Below are positions 1 to 64,000 of a stretch of DNA of 64,000 nt, piece by piece (position 1 is the stretch's first letter; every line of letters begins with the position of its first letter). The notes beneath the pieces were generated by a model. That model ran no database searches and was not told the DNA's origin. It saw only the letters and a program-made list of their open reading frames with translations. The position numbers were made by a program, and so were the translations under genes. The stretch is from Pseudomonas sp. BSw22131 (lineage in GTDB: Bacteria > Pseudomonadota > Gammaproteobacteria > Pseudomonadales > Pseudomonadaceae), in NCBI RefSeq assembly GCF_026810445.1, contig NZ_CP113949.1:310001-374000 (forward strand). The letters are read 5' to 3'.

Positions 1-1191
1 GGAAAGCACACGCGGCTCTCGGCGCACGGTGTAGAAAGCGTTTCCCTTCCCGTAGCGAGAGGGCTCGCGCACGGCGTAGAACGGCAGGAAGTCTTGTTCG
101 GGTCCAGCGCTGTGCCCTGTGACACCGGACAAGGAATGCACTTCGAAATCCGTGGGGCGTGTGCGGTCGGCGATGATGTGGTGCTCGTTGACCCGATCGC
201 TGAGATGAATGCGGTCCGCACGCATCGGGAACAGGTTGATCGCCGGTGTGCAGAACAACGCGAAATGCTCTGCGCCCACATTGTTTTCCAGGCTTGGATC
301 GACCCGGTCAAACAGCACCAACAGTTCCAGTTCCTGACCTGTGCAGCGCTTTACTGCGCCAGACAAATGGGTGATATCGACGAACAGATAGCGTTGCGGC
401 AGCGCAAAGTACTCTTGCAGCAGTCGATAACCCTGGAAGGCCTGCGGGACCGCGGGTAACGCGGTCTCGCGGTCATCGAAGCCACAGGGTTTGAGCGAGT
501 CATGCGGCAGGCGCTCGGCCCATGTATCGCCGGGCTGGCGGGCAAATACTGCGCAAACATTTCCCATCAAATGCTCATACAGCCGAAACGGCTGCTCATC
601 TGCACCGTTGAGGTAAAGCGGCAGGTTGCTCAGGTTCAGCCTGTTGAATGGCACGCCGGCGCCGGTGCGCAACGTGATGCGCAGCCCCGCTTTGGCCCTG
701 GGTTCGCTGGCGGCGAGCTGCCCCCAGAGCGCCTGCGGATTGCCAATGTATTGCGCGTGGCTGACGGTCACCGGCCAAAGCGTCACGGCATGTGCGGTGC
801 GAAATTCACATGTAGTCGCCAGATCGCGGCTCAGGCTGGCGCGTAATCGGCTGCCACGCGACAAGGTAAAGCCGCTGACGAGCGAGCCTTCGTCGTGATC
901 GATTTGCAGCTGCACGACGGTCATCGAGGGCGTCGGCGCGAGGTAATGCGGGTAGGCGATTTCCAGCAGGTTATGGGTGAAGACCGGGTATTGCGCATCC
1001 AGCTTGAGCTGAACGCGAGCAGTGAGATACGCGAAGCCTTCGAGCAAGCGCTCAACGTAGGGATCGGCGCAATCGATTCCGGACAGCGTCAGGCGACCGG
1101 CAATCTTCGGAAACTCTTTGGCGAACTCCGCAGCGTTTTCGCGCACGTGTTGCAGTTCCTGGTTGTAAAGATCAAGCAGTTTTGGGTTCAT
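1..1191 (-). CDS. tssF: Type VI secretion baseplate protein TssF (3' end outside window)
   Basis: TssF (VasA/ImpG family) is a wedge subunit of the T6SS baseplate, working with TssE, TssG and TssK in the cytoplasm. The frame is open from an ATG at 1191 to the window edge, giving about 397 N-terminal residues of a family usually near 600. The N-terminus (MNPKLLDLYNQELQHVREN) and the following stretch reading FAKEFPKIAGRL are typical of the family, as is the later GxxxLTARVQLKLDAQ region. The start codon overlaps the tssE stop by 4 bp, so the two are probably translationally coupled. tssG, clpV and vgrG would be expected to the left but are not visible. Identity is recognised from sequence pattern; the truncation is only the window boundary. 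Confidence 0.92.
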   Translation of the reverse strand, partial: MNPKLLDLYNQELQHVRENAAEFAKEFPKIAGRLTLSGIDCADPYVERLLEGFAYLTARVQLKLDAQYPVFTHNLLEIAYPHYLAPTPSMTVVQLQIDHDEGSLVSGFTLSRGSRLRASLSRDLATTCEFRTAHAVTLWPVTVSHAQYIGNPQALWGQLAASEPRAKAGLRITLRTGAGVPFNRLNLSNLPLYLNGADEQPFRLYEHLMGNVCAVFARQPGDTWAERLPHDSLKPCGFDDRETALPAVPQAFQGYRLLQEYFALPQRYLFVDITHLSGAVKRCTGQELELLVLFDRVDPSLENNVGAEHFALFCTPAINLFPMRADRIHLSDRVNEHHIIADRTRPTDFEVHSLSGVTGHSAGPEQDFLPFYAVREPSRYGKGNAFYTVRREPRVLS

Positions 1192-1700
1192 GCTCGTGTC
1201 CGGTTCCCGGCTGGGATGACCTGCATGTGTCCGGACTCAAGATCGAGCTCGGTGCGCAGCAACAGTGGGAGCACCATTGGCTGCGCCCACAAGTCGCCGG
1301 CAATCTCGAAACCCAATACGTTGAAAGTGATTTGATCGGATGAAGTCTCTGCCCGCACGCGTAAGGTGGCCGCCAGAATGCGCGGCTCGTACGTGATGAT
1401 TGCCTGATGAATGAGCTTTTCAAGCACTGGGACTTCAACACTGTAAAGGCTGTGCCCGGCAAGGGGCGGCAGACCGAAGTTGATGACGGAATGGTCGGCG
1501 GGCGTTTGGCGCTTCGTGGCTGTATCCAGCAACGACGTCGCATTGAGCAACCACGCCAGATCACGCAGGACCGAGGACTTGAGCCGGGTCAGCGAGAGCA
1601 TGCGTGTGTCGGGGCTGTCATGAGGGTTGCCCGGCTCCTGGTCGGTCAAACGGTCCAGCAGCGAGGGCTGCAAGCGTTCGCGGGAAGTCAGGGCGGTCAC
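1188..1700 (-). CDS. tssE: Type VI secretion baseplate subunit TssE (gp25-like)
   Basis: TssE is the T6SS homologue of phage T4 gp25, which links the baseplate to the sheath. The 170-residue protein has the family N-terminal pattern PSLLDRLTD and the gp25 core (GLPPLAGHSLYSVEVPVLEK, then an EPR motif in ITYEPRILAATLRV). EPR is the conserved sheath-initiation motif. The first codon is a GTG with no obvious ribosome binding site. A slightly later start inside the first ten residues is possible. It lies 135 bp after hcp, behind a hairpin that may reduce readthrough, and overlaps tssF by 4 bp. Confidence 0.9.
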   Translation of the reverse strand: MTALTSRERLQPSLLDRLTDQEPGNPHDSPDTRMLSLTRLKSSVLRDLAWLLNATSLLDTATKRQTPADHSVINFGLPPLAGHSLYSVEVPVLEKLIHQAIITYEPRILAATLRVRAETSSDQITFNVLGFEIAGDLWAQPMVLPLLLRTELDLESGHMQVIPAGNRTRA

Positions 1701-1798
1701 CGGTCGGTTTGCCAGAAGGCCGTGTTTTGATCCCGATCATCAGGACCGCACGTATTAAAACGGGTCAGCAACGTGCTCGCTCCGCAGGGGTGTTTCCG

Positions 1799-1829
1799 AA
1801 AACGCCCTCGACCGCTGCCGGAGAGGGCG
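1799..1829 (-). terminator. Terminator or attenuator hairpin behind hcp
   Basis: Six bases past the hcp stop, on the minus strand, lies an inverted repeat CGCCCTC / GAGGGCG with a 13-base loop, followed by TTTTC. This looks like a modest rho-independent terminator. Since tssE and tssF follow in the same direction with no clear new promoter, it probably acts as a partial terminator that lets hcp mRNA accumulate over baseplate mRNA. That role is inferred. Confidence 0.6.
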
Positions 1830-1835
1830 CAGCCA

Positions 1836-2324
1836 TCAGCGCTTGGTGTTAGTGCGGATGTTCCAGCCGTACTTGATCGGGCCGCCTTCTTTGGTGCCGT
1901 CGGCTTTTTGTGGTTGGTAGTCGACCATGACCTGAGCGAAGTTGAGTGTCAGGTGCTCTGTGAAGCGATCCTCGGTACTCGATCCGCCGGTATCCAGCGA
2001 AGTGATCAGCACTTCTTCAAGTGTGATGACCATGTATTCGACCTGGTTTTCACCGCCGGCCTTGCGCACGGTCAGGACAACCTTGTCGATGTGCTTGCCG
2101 CTGGAGCAATGCATCATCAGGTTGGGAGTGGCCTTATCGATGTGCTTGATGATCGACAGATCCCGAACATCAACCTTGCCAGCGCCGCCTCCGCCGCCCG
2201 CGTGCATGTTCCCTGACTGGGTCATGCCCCAGTTCCAGCTCAAAACGTCGATTTCATCTTTGTGGGCGGTGTCCATGGACTCGCCTTTGATGTCGCCAAT
2301 CTTGATGAAAATATCAACAGCCAT
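1836..2324 (-). CDS. hcp: Type VI secretion tube protein Hcp
   Basis: Hcp forms the stacked hexameric rings of the T6SS inner tube and is itself secreted. The 162-residue protein begins MAVDIFIKIGDIKGES, the standard Hcp opening, and continues with a glycine-rich loop near residues 38-46 and the family beta-strand pattern. The ATG at 2324 was chosen because AGGAG sits 6 bases before it and because known Hcp proteins start here; an upstream TTG would only add nine residues. It follows tssC by 74 bp and is followed by a hairpin. Its length and sequence resemble Hcp of the H2/H3 type rather than Hcp1, but subtype assignment is tentative. Confidence 0.95.
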   Translation of the reverse strand: MAVDIFIKIGDIKGESMDTAHKDEIDVLSWNWGMTQSGNMHAGGGGGAGKVDVRDLSIIKHIDKATPNLMMHCSSGKHIDKVVLTVRKAGGENQVEYMVITLEEVLITSLDTGGSSTEDRFTEHLTLNFAQVMVDYQPQKADGTKEGGPIKYGWNIRTNTKR

Positions 2325-2398
2325 GTGTGCTCCTAGTGTGGCGTGTGCCACGAGGGTTTTTCAGAACCGCAGTTAGTGCGGGGTGTTTCAAGTCAGGG

Positions 2399-3898
2399 TC
2401 AGGCGCTTTTCGCAGAAGGCAGTTTGGAGACGAGTCGCAAGGACACCGTCAGGCCTTCGAGCTGGTAGTGCGGCCGCAGGAAAAACTTCGATTGGTAGTA
2501 ACCGGGGTTGCCCTCGATGTCCTCGACCACCACTTCGGCAGCGGCCAACGGGTGCTGGGCTTTGCTGATTTCGGTGGAGTGCGTCGGATCGCCATCGACG
2601 TAATTGAGAATCCAGTCCTGCAGCCAGCGCTGCATCTCATCCTTCTCTTTGAAGGAGCCGACTTTGTCGCGCACGATGCATTTGAGGTAATGGGCGAAAC
2701 GGCAGGTGGCGAACAGATACGGCAGACGCGCGGCCAGGTTGGCGTTGGCGGTGGCATCCGGGTCGTCGTATTCGGCAGGTTTCTGCAGCGACTGGGCGCC
2801 GATGAACGCGGCGAAATCAGTGTTCTTCTTGTGCAGCAAGGGCATGAAGCCGTTTTTCGCGAGTTCGGCTTCGCGGCGGTCCGAAATCGCAATTTCGGTT
2901 GGGCACTTCATGTCCACACCGCCGTCATCGGTGGGGAAGGTGTGAGCGGGGAGGTTTTGCACTTCGCCGCCTGACTCGACCCCGCGGATTCGCGAGCACC
3001 AACCGTAGTGTTTGAACGAGCGGTTGATGTTGACCGCCATGGCGTATGCCGCATTCGCCCACGTATATTTTTTGCTGTCCGCGCCGTCGGTGTCTTCTTC
3101 GAAAGCGAACGCTTCCACCGGGTCGGTTTTTGCGCCATAGGGCAGACGCGCCAGAAAGCGCGGCATGGTCAGGCCGATGTAGCGAGAGTCTTCCGATTCA
3201 CGCAGAGAGCGCCATCCCGCGTATTCGGGGGTAGTGAAAATCTTGGTCAGATCCCGCGGGTTTGATAGCTCCTGCCACGAGCCCATCCCCATCACGGTTG
3301 GCGAAGCAGCCGCGATGAAGGGAGCATGCATAGCCGCGCAGACCCTGGACAATTCCCCGAGCAGTTCAACGTCTGGAGGCGACTGATCGAAGTAGTAATC
3401 GCCAACCAGACAGCCGTAGGGTTCGCCGCCAAACTGACCGTATTCTTCCTCGTACATCTTCTTGAACAGCGGGCTTTGATCCCACGCCGTGCCTTTGAAC
3501 TTCTTCAGCGTTTTGTGCAGCTCGGGCTTAGAAATATTCAGCACCCGAATCTTTAGCTGCTCGTCGCTTTCGGTGTTGTTGACCAGGTAATGCAATCCGC
3601 GCCAAGCGCTTTCCAGTTGCTGGAATTGCGGGTGATGAATGACCAGATTCACCTGAGCAGTCAGCTTGGCGTCGATGGCAGCGATGATTGATTCGATGGA
3701 GCTGATCGCATCGTTCGAGACCAATACGGTCTGCGCCAAGGCTTGTTCGGCGAGCGTGCGAACGGCTGATTCCACAGCCTCCCGGGCCCGTTCGGTTTTT
3801 GGTTTGAATTCTTGCATCAGCAACGTCGCGAACGCGCTGGTGTCCTCGATAGTGCCCGGCTGAGCCTGACTTTCCTGCATCGATTGGGTCATGTTCAT
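2399..3898 (-). CDS. tssC: Type VI secretion sheath large subunit TssC
   Basis: TssC (VipB) pairs with TssB to build the contractile sheath that drives Hcp/VgrG through the envelope. The protein has 499 residues, normal for the family. Recognisable segments include HPQFQQLESAWRGLHYLV near residues 87-104, FDQSPPDVELLGELSRVCA in the middle, and the C-terminal half with LARLPYGAKTDPVEAFAFEE. An ATG at 3898 preceded by AGGACAG is the likely start; a second in-frame ATG lies two codons later. tssB ends only 8 bp upstream, so the two sheath genes are presumably co-translated in stoichiometric amounts. No disruption was seen. Confidence 0.96.
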   Translation of the reverse strand: MNMTQSMQESQAQPGTIEDTSAFATLLMQEFKPKTERAREAVESAVRTLAEQALAQTVLVSNDAISSIESIIAAIDAKLTAQVNLVIHHPQFQQLESAWRGLHYLVNNTESDEQLKIRVLNISKPELHKTLKKFKGTAWDQSPLFKKMYEEEYGQFGGEPYGCLVGDYYFDQSPPDVELLGELSRVCAAMHAPFIAAASPTVMGMGSWQELSNPRDLTKIFTTPEYAGWRSLRESEDSRYIGLTMPRFLARLPYGAKTDPVEAFAFEEDTDGADSKKYTWANAAYAMAVNINRSFKHYGWCSRIRGVESGGEVQNLPAHTFPTDDGGVDMKCPTEIAISDRREAELAKNGFMPLLHKKNTDFAAFIGAQSLQKPAEYDDPDATANANLAARLPYLFATCRFAHYLKCIVRDKVGSFKEKDEMQRWLQDWILNYVDGDPTHSTEISKAQHPLAAAEVVVEDIEGNPGYYQSKFFLRPHYQLEGLTVSLRLVSKLPSAKSA

Positions 3899-3906
3899 CT
3901 GTCCTG

Positions 3907-4422
3907 TCAGGCCATCGGCTCAGGGTCTTGAGGCTTGGGAGCGCTCGCCAATGCCTGCAGCAACGCCGGGTCTTTGATCGCCTTCATGATGATTTCTTCA
4001 GCGCCGGTCTTGCCGTCCATGTAGGTCAGCAGGTTCGCCAGTTGGGTACGTGCTTCCAGCAATTGGTTGAGTGAATCGACCTTGCGGGCGACGGCCGCCG
4101 GGCTGAAGTCGTCCATGCTTTCAAAGGTGATATCGAGGCTCAGATTGCCGTCGCCGGTCAGCTCGTTGGGCACGTGAAACGCCACGCGCGGCTGCATGGC
4201 CTTGAGGCGTGAGTCGAAATTATCGACATCGATTTCAAGGTATTTGCGATCAGCCACGGCCGGCAACGGTTCGCAGGGTTTACCTGCAAGGTCTGCCATG
4301 ACCCCCATCACAAACGGGAGCTGGATCTTTTTTTCTGCGCCGTACAGTTCGACGTCGTACTCGATCTGAACCCGTGGGGCCCGGTTGCGCGCAATGAATT
4401 TCTGAGAACTGGTGTTCGCCAC
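3907..4422 (-). CDS. tssB: Type VI secretion sheath small subunit TssB
   Basis: TssB (VipA) forms the sheath heterodimer with TssC. The 171-residue sequence has the typical opening SSQKFIARNRAPRVQIEYDV, the LPFVMGVMADLAG segment, and the C-terminal region FSPAAVARKVDSLNQLLEAR that contacts TssC. The start is a GTG at 4422 with AGGAAGAG upstream; no ATG fits better. It sits 97 bp after tssA and 8 bp before tssC. All conserved features appear intact. Confidence 0.95.
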   Translation of the reverse strand: MANTSSQKFIARNRAPRVQIEYDVELYGAEKKIQLPFVMGVMADLAGKPCEPLPAVADRKYLEIDVDNFDSRLKAMQPRVAFHVPNELTGDGNLSLDITFESMDDFSPAAVARKVDSLNQLLEARTQLANLLTYMDGKTGAEEIIMKAIKDPALLQALASAPKPQDPEPMA

Positions 4423-4519
4423 GTTGCTCTTCCTGGTCGCGGTTGCGACGGTGGGGTGATCGGGTTTGCGGATGAAAGTGAGTGGGCGCCTGCTTTTAAG
4501 GCCTGGCGCTCAGGCAGTG

Positions 4520-5533
4520 CTAATCACTTTGCGGTCCGCGCAGGTTTTCGAGTTGGGAGGTGCCGTCTGGAATGAGGTTGCGCACGACGGCGGCGAAATC
4601 GGCGTGCACCAATGATTTCGCACGGTTCAGCAATACCGGCAGAGGGCTGGAAGGCTCGTGTTGGCCGTAGTACCTGAGGACACTGTCGAGGCAGCGCAAT
4701 ACGTCTGTGCGGTTGGCAATATCCACTGGGGCACTCGGCGTGTTCAGCGTCGAAACAAGCGTCTCGGCGGCGATCTCCACCGGATGCGCACTACGTCCAC
4801 TGGCGTGCTGGGGAACCACGTCACCGAGGATGCTCAGAGCGTGCTTCAGAGCCGTCTTCAAAGCTGACAGATCCACTCCGTGCGCCGAGCTCACGTGTTC
4901 AGAGACGCATGCCTCGATGGCCGCCGCCCTTCGCTGGGACTCGCTCAGAGCGAAATGCATATCGCGTAATGCCTGTGGATCGCTACTGCGCAACGCAGCC
5001 GCGAGCTCGTCGCCCGAGAGCGTTTGATCGCTGAAGCTTTGCAGTCCGCTTGCGTTCATCGCGGCACGCAGGCTGACCGATCCAAAGACCGGAGAGCGGA
5101 TCAGTAGGCTTGCGCCGAGCAGGCGAAGGGTTGTGTCGCAGGCGATGGCGCTCAGGGCATTGATGCGGATGGTCGGGTCGTCTTGGTCATCGCAATCCAG
5201 CTGTGGATGCAGCACTGGCCAGTAGCGGCAAAGCAACTCGTAAACCAGCAGCAAGCCGACTGCCAGGCCAGGGATGCCTTCCAGCGCAAGGTGACTTTGC
5301 AGAAGACGGTGCGCGACGCGCAGGTCTTTGCTGCGCTTGAGCAGTGCAACGCTCGTTTGCCGAACGAGTTGCCATTGAGGGGGTTGTGCAGGCTGTACCG
5401 AGTCGCCCATGGCGCGTTCTGGTTTACCCGCGGCGTCGCGTTCCAGCTGTAAAAAATCAGCGTCGTACTCTAAATCTTCACCGCACGGAAAACTTTCAGA
5501 AACTGGAGAAAGTAACAATGAAACATCCACCAA
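4520..5533 (-). CDS. tssA: Type VI secretion protein TssA (ImpA N-terminal domain)
   Basis: TssA primes baseplate assembly and tail polymerisation. The 337-residue protein opens with the ImpA-N signature (LLSPVSESFPCGEDLEYDAD), followed by FLQLERDAAGKPERAMGDS. It is the short TssA class, without a long C-terminal dodecamerisation or VasJ-like extension. The start is a TTG at 5533 (AAGGAA lies 7 bases upstream) or the adjacent GTG at 5530; no nearby ATG fits. It heads the leftward operon, and the divergent region at 5534-6411 must hold its promoter. Confidence 0.88.
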   Translation of the reverse strand: MVDVSLLLSPVSESFPCGEDLEYDADFLQLERDAAGKPERAMGDSVQPAQPPQWQLVRQTSVALLKRSKDLRVAHRLLQSHLALEGIPGLAVGLLLVYELLCRYWPVLHPQLDCDDQDDPTIRINALSAIACDTTLRLLGASLLIRSPVFGSVSLRAAMNASGLQSFSDQTLSGDELAAALRSSDPQALRDMHFALSESQRRAAAIEACVSEHVSSAHGVDLSALKTALKHALSILGDVVPQHASGRSAHPVEIAAETLVSTLNTPSAPVDIANRTDVLRCLDSVLRYYGQHEPSSPLPVLLNRAKSLVHADFAAVVRNLIPDGTSQLENLRGPQSD

Positions 5534-5852
5534 AACTAATTTCCTTATTCGGTGAGAAGTAACCTACTTGCATGAGTGGAAAATTCCTACAAGTAATTTG
5601 TAGTGGTCTTACATATGTAGGTTATAAAGTGCGCTTATTGGGCGCTATGTCGGGAAGTTGCGCATTTTTGTTGTAGTGTCGGCTCAATGTCAAGGTAAGC
5701 TATGTAACTCGCAGGGCGGCGCCAATGTATGAATAACTTGTGTGTATTAACCATTCAGGCTGTAAGAAATATCTCTCTTGCGCGTAGTTTTTAAAGAGTC
5801 AGGTCTTGGGTGATTTAAGGCTTACGAAGAATTTTTCGACGTATCAAACGAG
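5534..5852. promoter_or_regulatory. AT-rich divergent intergenic region with nested inverted repeats
   Basis: This stretch is clearly richer in A and T than the flanking genes and separates the two divergent T6SS arms. It contains TAACCTAC at 5560-5567 and its inverted copy GTAGGTTA at 5617-5624. Nested inside is CTACAA / TTGTAG at 5587-5592 and 5598-5603. TATAAA at 5623 could serve as a -10 element for rightward transcription. No convincing sigma-54 -24/-12 element was found by eye. A promoter function is inferred from position; the regulator is unknown. Confidence 0.4.
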
Positions 5853-6422
5853 GTGCGGCGTGCGTTTCAGGAGCTAATAGCCAGATTTAAAGGGGCTTCG
5901 CGCCAGAGCTACGGGCGGACGCCACGCTGTTTGATCCTCTTCAGTTATCACAGGATGGCGTCAGGCCTGGAGCCTGAGTCAGTCGTGAGTAAGGAATGTA
6001 TGAAAACAAGATGCAGGTCCGATAGTGATCGGGTATTGAGCGGTCCGCAGCAGTTAGTTTCTCCGAAACATTACGTCATCAAATATCCGAATGATGGAAA
6101 GTTAATGGCGCGTGCAAGCGCCGAACCTGCCGGCGCGATAAGTGCCACTATCCGCAGGCGATGCCCTGACAGCAGGTCGTTATTAAATGTGCCCGTTTCG
6201 ACTATGGCTGAGGCTTGTACTTTCGATGAACTCTTCGATTTCTTGTCGCCGGTCAATATTCCGGTGGCGACGCGATCCGATCATGTGCCGGTGGAGTTAC
6301 ATGCTTTCCGCCCGCCTGCGCCCGTAACAAGTGCCGCGTCGGGTCACACCGCTCGCAATGCGCTACCCAATCCAGTCACTGCCCACTGTTGGCAGGTCAT
6401 GAGGATCAAAGATGTTTCGTAG
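5853..6422 (+). other. Doubtful open frame between tssA and tssJ
   Basis: An open frame of 189 codons ends by overlapping the start of tssJ by 11 bases. No domain, signal peptide or membrane segment is recognisable, and there is no good ribosome binding site at its beginning. An internal ATG at 6100 would give a shorter product containing CTFDELFDFLSPVNIPVA, which has some protein-like character. H3-type clusters can carry an accessory gene here, so a diverged or degraded gene is possible. Equally it may be non-coding leader sequence for tssJ. I do not assign a function. Confidence 0.2.
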
Positions 6423-6894
6423 ATTCCTACTGATGGCGGTCGCCGTGTTGCTGATGACTTCTTGTGCAAGTGACTCAGAGCCTGAGGGTCCGCAGCCGCT
6501 GTCCATCGCATTGCACTTTGTCGCCCAGGCCGGGGTTAATCCGGGCTCTACGGGTGAGCCGGCGCCGGTCCGGGTGCGCATTTATGAGCTGAAAAACGAC
6601 GCCAGCTTTCTGCGTGTCGATTACTTCTCGCTGGTCGAGCGCTCGCAGGCAGTGCTCGACGCGGACCTCGTTGATCAGGGCGAGGCGCTGATCCATCCCG
6701 GTGAGCAAAAAATAATCGGCCGCACCCTCCATCCCGACACCGTCTATGTCGGGCTCGCCGTGGCTTACCGCGATATAGACAACGCGCAGTGGCGCACGGT
6801 ACTGACCGTGCTGCCCCAACAGGCCAACGCGTTTTTGATCAACCTCGATGCCCTCGGTGTACGCAGTGACGCTGCGCTGAACCTCGACCAATAG
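6412..6894 (+). CDS. tssJ: Type VI secretion outer-membrane lipoprotein TssJ
   Basis: TssJ anchors the T6SS membrane complex TssJLM in the outer membrane and binds the periplasmic part of TssM. The 160-residue protein has a lipoprotein signal ending in a lipobox (LLMTSC, lipidated Cys at residue 18). A TssJ domain follows (PLSIALHFVAQAGVNP, then VRVRIYELKNDASFL and the L1-loop region). The ATG at 6412 is preceded by GAGGA. tssK starts 27 bp later. It is the first clear gene of the rightward arm. Confidence 0.9.
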   Translation: MFRRFLLMAVAVLLMTSCASDSEPEGPQPLSIALHFVAQAGVNPGSTGEPAPVRVRIYELKNDASFLRVDYFSLVERSQAVLDADLVDQGEALIHPGEQKIIGRTLHPDTVYVGLAVAYRDIDNAQWRTVLTVLPQQANAFLINLDALGVRSDAALNLDQ

Positions 6895-6921
6895 CCTGCA
6901 AATAGAAAAGCGGAAAATTCA

Positions 6922-8256
6922 ATGTCCTGGAACAATCGTGTGGTCTGGTCGGAAGGCATGTTCATCGCAACGCAGCACTTTCAGCAGCATGACCGGTATC
7001 TCGAAAACTTGATCGACGCACGCAGTCGCCCACTCTCCTCAGGGGCCTGGGGCTTCTCTGAGTTACGCCTGGACCACGGTTTACTGGCCCAAGGCAAACT
7101 GGCAATCGTGTCTGCTCGCGGATTATTGCCTGACGGCACGCCGTTCAATATTCCTCACGACGACCTGGCGCCAAGCCCATTGAGCATTGGTGAAGGGCTG
7201 CGTGACGGCATGGTTTATCTGGCGCTTGCACTCAAACGTGTGGGCCTGCGTGACACGGTTGATCAGAGTGAGCCGCTCGAGGGCGCCAGGTTCATCAGCC
7301 AGGTGCGCGAAGTGCGTGACGACAATGCGCCCTTCGAAAGCCGGACAACGATGGCGACTGCCGGTCGAGCGCTGCGTTTGCTGGCCGCCGACGAGGGGTT
7401 GGGTGACTACACCGCACTGGGTCTGGTGCGAATCAAAGAAACGCGTGTTGACCGGGCGGTGGTACTGGATGACGACTATGTTGCGCCGGTGCTGGACGTT
7501 GCGGCTGCGCTGCCACTGGCGACCTTTCGCGCGGAATTGCTCGGGCTGCTGCACCAGCGCGGCGAAGCGCTGGCGGGTCGAGTGGTGGCGTCCGCTGCGG
7601 GAGGTGCCGCCGAGATATCCGATTTCATGTTGCTGCAACTGGTCAATCGCGCCGAGCCACTGCTCGATCACCTGAGTCAGGTGAGCCCGCTGCATCCCGA
7701 GCGCTTCTATAGCGAGTTAGTCAGTCTGGCCGGTGAGTTTGCGACGTTTGCCGACTCGCAACGTCGGCCTTCCACGTTTACCCCTTACCGGCACGATGAT
7801 CTTGCGTCGAGCTTTGCTCCGCTGATGCATGCGTTGCGCGAGGCGCTCTCGATGCTGATCGACAACAAGGCGACAGCGCTTGCCATCGTTGAAAAAGCCT
7901 ATGGCATTCATGTCGCGATGCTGACCGACAACACACTGATCGATATCGCCAGTTTCGTCCTCGTGGTCGGCGCCGATATGCCGGGCGAGACATTGCGCGC
8001 GCGCTTCGCCCAGCAGATCAAGATTGGTTCGGTCGAGCACATCCGGGATCTGGTGAATCTGCAACTTCCAGGGATTGGTCTGGTGCCGCTCCCGGTTGCA
8101 CCCAGGCAGATTCCGTTTCATGCGGGCGCGACCTATTACGAGCTCGACCGAGGCAGCGAACACTGGAAGCAGCTGCAGCATTCGGGCGGTTTTGCGTTTC
8201 ACGTGGCGGGTGATTTTCCCGGCTTGACCTTGGCTTTCTGGGCCATTCGAGGGTAA
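6922..8256 (+). CDS. tssK: Type VI secretion baseplate protein TssK
   Basis: TssK is the trimeric adaptor joining the cytoplasmic baseplate to the TssL/TssM membrane complex. The 444-residue sequence starts SWNNRVVWSEGMFIATQHFQ, a hallmark of the family (W-x-EGM-x-xxQHFQQ), and has the usual length. The C-terminal half contains the predicted membrane-complex-binding head (LPGIGLVPLPVAPRQIPFH and YYELDRG). It is separated from tssL by 6 bp, so the two are almost certainly co-transcribed. No disruption was seen. Confidence 0.95.
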   Translation: MSWNNRVVWSEGMFIATQHFQQHDRYLENLIDARSRPLSSGAWGFSELRLDHGLLAQGKLAIVSARGLLPDGTPFNIPHDDLAPSPLSIGEGLRDGMVYLALALKRVGLRDTVDQSEPLEGARFISQVREVRDDNAPFESRTTMATAGRALRLLAADEGLGDYTALGLVRIKETRVDRAVVLDDDYVAPVLDVAAALPLATFRAELLGLLHQRGEALAGRVVASAAGGAAEISDFMLLQLVNRAEPLLDHLSQVSPLHPERFYSELVSLAGEFATFADSQRRPSTFTPYRHDDLASSFAPLMHALREALSMLIDNKATALAIVEKAYGIHVAMLTDNTLIDIASFVLVVGADMPGETLRARFAQQIKIGSVEHIRDLVNLQLPGIGLVPLPVAPRQIPFHAGATYYELDRGSEHWKQLQHSGGFAFHVAGDFPGLTLAFWAIRG

Positions 8257-8262
8257 GCCACC

Positions 8263-9582
8263 ATGTACATAAAAGACGATCCGTTGGCCTTGGTGCCAGG
8301 CGCTCCTTGCGGCACTCAGTTCATGGGGCGCTCAATTGGCGGTGTGCCCGAGCCGCTGGGGCCTGTTGAATCAATGGAGCCTCTGTCGCTCCCGGTTGCG
8401 CCGTTGCTCGAAAGTCGGGCATGGGGGCTCAATCCCATCGAGGCGGCAGCAGGGCCATTACTGACGTTGCTCGCCCGTTTGCGCAGTACGTCTACGCATG
8501 CGGCACCGGCCAGTTTGCGCGCCCAATTGCTGGCGTATTTACGCCAGTTCGAAGAGCGGGCTCAGGCGAACGGCGTGGTGCGCAACGATGTGCTGCTGGC
8601 GCGCTACATCCTGTGCTCTGCCCTTGATGAAGCGGTGTTGAGTACCCCTTGGGGCAGCGCTGGCGACTGGTCGAAGCAGAGCTTGCTGATCACGGTGCAT
8701 AACGAAGCCTGGGGCGGCGAAAAGATTTTTCAGTTGCTCGATCACTGCCTGCAGAGCCCGCATGAGCGCCTGCACTTGATGGAGCTGCTTTACCTGTGTT
8801 TGTGCCTGGGCTTCGAAGGTCGTTATCGGGTTATGAACGATGGCCGCAGTCAGCTCGAGGCATTGCGTGAGCGCACCAGCGCAGCCATTCGCACCGCTCG
8901 GGGTGAGCACGAGCGTGAGCTGTCGCCGCGTTGGCGTGGCGTCACAATCGTGTGGCAAGGGCTGTCTCGAGGGACTGCTCCGTGGGCAGGTTTTGCCGCC
9001 GCACTGGCGTTTCTGCTGATGCTCCTGTTGGGTCTACGCATGATGCTGGCGCCCGATGCACAGGCGGTTTTCGACAGGATCCATGCGCTCGGTGAATCGA
9101 CGTTTCAGCCGTTCGAGCGTGCCGAAAAGCCGAAAATGATTGAATCGCCAAGGTTGGCAGGCCTTCTAGCTGACGACATCAAAGCCAATCGCGTCAGCGT
9201 TCAAGACACGCCGGGGCGATCTGTCGTGACGCTTCGTGGTGACCAGATGTTTGTGTCTGGCAGCGCCACTGTGATCGATGAACTCCAGCCGCTGATGCAG
9301 CGAATCGCCCAGGCGCTTCGCCGGGTGAAAGGCCAGGTGCGCGTTACCGGTCACAGCGATAACCATCCCATTTCCAGTCCGAGGTTTCCGTCCAATTGGG
9401 CATTGTCCCAAGCTCGTGCATCTCAGGTGCAACAGATCCTCATGGTGCAAACCGGTCAGCCGGATCGCTTCACTTCAGAGGGCCGAAGCGACACCGAACC
9501 TGTTGCATCGAACGACAATTCGGCAGGACGGGCGAAGAATCGACGGGTTGAAATCACAGTCATGGCGGAGGAGGTCGAGTGA
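8263..9582 (+). CDS. tssL: Type VI secretion membrane protein TssL with OmpA-like domain
   Basis: TssL (DotU) is an inner-membrane part of the TssJLM complex. Residues about 45-225 form the cytoplasmic DotU domain (NGVVRNDVLLARYILCSALDE, then the EMLYLCLCLGFEGRY-like stretch). One membrane helix follows near residues 242-265 (FAAALAFLLMLLLGLRMML). The C-terminal 150 residues form an OmpA/MotB-type peptidoglycan-binding domain (VTGHSDNHPI, GRSDTEPVASN, NRRVEITV). This makes it the evolved or extended TssL type that anchors the machine to peptidoglycan directly. Its stop overlaps the GTG start of tssM by 4 bp. Confidence 0.95.
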   Translation: MYIKDDPLALVPGAPCGTQFMGRSIGGVPEPLGPVESMEPLSLPVAPLLESRAWGLNPIEAAAGPLLTLLARLRSTSTHAAPASLRAQLLAYLRQFEERAQANGVVRNDVLLARYILCSALDEAVLSTPWGSAGDWSKQSLLITVHNEAWGGEKIFQLLDHCLQSPHERLHLMELLYLCLCLGFEGRYRVMNDGRSQLEALRERTSAAIRTARGEHERELSPRWRGVTIVWQGLSRGTAPWAGFAAALAFLLMLLLGLRMMLAPDAQAVFDRIHALGESTFQPFERAEKPKMIESPRLAGLLADDIKANRVSVQDTPGRSVVTLRGDQMFVSGSATVIDELQPLMQRIAQALRRVKGQVRVTGHSDNHPISSPRFPSNWALSQARASQVQQILMVQTGQPDRFTSEGRSDTEPVASNDNSAGRAKNRRVEITVMAEEVE

Positions 9583-12500
9583 GGGCGTTTGGGGGAGTTT
9601 TCGTTCGGTGGGTGTTGCCGGTCACTGGGTTAATCGCGCTGAGCCTGATCATCTGGTTCATCGGCCCGCTGTTTCAGATGCTGGTGCCGGATGTGCGACG
9701 GTGGGCATTGATTTGCCTGCTGTTGGGCATGTGGATGGTCTACGTGTTGTGGCGTCTGGTTCGAGGCCGTCGGCGCGCTGCGCAAGAAGCGTCCAGTCGG
9801 CTGGCTGAGGTGGCAGAGAATCCAGTCAATGCGGCTATCGCCAGTGAGTTGGCGAGATTGCGCCAACACATGGCGCATGCACAGCAGACGTTGAAAAAGA
9901 TGCAGCTGGGCGGTGACAGGCAATGCAGATCGTACCCATTGCCTTGGTATGTCCTCATTGGACCGCCGAGCGCCGGCAAGACCGCCGCGCTGATCAATTC
10001 CGGGCTGGACTTCCCTCTGGCTGTGCAATGGGAGGAGGGAGCAGATCGAGGCCATGGTGGTACACGCAGCTGTGACTGGTGGTTTACCGATCAGGCGGTG
10101 TTGCTGGATACGGTAGGGCGTTACACGACTCAGGACAACCATGCGCACGTCGACAAAGCGGCCTGGCTGGGCTTGTTGGACCTACTTAAACGCAAGCGCT
10201 CGCGACGCCCCCTCGACGGCATGTTCATTGCCATCAGTGTGTCCGACATGCTCTTGGGCCGCGACGCAGAACGTGTCGCTCAGGCGGCGGCAATTCGCGC
10301 ACGCATTCAAGAGCTGTACAGCCAGCTCGGCGTGCGCGTACCAATCTACGTGACGCTTACAAAACTGGATCTGTTGCCAGGGTTTGTCGCTTTTTTCGAA
10401 GGGCTAAGTAAAGAGGAGCGCGCGCAAGTCTGGGGCATGACGTTTGCTCTGGCAGACTCCCGGCAGAGCGAGGGCCCGCTGGCCGACTTCGGCGACGAAT
10501 TCACGTGCCTTGAGCATCGTCTGAATGCCCGTCTGGTCGAGCGTTTGCAGCAAGAGCGTGATCCCGCACGAAGAGAGTTGATCTACGGGTTCCCTCAACA
10601 TTTCGCTGCGCTCAAACCCACGCTGGAAAGCTTTCTGACTGCAGTGTTCAAACCCAATGCCTTTGAAGACAGAGCCTTGCTACGCGGCGTGTACTTTACC
10701 AGCGCTGCGCAAGATGGCAGTCCCGTGGACGGTCTGATCGGCGCCATGGTAAGCAGCATGAATCTGGACCGTCAGCATTCGGCCCCGCAGACCATAACCG
10801 GGCGCAGTTACTTCATCGAACAGCTGTTCACCGGCGTTGCGTTCAAAGAGCGCGCGCTGGTCGGCTGCAGCCCAGAGATCGAGCGCCGGCGCATCTGGCT
10901 GGCTCGTGGGGCATTGGCCGCGACGGTTGCTGTCGTGATGCTCGTGACTTCGCTTTGGTGGGTGAGCTTTCGGGCCAATCAGGCGTACATCGAGCAAGTT
11001 GATGAGAGGATCGCGCCGCTGGCTTTGCGTGTTGCACAACTGACTTCTGCTCAACGTGACGTTCTGTCAGCGCTCCCTCTGCTGGATGACGCCCGTCAGT
11101 TGGCCAGTCATCCGCCCGGATGGGCCCAAGGCCTGGGCGTGTATCAAGGCGAGATGCTGGAGAGCGAGGGCCTGGCTGTTTACCGCAAGCTGCTGATAGC
11201 CACCTTTGCGCCGCGCCTGATTGCGCGCATTGAAGAACAGCTGCACGCAGGGGGCACTCCGGACTTTTTATATGAGGGGCTGAAAGCGTATGTGATGTTC
11301 ACCGACAACGAGCATTACGACCCTGACTTCATCAACGCGTGGGTGCAACTGGACTGGGAGCAGAGTTTGCCTCCGGATTTGCCAGCGGATCAGCGGCAGT
11401 CGCTGTTGCGGCATCTGCACGCATTGCTCGAGCAGCACCCTCTCAGCGCCCGACTGGATGCGCCACTGATTCAGGACCTGCGCCGGCAACTGGGTCAGAT
11501 GCCTGTCGCGCAGCGAGTCTATGACAGGATCAAACGTCAGCCGCTGCCTGAAGGCGTGCCTGACTTCAGAGTGACCGACGCCGCAGGCCGCGACGCCGCC
11601 TTGGTGTTTACCCGCAAAAGCGGCAAGCCTCTGGGCGAATCCCTGAGCGGGTTCTTCACGGTCAAGGGGTATCGCAACAGCTTTCTCGCAACCAGCCTGA
11701 GTCATGCATCGGTTCTGGCCGAGGAACACTGGGTATTGGGGCGCGACCCTGGCGACAAGCAGAGCGCTGCGAGTGTGGCGGCCGAGGTGCAGCGTCTTTA
11801 TTTCGAGGACTACCTGCGGCACTGGAACGCACTGCTGGCGGATATCGATTTTGTGCCGATCACCAGCGTTGCTCAGGCGGCAGATCTGCTACGCGTGCTC
11901 TCCGGCTCCGGATCGCCATTGAAAAAACTGCTGATCGCCACTGCCAGAGAAACCGACCTGCAACAAACCGACATACTGCCTGGGGAGCACGGCAATCAAG
12001 CTTCTGGGGACGTCGACCCACTCAAACAGCGCCTCGTTTCGATGCTGGGTCAGCAAGTACCTGCCAGCGCCCAACGTGTCGTCGCGGACGTCGATCCTGT
12101 CAGCCGGTACTTTCTGGACCTGAAGGAAATGCTGAGCAGCACGGGTGAAGATCCGGCTGCCATTGACGACCTCTTGGCAGACATTAACGCGCTTTACGTA
12201 CAGGTCAGCGCCATGGTGGGTGCCAGCGGCGATGCCCTGCTCGGCGAAGCGAAGCATCTGGCGACCGCTGCTGCGAGTCGCGTCAGTCTGAACGCCGAGC
12301 GTCAGCCGGCGCTGGTTCGGGACTTGGTGGGCGAGGTTGTGAAATCCACGACCAACAGCCTGGCGGGCGATGTGCGCGAGCAACTGAATGCGGCGTGGAC
12401 CAGCGAGGTGGTGAAGGTTTACCGCCAATCACTGAAGGGCCGATACCCTGTGTCTTCGGCCAGCACGCGGGAGGCAACGCTGGATGATTTCGGCCTGTTC

Positions 12501-13082
12501 TTCGGTGTGGGCGGGGTAATGGACAGCTATTTCCGGAAGTATCTGGAGCCCTACGTAAATACCTCTTCCGCAACATGGCATTGGCAGCCGGGCGCGGATC
12601 AAAAGCTTGGAATCGACGAAGCGGTGCTTCAGACCTTCCAGCGCGCCGCCGCGATTCGCGATGCGTACTTTCGTGCCGGCGGTATGCAGCCATTGGTACG
12701 CGTGGAGCTCAAACCCTTGGCGATGGATGCGTCCATCAATCAGGTGTCTCTGGACATTGATGGCCAACGCATCAGTTACGACCACGGCCCTGTTCGTCCT
12801 GTCGCCATGCAATGGCCAAACCCCGGCAATATTGGCGCGGTTCGTGTTTCTATTTCACCCCCCCTTGCGAGTGGGCGCTCAGCGCTGACGTTGGAGGGGC
12901 CATGGGCGTTATGGCGTCTGATTGATCAATCCGAAGTGGTGCCCGGCAGTTCACCCGACCGTTTCAATTTGCACATGAGGGTCGATGACGCACGGGTTTC
13001 CTTTGAGTTGCGCGCCGCCAGTGCCTTCAATCCGTTCAAGCGAAAAATAGTGCGCGGTTTCAGCCTGCCAGAGCGGTTATGA
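9579..13082 (+). CDS. tssM: Type VI secretion membrane protein TssM (IcmF)
   Basis: TssM spans the inner membrane and forms the periplasmic channel core of the T6SS with TssJ and TssL. The 1,167-residue protein has two N-terminal membrane helices (about residues 10-32 and 42-62). A cytoplasmic NTPase-like domain follows with Walker A GPPSAGKTAALINS near residue 128. A third helix lies near 445-465 (LAATVAVVMLVTSLWWVSF), and a long periplasmic region follows with the conserved IcmF-C part (GPWALWRLIDQ). Translation starts at GTG 9579, overlapping tssL as GTGA. It is the last T6SS gene of the rightward arm seen here. Confidence 0.95.
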   Translation: MRAFGGVFVRWVLPVTGLIALSLIIWFIGPLFQMLVPDVRRWALICLLLGMWMVYVLWRLVRGRRRAAQEASSRLAEVAENPVNAAIASELARLRQHMAHAQQTLKKMQLGGDRQCRSYPLPWYVLIGPPSAGKTAALINSGLDFPLAVQWEEGADRGHGGTRSCDWWFTDQAVLLDTVGRYTTQDNHAHVDKAAWLGLLDLLKRKRSRRPLDGMFIAISVSDMLLGRDAERVAQAAAIRARIQELYSQLGVRVPIYVTLTKLDLLPGFVAFFEGLSKEERAQVWGMTFALADSRQSEGPLADFGDEFTCLEHRLNARLVERLQQERDPARRELIYGFPQHFAALKPTLESFLTAVFKPNAFEDRALLRGVYFTSAAQDGSPVDGLIGAMVSSMNLDRQHSAPQTITGRSYFIEQLFTGVAFKERALVGCSPEIERRRIWLARGALAATVAVVMLVTSLWWVSFRANQAYIEQVDERIAPLALRVAQLTSAQRDVLSALPLLDDARQLASHPPGWAQGLGVYQGEMLESEGLAVYRKLLIATFAPRLIARIEEQLHAGGTPDFLYEGLKAYVMFTDNEHYDPDFINAWVQLDWEQSLPPDLPADQRQSLLRHLHALLEQHPLSARLDAPLIQDLRRQLGQMPVAQRVYDRIKRQPLPEGVPDFRVTDAAGRDAALVFTRKSGKPLGESLSGFFTVKGYRNSFLATSLSHASVLAEEHWVLGRDPGDKQSAASVAAEVQRLYFEDYLRHWNALLADIDFVPITSVAQAADLLRVLSGSGSPLKKLLIATARETDLQQTDILPGEHGNQASGDVDPLKQRLVSMLGQQVPASAQRVVADVDPVSRYFLDLKEMLSSTGEDPAAIDDLLADINALYVQVSAMVGASGDALLGEAKHLATAAASRVSLNAERQPALVRDLVGEVVKSTTNSLAGDVREQLNAAWTSEVVKVYRQSLKGRYPVSSASTREATLDDFGLFFGVGGVMDSYFRKYLEPYVNTSSATWHWQPGADQKLGIDEAVLQTFQRAAAIRDAYFRAGGMQPLVRVELKPLAMDASINQVSLDIDGQRISYDHGPVRPVAMQWPNPGNIGAVRVSISPPLASGRSALTLEGPWALWRLIDQSEVVPGSSPDRFNLHMRVDDARVSFELRAASAFNPFKRKIVRGFSLPERL

Positions 13083-13211
13083 GCCTGGCAGCCCCATCTC
13101 GGTTACCGCGTTTAATGCCATAAACCCGGTATCCTCCGTCGCTCATGCGGATTGCTCTCGACACGGTGGTCGTTGCCGAGGCGATCCGGACAGTTACAGC
13201 GGAGGACTCTC

Positions 13212-13673
13212 ATGCGCGTCTGGATTGATGCCGATGCCTGCCCAAAGGCTGCGAAGGATCAGGTCATCAAGTTTGCCCTCAAGCGGCAATTCGAGGTGGT
13301 GTTGGTGGCAGGCCAGAGTCAGATCAAGCCGACTTACGCCATTGTCAGATTGATCGTGGTGCCCAGCGGCCCGGATGCAGCCGATGACTATCTGGTAGAG
13401 CACGCGGTGCCGGGTGAACTGGTCATCTGCAGCGATGTGCCGTTGGCTGACCGGCTGGTGAAGAAGGGCGTGGCGGCGCTGGACCCGCGCGGGAAGGAGT
13501 TCGATGCGCAAAACATGGGTGATCGACTGGCGGTGCGCAATCTGTTCACTGACCTGCGTGAGCAGGGGCAAGTGGGCGGCGGGCAGGGCACTTACGGCGA
13601 CCGTGAAAAGCAGGCATTCGCCAACTCGCTGGACCGGATACTGACGCGCCTGGTGCGTGAGTTTCCGGGCTGA
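13212..13673 (+). CDS. YaiI/YqxD family protein (DUF188)
   Basis: This 153-residue protein belongs to the widespread UPF0178 (YaiI/YqxD) family, whose role is not established. The conserved N-terminus RVWIDADACPKAAKDQ carries the family's acidic DADACP motif. Later blocks ADDYLVEHAVPGELVICSDVPLA and GGGQGTYGDREKQAFANSLD are also family hallmarks, and the fold is related to PIN-like nucleases. The ATG at 13212 is preceded by GGAGGA; upstream in-frame codons would add a non-homologous leader. A strong hairpin follows about 50 bp later. Confidence 0.9.
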   Translation: MRVWIDADACPKAAKDQVIKFALKRQFEVVLVAGQSQIKPTYAIVRLIVVPSGPDAADDYLVEHAVPGELVICSDVPLADRLVKKGVAALDPRGKEFDAQNMGDRLAVRNLFTDLREQGQVGGGQGTYGDREKQAFANSLDRILTRLVREFPG

Positions 13674-13714
13674 TCGAGCAAGTCTCTCACTCATTTCAGG
13701 TCGTTACATACGCC

Positions 13715-13747
13715 CAAAAAAAGGCCCGAATCGCGTGATTCGGGCCT
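13715..13747. terminator. Rho-independent terminator, strongest for leftward transcription
   Basis: An 11-bp perfect stem (AGGCCCGAATC at 13722-13732, GATTCGGGCCT at 13737-13747) closes a GCGT loop. The A-run just left of it gives a U-run for minus-strand transcripts, while the plus-strand side has only GTGTTAA. It probably ends the DUF188 transcript and blocks readthrough from the right. Confidence 0.65.
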
Positions 13748-13905
13748 GTGTTAAGTAGCCTAGGACTGTGAGGCATGGTTTAAGTTCCTTTTCCAAAACA
13801 ATAACTTAGCGTTTTGTATACACGTCGTGCTACTCGTCGGAATTCGATTGTGACATTTCCTACATGATTGCAGGATCGCGGCGTCATCCCTACGAGAGTC
13901 CATAC

Positions 13906-14382
13906 ATGAAGTATTCCTCGATTCTGTTGTTGTCACTCACCCTGGCCACTGGTTTCGCTTCAGCTGGCGACAATGTGACTGCTGGTGTGGGCGGAGCATT
14001 GGGTGGGGTACTCGGTTCTGTTGTCGGCCAGCAAATTGGCGGCAGCACAGGTTCGGCCATTGGCGCCGGCCTGGGTGGTGCGGCAGGCGGCGCGGTAGGC
14101 GCGAATCGTCGCAATCGTACCGAAGCAGCGCTGGGCGGCGGTCTTGGCGCAGCGGGCGGTAACGTTATCGGCCGCAGCGTGGGCGGCAACACAGGCAGCC
14201 TGATTGGCGCAGCAGCCGGTGGTGGCGCAGGGGGTGCCTTGGGCAACTACATGGGCAATGAAAGCCGTCGTGATGACGACCGCAGCTACCGTGGCGACCG
14301 CCGCGACTATCGTCAAGGCCATGGCCCGCGCGGTCACGCTTATGGTCATCGCAAAAACGAACGCCACTGGCGCCATCGCTAA
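13906..14382 (+). CDS. Secreted glycine-zipper protein
   Basis: The 158-residue product has a Sec signal peptide (KYSSILLLSLTLATGFASA, cleavage after residue 20 or so). A glycine-zipper region follows at residues 25-115 with repeated GGALGGVLGSVVGQQIGG-like GxxxG motifs. The tail is basic and rich in Arg, His and Asp. Such proteins insert in or associate with the outer membrane; the exact job is unknown. The ATG at 13906 was chosen because the signal peptide begins there. GC-rich repetitive codons make both strands look open, but only this strand gives a sensible secreted protein. It appears monocistronic, with a hairpin behind it. Confidence 0.8.
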   Translation: MKYSSILLLSLTLATGFASAGDNVTAGVGGALGGVLGSVVGQQIGGSTGSAIGAGLGGAAGGAVGANRRNRTEAALGGGLGAAGGNVIGRSVGGNTGSLIGAAAGGGAGGALGNYMGNESRRDDDRSYRGDRRDYRQGHGPRGHAYGHRKNERHWRHR

Positions 14383-14413
14383 TCGTCGACGCTTGTCGTG
14401 ACTGCTTCAAACA

Positions 14414-14442
14414 CTGGCCGCCTTACGCGGCCAGCGTCGTTT
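14414..14442 (+). terminator. Terminator behind the glycine-zipper gene
   Basis: CTGGCCGC (14414-14421) and GCGGCCAG (14427-14434) form an 8-bp stem with a 5-base loop, followed by CGTCGTTTT. It sits between two converging genes and abuts the stop codon of the thioesterase gene on the other strand. Confidence 0.55.
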
Positions 14443-14868
14443 TCAGGCCATCAGTAACGCCATGGCCTCACGTAACGCACCGGGAATCGGCACTGGCTGA
14501 TTTGACGCCCGGTCCACGAACACATGCACGAACCGTCCTGCCGCGCAGGCGTCGTCCTCTCCCGCCTTGAACACTGCCAATTCGTATTGCACCGAGCTGT
14601 TGCCCAGCTTGCCGACGCGTAAGCCGACCTCGATCACCTCCGGGTACGCAATGGATGCGAAGTAATCACACGATGAACTGACCACAAACCCCACCACTGC
14701 GCCGTTATGAATATCCAGGCCGCCGCGCTCGATCAGGTAAGTATTCACGGCGCTGTCGAAGAAGCTGTAATAGGTCACGTTGTTCACATGGCCGTAGATG
14801 TCGTTGTCGTGCCAGCGTGTGGTGATGGTTTGGAAGTGCGGAAAATCGGCACGTTGTGGAGTTGTCAT
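14443..14868 (-). CDS. Hotdog-fold acyl-CoA thioesterase (YbgC/4HBT type)
   Basis: The 141-residue protein fits the 4-hydroxybenzoyl-CoA thioesterase family, which cleaves acyl-CoA thioesters. The signature TRWHDNDIYGHVNNVTYYSF near residues 14-33 carries the catalytic Asp (DND) and the HVNN motif. The rest matches the fold (FDSAVNTYLIERGG, FVVSSSCDYFASIAYPEVI). The ATG at 14868 puts the signature at its usual distance; longer upstream reading would add unrelated sequence. The substrate is unknown. It runs divergently from the broken protease gene to its right. Confidence 0.88.
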   Translation of the reverse strand: MTTPQRADFPHFQTITTRWHDNDIYGHVNNVTYYSFFDSAVNTYLIERGGLDIHNGAVVGFVVSSSCDYFASIAYPEVIEVGLRVGKLGNSSVQYELAVFKAGEDDACAAGRFVHVFVDRASNQPVPIPGALREAMALLMA

Positions 14869-15026
14869 CGTTAAGAGCTCTGCAAATGTAGTGAATGATC
14901 GGTGGCGCTCTGCATGGCACGTTTCGAGTCTCATTGCATCAATATATATGCAAGCCTCAAAAGCAGGTGAAACCACCACACTGCCGATCCACCCTCACTG
15001 CGCAGGAAGCGCGGTGGACTCATATC

Positions 15027-16171
15027 ATGCAGCTACCCGTATACGAATTCCCCCCATACAGTTGCAAGCTGAAAACGCCCGAGACAGCGAATTACCTGAG
15101 CCTGGCAGCGCTAATGTTTCCGCTGTTGCTGACGGGCTACATCACCCCCGCAAAGCAAGTTCCGACCCCCTCAGAGGCCGTGAAGATAGCCGAGTTTGAA
15201 ACGGACGAATACAAGGCTCAAAAGGATCTTTCCATCATCAAAGCCTCAACGCTTTACGCTCTCGGGGGGACCGGCCAGGGTGTGACCGTGGCGGTTATCG
15301 ACTCGGGCTTGAATGCCACGCTTTGAGAGTTCAGCGGCCGAGTAGCAGATCCCTGATACGACTTCATGCGCAAAGTCCCCTGCACAATTGACAAGAAAGG
15401 CCATGGAACCGCTATGGCAGGCATCATCGCCGCCAACAAGAACGGTGAGGTTATCCATGGCGTTGCCTACAACGCACAGATTATTCCGATGCGCTTCGGG
15501 GATAACGATGAGCCGTTTTTCTTCGGCGACGAGATAGCCCAATCATGGAAGTTGAGCTTCGACGCAGGCGCGAAATCATCAACAACTCGTGGGCAAATTC
15601 GATTCCTGCCACTGAAGTGACTGAGGCGCGTTACAAACAGGTCATGCCGGCGTCACTTGCAATGGCTCGGGATCTGGTCCGGGAAGGGGCCGTTTTTGTC
15701 TTCCCGACGGGTAACGAACTCAAACGCCAACCCTTGGCCGAGCCTGGTCTGCCTTACGCTCTCCCCGAGCTGGAAACTGGATGGCTGGCAGTGGTTGCGC
15801 TCAACAATGACGGCACATTAGTCAACGACAAGTCCAATTATTGTGCAGTCGCCGAGAACGGGTGCATGGCAGCCCCTGGGGCCGATGGCGGCAAGGGTCG
15901 TGGTCTGGCGACCACGGGTAAAGAACGTGAATTGACCGATACCGCAGGCACGTCGCCTGCTACTGCGATTGTCAGCGGTGCACTGGCCGCGATGCAGAGT
16001 CTTTACCCTCAGGCAAGCACTCAGCAGTTGCGCGCAATATTGCTGACAACCGCAAACCGCACCGGGGTTTTCGCCAACAGTGAGGCGTACGGTCAAGGTG
16101 TGCTGGATCTTGACGCTGCTGCTGCCGAAGCGAACAGGCAGTTCGCCAAAGCAGAGGGCGGCGACTCTTGA
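15027..16171 (+). pseudogene. S8 (subtilisin-family) serine protease, inactivated
   Basis: Three separated pieces rebuild one S8 protease. The first frame (ATG 15027) reaches the catalytic Asp block (VTVAVIDSGLNATL) and hits TGA at 15324-15326. The same frame continues through a second TGA (15354-15356) into the His block (KKGHGTAMAGIIAANKNG). Near 15570 the frame changes, consistent with loss of one base just before EIINNSWANS. It then runs to the Ser block (TAGTSPATAIVSGALAAMQ) and stops at 16171. The catalytic triad is still recognisable, so decay is recent. The hydrophobic stretch LAALMFPLLLTGY near the N-terminus may be a signal segment. No autotransporter domain follows, though many pseudomonad homologues have one. 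Confidence 0.85.
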
Positions 16172-16186
16172 GTGTCTGATTCCTGA

Positions 16187-16220
16187 GCTGTGGCGGCGAA
16201 TACGAGGGTGCCGCCACAGC
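16187..16220. terminator. Perfect inverted repeat between convergent genes
   Basis: GCTGTGGCGGC (16187-16197) and GCCGCCACAGC (16210-16220) form an 11-bp perfect stem with a 12-base loop. It lies between the ends of the broken protease and the RecQ-family gene. No T-run follows on either strand, so it may act as a weak bidirectional terminator or mRNA 3' stabiliser. Confidence 0.4.
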
Positions 16221-16233
16221 CCGATCGGATATC

Positions 16234-18165
16234 TCATTTGCCCAGGCTTTGCGCCCACTCGCGTACCGCTGCGTAAGGGTAATCCTCAAACATCCCGAAG
16301 CCCGACATGCTACGAGCCTTGAGCTTGGTGAACAAAGGCACGCTGATCCCGCAGAGAAAGCGGGTCAAGCATTCTGCACTCGGCTCAAAGCCTTTGGCGC
16401 TTTGGTGTCTGGTGATGAACTCGGCGCACAGCCCGTCGAAATCCTGGCTGGCGAGTGGGGCGCGTTCGGGTGGCTCAGGCAACTCCACGGCGTGCCCCTC
16501 ACACACAGAGCAATGCCCACAATGTTCGGGCGCCTGCTCATCACCGAAATACCGGGCGATCCGATAACTCAAACATTGGTGACTGCCGAACACATCGAGC
16601 ATCGCGTGGATACGTGCCACCTCAGTGGTCTCGTGCTGGACGAAATGCTCATGCAGTTCAGTGCTGAGTGCGTTCAGATCAAACGTTGTGTCGAGCAAGC
16701 TGTAGACCTCGGTCATCTGCTTGCTTTCCAGTTCGATCCAGCCCTTCTCCTGAAAGTAGTCGAGCGCCGTGACTACCCGCCCGCGATTGGCCTGGTATTG
16801 CTGGAACATTGCGTCGAAGTTAACCGTTGCCCAGGTTCGTGCCTTGCTGGACGTCTCCATGAGCGCCTTCACAAACTGCTGACGTTCGCCTTCAAAGCGC
16901 TGAACGATCTGCTCTGCTGTCAGCAAAAACTTGAAGCGATACTCTGCAAAGAAGGAATAGCGCGGTGCAATGATTCCGCGCAGCTCCAGTTGTACCAACA
17001 AGGTTTTCAGTGGCAATTGGCGAATATTGCTCATCTCCGACAAAGGCGTCAGCAGAAACTCCCACTGGCCGTCGTTACGCGCATTGAGCACGTCTTCGAG
17101 AACCCGCTCAATCCCTTCGCGCTCGGGCGTATCGCCGTACACGAAGTTTTCGAGCACGTTCAGGCTGTCTCGGTTGGCCAGCACCAGACATTCAGATTGA
17201 TCGCCATCACGACCGGCGCGGCCGATTTCCTGGCTGTAATTTTCAATGGATTTGGGAAGATCGAAATGCACGACATTGCGGATGTCGCTTTTGTCGATGC
17301 CCATGCCGAAGGCAATCGTCGCCACGATGCAGTTGAGCTTTCCGCTCATGAACTGCCGTTGAATGGATTCGCGTTTATCGTGGACCAGGCCGGCGTGGTA
17401 GGCGCACGCCTCGATGCCATTGTCGGCAAGATGCGCCGCGATGAATTCAGCGGTTTTTTGCAGCGTCACATAAACGATGGTCGGCTGGTTGGCCCGCTCA
17501 ATGAGCCAACTCACCAGTCGTCGACGTTTGTCGCGCCCCGGCACCGGCTCGACCAATAATTTGAGATTGGGCCGATAAAATCCGGTGGTCACTACATCGT
17601 CGGGCGCGATGCCGAATTTGCTCTGCATATCCGCGATTACGGCCGGCGTGGCCGTAGCAGTTAGCAGCAGTGCCTGTTGGATATTGAACTCGCGCTGGTA
17701 GTCCGGCAGCTTCAAATAGTCCGGCCGGAAGTTATGCCCCCACTCCGAAATACAATGCGCTTCATCCACCACCAGCAACGAGATGGGGATTTGCGCAATG
17801 AAATGCCGGAAACGCTCGTTCTTCAGCCGCTCGACAGAGATCATCAGGATTTTCAGTTCCCCGGAGCGCGCCTGCGCCATCACCTCGGAGACATCATCCC
17901 GGCTTTGCGCTGAATCAATACTCGCGGCGGCGATGCCGTGCCTCTTAAGAAACGCCAATTGATCCTGTATCAACGCCAGCAAGGGGGAGATCACCAGCGT
18001 GAGGTGCGGCAGCAACAGCGCCGGTAACTGATAGCAAAGAGATTTGCCGGAGCCTGTAGGAAAGATGGCCGCCGCCGACCGGCCTGCCAATACCGCGCTG
18101 ATCGCACGTTCTTGTCCGGCGCGAAACTGCCGATAACCGAAAACCTGCTCAAGAGTTTGATACAT
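16234..18165 (-). CDS. RecQ-family ATP-dependent DNA helicase
   Basis: This 643-residue protein is a superfamily 2 DNA helicase of the RecQ group, unwinding DNA 3' to 5' during repair. Helicase motifs are complete: Walker A (FPTGSGKSLCYQLPA, near residue 36), DEAH box (VVDEAHCISEWGHNFRPDY), motif III (LTATATP), motif V (VATIAFGMGIDKSDIRNV) and motif VI (IGRAGRDGD). A Cys cluster (CGHCSVC with an upstream Cys) marks the zinc subdomain. The C-terminus lacks an obvious canonical HRDC domain, so it may be a second RecQ-like paralogue rather than RecQ itself. ATG 18165 has GGAG upstream; an ATG five codons earlier has none. Confidence 0.9.
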   Translation of the reverse strand: MYQTLEQVFGYRQFRAGQERAISAVLAGRSAAAIFPTGSGKSLCYQLPALLLPHLTLVISPLLALIQDQLAFLKRHGIAAASIDSAQSRDDVSEVMAQARSGELKILMISVERLKNERFRHFIAQIPISLLVVDEAHCISEWGHNFRPDYLKLPDYQREFNIQQALLLTATATPAVIADMQSKFGIAPDDVVTTGFYRPNLKLLVEPVPGRDKRRRLVSWLIERANQPTIVYVTLQKTAEFIAAHLADNGIEACAYHAGLVHDKRESIQRQFMSGKLNCIVATIAFGMGIDKSDIRNVVHFDLPKSIENYSQEIGRAGRDGDQSECLVLANRDSLNVLENFVYGDTPEREGIERVLEDVLNARNDGQWEFLLTPLSEMSNIRQLPLKTLLVQLELRGIIAPRYSFFAEYRFKFLLTAEQIVQRFEGERQQFVKALMETSSKARTWATVNFDAMFQQYQANRGRVVTALDYFQEKGWIELESKQMTEVYSLLDTTFDLNALSTELHEHFVQHETTEVARIHAMLDVFGSHQCLSYRIARYFGDEQAPEHCGHCSVCEGHAVELPEPPERAPLASQDFDGLCAEFITRHQSAKGFEPSAECLTRFLCGISVPLFTKLKARSMSGFGMFEDYPYAAVREWAQSLGK

Positions 18166-18345
18166 GAGCTGCCACTCCATTGACCGCGGAAAAGGGTCGA
18201 GACCTTAACGCGGTGGCTTCAGGCAAGACAGGCCAAAAGCGTTACATAAAAGAAACGCAGGATACAGGCGCTGCGGATTTGAAGTTCCAAAAGACCAGAG
18301 ACCCCGCGCACAGGGTGCCGTCGGAATTAAACAGGGACGTGAGTC

Positions 18346-18748
18346 ATGACAGAAGATGAGCGTAATCGCCTTCGTGAGCGCTTTGCCGCCGACAACGAAG
18401 ATTGGACCGGAAAACGCCGTAGTAATAAAACCACCAGCACGGATGTGTTCAAAAATGTGGTTGTCCTGCTTTTACTGACTGCCGTTGGCGCGTGGTATTT
18501 CACGCGCTCAGGCAGCGTCCCGCCAGTGGGATGGCCGGGCACTGCACGAGGCGCAATGGACGGTCATCGACAACGAGATCGATGGTACAAGCGTCTGCGC
18601 CAACCAGCGTAGAGGGTCGATTGAATATCGGGAATGCCGAAAGGGGGCGAAAGTCTGGTTCAAAGAGCAGTGTCGTGCCTCCCATCACACCGCTGCTGCA
18701 CATCAACGTTACTGCAGCGCAGCTAGCGGGTTCAGTCCGATGGGATAG
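18346..18748 (+). pseudogene. Small single-pass membrane protein, frameshifted
   Basis: The gene starts at ATG 18346 with a hydrophilic N-terminus (TEDERNRLRERFAADNEDWT) and one membrane helix (VVVLLLLTAVGAWYF). Near 18525 protein-like sequence jumps to the +1-related frame. It continues with RQWDGRALHEAQWTVIDNEI, then TSVCANQRRGSIEYRECRKG and ends at 18748. The second half is Cys-containing and well-behaved protein sequence, so the shift is an indel rather than two genes. Loss of one base in the run GGCAGCGTCCCGCC would explain it. Function unknown. A sequencing error cannot be excluded. Confidence 0.6.
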
Positions 18749-18857
18749 CGGTTTTTCGGTTGAGTTTGTGCCGCCGACAAATTTATTCGACAGACTTGGG
18801 ATTTCCGCGGTCATAAGTGGCAATCAATCGAAAGCGCCCACAGTCGCTCATCCTGGA

Positions 18858-19604
18858 ATGCACATGACCCATTCTGCCGCGAGACCGCTATCCCGCTTCA
18901 TGATGCTGATCCTTACCGCGTTCGTTGCCACTTTGTATGGCTGCGGAAACGGTGATACCCAAGCTCCTGCCGGTGCGAAAAGCAGCAGCGCAGCGCCATC
19001 GGTACTTAAAAAGATGACGATCGATGTCACCGGCGATTTGAATCTGCATTACGAGGCTACGGGAGAGGACGTTGCGGTGGGGTTTCTGCCCGGCAAGGAG
19101 CCCGGGGCAAATTGGCTAACCCTGAGCGGCAATCAAGACAAAGATGGTGATAGCAACAGCGTGAGCATCGGACCTATTTTGGGCTTCTCATTCGACAATC
19201 CATCGCAGAAGCACATCGAGTTGCTATTTCAGGGAGGACGGGTCGAAGTTACACACGGCGAAAGTAATGCCTCCTACGACACTGGCGCCTACTACCTGTA
19301 CTTCGATAAAGACAAGACCGGCGCGAACAGCAACGTAAAACTCGACTTCAGTCGCGTCGAGAAACTGCATTCCAGCAATAAGTTGCTGATGCGATATCGC
19401 ATGGTCGGGACTTTTCAATTCAACGCAGCGTTTGGACCTGAGCAGCCTAACGAAGCCTGTTCAAAAGAAGCCGCCACCTACGCCGCAGAGCACGGCGAGC
19501 GTCATCCCGGTTTTGACGCGAAGCTGTGTGAGGCGAAAAGTGTTGTCGCAAAGGGGACGTTTGATCTTACGCAGGACTTTCCGGTGAGAGGTGAGGCGGG
19601 TTGA
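18858..19604 (+). CDS. Putative lipoprotein of unknown function
   Basis: The product of about 248 residues has a signal sequence with membrane segment SRFMMLILTAFVATLYGC, where LYGC is a plausible lipobox, then a Gly/Ser/Ala-rich linker. The mature part is acidic and beta-rich (MTIDVTGDLNLHYEATGED, and later GAYYLYFDKDKTG). Two Cys residues near the C-terminus (NEACSKEA and DAKLCEAK) could form a disulfide. Start at ATG 18858 or ATG 18864 is uncertain. Codons further upstream stay open but are not convincing. No family was recognised. It probably sits in the outer or inner membrane facing the periplasm. Confidence 0.65.
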   Translation: MHMTHSAARPLSRFMMLILTAFVATLYGCGNGDTQAPAGAKSSSAAPSVLKKMTIDVTGDLNLHYEATGEDVAVGFLPGKEPGANWLTLSGNQDKDGDSNSVSIGPILGFSFDNPSQKHIELLFQGGRVEVTHGESNASYDTGAYYLYFDKDKTGANSNVKLDFSRVEKLHSSNKLLMRYRMVGTFQFNAAFGPEQPNEACSKEAATYAAEHGERHPGFDAKLCEAKSVVAKGTFDLTQDFPVRGEAG

Positions 19605-19792
19605 GTCGCTAGCCCACAAGCCGTCGAACACTCAAGAGGACTTGCGCAGACCAGGTGTGTGTTTATCTGCGGGTAAGCGGGCCAGGCTGCCAAGGGTTAG
19701 TCGTAAAAACTATTGCGAGACGTCCTGTAACGTTTGTAGAGTTACCGAAGCTATACAGGGTAAAACTAAAGCTCTCACTTTTATCTGCGCAA

Positions 19793-19818
19793 TAAAAAAA
19801 CCGCCCCGAAGGGCGGTT
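19793..19818 (-). terminator. Terminator of pckA
   Basis: AACCGCCC (19799-19806) pairs with GGGCGGTT (19811-19818) over a CGAA tetraloop. The A-run at its left gives a U-run for minus-strand RNA, so this is a good rho-independent terminator 20 bases past the pckA stop. Confidence 0.85.
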
Positions 19819-19837
19819 CTTAACAACTAACCAACTA

Positions 19838-21535
<1,698 letters not shown>

Positions 21536-21575
21536 CTACTGGCGCCAAAGTGCTGACTCAGAGCCCGGCGCTACA

Positions 21576-22478
21576 TCAATGACGCGTGTCCGATGGCGAG
21601 TCCACACCACCGCCTGCGAACAGCTGCACTACATCGGTTGCATCGAACAAATAACGCTGATTACAGAACTGGCAGTCGATCTCGATAACGCCGTTGTGCT
21701 CGATCACCAGTTGCTCGGCATCTTCCTGACCGAGACTAACCAATGCGTTGGCCGAGCGTTCACGCGAGCAACTGCAGCGGAAGGTCAGGGGCTGGATATC
21801 GAACATCCGCAGCGGGTCTTCGTGAAACAGTCGGTGCAGGACGGTTTCGTTGTCCAGGCTTAACAGTTCTTCGGCGGTCAGCGTGCTGGCGAGTGTAGTG
21901 ACGTGCTGCCAGCTGGCGTCGCGCTCCTCCGCATCTGTCAGGCGTGCGGCAGGCAACTGCTGGAGCAACAAGCCGCGTGCGCGTTTGCCGTCGGCGTTCA
22001 GCCAGAAGCGTGTCGGCAGTTGTTCGGACATGACGAAGTAGGTGGACAGGCATTCGGAGAGGTCAGCCCCTTCGAGGCCGACGATGCCTTGGTAACGTTG
22101 GCCCTGACGTGGATCCATGGTCATCGTCAGGTCACCGTTAGGCATCAACTCCTGGAGCGTGGCGCCTATGTTGATCAGGCTTTCATCGTATCGGGCAATG
22201 CCACGGATTTCGCGCTCGCTGGAGCACTCGACCATGAGCAGCGACACCGGGCCGTGGGAGCGCGCCTGAAGCACCAGCAGCCCGTCGAACTTCAGCGTAC
22301 CCACAAGTAACGCGGCAGCTGCGAGCATTTCGCCAAGCAGTTGCGCAACCGGCTCGGGGTAGGTGTGTTTGGCCAACACTTCGGCGTAGCTGCGCTCAAG
22401 GACGACCGTTTCGCCGCGCACATCGCTCTCGTCAAAAATGAAGCGCTGGGTGTAATCGTTATCTGGAAAATCATGCAT
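21576..22478 (-). CDS. hslO: Redox-regulated chaperone Hsp33
   Basis: Hsp33 is a cytosolic holdase that turns on when oxidative stress releases its zinc and forms disulfides. The 300-residue sequence includes the four zinc cysteines as CSC (residues in [14 protein letters not shown]) and CQFC ([12 protein letters not shown]) at the C-terminus. The N-terminal domain follows the family pattern ([13 protein letters not shown], [17 protein letters not shown] [20 protein letters not shown]). ATG 22478 was chosen as family-like; a TTG nine codons earlier also exists. hslO upstream of pckA is the usual pseudomonad order. Confidence 0.95.
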
Positions 22479-22576
22479 AAGAGAAATTATCTGAGGTGAT
22501 GACAAAAAGATGACAGGCGCTCATAAAGCGCGTTTTGGCACCGATTGGTGCTCTGCCATGCCGATGGGGGCATTTT

Positions 22577-23208
22577 ATGGACTATCCCGCCTTGTTCCAA
22601 CCCAAGTGGAACGTCAGCCGTTTTGTACTCTGTAACCTGATAGCACTCGCGTTACTTCTCGCCTGGATATGGCCTACAGGTCATGCCTTATTTACTCAGT
22701 TCGACGAATGGCGTTTCCATTTGTTCCATCGGGCGCTGGAGCACAACACAGTGTGGCTGTACATCTGGACCGTCGCCAGCATGCGGCCCTTCGACGCGGT
22801 CATTGGTGTAATCCTGCTGATGCTGCTGATCAAACGTGATTGGGTATTCAAAGCCGCGCGGACCCGCGCCGCGTTAGTTGGCTTTGTGCTAACGTTGACC
22901 GTGCTGCTGATCATCCGCACGGTCTTCTCCAAAGTCATCGATCATTCCTCGCTGCAGCAGGTCAGCGCATTGTTATCTGGGTGTTGGCGTTGCTGTTCAT
23001 GATTCCGCGCCTCGTGGCTGGCGCGCACTGGGGGCAGGATGACTACATTGGCGGAGTCATCATCATCGCCCTGCTGGCTTTGGGCTGGAGCTACTACACG
23101 GCGTTCCTGGCCTGCGCGACTGGTTTGTTATTGAGGGCAACCGCGCCTATTTTCAAGTTAGTGGCGCGGATCCCGCTGTTTAAATGCCTGAGCGTTCTGG
23201 GGGCTTAA
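22577..23208 (+). pseudogene. PAP2-family phosphatase/phosphotransferase with core deletion
   Basis: The first part (ATG 22577) encodes several membrane helices (FVLCNLIALALLLAWIWP, AVIGVILLMLLIKRD, VGFVLTLTVLLIIRTVF) and stops at 23002. From about 22955 a different frame continues naturally (QRIVIWVLALLFMIPRLVAG). It includes the last PAP2 catalytic block PRLVAGAHWGQDD and ends at 23208. The middle block (PSGH-like catalytic histidine motif) and its surrounding loop are missing. A deletion of roughly 40-50 codons, not a multiple of three, explains both facts. Intact homologues at this place are membrane lipid or lipid A phosphate enzymes. The gene is almost surely non-functional. Confidence 0.8.
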
Positions 23209-23212
23209 AGTC

Positions 23213-23614
23213 TTAATCGTCTGCCGAATGAAAGTGAAACAACTGCCTGCGCTGTTTTTTGGTCGGCTTGCCATCGGTGGTCACACCCAGGCTGCCGGCC
23301 TTGCGCTGCGCCGCTGCGTTCTCGCGTTTGGCGATACTTTCAGGCGTCTCGCTATACAGAAGCTGCGCTTCAGGTGCACCTCTGCGCACGATTGAAAGCG
23401 CCTGTACCACTACCGTGCGCTCATCAAATCCGGCGCGAATCTGAAACTCGTCGCCGACGCGTGGCTCCTTGCCGGGCTTGCAACGCTCGCCCCGACAATG
23501 CACCTTGCCACTTTCGATAGCCGTTTTTGCCAAGGCACGCGTTTTGAAAAAGCGCGCCGCCCATAACCATTTGTCCAGACGAACCTTGTCGTCGTCATCT
23601 GACTTTTGTGGCAT
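23213..23614 (-). CDS. hslR: Heat-shock RNA-binding protein Hsp15 (S4 domain)
   Basis: Hsp15 binds free 50S subunits that carry nascent chains and helps recycle stalled ribosomes. The 133-residue protein has an S4 RNA-binding domain at residues 10-70 (VRLDKWLWAARFFKTRALAK, IESGKVHCRGERCKPG). A basic C-terminal tail follows (GKPTKKQRRQLFHFH). ATG 23614 is preceded by GAGGAA. It converges with the broken PAP2 gene; hslR near hslO is the normal arrangement in pseudomonads. Confidence 0.94.
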   Translation of the reverse strand: MPQKSDDDDKVRLDKWLWAARFFKTRALAKTAIESGKVHCRGERCKPGKEPRVGDEFQIRAGFDERTVVVQALSIVRRGAPEAQLLYSETPESIAKRENAAAQRKAGSLGVTTDGKPTKKQRRQLFHFHSADD

Positions 23615-23735
23615 CTGAATTCCTCGATCAAGTAATAGTCAGAAACTGTACTACGTGAAACAGACGAACCATTCACACAAACCTTTGATTAGAATGCACG
23701 CCTAAATCGACGGCTGCTCATGTAGGGAGTACGAC

Positions 23736-24515
23736 GTGACAGACTTTCCAACATCGTTAACGTCGCCTGGCCGCTGCCAGGGATGTAAAAGTAACCCCGA
23801 ACTGGATTTAGATTTTGCCTTCGCATATCAGCCTATCGTAGACCTGCGTACCCGCTCAATTTTCGCCCATGAAGCGTTGGTGCGCGGCGTCAATGGTGAA
23901 GGTGCGTTGTCCGTTCTCAACCAGGTCAATGACCAGAACCGCTACCGATTTGACCAACTGTGCAGAACACGCGCCATTTCCACAGCTGCGCGATTGGGCA
24001 TGACCGAACTTCTCTCCATCAACTTTCTCCCCAATGCCGTTTACCGTCCCGAGTTGTGCATTCGCACTACGCTTGAGGCTGCCCTTGAAAATAATTTCCC
24101 GATCGACCGACTGATTTTTGAAACCGTAGAAAGTGAGCACATCGACAACAATCGCCATCTGACCAATATCCTGCGCGAATACCGTGAATTTGGCTTCAAA
24201 ACAGCCATCGACGATTTCGGCGCGGGCTATTCGGGTCTGACGCTACTGGCTGATTTTCAGCCAGATTTGCTCAAGCTGGACATGGCGCTGATACGCGACA
24301 TTCATCGTGACCGTGTCCGTCAGGCCATCGTTCGCGCGGTTGTCACAATGTGTAAAGAGTTGGGCGTTACTGTCATCGCCGAAGGCATCGAACATCCCGA
24401 AGAACGAGACTTCCTCGCTGACTGCGGTATTAATCTGATGCAGGGTTACTGGTTCGCCAAACCTGCATTCAAAGCGTTGGCTCAGGTTGGTCCTGAGGTC
24501 TGGCAGAAAGCGTGA
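23736..24515 (+). CDS. rimA: EAL-domain cyclic-di-GMP phosphodiesterase RimA
   Basis: RimA is the cyclic-di-GMP phosphodiesterase of the RimABK system, in which it stimulates the S6-modifying enzyme RimK. The 259-residue protein is essentially one EAL domain. The catalytic residues are all present: EAL (HEALVRG), SINFLPNA, FETVESEHI, DDFGAGYSGLTLL, LLKLDM, AEGIEHPEE and QGYWFAKP. Two Cys near the N-terminus (CQGCK) could be a small metal site or redox feature. The start is GTG 23736 with GGGAG seven bases away. It heads the rimA-rimB-rimK operon, with rimB beginning 16 bp after its stop. Confidence 0.9.
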   Translation: MTDFPTSLTSPGRCQGCKSNPELDLDFAFAYQPIVDLRTRSIFAHEALVRGVNGEGALSVLNQVNDQNRYRFDQLCRTRAISTAARLGMTELLSINFLPNAVYRPELCIRTTLEAALENNFPIDRLIFETVESEHIDNNRHLTNILREYREFGFKTAIDDFGAGYSGLTLLADFQPDLLKLDMALIRDIHRDRVRQAIVRAVVTMCKELGVTVIAEGIEHPEERDFLADCGINLMQGYWFAKPAFKALAQVGPEVWQKA

Positions 24516-24531
24516 AACCTACGGAACCGTA

Positions 24532-25014
24532 TTGAAAACATTCGATCATCTAACAGTTATAGGCCTTCGCGAATGGGTGGCGCTTCCAGACTTGGGGGTG
24601 GCTGGCCTGCGGGCGAAAATCGACACCGGTGCAAGCACTTCAAGTCTGCATGCTACGGAGATCGAACCCTTCGAACGCGATGGAGAAAAATGGGTGCGCT
24701 TCAATGCTCACCTCGGCACGATCGTTCAGTTGCGCCATCGCCGATGCGAAGCGCAACTGGTGGCCATGAAAACCATAAAAAGCTCCAACGGCCATGCGCA
24801 GGTGCGCTATGTGATTCGTACCACGCTGGCACTCGGCGATCGGGTGTGGCCGGTGGAGTTCACGCTGGCCTGCCGCAAAGCCATGCGTTACCGGCTGCTA
24901 CTGGGTTCCAACGCCTTGATCGACGGCCAACTGGTGGTCAATCCGGGCATTACATACGTTCAGGACAAGCCGGTGTTCCCGGTCTCTAATTCCTCTGCCA
25001 CAGGTGCTGCATGA
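24532..25014 (+). CDS. rimB: Retropepsin-like protease RimB
   Basis: RimB is the aspartic, retropepsin-like protease that removes or trims the poly-glutamate tail added by RimK to ribosomal protein S6. The 160-residue protein has the retropepsin catalytic triplet DTGA within [16 protein letters not shown] near residue 25, and the flap and C-terminal motif [13 protein letters not shown]. The start is ambiguous: TTG 24532 behind ACGGA keeps the family-like N-terminus ([15 protein letters not shown]). The stop overlaps the rimK start as ATGA. Position between rimA and rimK fixes the name. Confidence 0.87.
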
Positions 25015-25916
25015 AGATCGCTGTGCTTTCGCGAAACCCGCGTCTGTATTCAACCCGCCGTCTGGTCGAAGCTGGCATTGCGCGCGGCCACGAGGTGGTG
25101 GTGATCGATACCCTGCGTGCCTATATGAATATTGCCAGTCATAAGCCGCAGATCCACTATCGAGGCAAGCCACTGGAAGGTTTTGACGCGGTCATTCCGC
25201 GTATTGGTGCCTCTGTCACGTTCTACGGCTGCGCGGTGCTGCGTCAGTTCGAAATGATGGGTGTATTTCCGCTCAACGAGTCTGTGGCGATCGCGCGTTC
25301 GCGAGACAAACTACGCTCGCTGCAACTGCTGTCGCGTCGTGGTATAGGTCTGCCAGTGACGGGGTTCGCCCACTCGCCGGACGATATTCCCGACCTGATC
25401 CAGATGGTCAACGGTGCTCCGCTGGTGATCAAGGTGCTGGAGGGAACCCAAGGGATTGGTGTGGTGCTGTGTGAAACCGCGACCGCCGCTGAATCGGTGA
25501 TCGAGGCGTTCATGGGGCTCAAGCAGGACATCATGGTGCAGGAGTACATCAAGGAGGCGGGTGGCGCAGATATCCGGTGCTTCGTCGTAGGCGACAAGGT
25601 GATTGCATCGATGATGCGTCAGGCCAAGCCAGGAGAGTTTAGGTCCAACCTGCACCGCGGCGGCACTGCCAGCCTGATCAAGATCACTCCGGAGGAGCGC
25701 ATGACGGCAATCCGCGCAGCGAAGGTCATGGGCCTGAGCGTCGCGGGCGTTGATATCCTGCGTTCCAACCACGGGCCACTGGTGATGGAGGTGAATTCTT
25801 CGCCAGGCCTTGAGGGTATCGAAACGACAACCGGCAAAGATGTCGCCGGGATGATCATTCAGTACATCGAGAAGAACGGCGGCCCGCACATGACGCGGAC
25901 CAAAGGGAAGGGCTGA
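25011..25916 (+). CDS. rimK: Ribosomal protein S6 glutamate ligase RimK
   Basis: RimK is an ATP-grasp ligase that adds glutamate residues to the C-terminus of ribosomal protein S6, changing ribosome composition and the translated proteome. The 301-residue sequence has the ATP-grasp lid and base regions ([38 protein letters not shown]) and the metal-binding end [16 protein letters not shown]. It starts with RimK-typical [20 protein letters not shown]. Translation is coupled to rimB by a 4-bp overlap. A REPIN follows, consistent with the end of the operon. Confidence 0.96.
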
Positions 25917-25933
25917 CTATACGCTTGTAACCC

Positions 25934-26024
25934 TGTTGGAGGCTTGCCCGCGAAGCTGTCACTCGGGCCCGAGAGAGCATCCGCGGCCTTATGACCTCTT
26001 CGCGTGCAAGAGCGCTCCTACAAG
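25934..26024. repeat. REPIN (paired REP elements) between rimK and envZ
   Basis: Two facing arms, near TTGGAGGCTTGCCCGCGAAG (25936-25955) and the inverse CTTCGCG...GCTCCTACAAG (25998-26024), match the pseudomonad REP core TGTAGGAGC...TTGC...CGCGAAG. They surround a spacer with its own GC-rich fold. Such pairs are moved by RAYT transposases and can act as 3' mRNA stabilisers. It fills the gap between two converging operons. Confidence 0.75.
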
Positions 26025-26031
26025 TTCAGCG

Positions 26032-27345
26032 TCAATCGGCGTCCCGGGGTAGCATCAACCCCAGTGGCAATCTCACCCTCGCTTCAAGCCCTCCACCTGA
26101 ACGGTTGCGCAATTCCACATTACCGCCATGCATCGCCGCTATGCGTTTGACGATCGCCAGGCCCAATCCCGTGCCTTTGCCGCTACGCGCACGATCACCA
26201 CGAATGAATGGATTGAAGATGCCTTCAAGCTCCGATTCGTCGATCCCGGTGCCACGGTCCAGCACGCTTAACACCACGTACGGCGCGCCGCTGTCTCCGG
26301 AAATATACGCCGCGACCTCGACACCGTTACCCGCGTGGTGCATGGCGTTGCCAATCAGGTTGGCCAGCAGCCGCTTTAGCGAAACGCGTCGCAGCGCGAA
26401 TGCAGGAATCGGCTCCAGACACAGACGAATCTGTTCCACTGGCGTGTTGTAAGGTGCGACGACCTCACGCACCAGATCGCCGAGGTCAACTTCTTCGATC
26501 TCTTCGTCACGCCCGTCACGGATAAAGGCCAGGAATTGATCAAGGATTGCGTCCATATCCTCGATGTCACGCACCATGCCGCCCATAAGATCGTTGTCGC
26601 CGGGCATCAACTCGAGCGACAGGCGCAAGCGGGTCAATGGTGTGCGCAGGTCGTGTGAAACCCCAGCGAGCATTAACTCGCGCTCCTGTCCGGCCTGTTC
26701 TACGTCCTCGGCCATCTGGTTGAACGCACGATAAACCTCGGTCATTTCACTGGGTGTATCACTGACCGGCAAGCGGACGCTGCGACCTTGTCCCAATTGA
26801 CGCGCCGCAAACACCAGTCGCTTCAGTGGCTGGTTGAGCTGGCTGACGAAAATCCAGGCTGAGGCGGTAGACAGCAAGCCAATTGCCAGGAACCAGCCCA
26901 GCACGCTCCAGATCTTTTGTCCTCGAAGCGGATGCGGGTAAAGCGGCACTTTCAGCCAGCCATCACCAAGGCTCGGCGCACGGACCCACAACGCGGGCGG
27001 GGCATGGACGCGCAGGCGCACTTCGGTGTCGGCACCCAGTTCGGCCTGCATCTGGCGCTGATAGATCTCGGAGTAGGGCCAATGCTGCTCGCCCTCGGGT
27101 ACGCCGCCGCCAACGACCCGGATCAGGCCCGCCGCTGCAGCGATGCTCTCGCGATCGCTTTCGTCTGCGGCCCAGTAGGCACGAAGTGTCAGCGCCACAC
27201 CGTGGCTGTATTGCCTGTCGACCAACACATCCTCGTTCATCAGCAGATAAACCAGTGTGAGCGCTTTGGAGAACAACACAACGATGAGCACCAGCCAGAG
27301 GGTGCGTGAGAAAAAGCTTTGCGGAAACCACAGCGGTGTTTTCAT
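26032..27345 (-). CDS. envZ: Sensor histidine kinase EnvZ/AmgS
   Basis: This 437-residue inner-membrane kinase pairs with the OmpR-type regulator upstream; in P. aeruginosa the corresponding pair is AmgRS, which guards the envelope against aminoglycoside damage. Two helices (LWLVLIVVLFSKALTLVYLL near 15-35 and VLGWFLAIGLLSTASAWIF near 150) flank a periplasmic sensor of about 110 residues. The HAMP, the phosphoacceptor box (AGVSHDLRTPLTRLRLSLEL, His at about 235), N box (NLIGNAMHH), and G boxes (DRGTGID, GKGTGLGLAI) follow. It begins 173 bp after ompR. Confidence 0.94.
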   Translation of the reverse strand: MKTPLWFPQSFFSRTLWLVLIVVLFSKALTLVYLLMNEDVLVDRQYSHGVALTLRAYWAADESDRESIAAAAGLIRVVGGGVPEGEQHWPYSEIYQRQMQAELGADTEVRLRVHAPPALWVRAPSLGDGWLKVPLYPHPLRGQKIWSVLGWFLAIGLLSTASAWIFVSQLNQPLKRLVFAARQLGQGRSVRLPVSDTPSEMTEVYRAFNQMAEDVEQAGQERELMLAGVSHDLRTPLTRLRLSLELMPGDNDLMGGMVRDIEDMDAILDQFLAFIRDGRDEEIEEVDLGDLVREVVAPYNTPVEQIRLCLEPIPAFALRRVSLKRLLANLIGNAMHHAGNGVEVAAYISGDSGAPYVVLSVLDRGTGIDESELEGIFNPFIRGDRARSGKGTGLGLAIVKRIAAMHGGNVELRNRSGGGLEARVRLPLGLMLPRDAD

Positions 27346-27518
27346 AACAGCAGCTACACACTTTGAAGGAGCGAGTCAGACTCGCGGTATTTGCGGGAGG
27401 GCGGATCGAGAGCTACGCCAAAACCAGCTACACCGAAGACCCTTTTAGAGGGGAAATCAGCGTAACTGGAGATGTGATCGGGCGTTGAAGCGTGCCCCCA
27501 CGAGTGACCGGTCAGTGC

Positions 27519-28271
27519 TTACTTGTCAGCGTTGGAGTCACCGGCGCCATCCGGTACGAACACGTAACCCACGCCCCAAACGGTCTGGATGTAGCGGGGC
27601 TTGGCGGCGTCCGGCTCAATCAGGCGGCGCAGACGTGAAATCTGAACGTCGATAGAGCGCTCCAGCGCATCCCATTCGCGACCACGGGCAAGATTCATGA
27701 GCTTGTCACGGGTCAATGGCTCGCGCGCGTGCATAACCAGTGCCTTCAACACGGCGAACTCACCGGTGGTCAGCATGTGTACAACGTCACCACGCTTGAG
27801 TTCGCGGGTTGCCAGCGACAACTCGTATTCGCCAAAGGTAACGGATTCGTCTTCAGTGCCGGGCGCTCCTGGTACTGGGACCGCCTGACGACGCAGCACC
27901 GCCTTAACGCGTGCCATCAGTTCGTCAGGGTTGAAGGGTTTGGCCAAGTAGTCGTCAGCGCCCAGTTCGAGGCCCTTGATCCGGCTCAGCTCATCGCCTT
28001 TGGCGGTCAGCATGATGATCGGTACCTGGTTGTTGGCGGCACGCAGTCTGCGGCAGGCAGACAAGCCGTCTTCGCCAGGGAGCATCAGGTCAAGGACCAC
28101 TAGGTGAAAGACCTCGCGGGCCAGCAAGCGATCCATTTGCTCCGCGTTGGCCACCGCACGGGCACGATAGCCCTTGCTGGTGAAAAAGCGCTCTAACAGG
28201 CTGCTCAAGCCTGGGTCATCATCAACGATGAGAATTTTCTCGCCTTCAGCCGTTTGTGCGGTGCTGCTCAT
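27519..28271 (-). CDS. ompR: Response regulator OmpR/AmgR
   Basis: The 250-residue protein has a receiver domain (phosphoacceptor Asp in LVVLDLMLPGEDGL, with IVDDDPG and Lys in DDYLAKPF). A winged-helix DNA-binding domain follows (MLTTGEFAVLKALV, DVQISRLRRLIEPD, YIQTVWGVGYVF). It partners with the kinase gene behind it. ATG 28271 has AAGGAG upstream. In P. aeruginosa the orthologue AmgR controls envelope-stress genes, and I infer a similar job here. It faces away from tex across a 280-bp gap holding both promoters. Confidence 0.95.
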   Translation of the reverse strand: MSSTAQTAEGEKILIVDDDPGLSSLLERFFTSKGYRARAVANAEQMDRLLAREVFHLVVLDLMLPGEDGLSACRRLRAANNQVPIIMLTAKGDELSRIKGLELGADDYLAKPFNPDELMARVKAVLRRQAVPVPGAPGTEDESVTFGEYELSLATRELKRGDVVHMLTTGEFAVLKALVMHAREPLTRDKLMNLARGREWDALERSIDVQISRLRRLIEPDAAKPRYIQTVWGVGYVFVPDGAGDSNADK

Positions 28272-28551
28272 AGGATGCTCCTTTGATCTCGGCGCGCATT
28301 ATGGCGTAGCTGCTGTGATGCGCACCGTGTGCATTGTTAGCAGATTTTTCGTGAGCCGCCACTGACGCTCTCGCCTGCAGCTCTCTTCAGGTTCATCCGG
28401 TAATAGTCGGCCCGGCTCGCGGCGGGTGATCGGCCGGTCCCCTAATCAGGGTTGGCTGGGTATAATGCTGCGCCCTCAAGGTAGGCAACGCTTTTTTAAG
28501 GCAGTTCGCCAGTAGCTGGATTTTTAGTACATACATTCGCCAGGTGGTTTT

Positions 28552-30876
28552 ATGGACAGCATCAACAGCCGCATCGCCGAGGAACTCGGTGTCCGCCCGC
28601 AACAGGTCGAAGCGGCCGTCGCGCTACTGGATGAAGGCTCTACCGTGCCCTTCATCTCTCGCTACCGTAAAGAAGTGACTGGCAGCCTCGATGACACGCA
28701 ATTGCGTCATCTGGAAGAGCGCCTGCGCTACCTGCGCGAGCTGGATGAGCGTCGCGTCAGCATCCTTGCCAGTATTGAAGAGCAAGGCAAGCTGACCCCT
28801 GAGCTGGCTCGCGACATCAAGCTTGCCGACACCAAAACCCGCCTCGAAGATTTGTACCTCCCCTATAAGCAGAAGCGCCGCACCAAAGGCCAGATCGCTC
28901 TGGAAGCTGGCCTCGGTGAGCTGGCCGATGGTTTGTTCAATGACCCGAGCCTGGCCCCCGAGACGGAAGCGGCGCGCTTTATCGACGCCGAAAAAGGCGT
29001 GGCGGACGTAAAAGCGGCACTTGAAGGCGCCAAGTACATTCTCATGGAGCGCTTTGCCGAAGATGCCTCGCTGCTGGAAAAGCTGCGCAGCTTCCTCAAG
29101 CACGAAGCTGTGATCAGCGCACGCGTAGTCGCAGGCAAGGAAGAAGAAGGCGCGAAATTTCGCGATTACTTCGAACACGACGAACCCCTGAAGAGCATGC
29201 CGTCGCACCGCGCACTCGCGATCTTCCGTGGCCGTAACGAGGGCATCCTCAGCGCCGGCCTAAAGGTAGGCGAAGAGCTGCCCGGCACCATGCACCCGTG
29301 CGAACTGATGATTGGCGAGCGTTTCGGTCTACAGAATCAGAACAGACCTGCCGACAAGTGGCTGGCCGAAGTGGTCCGCTGGACCTGGAAAGTGAAGCTG
29401 TATTCGCACCTTGAGACAGACCTCTTCGGCGAGTTGCGTGAAGGCGCCGAGGCAGAGGCGATCAACGTGTTCGCCCATAACCTTCACGACCTGCTACTGG
29501 CAGCACCTGCCGGCCCGCGCGCGACATTGGGTCTGGACCCGGGCCTGCGCACTGGTTGCAAGGTCGCAGTGGTCGACTCCACAGGCAAACTGCTCGATTA
29601 CGCGACGGTTTATCCGCATGTCCCGAAAAACCAGTGGGACCAGACTATCGCCGTGCTGGCAGCCTTGTGCGCCAAGCATGCGGTGGACCTGATCGCCATT
29701 GGCAATGGCACCGCCAGCCGCGAAACCGACAAGCTGGCCGCTGATCTGATCAAAAAATACCCAGGCCTGAAGATGACCAAGGTCATGGTGTCCGAGGCGG
29801 GAGCTTCGGTTTACTCGGCCTCGGAGCTTGCCGCCAAAGAGTTCCCGGATCTGGACGTTTCGATCCGTGGCGCGGTTTCCATCGCCCGTCGGCTGCAAGA
29901 CCCGCTGGCTGAACTGGTGAAGATCGATCCGAAATCCATCGGGGTCGGCCAGTATCAGCACGACGTTTCCCAGCTCAAACTGGCACGCGGTCTGGATGCC
30001 GTGGTCGAGGATTGCGTGAACGCCGTGGGTGTGGACGTCAACACGGCCTCGGTTGCGTTGCTGGCACGTATTTCCGGCCTCAACGCCACGCTCGCGCAGA
30101 ACATCGTGTCTCATCGCGACGAAAACGGCGCCTTCAAGACCCGCGCTTCACTGAAGAAAGTCGCGCGTCTTGGCGAAAAAACGTTCGAGCAGGCGGCCGG
30201 TTTCCTGCGCGTCATGAACGGCGACAACCCGCTGGATTCTTCAGCCGTTCACCCGGAAGCCTATCCGCTGGTGCAACGCATCGCCGCCGAAACCGACCGC
30301 GACATTCGCTCGCTGGTGGGCGATGCCAGCTTCCTCAAGCGACTGGACCCGAAGAAATTCACCGATGAAACCTTCGGTTTGCCAACGGTCACCGATATTT
30401 TGCAGGAGCTGGAAAAGCCAGGCAGAGACCCGCGCCCTGAGTTCAAAACGGCCGAGTTTCAAGACGGCGTCGAAGACCTCAAGGATTTACAGTTGGGCAT
30501 GATTCTCGAAGGCGTGGTTACGAATGTGACGAACTTCGGCGCTTTTGTTGACATCGGCGTGCATCAGGATGGTTTGGTGCACATCTCCGCATTGTCGGAA
30601 AAATTCATCAAAGATCCGCGCGAAGCCGTGAAAGCGGGCGATGTGGTGAAAGTGAAGGTCATGGAGGTCGACATCCCGCGTAAGCGCGTCGGCCTTTCGA
30701 TGCGCATGAGTGACACGCCCGGCGAGAAAATCGACGGTGCTCGCGGCGCACGTCCGGGCTCGGCGCCTCGCCAGCAGCAACAAAGTGCCCCGCGTAAGGA
30801 AGTGGCCACAGCCGCGCCTGCCAATAACCCGATGGCGTCTTTGTTTGCCAACGCCAAACAGTTGAAGAAGCGTTGA
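28552..30876 (+). CDS. tex: Transcription accessory protein Tex
   Basis: Tex is a conserved nucleic-acid-binding factor of the RNA polymerase/ribosome environment, acting in the cytosol. The 774-residue protein has the Tex N-terminal helical part, a YqgF/RNase H-like core ([19 protein letters not shown]), a helix-hairpin-helix region ([20 protein letters not shown]), and a C-terminal S1 domain ([20 protein letters not shown], residues about 648-720). An Ala/Pro/Gln-rich tail ends it. ATG 28552 is preceded by AGGTGG. The thioesterase gene starts on its stop codon, so both are likely co-transcribed. Confidence 0.96.
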
Positions 30877-31259
30877 TGGATATCTCGCCGGAACTGACCG
30901 AAAGCGCGTACTTCAAACACCTCGGCTGCCGGGTAGTGCGGCTGGGCGAGGGCGTTGCAGAAGTCGCGCTGCCACTTGAACCGCATTTACGCAACCGCGG
31001 CAATGTGATGCATGGTGGCGCTATTTTCAGCCTGGTCGACATCACCATGGGACTGGCGTGTTCCAGCTCTCATGGCTTTGATCAGCGCAGCGTGACGATT
31101 GAATGCAAAATTAACTATGTACGCGGCGTTGCCGAGGGCGAGGTCACTTGCATCAGCACGGTTTTGCACGCTGGCAGACGAACCCTCGTTGTAGAAGCCG
31201 AAGTCCGTCAGGACGACAAACTTGTCGCGAAAGCGCAGGGCACGTTCGCTGTCGTCTAG
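30876..31259 (+). CDS. PaaI-type hotdog thioesterase
   Basis: The 127-residue protein belongs to the PaaI/YigI-type acyl-CoA thioesterase group. The signature RNRGNVMHGGAIFSLVDITM near residues 32-51 carries HGG and the catalytic acidic residue. GRRTLVVEAEVRQDDKLVAK is the typical end strand. Translation starts at ATG 30876, overlapping the tex stop (TGATG). The substrate is not known. The tex-thioesterase pair is common in pseudomonads. Confidence 0.88.
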   Translation: MDISPELTESAYFKHLGCRVVRLGEGVAEVALPLEPHLRNRGNVMHGGAIFSLVDITMGLACSSSHGFDQRSVTIECKINYVRGVAEGEVTCISTVLHAGRRTLVVEAEVRQDDKLVAKAQGTFAVV

Positions 31260-31335
31260 ATGTCGGATACGGTTATGGGGTAATTTCGGCACGGTGTAAC
31301 GGTGTCGAAATACTCTCAAATCGATGCTGGGTCAT

Positions 31336-31351
31336 CGGTTTCCGGAAACCG
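31336..31351. promoter_or_regulatory. Perfect 16-bp palindrome upstream of gshA
   Basis: CGGTTTCCGGAAACCG is a perfect palindrome located about 110 bp before gshA. It could be a dimeric regulator site or the base of a small hairpin ending the thioesterase transcript. No regulator is assigned. Confidence 0.25.
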
Positions 31352-31457
31352 GGCGTTCAGGCCGAAACGAGGCGTCAACGCCAGTTTTTTTCCTCACCCT
31401 TGTAGACCGTCATTACGATCCCCATATAGGGCCGACTGATGCGTGAAGGAATTCAAC

Positions 31458-33044
31458 TTGAGCGAAATTCTCAACCGCCGCCTGGCTCTGCTTAGCGAGC
31501 GCACTAACCTCTCCCTGTTGGAGCAGTGCCTGCACGGCATCGAGCGTGAATGTCTGCGCGTGACCGGCGATGCGCGTCTGGCCCAGACGCCTCACCCCGA
31601 AGCACTTGGCGCTGCGCTGACCAACGAACAAATCACCACGGACTATTCCGAATCGCTGCTTGAGTTCATCACGCCGGCTTTGAAAAATCCGGCCGATACG
31701 CTGGCGAACCTGGACCAGATCCACCGTTTTGCCTACAGCAAACTGGGCGGCGAGTTCTTGTGGAGCCCTTCCATGCCGTGCCCGCTGCCGGCTGAAGAAG
31801 ACATTCCGATTGCCTATTACGGCACCTCGAACATTGCTCAGCTCAAGTACGTCTATCGCAAGGGCCTGGCCCTGCGCTATGGCAAGACAATGCAGTGCAT
31901 TGCCGGCATCCATTACAACTTCTCGCTGCCTGAGGCTATCTGGCCTGTGCTCAAGCAGACTGAGGACTTCGACGGCGACGCTCGCGATTATCAATCCCAC
32001 AGCTACATCGGGCTGATTCGCAACTTCCGGCGCTATAGCTGGTTGTTGATGTATCTGTTCGGCGCGTCGCCTGCGCTGGACGCAAGCTTTTTGCGCGGTC
32101 GCTCGCATCAGTTGGAGCAACTGGACGCCGACACACTTTATCTGCCGTACGCGACCAGCTTGCGCATGAGCGATCTGGGCTATCAGAGCAACGCCCAAGC
32201 CGATCTGACTCCGTGCTATCACGACCTGCTGAGCTATACCGACAGCCTGCGCAAAGCCGTGGCAACGCCTTATGCGCCGTATGTTGAAATTGGCACGCAC
32301 AAGGACGGCGAGTGGATTCAACTGAACACCAATGTGCTGCAGATCGAGAACGAGTACTACTCGACCATTCGGCCCAAACGCGTCACGTATTCCGGTGAGC
32401 GTCCGATTCAGGCGTTGGTGGCGCGTGGCGTGCAGTACGTCGAAATCCGTTGCCTGGACATCAACCCGTTTCTGCCGACCGGCATCGACTTGCAGCAAGC
32501 GCGCTTTATCGATGCGTTCATCCTGTTCTGTGCCCTGCAGGAAAGCCCTCAGCTGGCGAACAACGAGTGCAACAACGCGGCTTCAAACTTCCTGACCGTG
32601 GTCAAGGAAGGGCGCCGTCCGGGGCTGGAGCTGAGCCGCAACGACACAACCATCGACCTGAAAGTCTGGGCGGACGAGTTGCTGGACACCATCGAGCCGA
32701 TCATCAAACTGCTGGATGAGAGCCAAGGGATCGATGAGCACGCAACGTCTCTGGCCGTGCAGCGCGCCAAAGTGGTTGATGCTTCCCTGACGCCGTCGGC
32801 GCAGGTTCTGGCCAGCATGGCGGAGCACAAGGAAGGCTTTACGGCGTTCTCGTTCCGGCAGAGCGAAGCACATGCCGAATACTTCCGCAGTCAGCCGCTG
32901 AGCATGGAGGACCAGTCGCAATTCGAAACCCTGGCCCGCAATTCTCTTGAGCAGCAGTCAGAGCTTGAGCAGACCGAAGAAGTGGTCGATTTCGACACCT
33001 TCGTCGGCGCGTATCAGGCGAGTATCCTGGCGATCAGTAACTGA
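31458..33044 (+). CDS. gshA: Glutamate-cysteine ligase GshA
   Basis: GshA joins glutamate and cysteine with ATP, the first and rate-limiting step of glutathione synthesis. The protein is about 528 residues, the usual length for proteobacterial type 1 enzymes. Conserved blocks include [35 protein letters not shown], and the later [20 protein letters not shown]. Start choice: TTG 31458, with AAGGA eight bases upstream, gives the family N-terminus [11 protein letters not shown]; a GTG at 31443 would add five residues. It looks monocistronic and is followed by repeats. Confidence 0.95.
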
Positions 33045-33464
33045 TCAAACCTATGGCAGTGGGAGGGAGCTTGCTCGCGATGGGGCAGTGTCAGACGATT
33101 CATCTGCATCTGCATCTGCATCTGCCAAGCCAACCGCGAGCAAGCGCGCTCTCATCAAACATCAGATATATCGTTGATTTAAAAGGCCCCAAAATTTCGC
33201 GTCTGCCGCAGGCGTGGGAGCTCCGCTTGCCAGCGATGGGCTGCGCAGCAGTCCTGAAACCAGACGCCTCAGTCGTGCCTGACATGCCGAATTGCTAGGA
33301 TTTACTGGCGCTTCGCACCAGATCGCAGGCAAACGGAACGCCGCCCGGCCAGCTCCCACGCCCTTCGGACAGAATCAAAAACAGAAGCGCGTACTGCCAA
33401 TGTTTGCTGCGCGACAGCGCGGCGTCTGGACGACGGGGGGATCTCCTACGAAGCTTTTGAGCGC
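33045..33464. repeat. Intergenic repeat region with two REP-type inverted pairs
   Basis: This gap holds no gene. A REP pair spans 33059-33155: GTGGGAGGGAGCTTGCTCGC on the left and a weaker inverse, CCGCGAGCAAGCGCGCTCTC, on the right. Between them CATCTG is repeated four times (33101-33124). A second pair spans 33212-33361, with left arm GTGGGAGCTCCGCTTGCCAG and an interrupted inverse ending in CCAGCTCCCACG. Both cores are common pseudomonad REP types. The degraded right arms suggest old insertions. Confidence 0.6.
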
Positions 33465-33467
33465 TTG

Positions 33468-34766
33468 TTACAGCGCCTTCTCGAAGATCTTCGAATTACG
33501 CTGATAGTTGTACAGCGATGCTCGCGCACTCGGCAGACGATCTACACTGCTGGGCTCAAAGCCGCGTTCGCGGAACCAGTGCGCGGTGCGGGTGGTGAGG
33601 ACAAACAGGGTCTTCAACCCGAGTTCGCGCGCACGCTCCTCGATTCTCTCAAGCAGCTCGTCGCCGCGCCCGCCGTGGCGGTATTCCGGGTTGACCGCCA
33701 GACAGGCCAGCTCACCCGCCTGTGAGTCGGCAATCGGATACAGCGCCGCGCACGCGATGATCAGTCCTTCACGTTCGACCACGCTGAACTGCTCGACCTC
33801 GCGCTCCAGCACCTCACGCGAGCGACGCACCAGAATGCCTTGCTCTTCCAGCGGCGTGATCAGTTGCATCAAACCGCCTACGTCGCCGATGCCTGCTTCG
33901 CGTACAAACTCAAATTGTTCCTGCGCCACCAGCGTGCCGCCGCCTGCTCGGGTGAACAGCTCCGACAGCAGTGCGCCGTCTTCGGCATAGCTGACGATAT
34001 GGCTGCGCGCAACGCCGCCACGGCAGGCTTCAGCCGCTGCATCCAGCAATTCAGCCTGGTAATTGTTGCCCAAACGCTGCAAGTGCGCCGGAACTTGCTG
34101 CGGCCGCAACTCACGTACCAGTTTGCCTTGTGCATCCAGCAGGCCGGGCTCAGCGCCGAACAGCAGCAACTTATCGGCCGCCAGATCCACAGCCGCCCGA
34201 GTGGCGACGTCTTCGCAGGCGAGGTTGAAAATTTCCCCGGTTGGCGAGTAACCAATGGGCGACAGCAGCACGATCGAGCGCTCGTCCAACAGGCGATTGA
34301 TGCCTTTGCGGTCGATCCGGCGCACTTCGCCGGTGTGCTGATAATCCACGCCCTCGAGTACGCCAATAGGCCGTGCCGTGACCAGATTACCGCTGGTCAC
34401 GCGCAGCCGTGAGCCCTGCATCGGCGAGGCGGCCATGTCCATGGAGAGGCGCGCCTCGATAGCCAGGCGCAGCGCACCGACGGCATCGATCACGCATTCC
34501 AGGGTCGCGGCGTCAGTGATGCGCATGTCGCGATGGAAATGCGCCGTCAGCCCGCGAGCCTCGAGGCGGCTTTCGATTTGTGGGCGTGAACCGTGAACCA
34601 GCACCAAGCGCACGCCCAGGCTGTGCAACAGCACGAGGTCGTGGACGATATTGCCGAAATTGGGGTGCTCGATGCCGTCGCCGGGGAGCATGACGACAAA
34701 GGTGCAATCGCGATGGGCATTGATGTAGGGAGATGCGTGACGAAGCCAATTAACGTAATCGGGCAT
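33468..34766 (-). CDS. argA: N-acetylglutamate synthase ArgA
   Basis: ArgA makes N-acetylglutamate from acetyl-CoA and glutamate, the first step of arginine biosynthesis. The 432-residue protein joins an amino-acid-kinase-like regulatory domain (VRLVLVHGSRPQIESRLEAR, then NLACEDVATRAAVDLAADKL) to a C-terminal GNAT acetyltransferase domain. The acetyl-CoA site reads LAVNPEYRHGGRGDELLERI. ATG 34766 gives the standard N-terminus PDYVNWLRHASPYINAHR. It is followed leftward by the repeat region. Feedback inhibition by arginine is known for the family. Confidence 0.96.
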   Translation of the reverse strand: MPDYVNWLRHASPYINAHRDCTFVVMLPGDGIEHPNFGNIVHDLVLLHSLGVRLVLVHGSRPQIESRLEARGLTAHFHRDMRITDAATLECVIDAVGALRLAIEARLSMDMAASPMQGSRLRVTSGNLVTARPIGVLEGVDYQHTGEVRRIDRKGINRLLDERSIVLLSPIGYSPTGEIFNLACEDVATRAAVDLAADKLLLFGAEPGLLDAQGKLVRELRPQQVPAHLQRLGNNYQAELLDAAAEACRGGVARSHIVSYAEDGALLSELFTRAGGGTLVAQEQFEFVREAGIGDVGGLMQLITPLEEQGILVRRSREVLEREVEQFSVVEREGLIIACAALYPIADSQAGELACLAVNPEYRHGGRGDELLERIEERARELGLKTLFVLTTRTAHWFRERGFEPSSVDRLPSARASLYNYQRNSKIFEKAL

Positions 34767-34895
34767 AACCGAAAGAGCCTGTGAAAAAGAGGGACGAAGG
34801 GTTAACACTCACAACGGCATGAGCTTTATCGTCGAAACAGGCATGGCAACACGCGCATTCTCCTTCTGGGTTTAACCTGGTTCACCGGGCGATGA

Positions 34896-36047
34896 CTATC
34901 GGGCCGGTGTCAGGCAGTAGTGTTCGATCAATTGACGTAACAGACGCACTGTAGGCTGCAAGCGTGACATTTCAAGGTATTCGCCCGGCTGGTGCGCACA
35001 CTTGATATCGCCGGGGCCCAACACGATTGTTTCGCAGCCAAGGCGCTGAAGATAAGGCGCTTCGGTGCCAAATGCCACTGCTTCGGCCGTATGACCGGTG
35101 AGACGTTCAGCCACCCGCACCAGCTCCGCATCCGCGCTCTGTTCGAACGGCGAGACTTCCGAAAACAGCGGCGCATAGTTGATCTGCACCTGATGCAGCT
35201 CCGCCAACGGCTCCAGCTTTTGCCTAATCGCGGCGCGCAACATTTCGGGGTCCATGCCTGGCAGCGGCCGCAGGTCGAACTCCAGTGAGCATTGGCCGCA
35301 AATACGGTTCGGGTTATCGCCGCCGTGGATGCACCCGAAGTTCATGGTGGGTTGCGGCACACTGAACTGCGGATTGCGAAACTGTGTCTGCCATTGCGTG
35401 CGCAGGCCTTTCAGTTCGCCTATGGCGTCGTACATCGCTTCAAGTGCGCTGTGCCCCAGGCTTGGGTCAGAAGAATGGCCGCTGCGCCCGAGAATCTCGA
35501 TCCGTTCCATCATCACGCCTTTGTGCAGGCGGATTGGTTTCAGGCCAGTCGGTTCACCGATCACTGCCGCCCGGCCCAGAGGCTTGCCTGCCGCGGCCAA
35601 TGCTTTGGCACCCGACATCGAGCTTTCTTCGTCGCAGGTCGCGAGAATGATCAACGGCTGCTTGAAAGGCTGGTCCAGCAGGTCGCGGACGGCTTCGATG
35701 ATCAGTGCAAAAAAACCTTTCATGTCGCAACTGCCCAGACCTACCCAGCTGCCGTCGACTTCGGTCAGCTTCAATGGGTCGGTCTTCCACAGCGCGTCGT
35801 CGTAGGGAACAGTGTCGCTGTGCCCGGCCAACACAAGCCCGCCAGGGCCCGTGCCGTAGGTTGCCAGCAAATTGAATTTGCCCGGCAGCACTTGCTGTAT
35901 ATCGCAGACGAAACCCAGATGGCCCAGCCAGCCGGCCAGCAAGTCGATGACCGGGCGGTTGGAGTGATCCAGTGCAGGCTGAGTGCAGCTCACCGAGGGG
36001 GCGGCGATAAGGGCCGCGAACTGGTCTTTCATGGACGGCAACGGCAT
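34896..36047 (-). CDS. argE: Acetylornithine deacetylase ArgE
   Basis: ArgE is a zinc M20 hydrolase converting N-acetylornithine to ornithine. The 383-residue protein has the metal-binding pattern of the family: LVLAGHSDTVPYDD (His and catalytic Asp), GSCDMKGFFAL (bridging Asp), CDEESSMSGAKAL (catalytic Glu pair), GEPTGLKPI, and the C-terminal His in GPGDIKCAHQPGEYLE. ATG 36047 is preceded by GAGG. It runs in the same direction as argA 129 bp downstream, but pseudomonads also recycle acetyl groups through ArgJ, so its arginine role may be secondary. Confidence 0.94.
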   Translation of the reverse strand: MPLPSMKDQFAALIAAPSVSCTQPALDHSNRPVIDLLAGWLGHLGFVCDIQQVLPGKFNLLATYGTGPGGLVLAGHSDTVPYDDALWKTDPLKLTEVDGSWVGLGSCDMKGFFALIIEAVRDLLDQPFKQPLIILATCDEESSMSGAKALAAAGKPLGRAAVIGEPTGLKPIRLHKGVMMERIEILGRSGHSSDPSLGHSALEAMYDAIGELKGLRTQWQTQFRNPQFSVPQPTMNFGCIHGGDNPNRICGQCSLEFDLRPLPGMDPEMLRAAIRQKLEPLAELHQVQINYAPLFSEVSPFEQSADAELVRVAERLTGHTAEAVAFGTEAPYLQRLGCETIVLGPGDIKCAHQPGEYLEMSRLQPTVRLLRQLIEHYCLTPAR

Positions 36048-36213
36048 AAGCAATTCCTCGGCGGTTTACATCACGTGGACCATCATAGGGGCATTGGCGT
36101 CCGGGGATAAACTGTCACGGTTGATGTCCTGTACACTGCACGGCCCTCGTAGCTGTGTAGAACCCGGCTGCGTCCCCCCGTTTATCAGCGATCAGCGCTT
36201 GGATTCTCCGGCC

Positions 36214-37581
36214 ATGCAGAAAGAAACCGAAATCAAACTCCGCGTCAGCCGCGAAACCCTCATCGCTTTGCGTGAGCACCCACTGCTCAAAAAGCGCAAC
36301 AAAAGTGGCTGGGAACGGCTTGAGCTGTTCAATCAATACTTCGATACCCCCGAGCGCGAGCTGGCTCACGCCAAGGTCGCACTGCGCTTGCGCCGCGACG
36401 GCGACGCAATCATCCAGACCCTCAAGACTCGCGGCCAGAGCATTGCAGGCCTGTCTGAGCGAAACGAATACAACTGGGATCTGCCCAAGGCCAAGCTGGA
36501 CCTGAAAAAACTCGACGGCGAGTGCTGGCCCGAGCAACTGGCGGACCTGGACAAGAAGACCATCAAACCTGTGTTCACCACCGATTTTGTCCGCGAGAAG
36601 GCTGAAATCGCGTGGGGCCGTGGCAAATCCAAAGTGGTCATCGAAGCCGCTCTGGACTTGGGCAAAGTCATCGTCGGCAAACAGGAAGAGGAAATCTGCG
36701 AGCTGGAGCTTGAGCTGCGCGAAGGTGAGCCTGCTGCATTGCTGGAATTGGCCGCCGAGCTGGCCGAGAAGCTGGCGCTGATGCCGTGCGACATCAGCAA
36801 GGCCGAGCGTGGCTACCGTCTGTTCGACGCCAGTAGCTATTCGTTGAAGCTGCCGGCCCCTCAAATCGCGGCTGAGCTGTCGCTGGATGAAGCATTCGCG
36901 GCCATCGCCTGGTATCTGCTGGGCAGCAGTCAGCGTCTGGCTGAGCAATATCGCTTCAATGGCCATTGGAGTCTGCTGCAGGAGTGGGTTGAAATGCTCG
37001 CCGAGCTGCGTGCCCTGGCGGGCAGTCTCGGTCAGGCCGCACCGCGCTCGACCACTCACGATCTGCGCGCTGCGCTTGATGCCCTGCTCGAAGACTGGCG
37101 CACTCTGGTGCACGCCGGACAAGAAGATGCAGACGTCCGCGCTGCGGCGCACGAGCAATTTATCGAAGAGCTGGAAGACCCGCGCTGGGGTCAGTTTTCA
37201 CTGAACACTTCGCGCTGGTTGATGGCCCGCAGCTGGACCGTCGAGCGTAATAACCGCGGGAACCGTCAGGGCGCTGCGATGGTTGAAAGCTGGGTAGCCC
37301 GTTTCCTTGCTGATGAAGCGACTGCCTTGAACCTGGCGCGTTATCAGCAACAACCGGAAGACTTGGCCGAGCAGTTGCCGCGTATCGAACGCATTCAGGT
37401 CTGGCTGCATTACGCTCGTACGGCGCTGGACCTTCCTGAGCTGGATCGCCTTTACGGCGAGCTGAACAAGCTGGAGCAGTTGGCGCATCTGGACATCACC
37501 GACGAAATCCTCGACGCTCGCCTGCAGCAGACCATCGTCGTGCTGCAAAGCCGGTCGTGGAAGGTGCTGTTGAAGATGTAA
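36214..37581 (+). CDS. CYTH and CHAD domain protein, inorganic triphosphatase-like
   Basis: The 455-residue protein starts with a CYTH domain (residues 1-205) carrying the ExExK motif (KETEIKLRV), the tunnel residues in VALRLRRDGD and QTLKTRG, and SKVVIEAALDLGKVIVG. A CHAD-like helical, His-containing domain fills the rest (TTHDLRAALDALLEDWRTL and later helices). This layout matches YgiF-type inorganic triphosphatases. CHAD domains bind polyphosphate, which is interesting given ppk and ppx 7 kb away. ATG 36214 puts ExExK at its normal position. It diverges from argE. Confidence 0.88.
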   Translation: MQKETEIKLRVSRETLIALREHPLLKKRNKSGWERLELFNQYFDTPERELAHAKVALRLRRDGDAIIQTLKTRGQSIAGLSERNEYNWDLPKAKLDLKKLDGECWPEQLADLDKKTIKPVFTTDFVREKAEIAWGRGKSKVVIEAALDLGKVIVGKQEEEICELELELREGEPAALLELAAELAEKLALMPCDISKAERGYRLFDASSYSLKLPAPQIAAELSLDEAFAAIAWYLLGSSQRLAEQYRFNGHWSLLQEWVEMLAELRALAGSLGQAAPRSTTHDLRAALDALLEDWRTLVHAGQEDADVRAAAHEQFIEELEDPRWGQFSLNTSRWLMARSWTVERNNRGNRQGAAMVESWVARFLADEATALNLARYQQQPEDLAEQLPRIERIQVWLHYARTALDLPELDRLYGELNKLEQLAHLDITDEILDARLQQTIVVLQSRSWKVLLKM

Positions 37582-37611
37582 TCCTGCAAGACTTCGGCGC
37601 GTACCTAAGCG

Positions 37612-37700
37612 CATCGCGAGCAAGCTCCCTCCCACAGTACGTCGGCGGATGGAATTCTCCGCCAACCATAAATTCTGTGGGAGGGAGCTTGCTCGTGATG
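37612..37700. repeat. REPIN between CYTH gene and Lrp-type gene
   Basis: The left arm CATCGCGAGCAAGCTCCCTC (from 37612) and right arm ending GAGGGAGCTTGCTCGTGATG (to 37700) are inverse over 26 bases with a single mismatch. A second inner inverted repeat GGCGGA / TCCGCC lies between them. This is the best-preserved REPIN of the window and sits between two converging genes. Confidence 0.85.
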
Positions 37701-37726
37701 TTTGTGAAGCGGTGGGGCGCCACGCC

Positions 37727-38197
37727 CTACCGATCAATCGGCAGGCTGGTGGTCGACTTGATTTCCGAAAGCGCCACTGTCGAATTCACCTCCTGAATTC
37801 CCGGCACCAGCGACAACTTCTCAAAGAAAAACCGCTCGTACGCCTCGATGTCCGGGGTGACGATGCGCAGCAAGAAGTCCACTGAACCCATCAGCACATA
37901 ACACTCCAGCACCTCCGGGAAACCACGTATCGCGTCGGTGAGCTCGGTGAAGTTCGAGCGGCCGTGGGCGTTGAGTTTGACCTCGGCGAAGATTTGCGTG
38001 TTGAGCCCGATCTTCTTTCGATCCAGCAACGTCACCTGACGCCTGATCACGCCTTCATCCTTCAGACGCTGGATTCGACGCCAGCACGGCGACTGCGAAA
38101 GCCCGACGGCCTCCGCGATCTGCGCGCTGGACAGCGATGCGTCTTCTTGCAGCAAGGCGAGAATTTTTCGGTCGTAAGGATCCAGCTCCGTTTGCAT
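37727..38197 (-). CDS. Lrp/AsnC-family transcriptional regulator
   Basis: The 156-residue protein has an N-terminal helix-turn-helix (DRKILALLQEDASLSSAQIA, EAVGLSQSPCWRRIQRLKDE) and a C-terminal RAM/AsnC ligand domain (VLECYVLMGSVDFLLRIVTP). Lrp-family proteins sense amino acids and commonly regulate a divergent neighbour; here that is the 115-residue gene starting at 38351. ATG 38197 has AAGAGAA upstream; a TTG two codons earlier is less likely. The ligand is unknown. Confidence 0.9.
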   Translation of the reverse strand: MQTELDPYDRKILALLQEDASLSSAQIAEAVGLSQSPCWRRIQRLKDEGVIRRQVTLLDRKKIGLNTQIFAEVKLNAHGRSNFTELTDAIRGFPEVLECYVLMGSVDFLLRIVTPDIEAYERFFFEKLSLVPGIQEVNSTVALSEIKSTTSLPIDR

Positions 38198-38350
38198 AGT
38201 CAATTCTCTTGTCTGTGACTTTTCGCATTAACAAGTCTTTATATGGCGAAACCAGCCAATCTTAGAGCAGAAATTCCGGATTGCGCGTGTAAAAATTCTC
38301 CACACCTTGAATGCCCAATCCTGCGTCAGTGCAAAACAGGAGTATCCACC

Positions 38351-38698
38351 ATGTCGCATCTCGAACCCGTGCAAAGCGGTCTGGCACGTCAGGACGTGTG
38401 GTCTGCCAGTAACGCAACGTGTCACGTGCGCTATCAGCTGTGGGTTGAGGCTGAGGCCGACTCCATCTGTCGAGTGCTCAACCTGTTCGCCATGCAGTAC
38501 CTGATTCCGCAGCAGGTCAGTGTTGTGCAACAACAAGACATGTTGATGATCAAGGTTGAGGTCGATGGCCTGACGTGGCATCGCGCTCAGGTGATCGCCG
38601 AGAAAATGCGCAGTTTGATCAATGTTTGCTCGGTGGAACTGGAATCGATCGCTGGTCTGCATGCGGTTCCCGACGCCGCTTCATCGATGGCAGGTTAA
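38351..38698 (+). CDS. Conserved small protein, possibly ACT-like
   Basis: The 115-residue protein starts at ATG 38351 behind a clear AGGAG. It has an alternating beta-alpha-beta pattern: RYQLWVEAEADSICRVLNLF, then a strand region around QQVSVVQQQDMLMIKVEV, then a helix and a closing strand. This resembles a single ACT domain, which would fit a gene next to an amino-acid-responsive Lrp regulator, but I do not see a decisive signature. It is divergent from the regulator with a 153-bp shared promoter region. Function is unassigned. Confidence 0.7.
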   Translation: MSHLEPVQSGLARQDVWSASNATCHVRYQLWVEAEADSICRVLNLFAMQYLIPQQVSVVQQQDMLMIKVEVDGLTWHRAQVIAEKMRSLINVCSVELESIAGLHAVPDAASSMAG

Positions 38699-38818
38699 GC
38701 CTGCGGGCAGGTTTATCCGAAAAATCGTAATGCCTGCTCACATGCAGGATGCAACAGCTGGCACGCTTGGGACTATTCTTGCTTACCGAAGTAAGCCGTC
38801 ACGTCCAAAGGAGTCCGC

Positions 38819-40603
38819 ATGTCCGTCCTCGCCTCATCATCTCAGGACCGCTGGCTGGATCTGAACGACCTGTTACGCGATCTGGTTGCGCAAGGGTTGA
38901 TGGATCAAGACAGCGCCGAACAAGCGTTGACCCTGCGCCGCAGTGCGCAAAATGCCCAAGTCCATCCTGTGGAGTTTCTTGCCGCCCAGCAGTTCGACAA
39001 TGGCAAACGGCCTGGCAAGAAACTCGATCTGGAAACGCTGACTGCCTGGCTGGCGGAACAGGCGGGCCAGCCTTACATGCGCATTGACCCGCTGAAAATC
39101 AACGTCGCGGCCGTCACCCCCTTGATGTCTTACGCGTTTGCCCAGCGCCACAAGATTTTGGCGGTGGATGTGGACCGGGACGCGGTGACCATCGCCAGCG
39201 CTCAACCTTTTGTCAGCGCCTGGGAAGCCGATCTGACTCATGTCTTGAAGCTGCCGATCAAGCGGGTGGTCGCCAACCCGGTCGATATTCAGCGCCTTGC
39301 GGTTGAGTTCTACCGACTGGCCAAGTCCGTCAGCGGAGCCAATGCAGCTGATCAGAAACTGACCAATCTGGGCAACTTCGAGCAATTGCTCAAGCTTGGT
39401 GCCAGTGACCAGGAGCCAGACGCCAACGATGCGCACATCGTCAACATCGTGGATTGGCTGTTTCAGTACGCCTTTCAGCAACGTGCCAGCGATATTCATA
39501 TCGAGCCCCGCCGGGAGCAAGGCATGGTGCGCTTTCGTATCGACGGCGTGCTGCACAACGTTTATCAATTCCCGTCCCAGGTGAACATGGCGATTGTGAG
39601 CCGCCTGAAAAGCCTGGGAAGAATGAACGTGGCTGAAAAGCGTAAACCGCAGGATGGCCGGGTCAAGACCACAACCCCTGACGGGGGAGAGGTCGAGTTG
39701 CGCTTGTCGACGCTGCCTACGGCTTTTGGCGAAAAAATGGTAATGCGGATTTTCGACCCTGAAGTGTTGCTCAAGGACTTCGACCAACTGGGCTTTTCCA
39801 ATGATGATCTGCGCCGATGGCAGGACATGACGCGCCAGCCCAATGGCATCATCCTCGTGACAGGCCCGACCGGTTCTGGCAAGACCACCACGCTGTACAC
39901 CACGCTGAAGAAGCTGGCGACCTCCGAGGTCAATCTATGCACCATCGAAGACCCCATCGAAATGGTCGAGCCAGCGTTCAACCAGATGCAGGTTCAGCAC
40001 AATATCGACCTGACCTTCGCCAGCGGCGTGCGCGCCCTGATGCGTCAGGACCCGGACATCATCATGATCGGCGAGATTCGGGACCTTGAAACCGCCGAAA
40101 TGGCGATTCAGGCTGCGCTCACCGGGCACTTGGTGCTTTCGACGCTGCACACCAACGACGCGCCCAGTGCGATCAGTCGGCTGCTTGAACTGGGTGTGCC
40201 GCACTATCTGCTCAAGGCCACCATTCTCGGCGTAATGGCGCAACGCCTGGTGCGTACGCTGTGTCCGCACTGCAAGGCGCCGGTGGAACTGGACGAAGCC
40301 GACTGGCAGGCGTTGACGCGTCCGTGGCAGGCGCCCGTACCGACCGGTGCCCATCGAGCAGTGGGCTGCGTAGAATGCCGTGATACGGGTTACAGAGGCC
40401 GTGCAGGGGTGTACGAGATCATGGTGCTGTCGGATGCCGTGAAATCGCAGATCGTCGCTGACCTCGATCTCACCGGCTTGCGCCGCCAGGCCTTCAAGGA
40501 AGGGATGCGCAGCCTGCGACTGTCCGGCGCGCAGAAAGTGGCTGCCGGTTTGACTACGCTTGAAGAAGTGCTGCGCGTCACTCCGCAGAGCGAGCAGCGT
40601 TAA
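38819..40603 (+). CDS. GspE/PilB-type secretion ATPase (orphan)
   Basis: The 594-residue ATPase belongs to the type II secretion/type IV pilus assembly family. It has an N-terminal T2SSE-N-type domain with a TAWLAEQAGQPYMRIDPLKI segment. The ATPase core has Walker A (VTGPTGSGKTTTLYTTL), Asp box (CTIEDPIE), Walker B (DPDIIMIGEIRDLETAEMA) and His box (STLHTNDAPSAISRLLELG). A tetracysteine zinc motif, CPHCKAP and CVECRDTG, is present. No pilin, GspF or secretin genes lie beside it, so its partner machine is elsewhere or unknown. ATG 38819 has AAAGGAG upstream. Confidence 0.92.
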   Translation: MSVLASSSQDRWLDLNDLLRDLVAQGLMDQDSAEQALTLRRSAQNAQVHPVEFLAAQQFDNGKRPGKKLDLETLTAWLAEQAGQPYMRIDPLKINVAAVTPLMSYAFAQRHKILAVDVDRDAVTIASAQPFVSAWEADLTHVLKLPIKRVVANPVDIQRLAVEFYRLAKSVSGANAADQKLTNLGNFEQLLKLGASDQEPDANDAHIVNIVDWLFQYAFQQRASDIHIEPRREQGMVRFRIDGVLHNVYQFPSQVNMAIVSRLKSLGRMNVAEKRKPQDGRVKTTTPDGGEVELRLSTLPTAFGEKMVMRIFDPEVLLKDFDQLGFSNDDLRRWQDMTRQPNGIILVTGPTGSGKTTTLYTTLKKLATSEVNLCTIEDPIEMVEPAFNQMQVQHNIDLTFASGVRALMRQDPDIIMIGEIRDLETAEMAIQAALTGHLVLSTLHTNDAPSAISRLLELGVPHYLLKATILGVMAQRLVRTLCPHCKAPVELDEADWQALTRPWQAPVPTGAHRAVGCVECRDTGYRGRAGVYEIMVLSDAVKSQIVADLDLTGLRRQAFKEGMRSLRLSGAQKVAAGLTTLEEVLRVTPQSEQR

Positions 40604-40620
40604 GGCACGGCCGCTTTCTT

Positions 40621-40711
40621 CTGTAGGAGCCAATTCATTCGCGAAAGATCTTTCAGCCGCTGAAGTGTTCACTGACTGAACGACGTCTCGCGAATGAATT
40701 CGCTCCTGCAG
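40621..40711. repeat. REPIN between secretion ATPase and SPFH gene
   Basis: CTGTAGGAGCCAATTCATTC at 40621-40640 and GAATGAATTCGCTCCTGCAG at 40692-40711 are near-perfect inverse copies, flanked internally by GCGAA / TCGCG. The core is the classic pseudomonad TGTAGGAGC...TTCGCGA REP. Confidence 0.85.
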
Positions 40712-40770
40712 ACAATCAGCGATAGTGTTCTGCACAGACGTACTCATTCAACAACCAACAGGGAAAAGTT

Positions 40771-41709
40771 ATGCAAATCGGTAGTGTGGTTTTACTGTTC
40801 GTCGCTTTGGCGATCGCCATTGTGTTCATGGGTTTCAAGGTCGTGCCGCAAGGTTATCAATGGACGGTCGAACGCTTTGGTCGATACACCAACACCCTTA
40901 AACCGGGCCTGAACATCATCGTGCCGGTCATGGACCGCATCGGGCGCAAGATCAATGTCATGGAAAGCGTGCTGGATATCCCGCCGCAGGAAGTCATCAC
41001 CGCTGACAACGCCACCGTACAGATCGATGCAGTGTGCTTCTTCCAGGTGGTCAATACCGCTCAGGCGGCTTACGAGATCAACAACCTGGAACACGCGCTG
41101 CGCAACCTGCTGCAAACCAATATTCGCACTGTGCTCGGCTCCATGGAGCTGGACGCGATGCTCAGCCAGCGCGACAACATCAATGAAAAACTGCTTCGTA
41201 CTGTCGATGAAGCGACGGCGCCGTGGGGCATCAAGATCACCCGGATTGAAATCAAGGACATCAGCCCGCCTGCCGACTTGATGGCTGCAATGAGTGGCCA
41301 GATGAAGGCGGAGCGGATCAAGCGTGCGCAGATTCTGGAGGCTGAAGGCTTGCGAGCGTCTGCGATCCTCACTGCCGAAGGTAAGAAGCAGGCGCAGATC
41401 CTCGAAGCCGAAGGCGGACGGCAGGCTGCATTCCTCGAATCTGAGGCGCGAGAACGCCAGGCCGAAGCAGAGGCCAGGGCAACGCAAGTGGTTTCCGAAG
41501 CTATCGCCACCGGCAACGTTCAGGCGATCAATTATTTCGTCGCGCAAAAGTACATTGATGCGCTGGGCCAACTGGCGTCCGCCAACAACAGCAAAGTGAT
41601 CCTGATGCCGCTGGAAGCCAGCCAGGTAATTGGCGCGGTGGGCGGTATCGGGGAGATCGTCAAAGCCACGTTCGGCACGCAGCCACCCACACCGACCAAG
41701 ACGGTCTGA
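40771..41709 (+). CDS. SPFH/band 7 membrane protein (QmcA-like stomatin homologue)
   Basis: The 312-residue protein has one N-terminal membrane helix ([18 protein letters not shown]). An SPFH domain follows ([60 protein letters not shown]). A long Ala/Glu-rich coiled coil lies at residues 180-245, including [20 protein letters not shown]. It forms oligomeric membrane microdomain scaffolds. The NfeD gene starts 10 bp after its stop; SPFH-NfeD pairs are a well-known functional unit in membrane protein quality control. Confidence 0.93.
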
Positions 41710-41719
41710 GGGGGACGGC

Positions 41720-42166
41720 ATGCTGGACTACCTGCAAAATCTGGCGTTCTGGGACTGGCTTGCGCTGGGTACCGTGCTGTTGATTCTCGAAGTGTTTGGC
41801 GCGGGCGGGTATCTGCTGTGGATAGGCGTGGCGGCCGCGTCGGTCGGCATCCTGACCTACATCGTTACCGGTATGCCGTGGGAACTGCAGTTTCTGCTGT
41901 TTGCCTTGCTGTCGGTGCTGACTGCTGTCTACTGGTGGCGCCGGCAGCGTGTGGTCATACGGCAATCCGATCAGCCAGGGCTGAACATGCGTGGACAGGA
42001 ATTGATCGGGCGGACGTTTATCGTGCATGACGCCATTGTCGCGGGGCGCGGCAAGATCAAGGTCAATGACGGTGTATGGATGGTCATTGGGCCTGACGCG
42101 CTGGCAGGTAGCCTGGTGCGAGTGGTGAGTCAGGAGGGGGCGATCCTCAAGGTCGAACCTGCTTGA
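41720..42166 (+). CDS. NfeD-like membrane protein
   Basis: The 148-residue protein has three membrane helices in the first 75 residues (WDWLALGTVLLILEVFGAGG, LLWIGVAAASVGILTYIV, LQFLLFALLSVLTAVYWW). A C-terminal OB-fold (LIGRTFIVHDAIVAGRGKIK, DGVWMVIGPDALAGSLVRVV) follows. This is the short NfeD type, without the protease domain. It works with the SPFH protein encoded just upstream. ATG 41720 is preceded by GGGGGAC. Its end converges with elbB 30 bp away. Confidence 0.92.
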   Translation: MLDYLQNLAFWDWLALGTVLLILEVFGAGGYLLWIGVAAASVGILTYIVTGMPWELQFLLFALLSVLTAVYWWRRQRVVIRQSDQPGLNMRGQELIGRTFIVHDAIVAGRGKIKVNDGVWMVIGPDALAGSLVRVVSQEGAILKVEPA

Positions 42167-42196
42167 GGTGAGCCTCGGTGGGCGCTGGCTGGCCCA

Positions 42197-42862
42197 TCAT
42201 TCGTTCTGTTGAGTGAGCTCCAGCACCCGGTCAACCAGCTTGTTAATACCCGCCGCCGCCTCACCAATGGACGTGGCCACCATGTAGGCGGGCGTGCAGA
42301 CCAGCTTCCTGGCTTTGTCTTCGACGATTTCAGTGGCTTCACAGTCTTCGTGCTGGCCGCCCATTTTGGTGATCTTGGCAGCGGTGTCGGCGTCGTTGCC
42401 GATGGTGCAGGTGACGCCGGGACCATAGATTTTGGCGGCAAGGGCGGGGGACACGCAGATCAGGCCGATCGGTTTACCCGCTTCGGCGAATGCTTCGGCC
42501 ATCGCCAACACTTCAACCTGGAGCTTGCAGCCCGCGCCTTCAGCTGCAAAGTTGGACAGGTTTTTCGCTGCGCCAAAGCCACCCGGGATGATGAGCGCGT
42601 CGAATTCGCTGATGTCAGCCTCACGAATATCCTCGATTGCCCCACGCACGATGCGCGCAGATTCGACGAGCACGTTACGCGTCTCGGGCATTTCTTCCCC
42701 GGTGATGTGATTGACGACGTGATGCTGCGCAATATTGGGCGCGAAGCACTTCACGTGTGCGCCGCGTTGATCAAGCCGCAGCAGGGTAAGTACGCTTTCC
42801 TGGATTTCTGCGCCGTCATAAACGCCACAGCCGGAAAGAATGACGGCCACTTTCTTGGTCAT
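42197..42862 (-). CDS. elbB: DJ-1/PfpI-family glyoxalase ElbB
   Basis: ElbB is a DJ-1/PfpI superfamily protein, annotated as an isoprenoid biosynthesis-linked glyoxalase. The 221-residue sequence starts TKKVAVILSGCGVYDGAEIQ and carries EFDALIIPGGFGAAKNLSNF and the nucleophile elbow LICVSPALAAKIYG with Cys. ATG 42862 has GGGAG upstream. Its physiological role remains unclear beyond mild glyoxalase activity and links to isoprenoid output. It stands alone here. Confidence 0.92.
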   Translation of the reverse strand: MTKKVAVILSGCGVYDGAEIQESVLTLLRLDQRGAHVKCFAPNIAQHHVVNHITGEEMPETRNVLVESARIVRGAIEDIREADISEFDALIIPGGFGAAKNLSNFAAEGAGCKLQVEVLAMAEAFAEAGKPIGLICVSPALAAKIYGPGVTCTIGNDADTAAKITKMGGQHEDCEATEIVEDKARKLVCTPAYMVATSIGEAAAGINKLVDRVLELTQQNE

Positions 42863-43066
42863 GCTGAGTGCTCCCTGTTTTTGCTCGCTGGCGGACCGGT
42901 TGCGCTGGATCAGTGCTTTTACAGCGCAGCACACGGCGATCAGCAGCGCCGACGATGCCAAATGTCCACTAGTTTGCGTTGGGTTGCCACAGGGTTTTTG
43001 CTGGAAAGCGAGGAGGGCGATGCATGGCCTGCCGGGCGCAATATCGGGTATTGCGCGCGGGGCGGG

Positions 43067-43684
43067 TTACTCGTCAGGCCGGTTCTTGACTTCGACAGTG
43101 GCGGGAATGGCCAGCTTGGCCTGCCTGGCGATGCGGGCGTTTTTCAGCCTGCGACGCACCCAGAGCCCGGCACCCAGGATGAGCAGTGCGCCGAGCACCC
43201 ACAACTCGTATTTCTTGACGTTGCCCAGCAAGCCTTCGAGCACTGCGCCAAAGTGATAGGCGGCAGCTCCGAGTGCGGCAGCCCACACCGCCGCGCCGAT
43301 TCCGTTAAGCAACAAATAGCGGCCCGGCGGATACCCCGACAAGCCGATGGCAACCGGCATTACCGTTCGCAGTCCGTAAACGAAACGAAAGCTCAGCACC
43401 CAAATGTCCGGATGTCGCCGAATATGTTCCAGCGCCCTATCACCCATGAGCTGCCAGCGTGGCTTGCGGGCCAGCAGTTTGCGGCCGTGCTTGCGCCCCA
43501 TGAAATACCACAGCTGATCGCCGGCGTAGCTGCCGAAAAACGCTACGACCACCACCAGATTGATGTCCATGTATCCGCGGAACGCAAGAAATCCGGCAAG
43601 TACCAGAATGGTCTCACCTTCAAAAAAGGTCCCTAGGAAGAGGGCAAAGTAGCCAAATTCTTGCAGAAATTGCTGGAGCATCAT
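43067..43684 (-). CDS. DedA-family membrane protein
   Basis: The 205-residue integral membrane protein fits the DedA/VTT family, which includes undecaprenyl-phosphate and phosphatidyl-lipid translocases. The family's opening FGYFALFLGTFFEGETILVLAGFLA is present with key Glu residues. GDQLWYFMGRKHG and FRFVYGLRTVMPVAIGLSGYP also fit, the latter including the conserved Arg and Pro residues. Helices run through to residue 180, then a basic tail. ATG 43684 or the ATG next to it is the start. Function in envelope lipid flux is inferred from family. Confidence 0.9.
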   Translation of the reverse strand: MMLQQFLQEFGYFALFLGTFFEGETILVLAGFLAFRGYMDINLVVVVAFFGSYAGDQLWYFMGRKHGRKLLARKPRWQLMGDRALEHIRRHPDIWVLSFRFVYGLRTVMPVAIGLSGYPPGRYLLLNGIGAAVWAAALGAAAYHFGAVLEGLLGNVKKYELWVLGALLILGAGLWVRRRLKNARIARQAKLAIPATVEVKNRPDE

Positions 43685-44039
43685 GAGGGTGCTGGCGAAA
43701 TGAACGCGCAGCCTAACTCGCCCACGGCATTCAGGAAAGTGTGGAAATGTGTCTCGGCATTAAAGTTTCCTACGTTGCAGATGCAATGTTCCTTCACAAA
43801 TGATGGTAGTGCTCGGGCACCGTACCGCAACTACGACTGTCACACAGTAGTCATAATGGCGGCTTATAACTGTCGCGCTTGCCCGCCCGCGCAGGTTGAA
43901 GGCATCTTGGCTGGTGTTTACCATCCGGTCACGCCCGCCTATCGATTCGGTGCAAGACGGTCCGCCCGCCGCGTGACCGCACCATCCGGCCTGGCGTCTT
44001 CAACGTTATGGCCAGCGCAATAGCCCTACAGGATCATTC
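43685..44039 (+). promoter_or_regulatory. ppk promoter region
   Basis: This 355-base gap holds no convincing gene; a plus-strand open frame here of 120 codons lacks family features and a ribosome binding site. It contains the Pho box and -10 element described separately, so it is the ppk leader and promoter, with about 165 bases of 5' untranslated leader. Confidence 0.6.
43837..43870 (+). promoter_or_regulatory. Pho box and -10 element of ppk
   Basis: CTGTCAC-ACAG-TAGTCAT at 43837-43854 matches the PhoB consensus CTGTCAT-N4-CTGTCAT at 11 of 14 fixed positions with the correct 11-base direct-repeat spacing. TATAAC at 43865-43870 lies 10 bases further, exactly where a PhoB-activated promoter has its -10. 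Binding of PhoB under phosphate limitation is therefore well supported; ppk as a Pho regulon member is established for several proteobacteria. Confidence 0.8.
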
Positions 44040-46250
44040 ATGAATACCGAAGGACTCACCGAAGCCGCCGTCGAGATCGATGCCCAGGACGCTACTCCAG
44101 TCGTCGAACCGACGATTGAAGTCTTACCGGCCCTGGAGCCTCCTCACCCGGTGGCACCCGCTATCGTCGTCCCTAACCTGGATGACACCAGCCTCTACAT
44201 CCACCGCGAACTGTCGCAGTTGCAGTTCAACATTCGCGTGTTGGAGCAGGCGCTTGATGAGTCCTACCCGCTGCTTGAGCGGCTGAAGTTCCTGCTGATC
44301 TTCTCCAGTAACCTGGATGAATTCTTCGAAATCCGTGTGGCCGGCCTCAAAAAGCAGATCACCTTCGCCCGCGAACAAGCTGGCGCCGATGGCTTGCAGC
44401 CGCATCAGGCGCTTGCTCGCATCAGTGAACTGGTTCATGGCCACGTTGATCGTCAGTACGCCATTCTCAACGACATCCTTTTGCCGGAACTCGAAAAGCA
44501 TCAGGTGCGTTTCATTCGTCGTCGTTACTGGACCACCAAGCTAAAAACCTGGGTGCGCCGTTACTTCCGTGACGAGATCGCTCCGATCATTACCCCGATT
44601 GGCCTCGATCCGACGCACCCGTTCCCGCTGTTGGTAAACAAAAGCCTGAACTTCATCGTTGAGCTGGAAGGCATCGACGCTTTCGGTCGCGATTCGGGTC
44701 TGGCGATCATTCCGGCGCCGCGTCTGCTGCCTCGCATCATCAAGGTGCCGGAAGAGGTTGGCGGGCCTGGCGATAACTATGTATTCCTGTCGTCAATGAT
44801 CCACGCGCATGCCGATGACTTGTTCCAAGGCATGAAGGTCAAGGGTTGCTATCAGTTCCGCCTGACCCGTAACGCCGACCTGGCGCTGGATTCCGAAGAC
44901 GTAGAAGACCTGGCGCGTGCGCTGCGGGGCGAGCTGTTTTCACGTCGCTATGGCGATGCGGTGCGTCTGGAAGTGGCGGACACCTGTCCGAAACACCTGT
45001 CGGACTACTTGCTCAAGCAGTTCAACCTGAGCGAGACAGAGTTGTACCAGGTCAATGGCCCGGTCAACCTCACGCGGCTTTTCAGCATCACTGGCCTCGA
45101 CAGCCACCCGGAGCTGCAATACCTGCCGTTCACGCCAGCCATTCCGAAGCTGCTGCAGAACAGCGAAAACATCTTCAACGTGATCAGCAAGCAGGACATC
45201 CTGCTGTTGCACCCGTTCGAGTCTTTCACGCCGGTAGTGGATTTGCTGCGTCAGGCAGCCAAAGACCCTCACGTGCTGGCGGTGCGCCAAACCCTTTACC
45301 GCAGCGGCGCCAACTCTGAAATCGTTGATGCACTGGTGGACGCCGCGCGCAACGGCAAGGAAGTCACGGCGGTCATTGAGCTGCGTGCACGGTTCGACGA
45401 AGAATCCAACCTGCAACTCGCCAGCCGTTTGCAGGCAGCGGGCGCGGTAGTGATTTACGGTGTGGTCGGTTTCAAGACGCACGCCAAGATGATGCTGATC
45501 CTGCGTCGCGAGGCGGGGGAGATCGTGCGTTACGCGCATTTAGGTACGGGCAACTATCACGCCGGCAACGCGCGTCTTTATACCGACTACAGCTTGCTGA
45601 CCTCAGACGACGCTTTGTGCGAGGACGTGGGCAAGCTGTTCAGTCAGTTGATCGGCATGGGCAAGACTTTGCGCATGAAGAAGTTGCTGCATGCACCGTT
45701 CACCCTGAAAAAGGGCATGCTCGACATGATCGCCCGCGAGACCCAGTTTGCGCTTGAAGGCAAGCCGGCTCACATCATCGCCAAGTTCAACTCCCTGACC
45801 GATCCGAAGATCATTCGGGCGTTGTACAAGGCCAGTCAGTCCGGGGTGAAAATCGATCTCGTGGTGCGCGGGATGTGCTGTCTGCGCCCTGGCATTGCGG
45901 GCGTGTCGCACAACATTCACGTGCGCTCGATCATCGGCCGCTTCCTTGAGCACACGCGGGTGTTCTATTTCCTCAATGGCGGTGAAGAACAGATGTTTCT
46001 GTCCAGCGCCGACTGGATGGAGCGCAACCTCGACAAGCGCGTCGAGACCTGCTTCCCGGTTGAGGGCAAGAAGCTGATTCTGCGGGTCAAGAAGGAACTG
46101 GAGTCATACCTGACCGACAACACTCACAGCTGGCTGCTGCAGTCTGATGGCCGGTATGTGCGCAGCACGCCAACCGGCAATCAGAACGCCCGAAGCGCCC
46201 AGGCGACCCTGCTGGAACGCCTGAGCAACCCGGTTCTCAGCGTACGGTAA
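44040..46250 (+). CDS. ppk: Polyphosphate kinase 1
   Basis: Ppk1 reversibly polymerises the terminal phosphate of ATP into polyphosphate at the inner membrane. The 736-residue protein has the N domain ([20 protein letters not shown]), a head domain, and two phospholipase-D-like C domains. The autophosphorylated His lies in [18 protein letters not shown], and a second conserved His in [15 protein letters not shown]. The first 45 residues are acidic and Pro-rich and are a pseudomonad extension. It is preceded by a Pho box. Its end overlaps ppx, which runs the other way, by 14 bp. Confidence 0.97.
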
Positions 46251-47739
46251 GGTCGATCCCGACTCGGGTCAGCCAGTCGGCTTCCAGGCCGAAGTCGGCC
46301 TGAGTCAGCTGGTTGTTCTCAAGCCAGCCATCGGGGAACAGCACGTCAAGGCTATTGCCATTGGCAGTCAGCACAGGTTGCGGCATCTCTTGGGTGCCGC
46401 GAATGTGATGAAACAGGATCGCGAAGCGCAGCAGTACGCACAGTCGGATCAGCTTCACGCCTTCAGCGCCAAACTCGGCGAATTTATCCTTCGGAATATT
46501 ACGGCGATGGCCGCGCACCAGCAGCGCGAGCATTTGCTGGTCTTCACGCGAGAACCCGGCCAGGTCCGAGTGCTCTATCAGGTAGGCACCGTGCTTGTGG
46601 TATTGGTAATGCGCGATGTCGAGCCCGACTTCGTGGACCTTCGCCGCCCAGCTCAGTAGTTCCCGATAGCTGTCGTCTTCCAGGTCCCACGCTTTGGCGA
46701 CCTGCTCCAGCGCATGCAGCGCTTTGCGCTCGACGCGTTCAGCCTGTTCCAGATCAACGTGGTAGCGGTCCATGAGCGAACCGAGGGTGCGTTCACGTAC
46801 ATCCTCGTGATGATGGCGACCCAGCAGGTCGTAGAGCACGCCTTCGCGCAGTGCACCTTCGCAGTGGTCCATGCGCTGAAGTTCGAGGGCATCGAAAATC
46901 GCTTCAAGAATCGCCAGCCCTGCCGGAAAGATCGCGCGGCGGTCAGGCTTGATACCGTCGAAGTCGATCTTGTCGACTTCACCCAGCTTGAAAAGCTTGC
47001 GCTTGAGCCAGGCGAGCCCTTCTGCGTTGACCTCCCCGGTGCCATGGCCGCCCGCCTTGAGCGCCAGACCGATGGCGCGGATCGTGCCAGAAGAGCCGAT
47101 CGCCTCATCCCAGGTCAGGCGGTGCAGAGCGTGTTCGATGCTCATGATCTCCAGCCGCGCGGCTGTGTAGGCCTGGGCGTAACGCGCCGGGGTGATTTTG
47201 CCGTCTTTGAAATAACGCTGAGTAAAGCTGACGCAGCCCATTTGCAGGCTTTCACGCAGCAACGGCTCAAAGCGCTGGCCGATGATGAACTCGGTGCTGC
47301 CACCGCCAATGTCGGCAACCAAACGTTTGCCTGGGGTATCGGCCAGTGTGTGTGAGACGCCGAGGTAGATCAGACGCGCTTCTTCTCGGCCGGAAATGAC
47401 TTCAACGGGATGGCCCAGGATTTCTTCAGCGCGACGGATGAATTCGCCGCGATTACGTGCTTCTCGCAGGGCGTTGGTGCCGACGATCCGGACGGCGCCC
47501 GGCGGCATTCCATTAATCAGTTGGGCAAAACGCTTGAGGCAGTCGAGTCCGCGCTGCATGGACTCTTCGCTGAGCTGGCGCTCGTCGTCGATCCCGGCGG
47601 CCAGCTGCACTTTCTCGCCCAAGCGCTCAAGAATGCGTATTTCGCCCTGATTGGCTTTGGCTACCACCATGTGAAAACTGTTGGAGCCCAAGTCGATCGC
47701 AGCGATCAGCGAGAGGTTTTTGGCTGTGGATTGCGGCAT
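46237..47739 (-). CDS. ppx: Exopolyphosphatase Ppx
   Basis: Ppx removes phosphate from polyphosphate ends and may also hydrolyse pppGpp as a GppA relative. The 500-residue protein has the actin-like ATPase signature blocks ([39 protein letters not shown]) and a C-terminal HD-type helical domain ([20 protein letters not shown]). The stop lies inside the 3' end of ppk; both coding ends read Val-Arg-stop across this shared 14-bp segment. Convergent transcription of kinase and phosphatase invites mutual interference. Confidence 0.96.
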
Positions 47740-47864
47740 GGAAAAAAGGCCTCGGTCGATAACCCCGACATCGTGCCACGATCCAGCACTGCCGCCAAAC
47801 GTGATGACGATGAAGATCCGGTGCTGGCTCCCTGCGGTGCGCTTTCGCGAAGCAGGTGCGGGCT

Positions 47865-47890
47865 CTGTAGGAGCGAACTTGTTCGCGAAG
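47865..47890 (+). repeat. Single REP element between ppx and ABC transporter
   Basis: CTGTAGGAGCGAACTTGTTC followed by GCGAAG is a single copy of the pseudomonad REP core, with no clear partner. It folds on itself into a short imperfect hairpin. Confidence 0.75.
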
Positions 47891-47950
47891 CGTCATGCCT
47901 GACACGCCGCATTGGCCGCCTCGCCAACAAGTGGAATCTACAGAGCAATG

Positions 47951-48688
47951 CTAGGCGCCCTGTTCGACCGATCCAATGAAATTCGCCAGCTCTGGCGTTC
48001 TTGGGTTGGCCATCAGGATTTTTGGGTCACCCACCTCATGCACCTTTCCCTGATGCATGAAAACCAGCTTGTCACCGACTTCCCGGGCGAAGCGCATTTC
48101 GTGGGTCACCATGATCAAGGTCATGCCGTCTTTGGCGAGTTGACGCACCACGCTGAGCACTTCATTGACCAGCTCCGGGTCGAGTGCCGAAGTAATTTCA
48201 TCGCACAGCAGCACTTTAGGCGACATGGCCAGCGCACGGGCAATGGCCACGCGCTGCTGCTGTCCGCCTGACAATCGGTCAGGGAACGCATCGAATTTCT
48301 CACCCAGCCCCACGCGTTCGAGCATCTCTCGCGCAAGCTTGGCCGCTTGGGCCTTCGACACCTTCTTCACCACTTGCGGGGCGAGCATCACGTTTTCGCC
48401 AACCGTCAGGTGCGCGAACAGGTTGAACTGCTGAAACACCATCCCGACTTTCTGACGCAACGAGCGCAAGTCAGCGCGTGCGGCGTCGAGGTACTCGCCA
48501 TCAACTTCGATTACGCCATCGTTGATCGACTCAAGGCCGTTGAGCGTGCGCAACAGGGTGCTTTTGCCCGAGCCGCTACGGCCGATGATAGCCACGACCT
48601 GGCCCTCCTCGACGGTCAGATCGATGCCTTTAAGGACGTGATGATCGCCGTAGTACTTATGCAGCGCGGAAATTCTAAGCAGAGGCAT
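47951..48688 (-). CDS. Polar amino-acid ABC transporter, ATP-binding subunit
   Basis: The 245-residue ATPase of a polar amino-acid importer shows Walker A (AIIGRSGSGKSTLLRTLNGL), Q loop (GMVFQQFNLFAHLTVGEN), ABC signature (DRLSGGQQQRVAIARAL) and Walker B (KVLLCDEITSALDPEL) with the switch His in MVTHEMRFAREV. It begins at ATG 48688 behind AAGGAGA, overlapping the permease gene ahead of it by 14 bp. It is the last gene of a four-gene leftward operon. Substrate cannot be fixed from sequence; family members carry Glu, Gln, His, Arg or Cys. Confidence 0.94.
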   Translation of the reverse strand: MPLLRISALHKYYGDHHVLKGIDLTVEEGQVVAIIGRSGSGKSTLLRTLNGLESINDGVIEVDGEYLDAARADLRSLRQKVGMVFQQFNLFAHLTVGENVMLAPQVVKKVSKAQAAKLAREMLERVGLGEKFDAFPDRLSGGQQQRVAIARALAMSPKVLLCDEITSALDPELVNEVLSVVRQLAKDGMTLIMVTHEMRFAREVGDKLVFMHQGKVHEVGDPKILMANPRTPELANFIGSVEQGA

Positions 48689-49322
48689 GAAGTCTCCTTT
48701 CCAGGTAGCGAGCGCTGAGCGACAGCGGGTAGCAAAGCATGAAGTAGCCCAAGGCAACGAAGCCGTAGACCATAAAAGGTTGAAACGTGGCGTTGGCGAG
48801 CATGCCGCCGGTTTTGGTCAGTTCGGTAAAGCCGATGATCGACGTCACCGCTGTACCTTTGACCACTTGCACCGAGAACCCCACGGTGGGCGCCACTGCA
48901 ATGCGCAACGCCTGCGGCAGGATGACGTAGCGCAACTGCTCAAGGGGCGTCAGTGCAAGGCTTGCCGACGCTTCCCACTGCCCTTTGGAAATCGATTCGA
49001 CACAGCCGCGCCAGATTTCAGCCAGGTAAGCGCTGGTAAACAGCGTCAGCGCCAGCGCCGCTGCGACCCAGGGCGAAATATCAACGCCCAGCAGCGCAAC
49101 GCCGAAGAACACCAGAAACAGCTGCATCAACAGCGGCGTACCTTGAAACAGCTCGATGTGGCAGCGCGCAAGGGTGCGAAACGCAGACGTGTCTGAGATA
49201 CGCATCGTCATCACCAGCAAGCCGATGATCCCGCCACCGATGAACGCCACCAGCGACAGTGCCAGCGTCCATTGCAGGCCGATCAGCAAATTGCGCACGA
49301 TGTCCCATAGCGTGAAATCCAT
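48675..49322 (-). CDS. Polar amino-acid ABC transporter, permease 1
   Basis: The 215-residue inner-membrane permease belongs to the HisM/GltK type. It has about five helices (LLIGLQWTLALSLVAFIGGG, then IELFQGTPLLMQLFLVFFGV) and the EAA loop (EASASLALTPLEQLRYVILP) that contacts the ATPase. ATG 49322 has AAGGAG upstream. Its partner permease ends exactly where it starts, so the subunits are translated together. Confidence 0.93.
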   Translation of the reverse strand: MDFTLWDIVRNLLIGLQWTLALSLVAFIGGGIIGLLVMTMRISDTSAFRTLARCHIELFQGTPLLMQLFLVFFGVALLGVDISPWVAAALALTLFTSAYLAEIWRGCVESISKGQWEASASLALTPLEQLRYVILPQALRIAVAPTVGFSVQVVKGTAVTSIIGFTELTKTGGMLANATFQPFMVYGFVALGYFMLCYPLSLSARYLERRLHASA

Positions 49323-49987
49323 CAGCGGCTCCTTGCGATATAGCGACGCCCGATCCAGCCGAGCAACTGGCGAATCAGCAGCGCCATGCACAGGTAAATC
49401 AGCGTGGTAACGATGTAGGTCTCGAACGCGCGGAAGTTACGTGACTGAATGAAGTTGGCCGCGAAGCTCAACTCCTCGGTCGCGATCTGCGAACACACTG
49501 CCGAGCCAAGCATCACGATGATGATCTGGCTGCTGAGCGCCGGCCAGACTTTGCCCAGCGCCGGGACCAGCACCACATGACGGAAGGTCTCGTAGCGCGT
49601 CATCGCCAAGGCGGCCGACGCCTCGATCTGTCCGGGGGAAATCGCCTGGATGCCCGCCCGGATGATTTCCGTGGAGTAGGCGCCCAGGTTGATCACCATG
49701 GCCAGGATCGCAGCCTGCCATTCGGAAATCTGGATACCCAGCGACGGTAGGCCGAAGAAGATAAAGAACAACTGCACCAGAAACGGTGTGTTGCGTATCA
49801 GCTCGACATAAACCCCGAAAATGGCCGAGAACGGCTGGATTTTCCAGGCCCTGACGATGGCGCCGACGATGCCCAGGCTAACCCCGAGCAGTGTCCCTAT
49901 CGCGGTCAGTTCCAGCGTGAACAAGGCCCCGCGCAACAGAAGATCAGCGTTTTGCAGGACCGGTATGAAGTCGAACTGATAAGCCAT
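49322..49987 (-). CDS. Polar amino-acid ABC transporter, permease 2
   Basis: The 221-residue permease is the second membrane subunit (HisQ/GltJ type). Segments LRGALFTLELTAIGTLLGVS and YVELIRNTPFLVQLFFIFFG are typical, as is its EAA loop (EASAALAMTRYETFRHVVLV). ATG 49987 starts 41 bp after the binding-protein gene. One base is shared with the next permease's start. Together with the ATPase and the binding protein it forms a complete importer. Confidence 0.93.
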   Translation of the reverse strand: MAYQFDFIPVLQNADLLLRGALFTLELTAIGTLLGVSLGIVGAIVRAWKIQPFSAIFGVYVELIRNTPFLVQLFFIFFGLPSLGIQISEWQAAILAMVINLGAYSTEIIRAGIQAISPGQIEASAALAMTRYETFRHVVLVPALGKVWPALSSQIIIVMLGSAVCSQIATEELSFAANFIQSRNFRAFETYIVTTLIYLCMALLIRQLLGWIGRRYIARSR

Positions 49988-50028
49988 TTAAAAGCCCCGG
50001 ATCAGATGCTGTAAGTAAAGCGCAGCGA

Positions 50029-50814
50029 TCAAAGATCGGCAGGCAGAGGTTGCTTGAGCCAGGTCTGGGAGTTCTTTTCAAGGACGCCGTCTTTCTTCCC
50101 GGCTTCGATGATTTCATTCACTTTGGCCAACAGTTCAGGTTGCCCTTTGTTCACGCCGACGTAGACCGGGGAGTCCTTGAGTTTCACTTTCAGCGCCGGG
50201 ATACGCTTGGGATTCTTCTCGCTGATAGCGACCATGACCACGTTGCCGCTGGCAATCAGGTCAGTCTGGCCCGCCAGATAGGCAGCGATGGTCGAGTTGT
50301 TGTCTTCGAAGCGCTTGATGGTCACTTCAGGTGGGGCGACTTTGGTCAGCTCGATGTCCTCGATGGCGCCACGGGTCACGCTGATGGTTTTGCCTTTGAG
50401 GTCGTCCAGGCTGTTGATGGCTGCATCAGGCGGGCCAAACACAGCCAGATAGAACGGGGCGTACGCACTGGAGAAATCAATGACTTTCTCACGGTCCGGG
50501 TTTTTGCCGAGGCTGGAGATCACCAGGTCGACTTTGCCAGTGGTCAGGTACGGAATGCGGTTGGTGCTATTGACCGGCGTCAGCTCTAGCTTGACCTTCA
50601 GCTGGTTGGCAATCAGTTGTGCAGTGTCGATGTCCAGACCACGCGGTTTCATGTCTGGGCCGACCGAACCAAATGGTGGGAAGTCCTGTGGTACAGCGAC
50701 TTTCAAGGTGCCGCGTGCGGTCACGTCATCAAGGCCGTTGGCATGGGCGGGAGCTTGGGTGAGCATCAGGCTGGCAAACAGGGCGGCAAGCAGAGCGCTG
50801 GAACGCTTGGTCAT
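50029..50814 (-). CDS. Periplasmic amino-acid-binding protein
   Basis: The 261-residue protein has a Sec signal peptide (KRSSALLAALFASLMLTQAP, cleaved after AHA near residue 25). A family 3 solute-binding domain follows (LKVAVPQDFPPFGSVGPDMK, GLDIDTAQLIANQLKVKLEL, LTTGKVDLVISSLGKNPDRE). It feeds the two permeases and ATPase encoded downstream. ATG 50814 has GGAG upstream and gives a normal signal peptide. The binding-pocket motif resembles Glu/Asp or Gln binders, but substrate is unproved. Confidence 0.92.
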   Translation of the reverse strand: MTKRSSALLAALFASLMLTQAPAHANGLDDVTARGTLKVAVPQDFPPFGSVGPDMKPRGLDIDTAQLIANQLKVKLELTPVNSTNRIPYLTTGKVDLVISSLGKNPDREKVIDFSSAYAPFYLAVFGPPDAAINSLDDLKGKTISVTRGAIEDIELTKVAPPEVTIKRFEDNNSTIAAYLAGQTDLIASGNVVMVAISEKNPKRIPALKVKLKDSPVYVGVNKGQPELLAKVNEIIEAGKKDGVLEKNSQTWLKQPLPADL

Positions 50815-51064
50815 GTGACGTCTCCGGGACGAAAGATGGACAGTTCTCAAGCCATCAGTGCACAGCCCATGCCAGCACCCCCACAGCACCGGGTATTGCG
50901 GGCTATAGCGTGGATTTGGTCTTACTGGTCTGAACAGTTGCAGGTTTCTTCGCCCTCCTTTGGAGCGGCTGAAAGCCAGGACGCACCTGGCTTGGGCGTC
51001 ACTTGCTCTATTGGCGAGATGGTTATACAAGAGGTTTTTCGACGAGAAATATGCCTGAGCTGTC
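50815..51064. promoter_or_regulatory. Divergent promoter region of ABC transporter and its regulator
   Basis: The 250-bp gap holds the promoters for the leftward transporter operon and the rightward FCD-type regulator. FadR-family repressors bind short palindromes in such gaps, and GGTTATACAAGAGG near 51030 contains a TTATACAA stretch that could be a half site. No full palindrome was confirmed. Confidence 0.35.
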
Positions 51065-51769
51065 ATGCATCCGAGCCCTATCGCAGTACCCGAAGCGGCC
51101 TTTCAGGCGATCCGAAAACTGATCGCCGAGCAAGGCTATGCACCCGGCGACAGCCTGCCTTCACAGCGGGACCTTGCGTTGCGCCTTGGCGTCAGTCGCG
51201 CTTCGCTGCGTGAGGCATTGTCCTCATTGAGTGCGCTGGGGGTTGTCAGCGTGCAGCCTGGCAAAGGCGTGTTCGTTCAAGCTATTTCTGAACCACAACA
51301 GAGCACTGGGGGGTTTTCCTGGCCTTTCGCAGCGACTGCCTCGCCGACTGAGACATTTCAGCTGCGCTACGCCCTCGAAGGCTTTGCGGCGGGGCTCGCG
51401 GCAGTGACAATGACGGCTGAAGAGCGTGACCGCCTGGAGGACAACGTCGAATCGATGCGCCTTGAGTTGCGTGCCGGTGATTTCGATTGCGCTGCGCGGT
51501 TGGACTTTGATTTTCATCGCCGCATTCTCGTCGCCAGTGGCAACCAGGCGATTCTCAGCATTATTACTGCCAGCGCTGACATCTTCCTTGAGAGCCAGAA
51601 ACTGCCGTTCATTCGCCCCGGCAGGGCCATGGAAACCTGGCAGGAGCATCGCAAGATCCTGCGGGCACTGGCGCGCAATGCATCGGGGCCGGCGCAAAAA
51701 GCCATGCAGGAGCACATACGGGGCGCAGCACTGCGGACCGGGATCGTATTTGTTGCGCCGTCGGGCTGA
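51065..51769 (+). CDS. GntR-family FCD-type transcriptional regulator
   Basis: The 234-residue regulator has a winged helix (IAEQGYAPGDSLPSQRDLAL, RLGVSRASLREALSSLSALG) and an FCD ligand domain. The metal-binding His residues of that domain are visible in LDFDFHRRILVASG, QEHRKILRAL and MQEHIRG. Such proteins repress neighbouring catabolic or transport genes until a small acid binds. Its divergent position to the amino-acid transporter makes that operon the likely target. ATG 51065 is the start; no strong ribosome binding site was seen. Confidence 0.9.
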   Translation: MHPSPIAVPEAAFQAIRKLIAEQGYAPGDSLPSQRDLALRLGVSRASLREALSSLSALGVVSVQPGKGVFVQAISEPQQSTGGFSWPFAATASPTETFQLRYALEGFAAGLAAVTMTAEERDRLEDNVESMRLELRAGDFDCAARLDFDFHRRILVASGNQAILSIITASADIFLESQKLPFIRPGRAMETWQEHRKILRALARNASGPAQKAMQEHIRGAALRTGIVFVAPSG

Positions 51770-51895
51770 ATTTCCCTTCAATTACCTCGCTAATACGCGG
51801 TCATAGCAAGAGACAATCACCCCTGGCTTCCTGTCACGGCGCTGTGCCGCTATGATGGAACACGTTTTTTTGCCTACGACCTCGGAGAGACTCTC

Positions 51896-52225
51896 ATGAG
51901 TAGCGAACTTATCAAACACGTTAGCGACGCAAGCTTCGAAGCCGACGTGCTCAAAGCCTCCGGTCCTGTTCTGGTGGATTACTGGGCTGAATGGTGTGGC
52001 CCGTGCAAGATGATTGCTCCAGTTCTGGACGACATCGCTGGCACCTACGAAGGCAAGCTGACCATTGCCAAGCTGAACATCGACGAAAACAAGGAAACGC
52101 CAGCCAAGCACGGCGTTCGCGGTATTCCGACCCTGATGCTGTTCAAGGACGGTGAAGTGGCGGCGACCAAGGTCGGCGCGCTCTCCAAGTCTCAGTTGCA
52201 AGCGTTCCTCGACGCTAACATCTGA
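51896..52225 (+). CDS. trxA: Thioredoxin 1
   Basis: TrxA is the main cytosolic disulfide reductase. The 109-residue protein has the active site [14 protein letters not shown] at residues 31-44 and the cis-proline loop [18 protein letters not shown] 51896 is preceded by GGAGAG. A strong terminator ends the transcript, and rho follows on its own leader, the conserved trxA-rho order of gammaproteobacteria. Confidence 0.98.
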
Positions 52226-52236
52226 TGGCTCTAAAG

Positions 52237-52261
52237 CCCCGCAAATCGCGGGGTTTTTTTT
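52237..52261 (+). terminator. Terminator of trxA
   Basis: CCCCGC (52237-52242) pairs with GCGGGG (52248-52253) over a 5-base loop, followed by eight T. This is a textbook rho-independent terminator 11 bases past the trxA stop. Confidence 0.92.
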
Positions 52262-52454
52262 GGTCGACGTACTAGACGCTTGGAAAATCAGGTGGTACAT
52301 TCGGCCCCGCAACGGCTTCTCCGTTGCCCCCTGCTAGCCGTCGCCGACGCTCTCCTTTCGATTTACTACGCGATCCTGTCGCCTTCTCTGCGGCGCGGCC
52401 TCATTAAGCCCAAAGCTTAATTTCCCCCTCCATACATGATTACGTCATTCCTAT
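52262..52454 (+). promoter_or_regulatory. Leader region of rho
   Basis: The 193 bases before rho hold two hairpins: GCAACGG / CCGTTGC (52309-52315 and 52321-52327) and ATTAAGC / GCTTAAT (52403-52409 and 52415-52421). Between and after them the strand is C- and T-rich and poor in G (for example TTTCCCCCTCC), the character of Rho loading (rut) sites. Rho autoregulates by attenuation in its leader in E. coli; the same here is inferred. The rho start codon lacks a good Shine-Dalgarno. Confidence 0.5.
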
Positions 52455-53714
<1,260 letters not shown>

Positions 53715-53749
53715 GACGCTCAAACAAAAAGGCTGAACTGCTAAAAACG

Positions 53750-53779
53750 AATGGTGTCCCTTGGGACACCATTTTTTTT
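53750..53779 (+). terminator. Terminator of rho
   Basis: AATGGTGTCCC (53750-53760) and GGGACACCATT (53763-53773) make an 11-bp stem with a 2-base gap, followed by a T-run. It ends the rho transcript 35 bases after its stop and precedes the next gene's ribosome binding site. Confidence 0.9.
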
Positions 53780-53814
53780 CAGGCGCTTTTGATAAAAGCG
53801 CGACAAGGAGCGTC

Positions 53815-54984
53815 ATGCACACCTTCGTTAATCGTCGAGACATCGACGGCTTGCGGGCTCTGGCTGTTATTCCGGTTGTACTCTTCCACTTCGGTCTGGG
53901 TCTAAGCGGAGGGTTCGTCGGTGTAGATGTGTTTTTTGTGATCTCCGGTTATCTGATCACTTCCATCATCTTCCGTGAAATCAACGCCGGGCGATTCAGC
54001 TTCGCTGACTTCTGGGCACGTCGCGCCCGTCGAATCATGCCGGCGCTGAGTGTCGTCTTGCTCGCCACGCTGGCGGTCGGCTGGTTCATCATGCCAGCCA
54101 GCGACTATTCGCAACTGGGCCGCGCAGTGCGTTACCAGGCGATGTTCATCTCCAATATCCTGTTCATGCGCCAGGACGGTTACTTCAACCCTGCGTCTGA
54201 CTTCAAACCGTTGCTGCATACATGGTCACTGTCGGTGGAAGAGCAGTACTACATCTTCTTTCCGCTGCTGATGGTTCTTCTGACCCGCTATTTGCGTCAC
54301 TGGCGGTTGATGCTGGCTGGCCTGTTGCTGGTGTCGTTCTCCCTCAATGTCTGGATGATCGAGCGCGAGCCGGACGCTGCGTTTTTTCTGCTGCCAATGC
54401 GGGCGTGGGAGCTGCTGTGTGGCGCTATGCTGGCCGTGCTTCCAGTGTCAAAGCGCTCATTTGCCCCGGCGATTTATCAGGCCGTCAGCCTTGCCGGCCT
54501 GGCGATGGTGCTGTTTGCAATCCTCACGTTTGACCGGACGACGCAGTTCCCTGGTTGGGCGGCGCTGATGCCGGTGCTGGGAGCAACCGCGATGCTCTGG
54601 GCCAATGGTCAGACGCCGACCCTGGTTGGGCGTTTATTGAGCACACGTCCGATGGTGGGCGTGGGTCTGATTTCCTACTCGCTGTACCTGTGGCACTGGC
54701 CCATTTTTGTCTACGCCAATGCCGCGTCGGTGGACGGTATGCAGGCTCGCGAGGCGTTGATGTGGGTTGCGCTCAGCGTCGCGCTGGGCTGGCTGAGCTG
54801 GCGCTTTGTCGAGCTGCCATTTCGTGAGAAACGTTGGCTGTCGGGGCGCAAACCTGTGCTGGTGGGAGGGCTGGTCTCCATGCTTGTCATCGCACTGGCC
54901 GGTCAGGCAATTCGATCGGCCGATGGCGTGCCGAGCCGGTTATCGGGGCAGGCGATGCAATATGCGCAGGCGCGGGAGTGGTAG
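53815..54984 (+). CDS. O-antigen acetylase-like acyltransferase, truncated by amber stop
   Basis: This is the acyltransferase 3 (OafA/YrhL) half of a two-domain enzyme that O-acetylates surface polysaccharide. It has about ten membrane helices and the catalytic His and Arg motifs: RRDIDGLRALAVIPVVLFHF near the start, GGFVGVDVFFVISGYLITS, WARRARRIMPALSV, and HTWSLSVEEQYYIFFPLLM. ATG 53815 has AAGGAG upstream. Reading stops at TAG 54982-54984 after residue 389, just past the last helix. The frame then continues without a shift into the SGNH domain. Homologues fuse both parts in about 650 residues. Confidence 0.85.
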   Translation: MHTFVNRRDIDGLRALAVIPVVLFHFGLGLSGGFVGVDVFFVISGYLITSIIFREINAGRFSFADFWARRARRIMPALSVVLLATLAVGWFIMPASDYSQLGRAVRYQAMFISNILFMRQDGYFNPASDFKPLLHTWSLSVEEQYYIFFPLLMVLLTRYLRHWRLMLAGLLLVSFSLNVWMIEREPDAAFFLLPMRAWELLCGAMLAVLPVSKRSFAPAIYQAVSLAGLAMVLFAILTFDRTTQFPGWAALMPVLGATAMLWANGQTPTLVGRLLSTRPMVGVGLISYSLYLWHWPIFVYANAASVDGMQAREALMWVALSVALGWLSWRFVELPFREKRWLSGRKPVLVGGLVSMLVIALAGQAIRSADGVPSRLSGQAMQYAQAREW

Positions 54985-55767
54985 ATGGGCCAGATGGACT
55001 GCCTGCTGCAGCGCAACAGTCCGGACCTGAGCAAGGTGTGTCGGTTTGGCGCAGATCCGGCGATGCCGCCGTCCCGACTGGTGTGGGGAGACAGCCATGC
55101 CGCAGCATTGATGCCGGCGATCAAGGATGATGCGCAACAGTTTTCGATGCCCGTCTGGCTGGCGAGTCTGTCCGGCTGTGTACCAACGTTTAGCCCCGAC
55201 CTGCGTCAGCAATGCAAAGACTTCAATCAGCAGATGCTGCACATGGTCAGCCAGCAACACATTCGTGACGTCGTTCTTGCCGCGCGCTGGAGCCTGTATC
55301 TGTACGGCGAAGAGGATGGCGACTGGCAGCATGTGCTTTATCGCAAGGACAGCCGTGCTGTCGCCGAGCAAAAGATGGCCCACGATCTGACCCATATGGT
55401 CGCCAGCCTTCGAGCCACAGGTGCTCATGTCTGGATTTTCAAAGAAGTACCGCTTCAGCGCCAAGGCACGGTCGCGCGGCTTAGCAGTCTGGCGATGATT
55501 GGCCGTTCGGCTGAAAAAGTCGGACGGCCCATTGCCGATCATTACGCGCGCCAGCGATTTCTGAATGCGCTATTCGATCAGTTGAGCGCTGCAGATCCGC
55601 AGGTGCATGTGGTCGATCCTGCACCGCTGATGTGTGTCGCCGGCATCTGTCGGGCCGAGTTCGATGGCTTTTCTCAGTACATGGACGAAAACCATCTCTC
55701 TGATCAGGGCGGTGAACGAATGAAGCCATTGCTGGCGCCGATTTTCCTGAGTGAAAGCGCTCGATAA
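54985..55767 (+). CDS. SGNH-type acetyltransferase domain separated by one stop codon
   Basis: The 260-codon frame directly after the TAG is in phase with the acyltransferase before it. It starts with ATG 54985, seven bases after GGGAG, so re-initiation is plausible. The SGNH hydrolase-like fold is visible: SRLVWGDSHAAALMPAIKDD (the GDSH Ser block) and the C-terminal DENHLSDQGGERM, where Asp and His of the DxxH motif complete the catalytic site. In fused enzymes this domain lies in the periplasm and transfers acetyl groups. As a free polypeptide without signal peptide it would stay in the cytosol and probably be inactive. Confidence 0.7.
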   Translation: MGQMDCLLQRNSPDLSKVCRFGADPAMPPSRLVWGDSHAAALMPAIKDDAQQFSMPVWLASLSGCVPTFSPDLRQQCKDFNQQMLHMVSQQHIRDVVLAARWSLYLYGEEDGDWQHVLYRKDSRAVAEQKMAHDLTHMVASLRATGAHVWIFKEVPLQRQGTVARLSSLAMIGRSAEKVGRPIADHYARQRFLNALFDQLSAADPQVHVVDPAPLMCVAGICRAEFDGFSQYMDENHLSDQGGERMKPLLAPIFLSESAR

Positions 55768-55849
55768 CTCGGGTAAATACGCGTTTCTGGGCTGCTGTTA
55801 ATCCTCAGAGCAGGTAGGATGTGCGTCTATTTGTTAAGTGGCCGGGTTA

Positions 55850-57316
55850 ATGAAATTCAAGGATCTACGGGATTTCGTGCAGCAGCTTGAGCAGCGCGGA
55901 GAGTTGAAACGCATCCAGGTTCCCATTTCCCCTGTCTTGGAAATGACCGAAATCTGCGACCGGACCTTGCGCAGCAAGGGCCCGGCCCTGTTGTTCGAAA
56001 ACCCGACCGGCTACGACATCCCGGTGCTCGGCAATCTGTTCGGCACGCCGGAGCGCGTGGCGATGGGTATGGGCGCAGAAGCGGTCAGCGAGCTGCGTGA
56101 AATCGGAAAGCTGCTGGCTTTTCTCAAAGAGCCCGAGCCGCCAAAAGGCCTGAAAGACGCTTGGTCCAAGCTGCCGATCTTCCGAAAAGTGATTGCCATG
56201 GCCCCGAAAGTGGTCAAGGACGCAGCTTGTCAGGAGATCGTGATCGAAGGCGACGACGTTGACCTTGGCATGTTGCCCGTCCAGACCTGCTGGCCCGGCG
56301 ATGTCGGCCCGCTGATTACCTGGGGTCTGACCGTCACACGGGGTCCCAACAAAGAGCGCCAGAACCTGGGCATTTATCGCCAGCAAGTGATCGGCCGGAA
56401 CAAGGTCATCATGCGTTGGTTGAGCCACCGCGGCGGCGCGCTGGATTTTAAAGAGTGGCGCGACAAGCATCCCGGTAAGCCTTTCCCGGTTTCGGTGGCG
56501 CTGGGCGCTGACCCTGCCACCATTCTCGGCGCGGTGACACCTGTGCCCGATAGCCTGTCCGAATACGCTTTCGCGGGCTTGCTGCGTGGTAACCGCACCG
56601 AGTTGATCAAATGCCGTGGCAACGACCTGCAAGTCCCGGCCAGCGCGGAAATCGTGCTTGAGGGCGTGATTCATCCGGGCGAAATGGCCGACGAAGGCCC
56701 TTACGGCGATCACACAGGCTATTACAACGAGGTCGACAGCTTCCCGGTCTTTACCGTCGAGCGCATCACCCATCGCATCAAGCCGATTTACCACAGTACC
56801 TACACCGGCCGTCCGCCTGATGAGCCAGCGATTCTGGGTGTGGCATTGAACGAAGTGTTCGTCCCGATCCTCCAAAAGCAGTTCCCGGAAATCACTGATT
56901 TCTATCTGCCGCCGGAAGGCTGCTCATACCGCATGGCCATCGTGACGATTAAAAAGCAGTATCCGGGTCACGCCAAACGCGTCATGTTAGGTGTGTGGTC
57001 GTTTCTGCGACAGTTCATGTACACCAAATTCGTTATCGTCACTGACGACGATATCAACGCCCGGGACTGGAATGACGTGGTCTGGGCGATTACTACGCGC
57101 ATGGACCCGAAGCGCGATACGGTGATGATCGATAACACCCCGATCGACTACCTCGATTTCGCTTCGCCAGTCTCCGGACTGGGTTCAAAAATGGGCCTGG
57201 ATGCCACCAACAAATGGCCGGGCGAGACCACTCGAGAGTGGGGGCGCGCCATCGTCAAGGACGAAGCCGTCACTCGCCGGATCGACGACATCTGGAACCA
57301 ATTAGGAATAGATTGA
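55850..57316 (+). CDS. ubiD: 3-octaprenyl-4-hydroxybenzoate decarboxylase UbiD
   Basis: UbiD decarboxylates the prenylated hydroxybenzoate in ubiquinone synthesis, using prenylated FMN made by UbiX. The 488-residue protein starts [20 protein letters not shown] and shows family motifs such as [20 protein letters not shown], the active-site region around [20 protein letters not shown] (Glu and Arg cluster) and [14 protein letters not shown]. The ATG at 55850 is preferred over a GTG four codons earlier by homology. Its stop shares one base with the start of the reductase gene behind it. Confidence 0.96.
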
Positions 57317-58284
57317 TGCGCGTAACCTTGCAGCCTTCGGGCGCAGTGCTTGAGATGTTGCCCGGTGAGCGAATCCTGGAAGCGGCTCAGCGTTTGGGCT
57401 ATGAATGCCCCAATAGCTGTCGCAACGGTAATTGTCACATCTGTTCGGCGATATTGGTCGAAGGCAGCGTTACGCAAGAAGATGTCGTGCATGACCATGG
57501 CGAAATATATGCCTGTATAGCCGTGCCGCTCGAAGATTGCGTAGTGATGTGGGATGGCGTGTTGGCGCTCGGTGAACTACCGGTGCGCAAATTGGCGTGC
57601 CAGGTTGTCGAGTGCGCAGAGGTCGGCGGTGACGTTTATCGCGTGACACTGCGCGCGCCAGCAGGCAAGCCGCCGCGTTATCACGCCGGTCAGTACCTGA
57701 TGATCAGTCGCGACGATGGCGAAAAGTCTGCGTTCTCGATGGCCTCCGCGCCCGAATCCGGACGCGACCTTGAGATGCACGTGTTGGCACGTGAAAGCAG
57801 CGCACAGAATCTCATCGCTCAACTGCAACGTGACGGCATGGCGCAAATCTCCTTGCCGTTCGGCGACACCCACCTCGCAGAGTTGCCTGATGGCCCGCTG
57901 GTGTTGATCGCTGCCGGGACTGGGATGGCGCAAATGCACAGCTTGATCGAGCATTGTCGCGCCAAGGGTTTTGCACATCCGGTGCACCTGTATTGGGGCG
58001 TGCGCCGTCCTGAAGACTTCTACGAAATCCGGCACTGGGATGAGTGGAAAAAGCTGCCAAATCTGCAACTGCACAAAGTTGTCAGCGATTTGTGTGGATG
58101 GGAAGGGCGCTGCGGCCTGCTGCACGAGGCCGTGTGTGAAGACATCAGCGACCTGAAAGCCATTCACGTCTATGGCAGTGGCTCGCCAACGATGATTTAC
58201 GCGACCCTTGATGCGCTCGTCAACGCTGGCATGGATGCGCATCAGATGCGCGCTGATGTATTCGCCTACGCGCCTCGTTCATAA
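57316..58284 (+). CDS. Ferredoxin/FAD-NAD reductase (UbiD-linked)
   Basis: The 322-residue flavoprotein joins a plant-type 2Fe-2S ferredoxin domain (cysteines in SCRNGNCHICSAILVEGSV and YACIAVPLEDCVVM) to an FNR-like FAD/NAD module. That module includes YHAGQYLMISRDDGEKSAFS for FAD binding and LVLIAAGTGMAQMHSLIEHC for NAD binding. It is often annotated as CDP-6-deoxy-hexulose reductase by similarity, but there is no sugar context here. Coupling to ubiD by a TGATG overlap suggests an electron donor for UbiD flavin maturation or a related oxidation; this is inferred. Confidence 0.9.
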   Translation: MRVTLQPSGAVLEMLPGERILEAAQRLGYECPNSCRNGNCHICSAILVEGSVTQEDVVHDHGEIYACIAVPLEDCVVMWDGVLALGELPVRKLACQVVECAEVGGDVYRVTLRAPAGKPPRYHAGQYLMISRDDGEKSAFSMASAPESGRDLEMHVLARESSAQNLIAQLQRDGMAQISLPFGDTHLAELPDGPLVLIAAGTGMAQMHSLIEHCRAKGFAHPVHLYWGVRRPEDFYEIRHWDEWKKLPNLQLHKVVSDLCGWEGRCGLLHEAVCEDISDLKAIHVYGSGSPTMIYATLDALVNAGMDAHQMRADVFAYAPRS

Positions 58285-58665
58285 GCGAGGCTCTGCTGAA
58301 TCCCCAAGCCGACGTCCAGCCGGCTTCACGCTTGCGCGCTGCACGCACGCTACGCTGAATTCGTCCGTTAGTGCCCCTGCGGGCACTGACGTGCTTCTGT
58401 AGTGTTGCCTCTTCAGTTCTAAGACCAGACAAACGGTCAATCTTCGCTACGCCGTCCAGTGGCGCTGTCGATGGAGTGCTAATTGCATCGCCTCCATCAC
58501 GGATTAAGGTTTTTGTCGCGTGACTCGCAGGTTTGGGGCTTTGTCTGAGAGTTATGCTGCCCGCAGCGGTGCTGAGTGTTGATCCGGTGTTGCGTGGCAT
58601 GCTCTAGAAGTGTTCAGCAAGATGTCGAGCGTTGCGCTGGCCTGCATGGGTCAGAGGGGGAGCAG
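58285..58665. other. Intergenic region without recognised gene
   Basis: No convincing gene was seen in these 380 bases. AGTGCCC (58370-58376) and GGGCACT (58381-58387) form a 7-bp hairpin with a CTGC loop. AAGCCG / CGGCTT (58306-58311 and 58321-58326) form a second, weaker one close to the reductase stop that might terminate it. The last 100 bases should contain the promoter of the next gene. A small RNA cannot be excluded. Confidence 0.4.
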
Positions 58666-59343
58666 ATGGGGAATCAAATCAACAGCTTGGTGGCGGCCGT
58701 TCATGATGGCCTGGGACTGGCTTACCCGCCGGTCATAGACTTGGGGCCGAAGCTGACCCGCGAGCAGCTGCTGGCTTCCATGCACGCGACCATGACCCGG
58801 CACCGGGGTGGGCCGGTCTGGTTGTTTGCCTACGGCTCTTTGATCTGGCGACCGGAATGCACCGCGATAGAGCGGCAACGCGGTCGTGTGTACGGCTACC
58901 ATCGCGGCTTGTATCTCTGGTCCCACGAACACCGCGGCACGCCGGAGCAGCCAGGCCTGGTATTCGGGCTGGATCGAGGCGGCTCGTGCAGCGGTTTTGC
59001 CTATCGTCTGCCTGACGACAATCTCGAAGAATCGCTGTTGGCACTTTGGCAACGAGAGATGCCGTTCCCGTCGTATCGACCGCACTGGCTCAACTGCCGT
59101 CTTGCCGATGGCACCAAGGTTCAGGCTTTGGGTTTCGTACTCGAACGTCACTTGCCCAGCTACGCCGGTAATCTTCCCGATAGCGTGCTCACACAAGTCC
59201 TCGCCAGCGCCAGCGGCCGCTATGGCACCACACGCGACTATGTCGAACAAACCGTTCACGCACTGCGCACCCATGCCATGCCGGATTTGAATCTGGAGGC
59301 AAGGCTGAGGCGCTGTGGGTCGGTGGGCGAGTTGCTTGTGTAG
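58666..59343 (+). CDS. ChaC-like gamma-glutamylcyclotransferase
   Basis: The 225-residue protein matches the ChaC family, which cleaves glutathione to 5-oxoproline and Cys-Gly. The family hallmark is PVWLFAYGSLIWRPE near residues 44-58, the YGSL substrate-binding loop. The catalytic Glu is likely within the DNLEESLLALWQREM stretch, and SYAGNLPDSVLTQVLASASG is typical of the C-terminal part. ATG 58666 is preceded by GGGGGAG. The stop codon is already within a REP element. Confidence 0.9.
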   Translation: MGNQINSLVAAVHDGLGLAYPPVIDLGPKLTREQLLASMHATMTRHRGGPVWLFAYGSLIWRPECTAIERQRGRVYGYHRGLYLWSHEHRGTPEQPGLVFGLDRGGSCSGFAYRLPDDNLEESLLALWQREMPFPSYRPHWLNCRLADGTKVQALGFVLERHLPSYAGNLPDSVLTQVLASASGRYGTTRDYVEQTVHALRTHAMPDLNLEARLRRCGSVGELLV

Positions 59344-59418
59344 GAGCGGGCTGGTTCGCGAGACGGCGTCATGAGTTGAATCCATTCCTACGCCTCGCGA
59401 TTGAATTCGCGCCTACAG
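59339..59418. repeat. REPIN overlapping the end of the ChaC-like gene
   Basis: The left arm TGTAGGAGCGGGCTGGTTCG (59339-59358) includes the gene's TAG stop, and the right arm is its inverse ending GCGCCTACAG (59394-59418). The two flank a 30-base spacer. It lies between converging genes and probably forms the 3' end structure of both transcripts. Confidence 0.8.
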
Positions 59419-59436
59419 ATTGGTACAACCGCCGGT

Positions 59437-60786
59437 CTACGCGGCGATGTCACGGCTCTTGCTGGCGACCTGCGTGTGCCACAGCGTCGGCGCCAGGAAC
59501 ACCATCGCCAGCACGCACGCGATGATCAGTAGAATGAAACCGCCGTCCCAGCCGAAATGGTCCACCGTGTAGCCCATCAGCGCACTTGCCGCGACCGAAC
59601 CACCCAGATACCCAAACAAGCCGGTGAAGCCGGCCGCAGTGCCCGCTGCTTTCTTCGGTGCAAGCTCAAGCGCCTGCAGGCCGATCAGCATCACTGGGCC
59701 ATAGATCAGAAAGCCGATAGACACCAGCGCGATCATGTCGACAGTCGGATTGCCCGGCGGATTGAGCCAATAGACCAGCGTCGCAATCGTCACCATGAAC
59801 ATGAAGACCATACCCGTCAGGCCGCGATTACCCCGGAAGATCTTGTCCGACATCCAGCCGCACAAGAGCGTCCCCGGAATGCCCGCCCACTCATAGAAAA
59901 AGTACGCCCACGACGTGGTGTCGACCGTGAAGTGCTTGGCTTCTTTCAAGTAGGTTGGCGCCCAGTCCAGCACGCCGTAACGCAGCAGATAAACGAACAC
60001 GTTCGCGAGTGCGATGTACCAGAGCATTTTGTTGCGCAGCACGTATTTGACGAAGATTTCCTTGGCGCTGAATTCTTCCTCATGGCTCGCATCGTAGCCT
60101 TCCGGGTAGTCGTTCTTGTACTCCTCAACGGGCGGAAGACCGACCGATTGCGGCGTGTCACGCATGGTGACGAATGCAAATATAGCCACCAGTAAAGCGA
60201 CTGCGGCAGGCACGTAGAACGCCGCATGCCAGTCATTCGTCCAGCCCAGCCCGAGCAGGAACAGCGGCCCGATCAAGCCGCCACCGACGTTATGCGCAAC
60301 GTTCCACACCGATACCACGCCGCCGCGTTCTTTCTGCGACCACCAATGCACCATCGTCCGCCCACTCGGCGGCCAGCCCATGCCTTGCGCCCAGCCGTTG
60401 ATGAACAACAGGACAAACATGATCGTCACGCTGGATGTCGCCCAGGACGAAAACCCGAACACAAACATCACGGCCGCTGAGACCAAGAGGCCGAACGGGA
60501 GGAAGTAACGGGGGTTCGAGCGGTCGGACACGATGCCCATCAGAAACTTCGACAACCCGTACGCAATCGCAACTGCGGACATGGCCACGCCCAATTGGCC
60601 GCGCGTGAAGCCCTCATCAATCAAGTACGGCATTGCCAGGGAAAAGTTTTTACGCAGCAGGTAGTAGCCAGCGTAACCAATAAAGATGCCAGCGAAGATC
60701 TGCCAGCGCAGCCTTCGGTAGGTGCTATCAACGCGTTCTTCAGGCAAGGGCGCCTGGTGTGCGGCAGGGCGGAAGAAGGCAAACAT
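59437..60786 (-). CDS. glpT: Glycerol-3-phosphate transporter GlpT
   Basis: GlpT is the inner-membrane antiporter that takes up glycerol-3-phosphate (and fosfomycin) in exchange for phosphate. The 449-residue protein has twelve helices of the major facilitator type, with the organophosphate antiporter signature [19 protein letters not shown] and [20 protein letters not shown]. The two Arg that bind phosphate are in YLLRKN and LFTMRDTP-like helices. ATG 60786 has GGAGAG before it. Its upstream region carries a nine-G run. Loss of GlpT gives fosfomycin resistance in pseudomonads. Confidence 0.96.
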
Positions 60787-61037
60787 CGTGTCTCTCCATT
60801 TTTTTGTTTTGTTCTGCGAATCCGAATATTACATTTTCATTACAGAAAATAGGAAGGCTTCTCATCGGATAAAACGCCGCAAAGCCGGGGGGGGGCGTGT
60901 TGGAATACGAACATGTCGTGAATGTGTAGCCCGCACCGGCTTATTCAGGACGCGTCCTACAAGGGATCGGGAAGCAGGGAGGTTATTGCTGTTGGCGTGA
61001 AGCCATACCATCGCGGCCAACAGCTAAGAGGGCGCCG
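60787..61037. promoter_or_regulatory. Intergenic region before glpT with G9 tract
   Basis: The 251 bases between divergent glpT and the TonB-C gene hold a run of nine G (60897-60905) and the glpT leader with two TTCG boxes (ATTCGGATTCG in minus orientation) that resemble half sites of GlpR operators. Promoters for both genes should lie here. The G-run lies about 110 bases before the glpT start. A role in promoter-spacing variation is speculative. Confidence 0.4.
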
Positions 61038-61718
61038 ATGGTGAGGTTAGGTAGGAAGTTATGTGCGTTTGCTTTGTGCGTGCTGTGTACGTTTGATGGC
61101 CTCGCCGATGAGATTTTTGACGAGCCCGAGCTGGAATATTTGCGGTTTGAGCCGCCTGTGTTTCCTGCCTCATTTCGCAAGCCGGTGTATGGGTCGGTAC
61201 GAATTACGTACTGGGTAACCCGCGATGGAAAGCTCATCGACCTTGACGTGGAGCACAGCTCCCATCCTGAATTCGAACGGTCAGTGCGTCAGGCCGTTGC
61301 ACTTTGGAGGTTCAAACCTTGGACTTCAAATCAATCTACTGCGCCAGCACTCAGGCAAGAACTGAACATTTTCTTTGGCGATACGTTGGGTGATAAAAAC
61401 ACTGCTGCGAGGACTCGCCTGCGTTTCATGGGGCTTAGATGTGCAGCTTTTAACAGTGAACATAGGGGTAGAAATAGAAGCCGGTCCAGAACGGCAGGGC
61501 AGATACTAGCCTCCCAGGCACTGGACATCACCCGGAGTCTCATTGTCGAGGGCGTGGTGGCCGAGCGTATTTCGTATCACGACAGCGTGGTGCTCTTTGA
61601 AAACTTTGACGCTTCCCTTCAGGGGCTCGTAAAAGCCTGTAGAGAAGCGCCCGAATCTCGGTATGTCGATAATCTGCCGCAAGATCTCCGGTTTGCGATA
61701 GGGGCGCCGGGTGCCTGA
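61038..61718 (+). CDS. Secreted TonB C-terminal domain protein
   Basis: The 226-residue protein has a Sec signal peptide (LGRKLCAFALCVLCTFDGLA, cleavage near ADE). A TonB-C type domain (residues 35-115) includes YGSVRITYWVTRDGKLIDLD and RQAVALWRFKPWT. The rest (residues 120-226) has no recognised domain. There is no N-terminal membrane anchor and Pro-rich spacer as in a true TonB, so it is likely a stand-alone periplasmic TonB-like protein. ATG 61038 is used, with GAGGGCG upstream. A hairpin follows. Confidence 0.75.
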   Translation: MVRLGRKLCAFALCVLCTFDGLADEIFDEPELEYLRFEPPVFPASFRKPVYGSVRITYWVTRDGKLIDLDVEHSSHPEFERSVRQAVALWRFKPWTSNQSTAPALRQELNIFFGDTLGDKNTAARTRLRFMGLRCAAFNSEHRGRNRSRSRTAGQILASQALDITRSLIVEGVVAERISYHDSVVLFENFDASLQGLVKACREAPESRYVDNLPQDLRFAIGAPGA

Positions 61719-61785
61719 TCGGTGATCGGGACGATAGGCCTCTTTTTCGTTAAGACTCGCGCACCGGTGGCAAGGTGCAAGCCCG

Positions 61786-61816
61786 ACGCAGACTCCATCG
61801 TTGAAGTCTGCGTTTT
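61786..61816 (+). terminator. Terminator behind the TonB-C gene
   Basis: ACGCAGACT (61786-61794) pairs with AGTCTGCGT (61805-61813), followed by TTT. The loop is 10 bases. It sits 70 bases past the gene and also faces the end of the repeat-protein gene. Confidence 0.55.
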
Positions 61817-61858
61817 CGCATTCAGGACTTGCTGAAGAAAACTCGCTATTCGGGAGTT

Positions 61859-62764
61859 TTACGAACTGGGAGATAACTCGCTAGCCGCCTGCGAAGGTTT
61901 CAAATACGGGCCGATTTCAGCGGCAAACTGATCCACGGCCGCATCGATGCCGTGTTTCAGCTTTACCGTTGCTTGTTCAATTTCTGCCGTGGCAGCGGGG
62001 CCGGGGATGAAGCGAATTTGCATGGCTTCGCGCAGAACAGGTGGTCCAATGTCGGCTTCGGCCTCAACTGGCGCGTCGAATAGCGCTGGAGCAGTCATCA
62101 ACTCAAGTATCAGCCTGGATTCCTTCAACGCATCTTCTTCAGCCTTGCGCTGAGCAAATGCCAATGCTGCCGCTTCCACCTGTTGCTCCGCGAACTGACG
62201 AGCAGCAGCCTGGGCGGCCAGACGAGCAGCCTCTTCCGCCTGACGCTGAGCCAACTGACGCGCCGCTTCTTCTGCCTGGCGCTGAGCCAATTGGCGAGCA
62301 GATTCTTCCGCCCGCTGTTGGGCCAGCCTTTGCGCTGCTTCTGCTGCCTGGCGTTGCGCCAGCTGTCTCGCCGCTTCCTCCGATTGGCGCTGGGCCAGTT
62401 GTTGGGCGGCCTGCGCCAGTTGAGTCTGAACGACTGCCGTCTGGTTCAGGAAGTTTTCCAAAAACCACGCGCCTTCACTTGCGAGCATTTGGGGGCGTAT
62501 GTGTGCAAGGCTCGGGGCTACTAACGTCGGATCGATCGTCCCGCCGGCAACGAAGTTGAAATCTTCCACAGTCAAATGTGGAGAGAACCCTTCATAAGCG
62601 GCAGGAAGCGACGCCAGCTTGACGCCTCTCAAGTGCCCGGCGACGTCTCGGTATCTGCCTACAATCTGAAGTTCAGACATACCAGCCGTAGCCCCTAAAT
62701 GCGCTGCAATTTCGCTTTGAAGCGCATGGGGGAGTTGTTGTAGAAAAGCTATGTAGCTACTCAT
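61859..62764 (-). CDS. Coiled-coil protein with tandem 12-residue repeats
   Basis: The 301-residue protein has a 115-residue N-terminal part of unknown type (SSYIAFLQQLPHALQSEIAA). Residues 122-181 are five tandem 12-residue units of the form QLAQRQAEEAAR, continued by a less regular Ala/Gln/Glu-rich helix to about 218. This must be a long, continuous alpha helix or coiled coil. A C-terminal part (about 80 residues) follows. It lies 55 bp behind the pyocin immunity gene in the same direction, so it may be the third gene of that operon. No family was recognised; ATG 62764 has a weak ribosome binding site. Confidence 0.7.
   Translation of the reverse strand: MSSYIAFLQQLPHALQSEIAAHLGATAGMSELQIVGRYRDVAGHLRGVKLASLPAAYEGFSPHLTVEDFNFVAGGTIDPTLVAPSLAHIRPQMLASEGAWFLENFLNQTAVVQTQLAQAAQQLAQRQSEEAARQLAQRQAAEAAQRLAQQRAEESARQLAQRQAEEAARQLAQRQAEEAARLAAQAAARQFAEQQVEAAALAFAQRKAEEDALKESRLILELMTAPALFDAPVEAEADIGPPVLREAMQIRFIPGPAATAEIEQATVKLKHGIDAAVDQFAAEIGPYLKPSQAASELSPSS
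62222..62401 (-). repeat. Tandem 36-bp repeats in the coiled-coil gene
   Basis: About five tandem 36-base units coding for the 12-residue repeat lie here. Units four and five are identical at the protein level; others differ at two to four positions. Such arrays can change in copy number by slippage or recombination. Confidence 0.75.
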
Positions 62765-62819
62765 TATTTGTCGTTCTTTCGAATTTTAGTGATTATTTAA
62801 TTTTGCAGAATTTCAATCA

Positions 62820-63083
62820 TTACGGCATGGGCTTAAATCCGGGCTTTCCGTTTTCTGCGCGCCACTCTTTGATTGTCTTTACAATTCCCTCAGGAGAGTC
62901 ATCCGCTGACTTTTTCGGATAGTAAATAAGGTCTGAGCCGTCGGGATGCTCACCTAGTCTTTCAAACTCTAAAATTGCCTTACCATGTTGATGCTGCGTA
63001 CGATAATCGGCGCTGCATATCTTTTTTACGAGTTCCAGAAACTCCAGCTCAGTAATGTCTTCGATTGACTGATACCTTTGCAT
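62820..63083 (-). CDS. Colicin/pyocin DNase immunity protein
   Basis: The 87-residue protein is of the Im2/Im9 colicin E immunity family and protects the producer by binding its nuclease toxin. Helix II-III hallmark residues are present in ERLGEHPDGSDLIYYPKK (the conserved Ser-Asp-Leu-Ile-Tyr-Tyr-Pro motif), and SADDSPEGIVKTIKEWRAEN is equally typical. ATG 63083 has AAGGAG upstream. Its start overlaps the stop of the out-of-frame pyocin end (TAATG), the usual toxin-immunity coupling. It is intact although the toxin frame is broken. Confidence 0.93.
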   Translation of the reverse strand: MQRYQSIEDITELEFLELVKKICSADYRTQHQHGKAILEFERLGEHPDGSDLIYYPKKSADDSPEGIVKTIKEWRAENGKPGFKPMP

Positions 63084-64000
63084 TAGTGACTCTCCTTATT
63101 ACGGAATTCACCATGAATTTTATCGTGGTTAGCAGGGCTGTTAAATCCCAGATTGTCGACGCCGTAAACGTCTCCGCCTTGCGAGATAGGCCAGATGTGA
63201 TGGATTTCATACCATATCCTGCCCCCCTTTTCGCTCATCCCTTGGGGCTATTGGCGCCTTGCCTTGCTTAATGAGCTCAATATTTCTTTCGTTCATACCG
63301 CTAATTATTTCTGGATGCTTGGACATCTCCCGCCAGATAGCACGCTTCAAATTTTTAAACTCAGCGTACTGTCGATCCCGCAACGCATCGGCCACGACAG
63401 AAGGTATAGGCGACCCGAGGTTTTTTGACGCGCTCACCTGCCAATCTGAATCAATGATTCCACCCACGCCGCTGACGATGCCAGGTAAGTATCGTGGGCT
63501 TTTAAACAGCGCATATACCCGTGGAAGACCCGAGTCAGCCGGGAATACGATGATGTAGTCATCGAAATCCACTTGATCGTAAGTCGGGAATGCACCTAAC
63601 TCAGTTGATACGGGGGATACATTTTTCCCTGGATCGACTGGAAGGACCGGCCTTTCGCTCGGTGAGTATGTAGAACTGCTATCTGGTGTGATAGCAGGCG
63701 TCCAGACCAAAGAAGGGCCTGATTCACCGTCGCGAGTGAATGCGTATGTCTTACTAGCAGGGTTGAACACAAGCGAACGGACGCGAACCTTGGTGCCAAT
63801 ATTTACACCGTCGGTTTCCGCCCAGACAGCCTTGGCTTCGCCGTCCGACTCTTCGAAATTGAGTCGATGGGTGACATCTATCGTGCCGCCACGACTGGCT
63901 ATGAAATCAAGATCTACATCTGAGGGGATGCCCAATGCTGAAGCTGAAGTTGCCAAGGCGGCTGGCGGCATCTCCCCACTGCCCAACTCCGTAGGATAAA
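63083..64000 (-). pseudogene. S-type pyocin DNase, frameshifted before its HNH domain (5' end outside window)
   Basis: The visible part begins inside the pyocin translocation domain (GIPSDVDLDFIASRGGTIDV, then FNPASKTYAFTRDGESGPSL) and runs through FPADSGLPRVYALFKSPRYL into the start of the cytotoxic domain (VADALRDRQYAEFKNLKRAI). The frame stops at 63207-63209 after KGGQDMV. Another frame restores GGRIWYEIHHIWPISQGGDV and DNLGFNSPANHDKIHGEFRN, the HNH nuclease motif, ending TAA at 63083-63085. Removing one base from the six-C run (six G on the coding strand, 63222-63227) joins both parts. Receptor-binding parts lie beyond the edge. Confidence 0.88.

What the first reader, a model, noticed from the sequence alone, without database searches (positions are those of the whole stretch)
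63083..63240. Pyocin nuclease switched off by one base in a G6 tract, with immunity kept
The toxin frame breaks exactly at a homopolymer of six G (coding strand), one base away from restoring a complete HNH domain that still ends in TAATG with the immunity start. The HNH frame shows no further decay, and the immunity gene is intact. This could be phase variation or programmed slippage, giving a mix of toxin-positive and immune-only cells, or a sequencing error or recent mutation. Immune non-producers would be cheaters in pyocin competition.
Basis: partly seen in the sequence, partly recalled or inferred. Interest (0 to 1): 0.7.

Follow-up and report, generated by a model that had tools for sequence, protein, structure and literature searches.

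The report
Frame-broken DNase bacteriocin, immunity kept
A bacterial gene for a DNA-cutting toxin has lost its reading frame just before the active site while its protective partner gene is intact, most likely an ordinary loss of function rather than a genetic switch.

Summary
On the minus strand a 654-codon S-type pyocin-like ORF (start beyond the window) leaves the family's frame at a run of six G (63222-63227) and stops at 63207-63209. The next 45 codons, with the HNH motif, lie in another frame without a stop, and their end overlaps the start of an intact Im2/Im9-like immunity gene (62820-63083).

The switch idea is not supported. In 62 of 62 other distinct junctions of the genus the two DNase pieces share one frame, and a run of six G near the junction was found in 2 of these 62. 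In the 12 loci found with the same toxin, immunity and coiled-ORF layout, the toxin is broken in 5 and none of the other four is broken at the window's site; the immunity ORF is open in all 12. A sample of this assembly shows no sign of systematic homopolymer error, but a single error cannot be excluded without reads. The genome has a second, open DNase bacteriocin with its own immunity gene, so it is not a complete non-producer.

Best reading: ordinary, probably recent toxin inactivation with immunity kept, a pattern already described in Pseudomonas. Phase variation stays untested within the species (about 0.05).

The parts
63207..64000 (-). In-window part of the S-type pyocin-like DNase toxin ORF (654 aa in all; start codon beyond the window at L002 3672); ends without the HNH motif
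   Evidence: Pyocin_S PF06958 residues 424-553 and Col-Pyo_DNase PF21431 profile 1-88/124; aligns to colicin E9 DNase residues 2-97
63222..63227 (-). Run of six G (coding strand) at which the frame changes relative to the family
   Evidence: frame comparison
63083..63220 (-). 45-codon HNH piece in a different frame, no internal stop
   Evidence: PF21431 profile 90-123, E 6.1e-9; aligns to colicin E9 DNase residues 97/98-131
62820..63083 (-). Open immunity gene, 87 aa, Im2/Im9-like, with AAGGAG just upstream of its ATG
   Evidence: PF01320 E 1e-34; colicin E2 immunity protein E 4.1e-32; upstream context
61859..62764 (-). 301-aa ORF with Ala/Gln-rich repeats, third gene of this locus class
   Evidence: no Pfam match over its cut-off

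Best explanation
An S-type pyocin-like DNase bacteriocin gene inactivated by a frame break at a short homopolymer, probably a replication-slippage mutation (inferred). Shown: the ORF stops before the HNH motif, so the predicted product keeps the N-terminal and translocation parts and the part of the DNase that aligns to colicin E9 DNase residues 2-97, but not the HNH motif. Inferred: it cannot cut DNA. The immunity gene has its own ribosome-binding-site-like sequence, so it can probably still be made and may protect against toxins of the same specificity (inferred). The event looks recent because the separated HNH piece has no stop and no excess of amino-acid change.
For: One Pfam domain split between two frames. 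One frame in 62 of 62 other distinct loci, 33 of them not known from the ranking by whole domain alone. Toxin broken in 5 of 12 loci of the same layout: the window; L063, in-frame stop aligned to window codon 392; L064, frame break between codons 379 and 383; L065, several lesions; L083, in-frame stop at its fourth codon. Immunity open in 12 of 12. pN/pS of the HNH piece against five relatives 0.22-0.34, like the adjoining DNase piece 0.20-0.31. Precedent: PMC5277000 (passages), a frameshifted Pseudomonas bacteriocin gene with kept immunity.
Against: Synonymous sites are close to saturation, so recency rests only on lack of decay. Selective retention of immunity is not shown: with lesions spread by rough gene length, none in 13 immunity genes is expected with probability 0.42-0.51 (7 or 9 lesions assumed). 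No reads were available, so an isolated assembly error is not excluded.
Confidence: 0.72

Rival explanations
1. The frame break is a sequencing or assembly error at a homopolymer and the toxin gene is whole.
For: A homopolymer is a classic error site (recalled); one clean break and no other stop or frame change seen in this toxin gene. For runs of five, a codon-usage caller found a frame change at 2 of 55 callable same-strand places against 16 of 1511 at random places, a weak excess on small numbers.
Against: In 454 kb of this assembly 29 of 48 G/C runs of six or more lie deep inside called genes and 0 of 48 are followed within 60 nt by a called gene's 3' end; the other 19, the tract itself included (its ORF runs off the window and was not called), could not be judged. 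Related loci carry lesions at other sites.
Confidence: 0.2
2. The G run is a phase-variable (contingency) tract that switches the toxin on and off while immunity stays on.
For: Position just before the catalytic motif, immunity start kept, no decay downstream. A precedent exists in another genus: bacteriocin-like peptides of Neisseria gonorrhoeae judged likely phase variable, one gene with a poly-G tract of 6 to 12 (PMC11798529, passages).
Against: Frame kept in 62 of 62 other loci and the run mostly absent there. Runs of six are common in this genome: 37 in 454 kb. Sister loci are broken elsewhere.
Confidence: 0.05
3. Programmed ribosomal or transcriptional slippage makes some full-length toxin from this allele.
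For: Four A directly before the six G on the coding strand.
Against: Relatives encode the two pieces in one frame, so no conserved recoding is visible. No test of slippage was made.
Confidence: 0.03

Closest known systems
S-type pyocin / colicin E-type HNH DNase bacteriocin with Im2/Im9-like immunity
   Same: Pyocin_S and Col-Pyo_DNase domains, overlapping immunity gene
   Different: Toxin frame broken between the DNase body and the HNH motif; a third ORF follows
Orphan immunity genes and frameshifted bacteriocin remnants in Pseudomonas (PMC5277000, PMC4905994, PMC6170537; passages only)
   Same: Immunity kept beside a lost or frameshifted bacteriocin gene
   Different: There colicin M-like bacteriocins or P. 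aeruginosa S-type pyocins; here an E9-like DNase class with a coiled third gene
Likely phase-variable bacteriocin-like nap genes of Neisseria gonorrhoeae (PMC11798529; passages only)
   Same: Frame set by a homopolymer in a bacteriocin-like gene
   Different: There tract lengths vary over more than 10,000 isolates; here no variation is shown and the run is mostly absent in relatives

Membership tests
S-type pyocin DNase bacteriocin | Pyocin_S translocation domain | tested here: met
   PF06958 E 6.8e-32
S-type pyocin DNase bacteriocin | Complete Col-Pyo DNase domain with HNH motif in the toxin frame | tested here: not met
   Domain split between two frames; so a broken copy, not a working member
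S-type pyocin DNase bacteriocin | Immunity gene directly downstream | tested here: met
   PF01320 E 1e-34, overlapping start
S-type pyocin DNase bacteriocin | Killing of related bacteria | not testable with these tools
   No experiment
Immunity kept beside an inactive bacteriocin gene | Immunity ORF open while the linked toxin is broken | tested here: met
Immunity kept beside an inactive bacteriocin gene | Immunity is expressed and protective | not testable with these tools
   Only an AAGGAG and one promoter-like match upstream; the scanned region had 3 such matches against 2.5 in shuffles
Phase-variable contingency locus | Tract present in relatives | tested here: not met
   Longest G run near the junction 2-4 in 59 of 62, 5 in one, 6 in two
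Phase-variable contingency locus | Length varies within a clone or species | not testable with these tools
   One genome per species, no reads

The most novel reading that the evidence does not exclude
The G run is a young contingency tract peculiar to this lineage, so that a clone holds both toxin-making and immune-only cells.
Probability: 0.05. Interest if true: 0.6.

Novelty: new member of a known kind. Interest (0 to 1): 0.22.

Why it matters
It adds one case, and a small comparative set (toxin broken in 5 of 12 loci, immunity ORF open in 12 of 12), to the known picture of bacteriocin loci that lose the toxin and keep immunity. If reads showed tract variation, it would be a switchable DNase bacteriocin.

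Tried and rejected
Phase variation and programmed slippage: not supported. Close relatives for tract length: the best-scoring DNA match among 398 genomes of the genus was 71% identical; a draw of 194 relatives had 13 genomes with a match, all 13 already among the 27; the one scan of named genomes gave one locus, L063. A codon-usage frame caller across homopolymers had low power (2 of 36 runs of six could be called) and was replaced by the gene-based count; one search counted 10 kb twice and one search replaces it. Lesion counts as a test of selection for immunity: no power. A pattern count in the own genome (15 places, 11 for the reversed control) did not help. Family scans of the coiled ORF gave nothing over a cut-off in Pfam or NCBIfam and only a weak PADLOC hit, E 0.019. 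Papers: eight searches (in only 12 of 14 and 12 of 258 papers were listed). I saw no phase-variable pyocin in those titles and abstract beginnings; the likely phase-variable Neisseria nap genes are the nearest. Passages of PMC5358913, PMC3390384 and PMC2647930 added no case of this kind for an S-type DNase pyocin.

Full report
Observation. The coding strand is minus. The toxin ORF is 654 aa, starts outside the window (L002 3672) and stops at 63207-63209. A run of six G lies at 63222-63227. After it, 45 codons in another frame (63083-63220) carry the rest of the colicin/pyocin DNase domain: PF21431 is matched at profile positions 1-88 by the toxin ORF and 90-123 by the 45-codon piece. Against the colicin E9 DNase the pieces align to residues 2-97 and 97/98-131. 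The immunity ORF (87 aa, 62820-63083) matches PF01320 and is closest in the PDB to colicin E2 and then E9 immunity proteins. Its ATG overlaps the stop of the HNH piece and has AAGGAG upstream.

Relatives at the junction. Among loci found by DNA similarity, by rank of the whole domain (30 loci taken from a longer, capped list), in named genomes and by the third gene, 62 distinct junctions other than the window's had both pieces adjacent. All 62 have them in one frame, with an immunity hit after them. 29 of the 62 were known only from the ranking by whole domain, which favours unbroken copies; 33 were not. Five DNase hits without an adjoining HNH hit were left out: three copies of the window genome's own second bacteriocin, and one partial second hit each in L018 and L022. 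Three of the 62 show a stop at the far C-terminal end of the HNH alignment, read as the natural end. L065, counted as in frame at the junction, breaks its frame later, inside the HNH piece. The longest G run near the junction was 2-4 in 59 of 62, 5 in one and 6 in two.

The locus class. Toxin, immunity, then a coiled ORF of mostly 260-300 aa: found in 11 of 398 genomes of the genus with the N-terminal part of that ORF as query, the window's own included, plus L063. In these 12 loci the toxin is open from start to HNH in 7 (L066, L067, L080, L081, L082, L084, L085) and broken in 5. The broken ones: the window; L063, in-frame stop aligned to window codon 392; L064, frame break between codons 379 and 383, with a second HNH piece and immunity gene downstream; L065, first 66 codons unmatched, a stop at codon 258, loss of most of the Pyocin_S region from about codon 401, and a frame break in the HNH piece; L083, in-frame stop at its fourth codon. 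None of the other four is broken at the window's site. Three of the five (L063, L064, L065) have a lesion within about codons 379-401, just before the Pyocin_S domain; whether that is chance I did not test. The immunity ORF is open in 12 of 12 (13 genes). The coiled ORF is open in 10 of 12; it appears broken in L065 near its start and in L083. For L085 it was seen in the ORF list and the alignment, not as an N-domain hit.

Is it recent, and is it real? The HNH piece has no stop, and its pN/pS against five relatives is 0.22-0.34, like the adjoining DNase piece (0.20-0.31). Synonymous sites are near saturation, so this dates nothing precisely. In 454 kb of the same assembly, 48 G/C runs of six or more occur; 29 lie deep inside called genes and none of the 48 is followed within 60 nt by a called gene end; 19, the window's own tract included, could not be judged. 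For runs of five, a frame caller gave 2 changes in 55 callable places against 16 in 1511 random ones, too few to weigh. So a systematic homopolymer fault is not indicated, but one isolated error is not excluded.

Meaning. The genome has a second DNase bacteriocin (open frame of 629 codons at C1:735 kb) and holds two Colicin_Pyocin immunity genes and two Pyocin_S domains in all. So loss of this toxin makes the strain a non-producer for this toxin only. Immunity kept next to dead bacteriocin genes is known in Pseudomonas: PMC5277000 describes a frameshifted colicin M-like gene beside kept immunity and speaks of so-called cheaters (passages); PMC6170537 reports 27% (31/114) orphan S-type immunity genes (passages); PMC4905994 reports protection by an orphan immunity gene of PAO1 (passages). 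Selection for keeping immunity is plausible but not shown here. A phase-variable bacteriocin-like system is thought likely in Neisseria gonorrhoeae, with a poly-G tract of 6 to 12 (PMC11798529, passages), so the switch idea is not absurd for a tract of this length.

Verdict. Real in the assembly, ordinary, a new case of a known kind. The switch idea is not supported but needs reads to be closed.

Noticed in passing
window 61859-62764 (-); L063, L064, L066, L067, L080, L081, L082, L084, L085: A coiled ORF of mostly 260-300 aa with a partly conserved N-terminal part and Ala/Gln-rich repeats follows the immunity gene in this pyocin class; no Pfam match over its cut-off. Function unknown; perhaps an accessory or release protein (inference).
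   Followed up: partly
L064 2119-2506 (-): A second HNH piece plus immunity gene lies directly behind the first pair, a tandem tip-immunity module.
   Followed up: no
L063 1900-3087, L064 2697-3882 (reverse complement), L065 4385-5412: Three of the five broken toxins have a lesion within about window-toxin codons 379-401, just before the Pyocin_S domain; a shared weak spot or chance.
   Followed up: no
L002, L063, L065, L083, L085; in part L066, L067, L081, L082: The class often lies between an oxidoreductase-like gene and a transporter-like gene (names recalled from the sequences, no family scan), which suggests a shared insertion site; in L066, L067, L081 and L082 the transporter was seen only by ORFs opposite to it. 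L064, L080 and L084 lie elsewhere.
   Followed up: no
window 61038-61718 (+): TonB C-terminal-like protein (PF03544, E 2.2e-7) on the opposite strand beside the coiled ORF.
   Followed up: no
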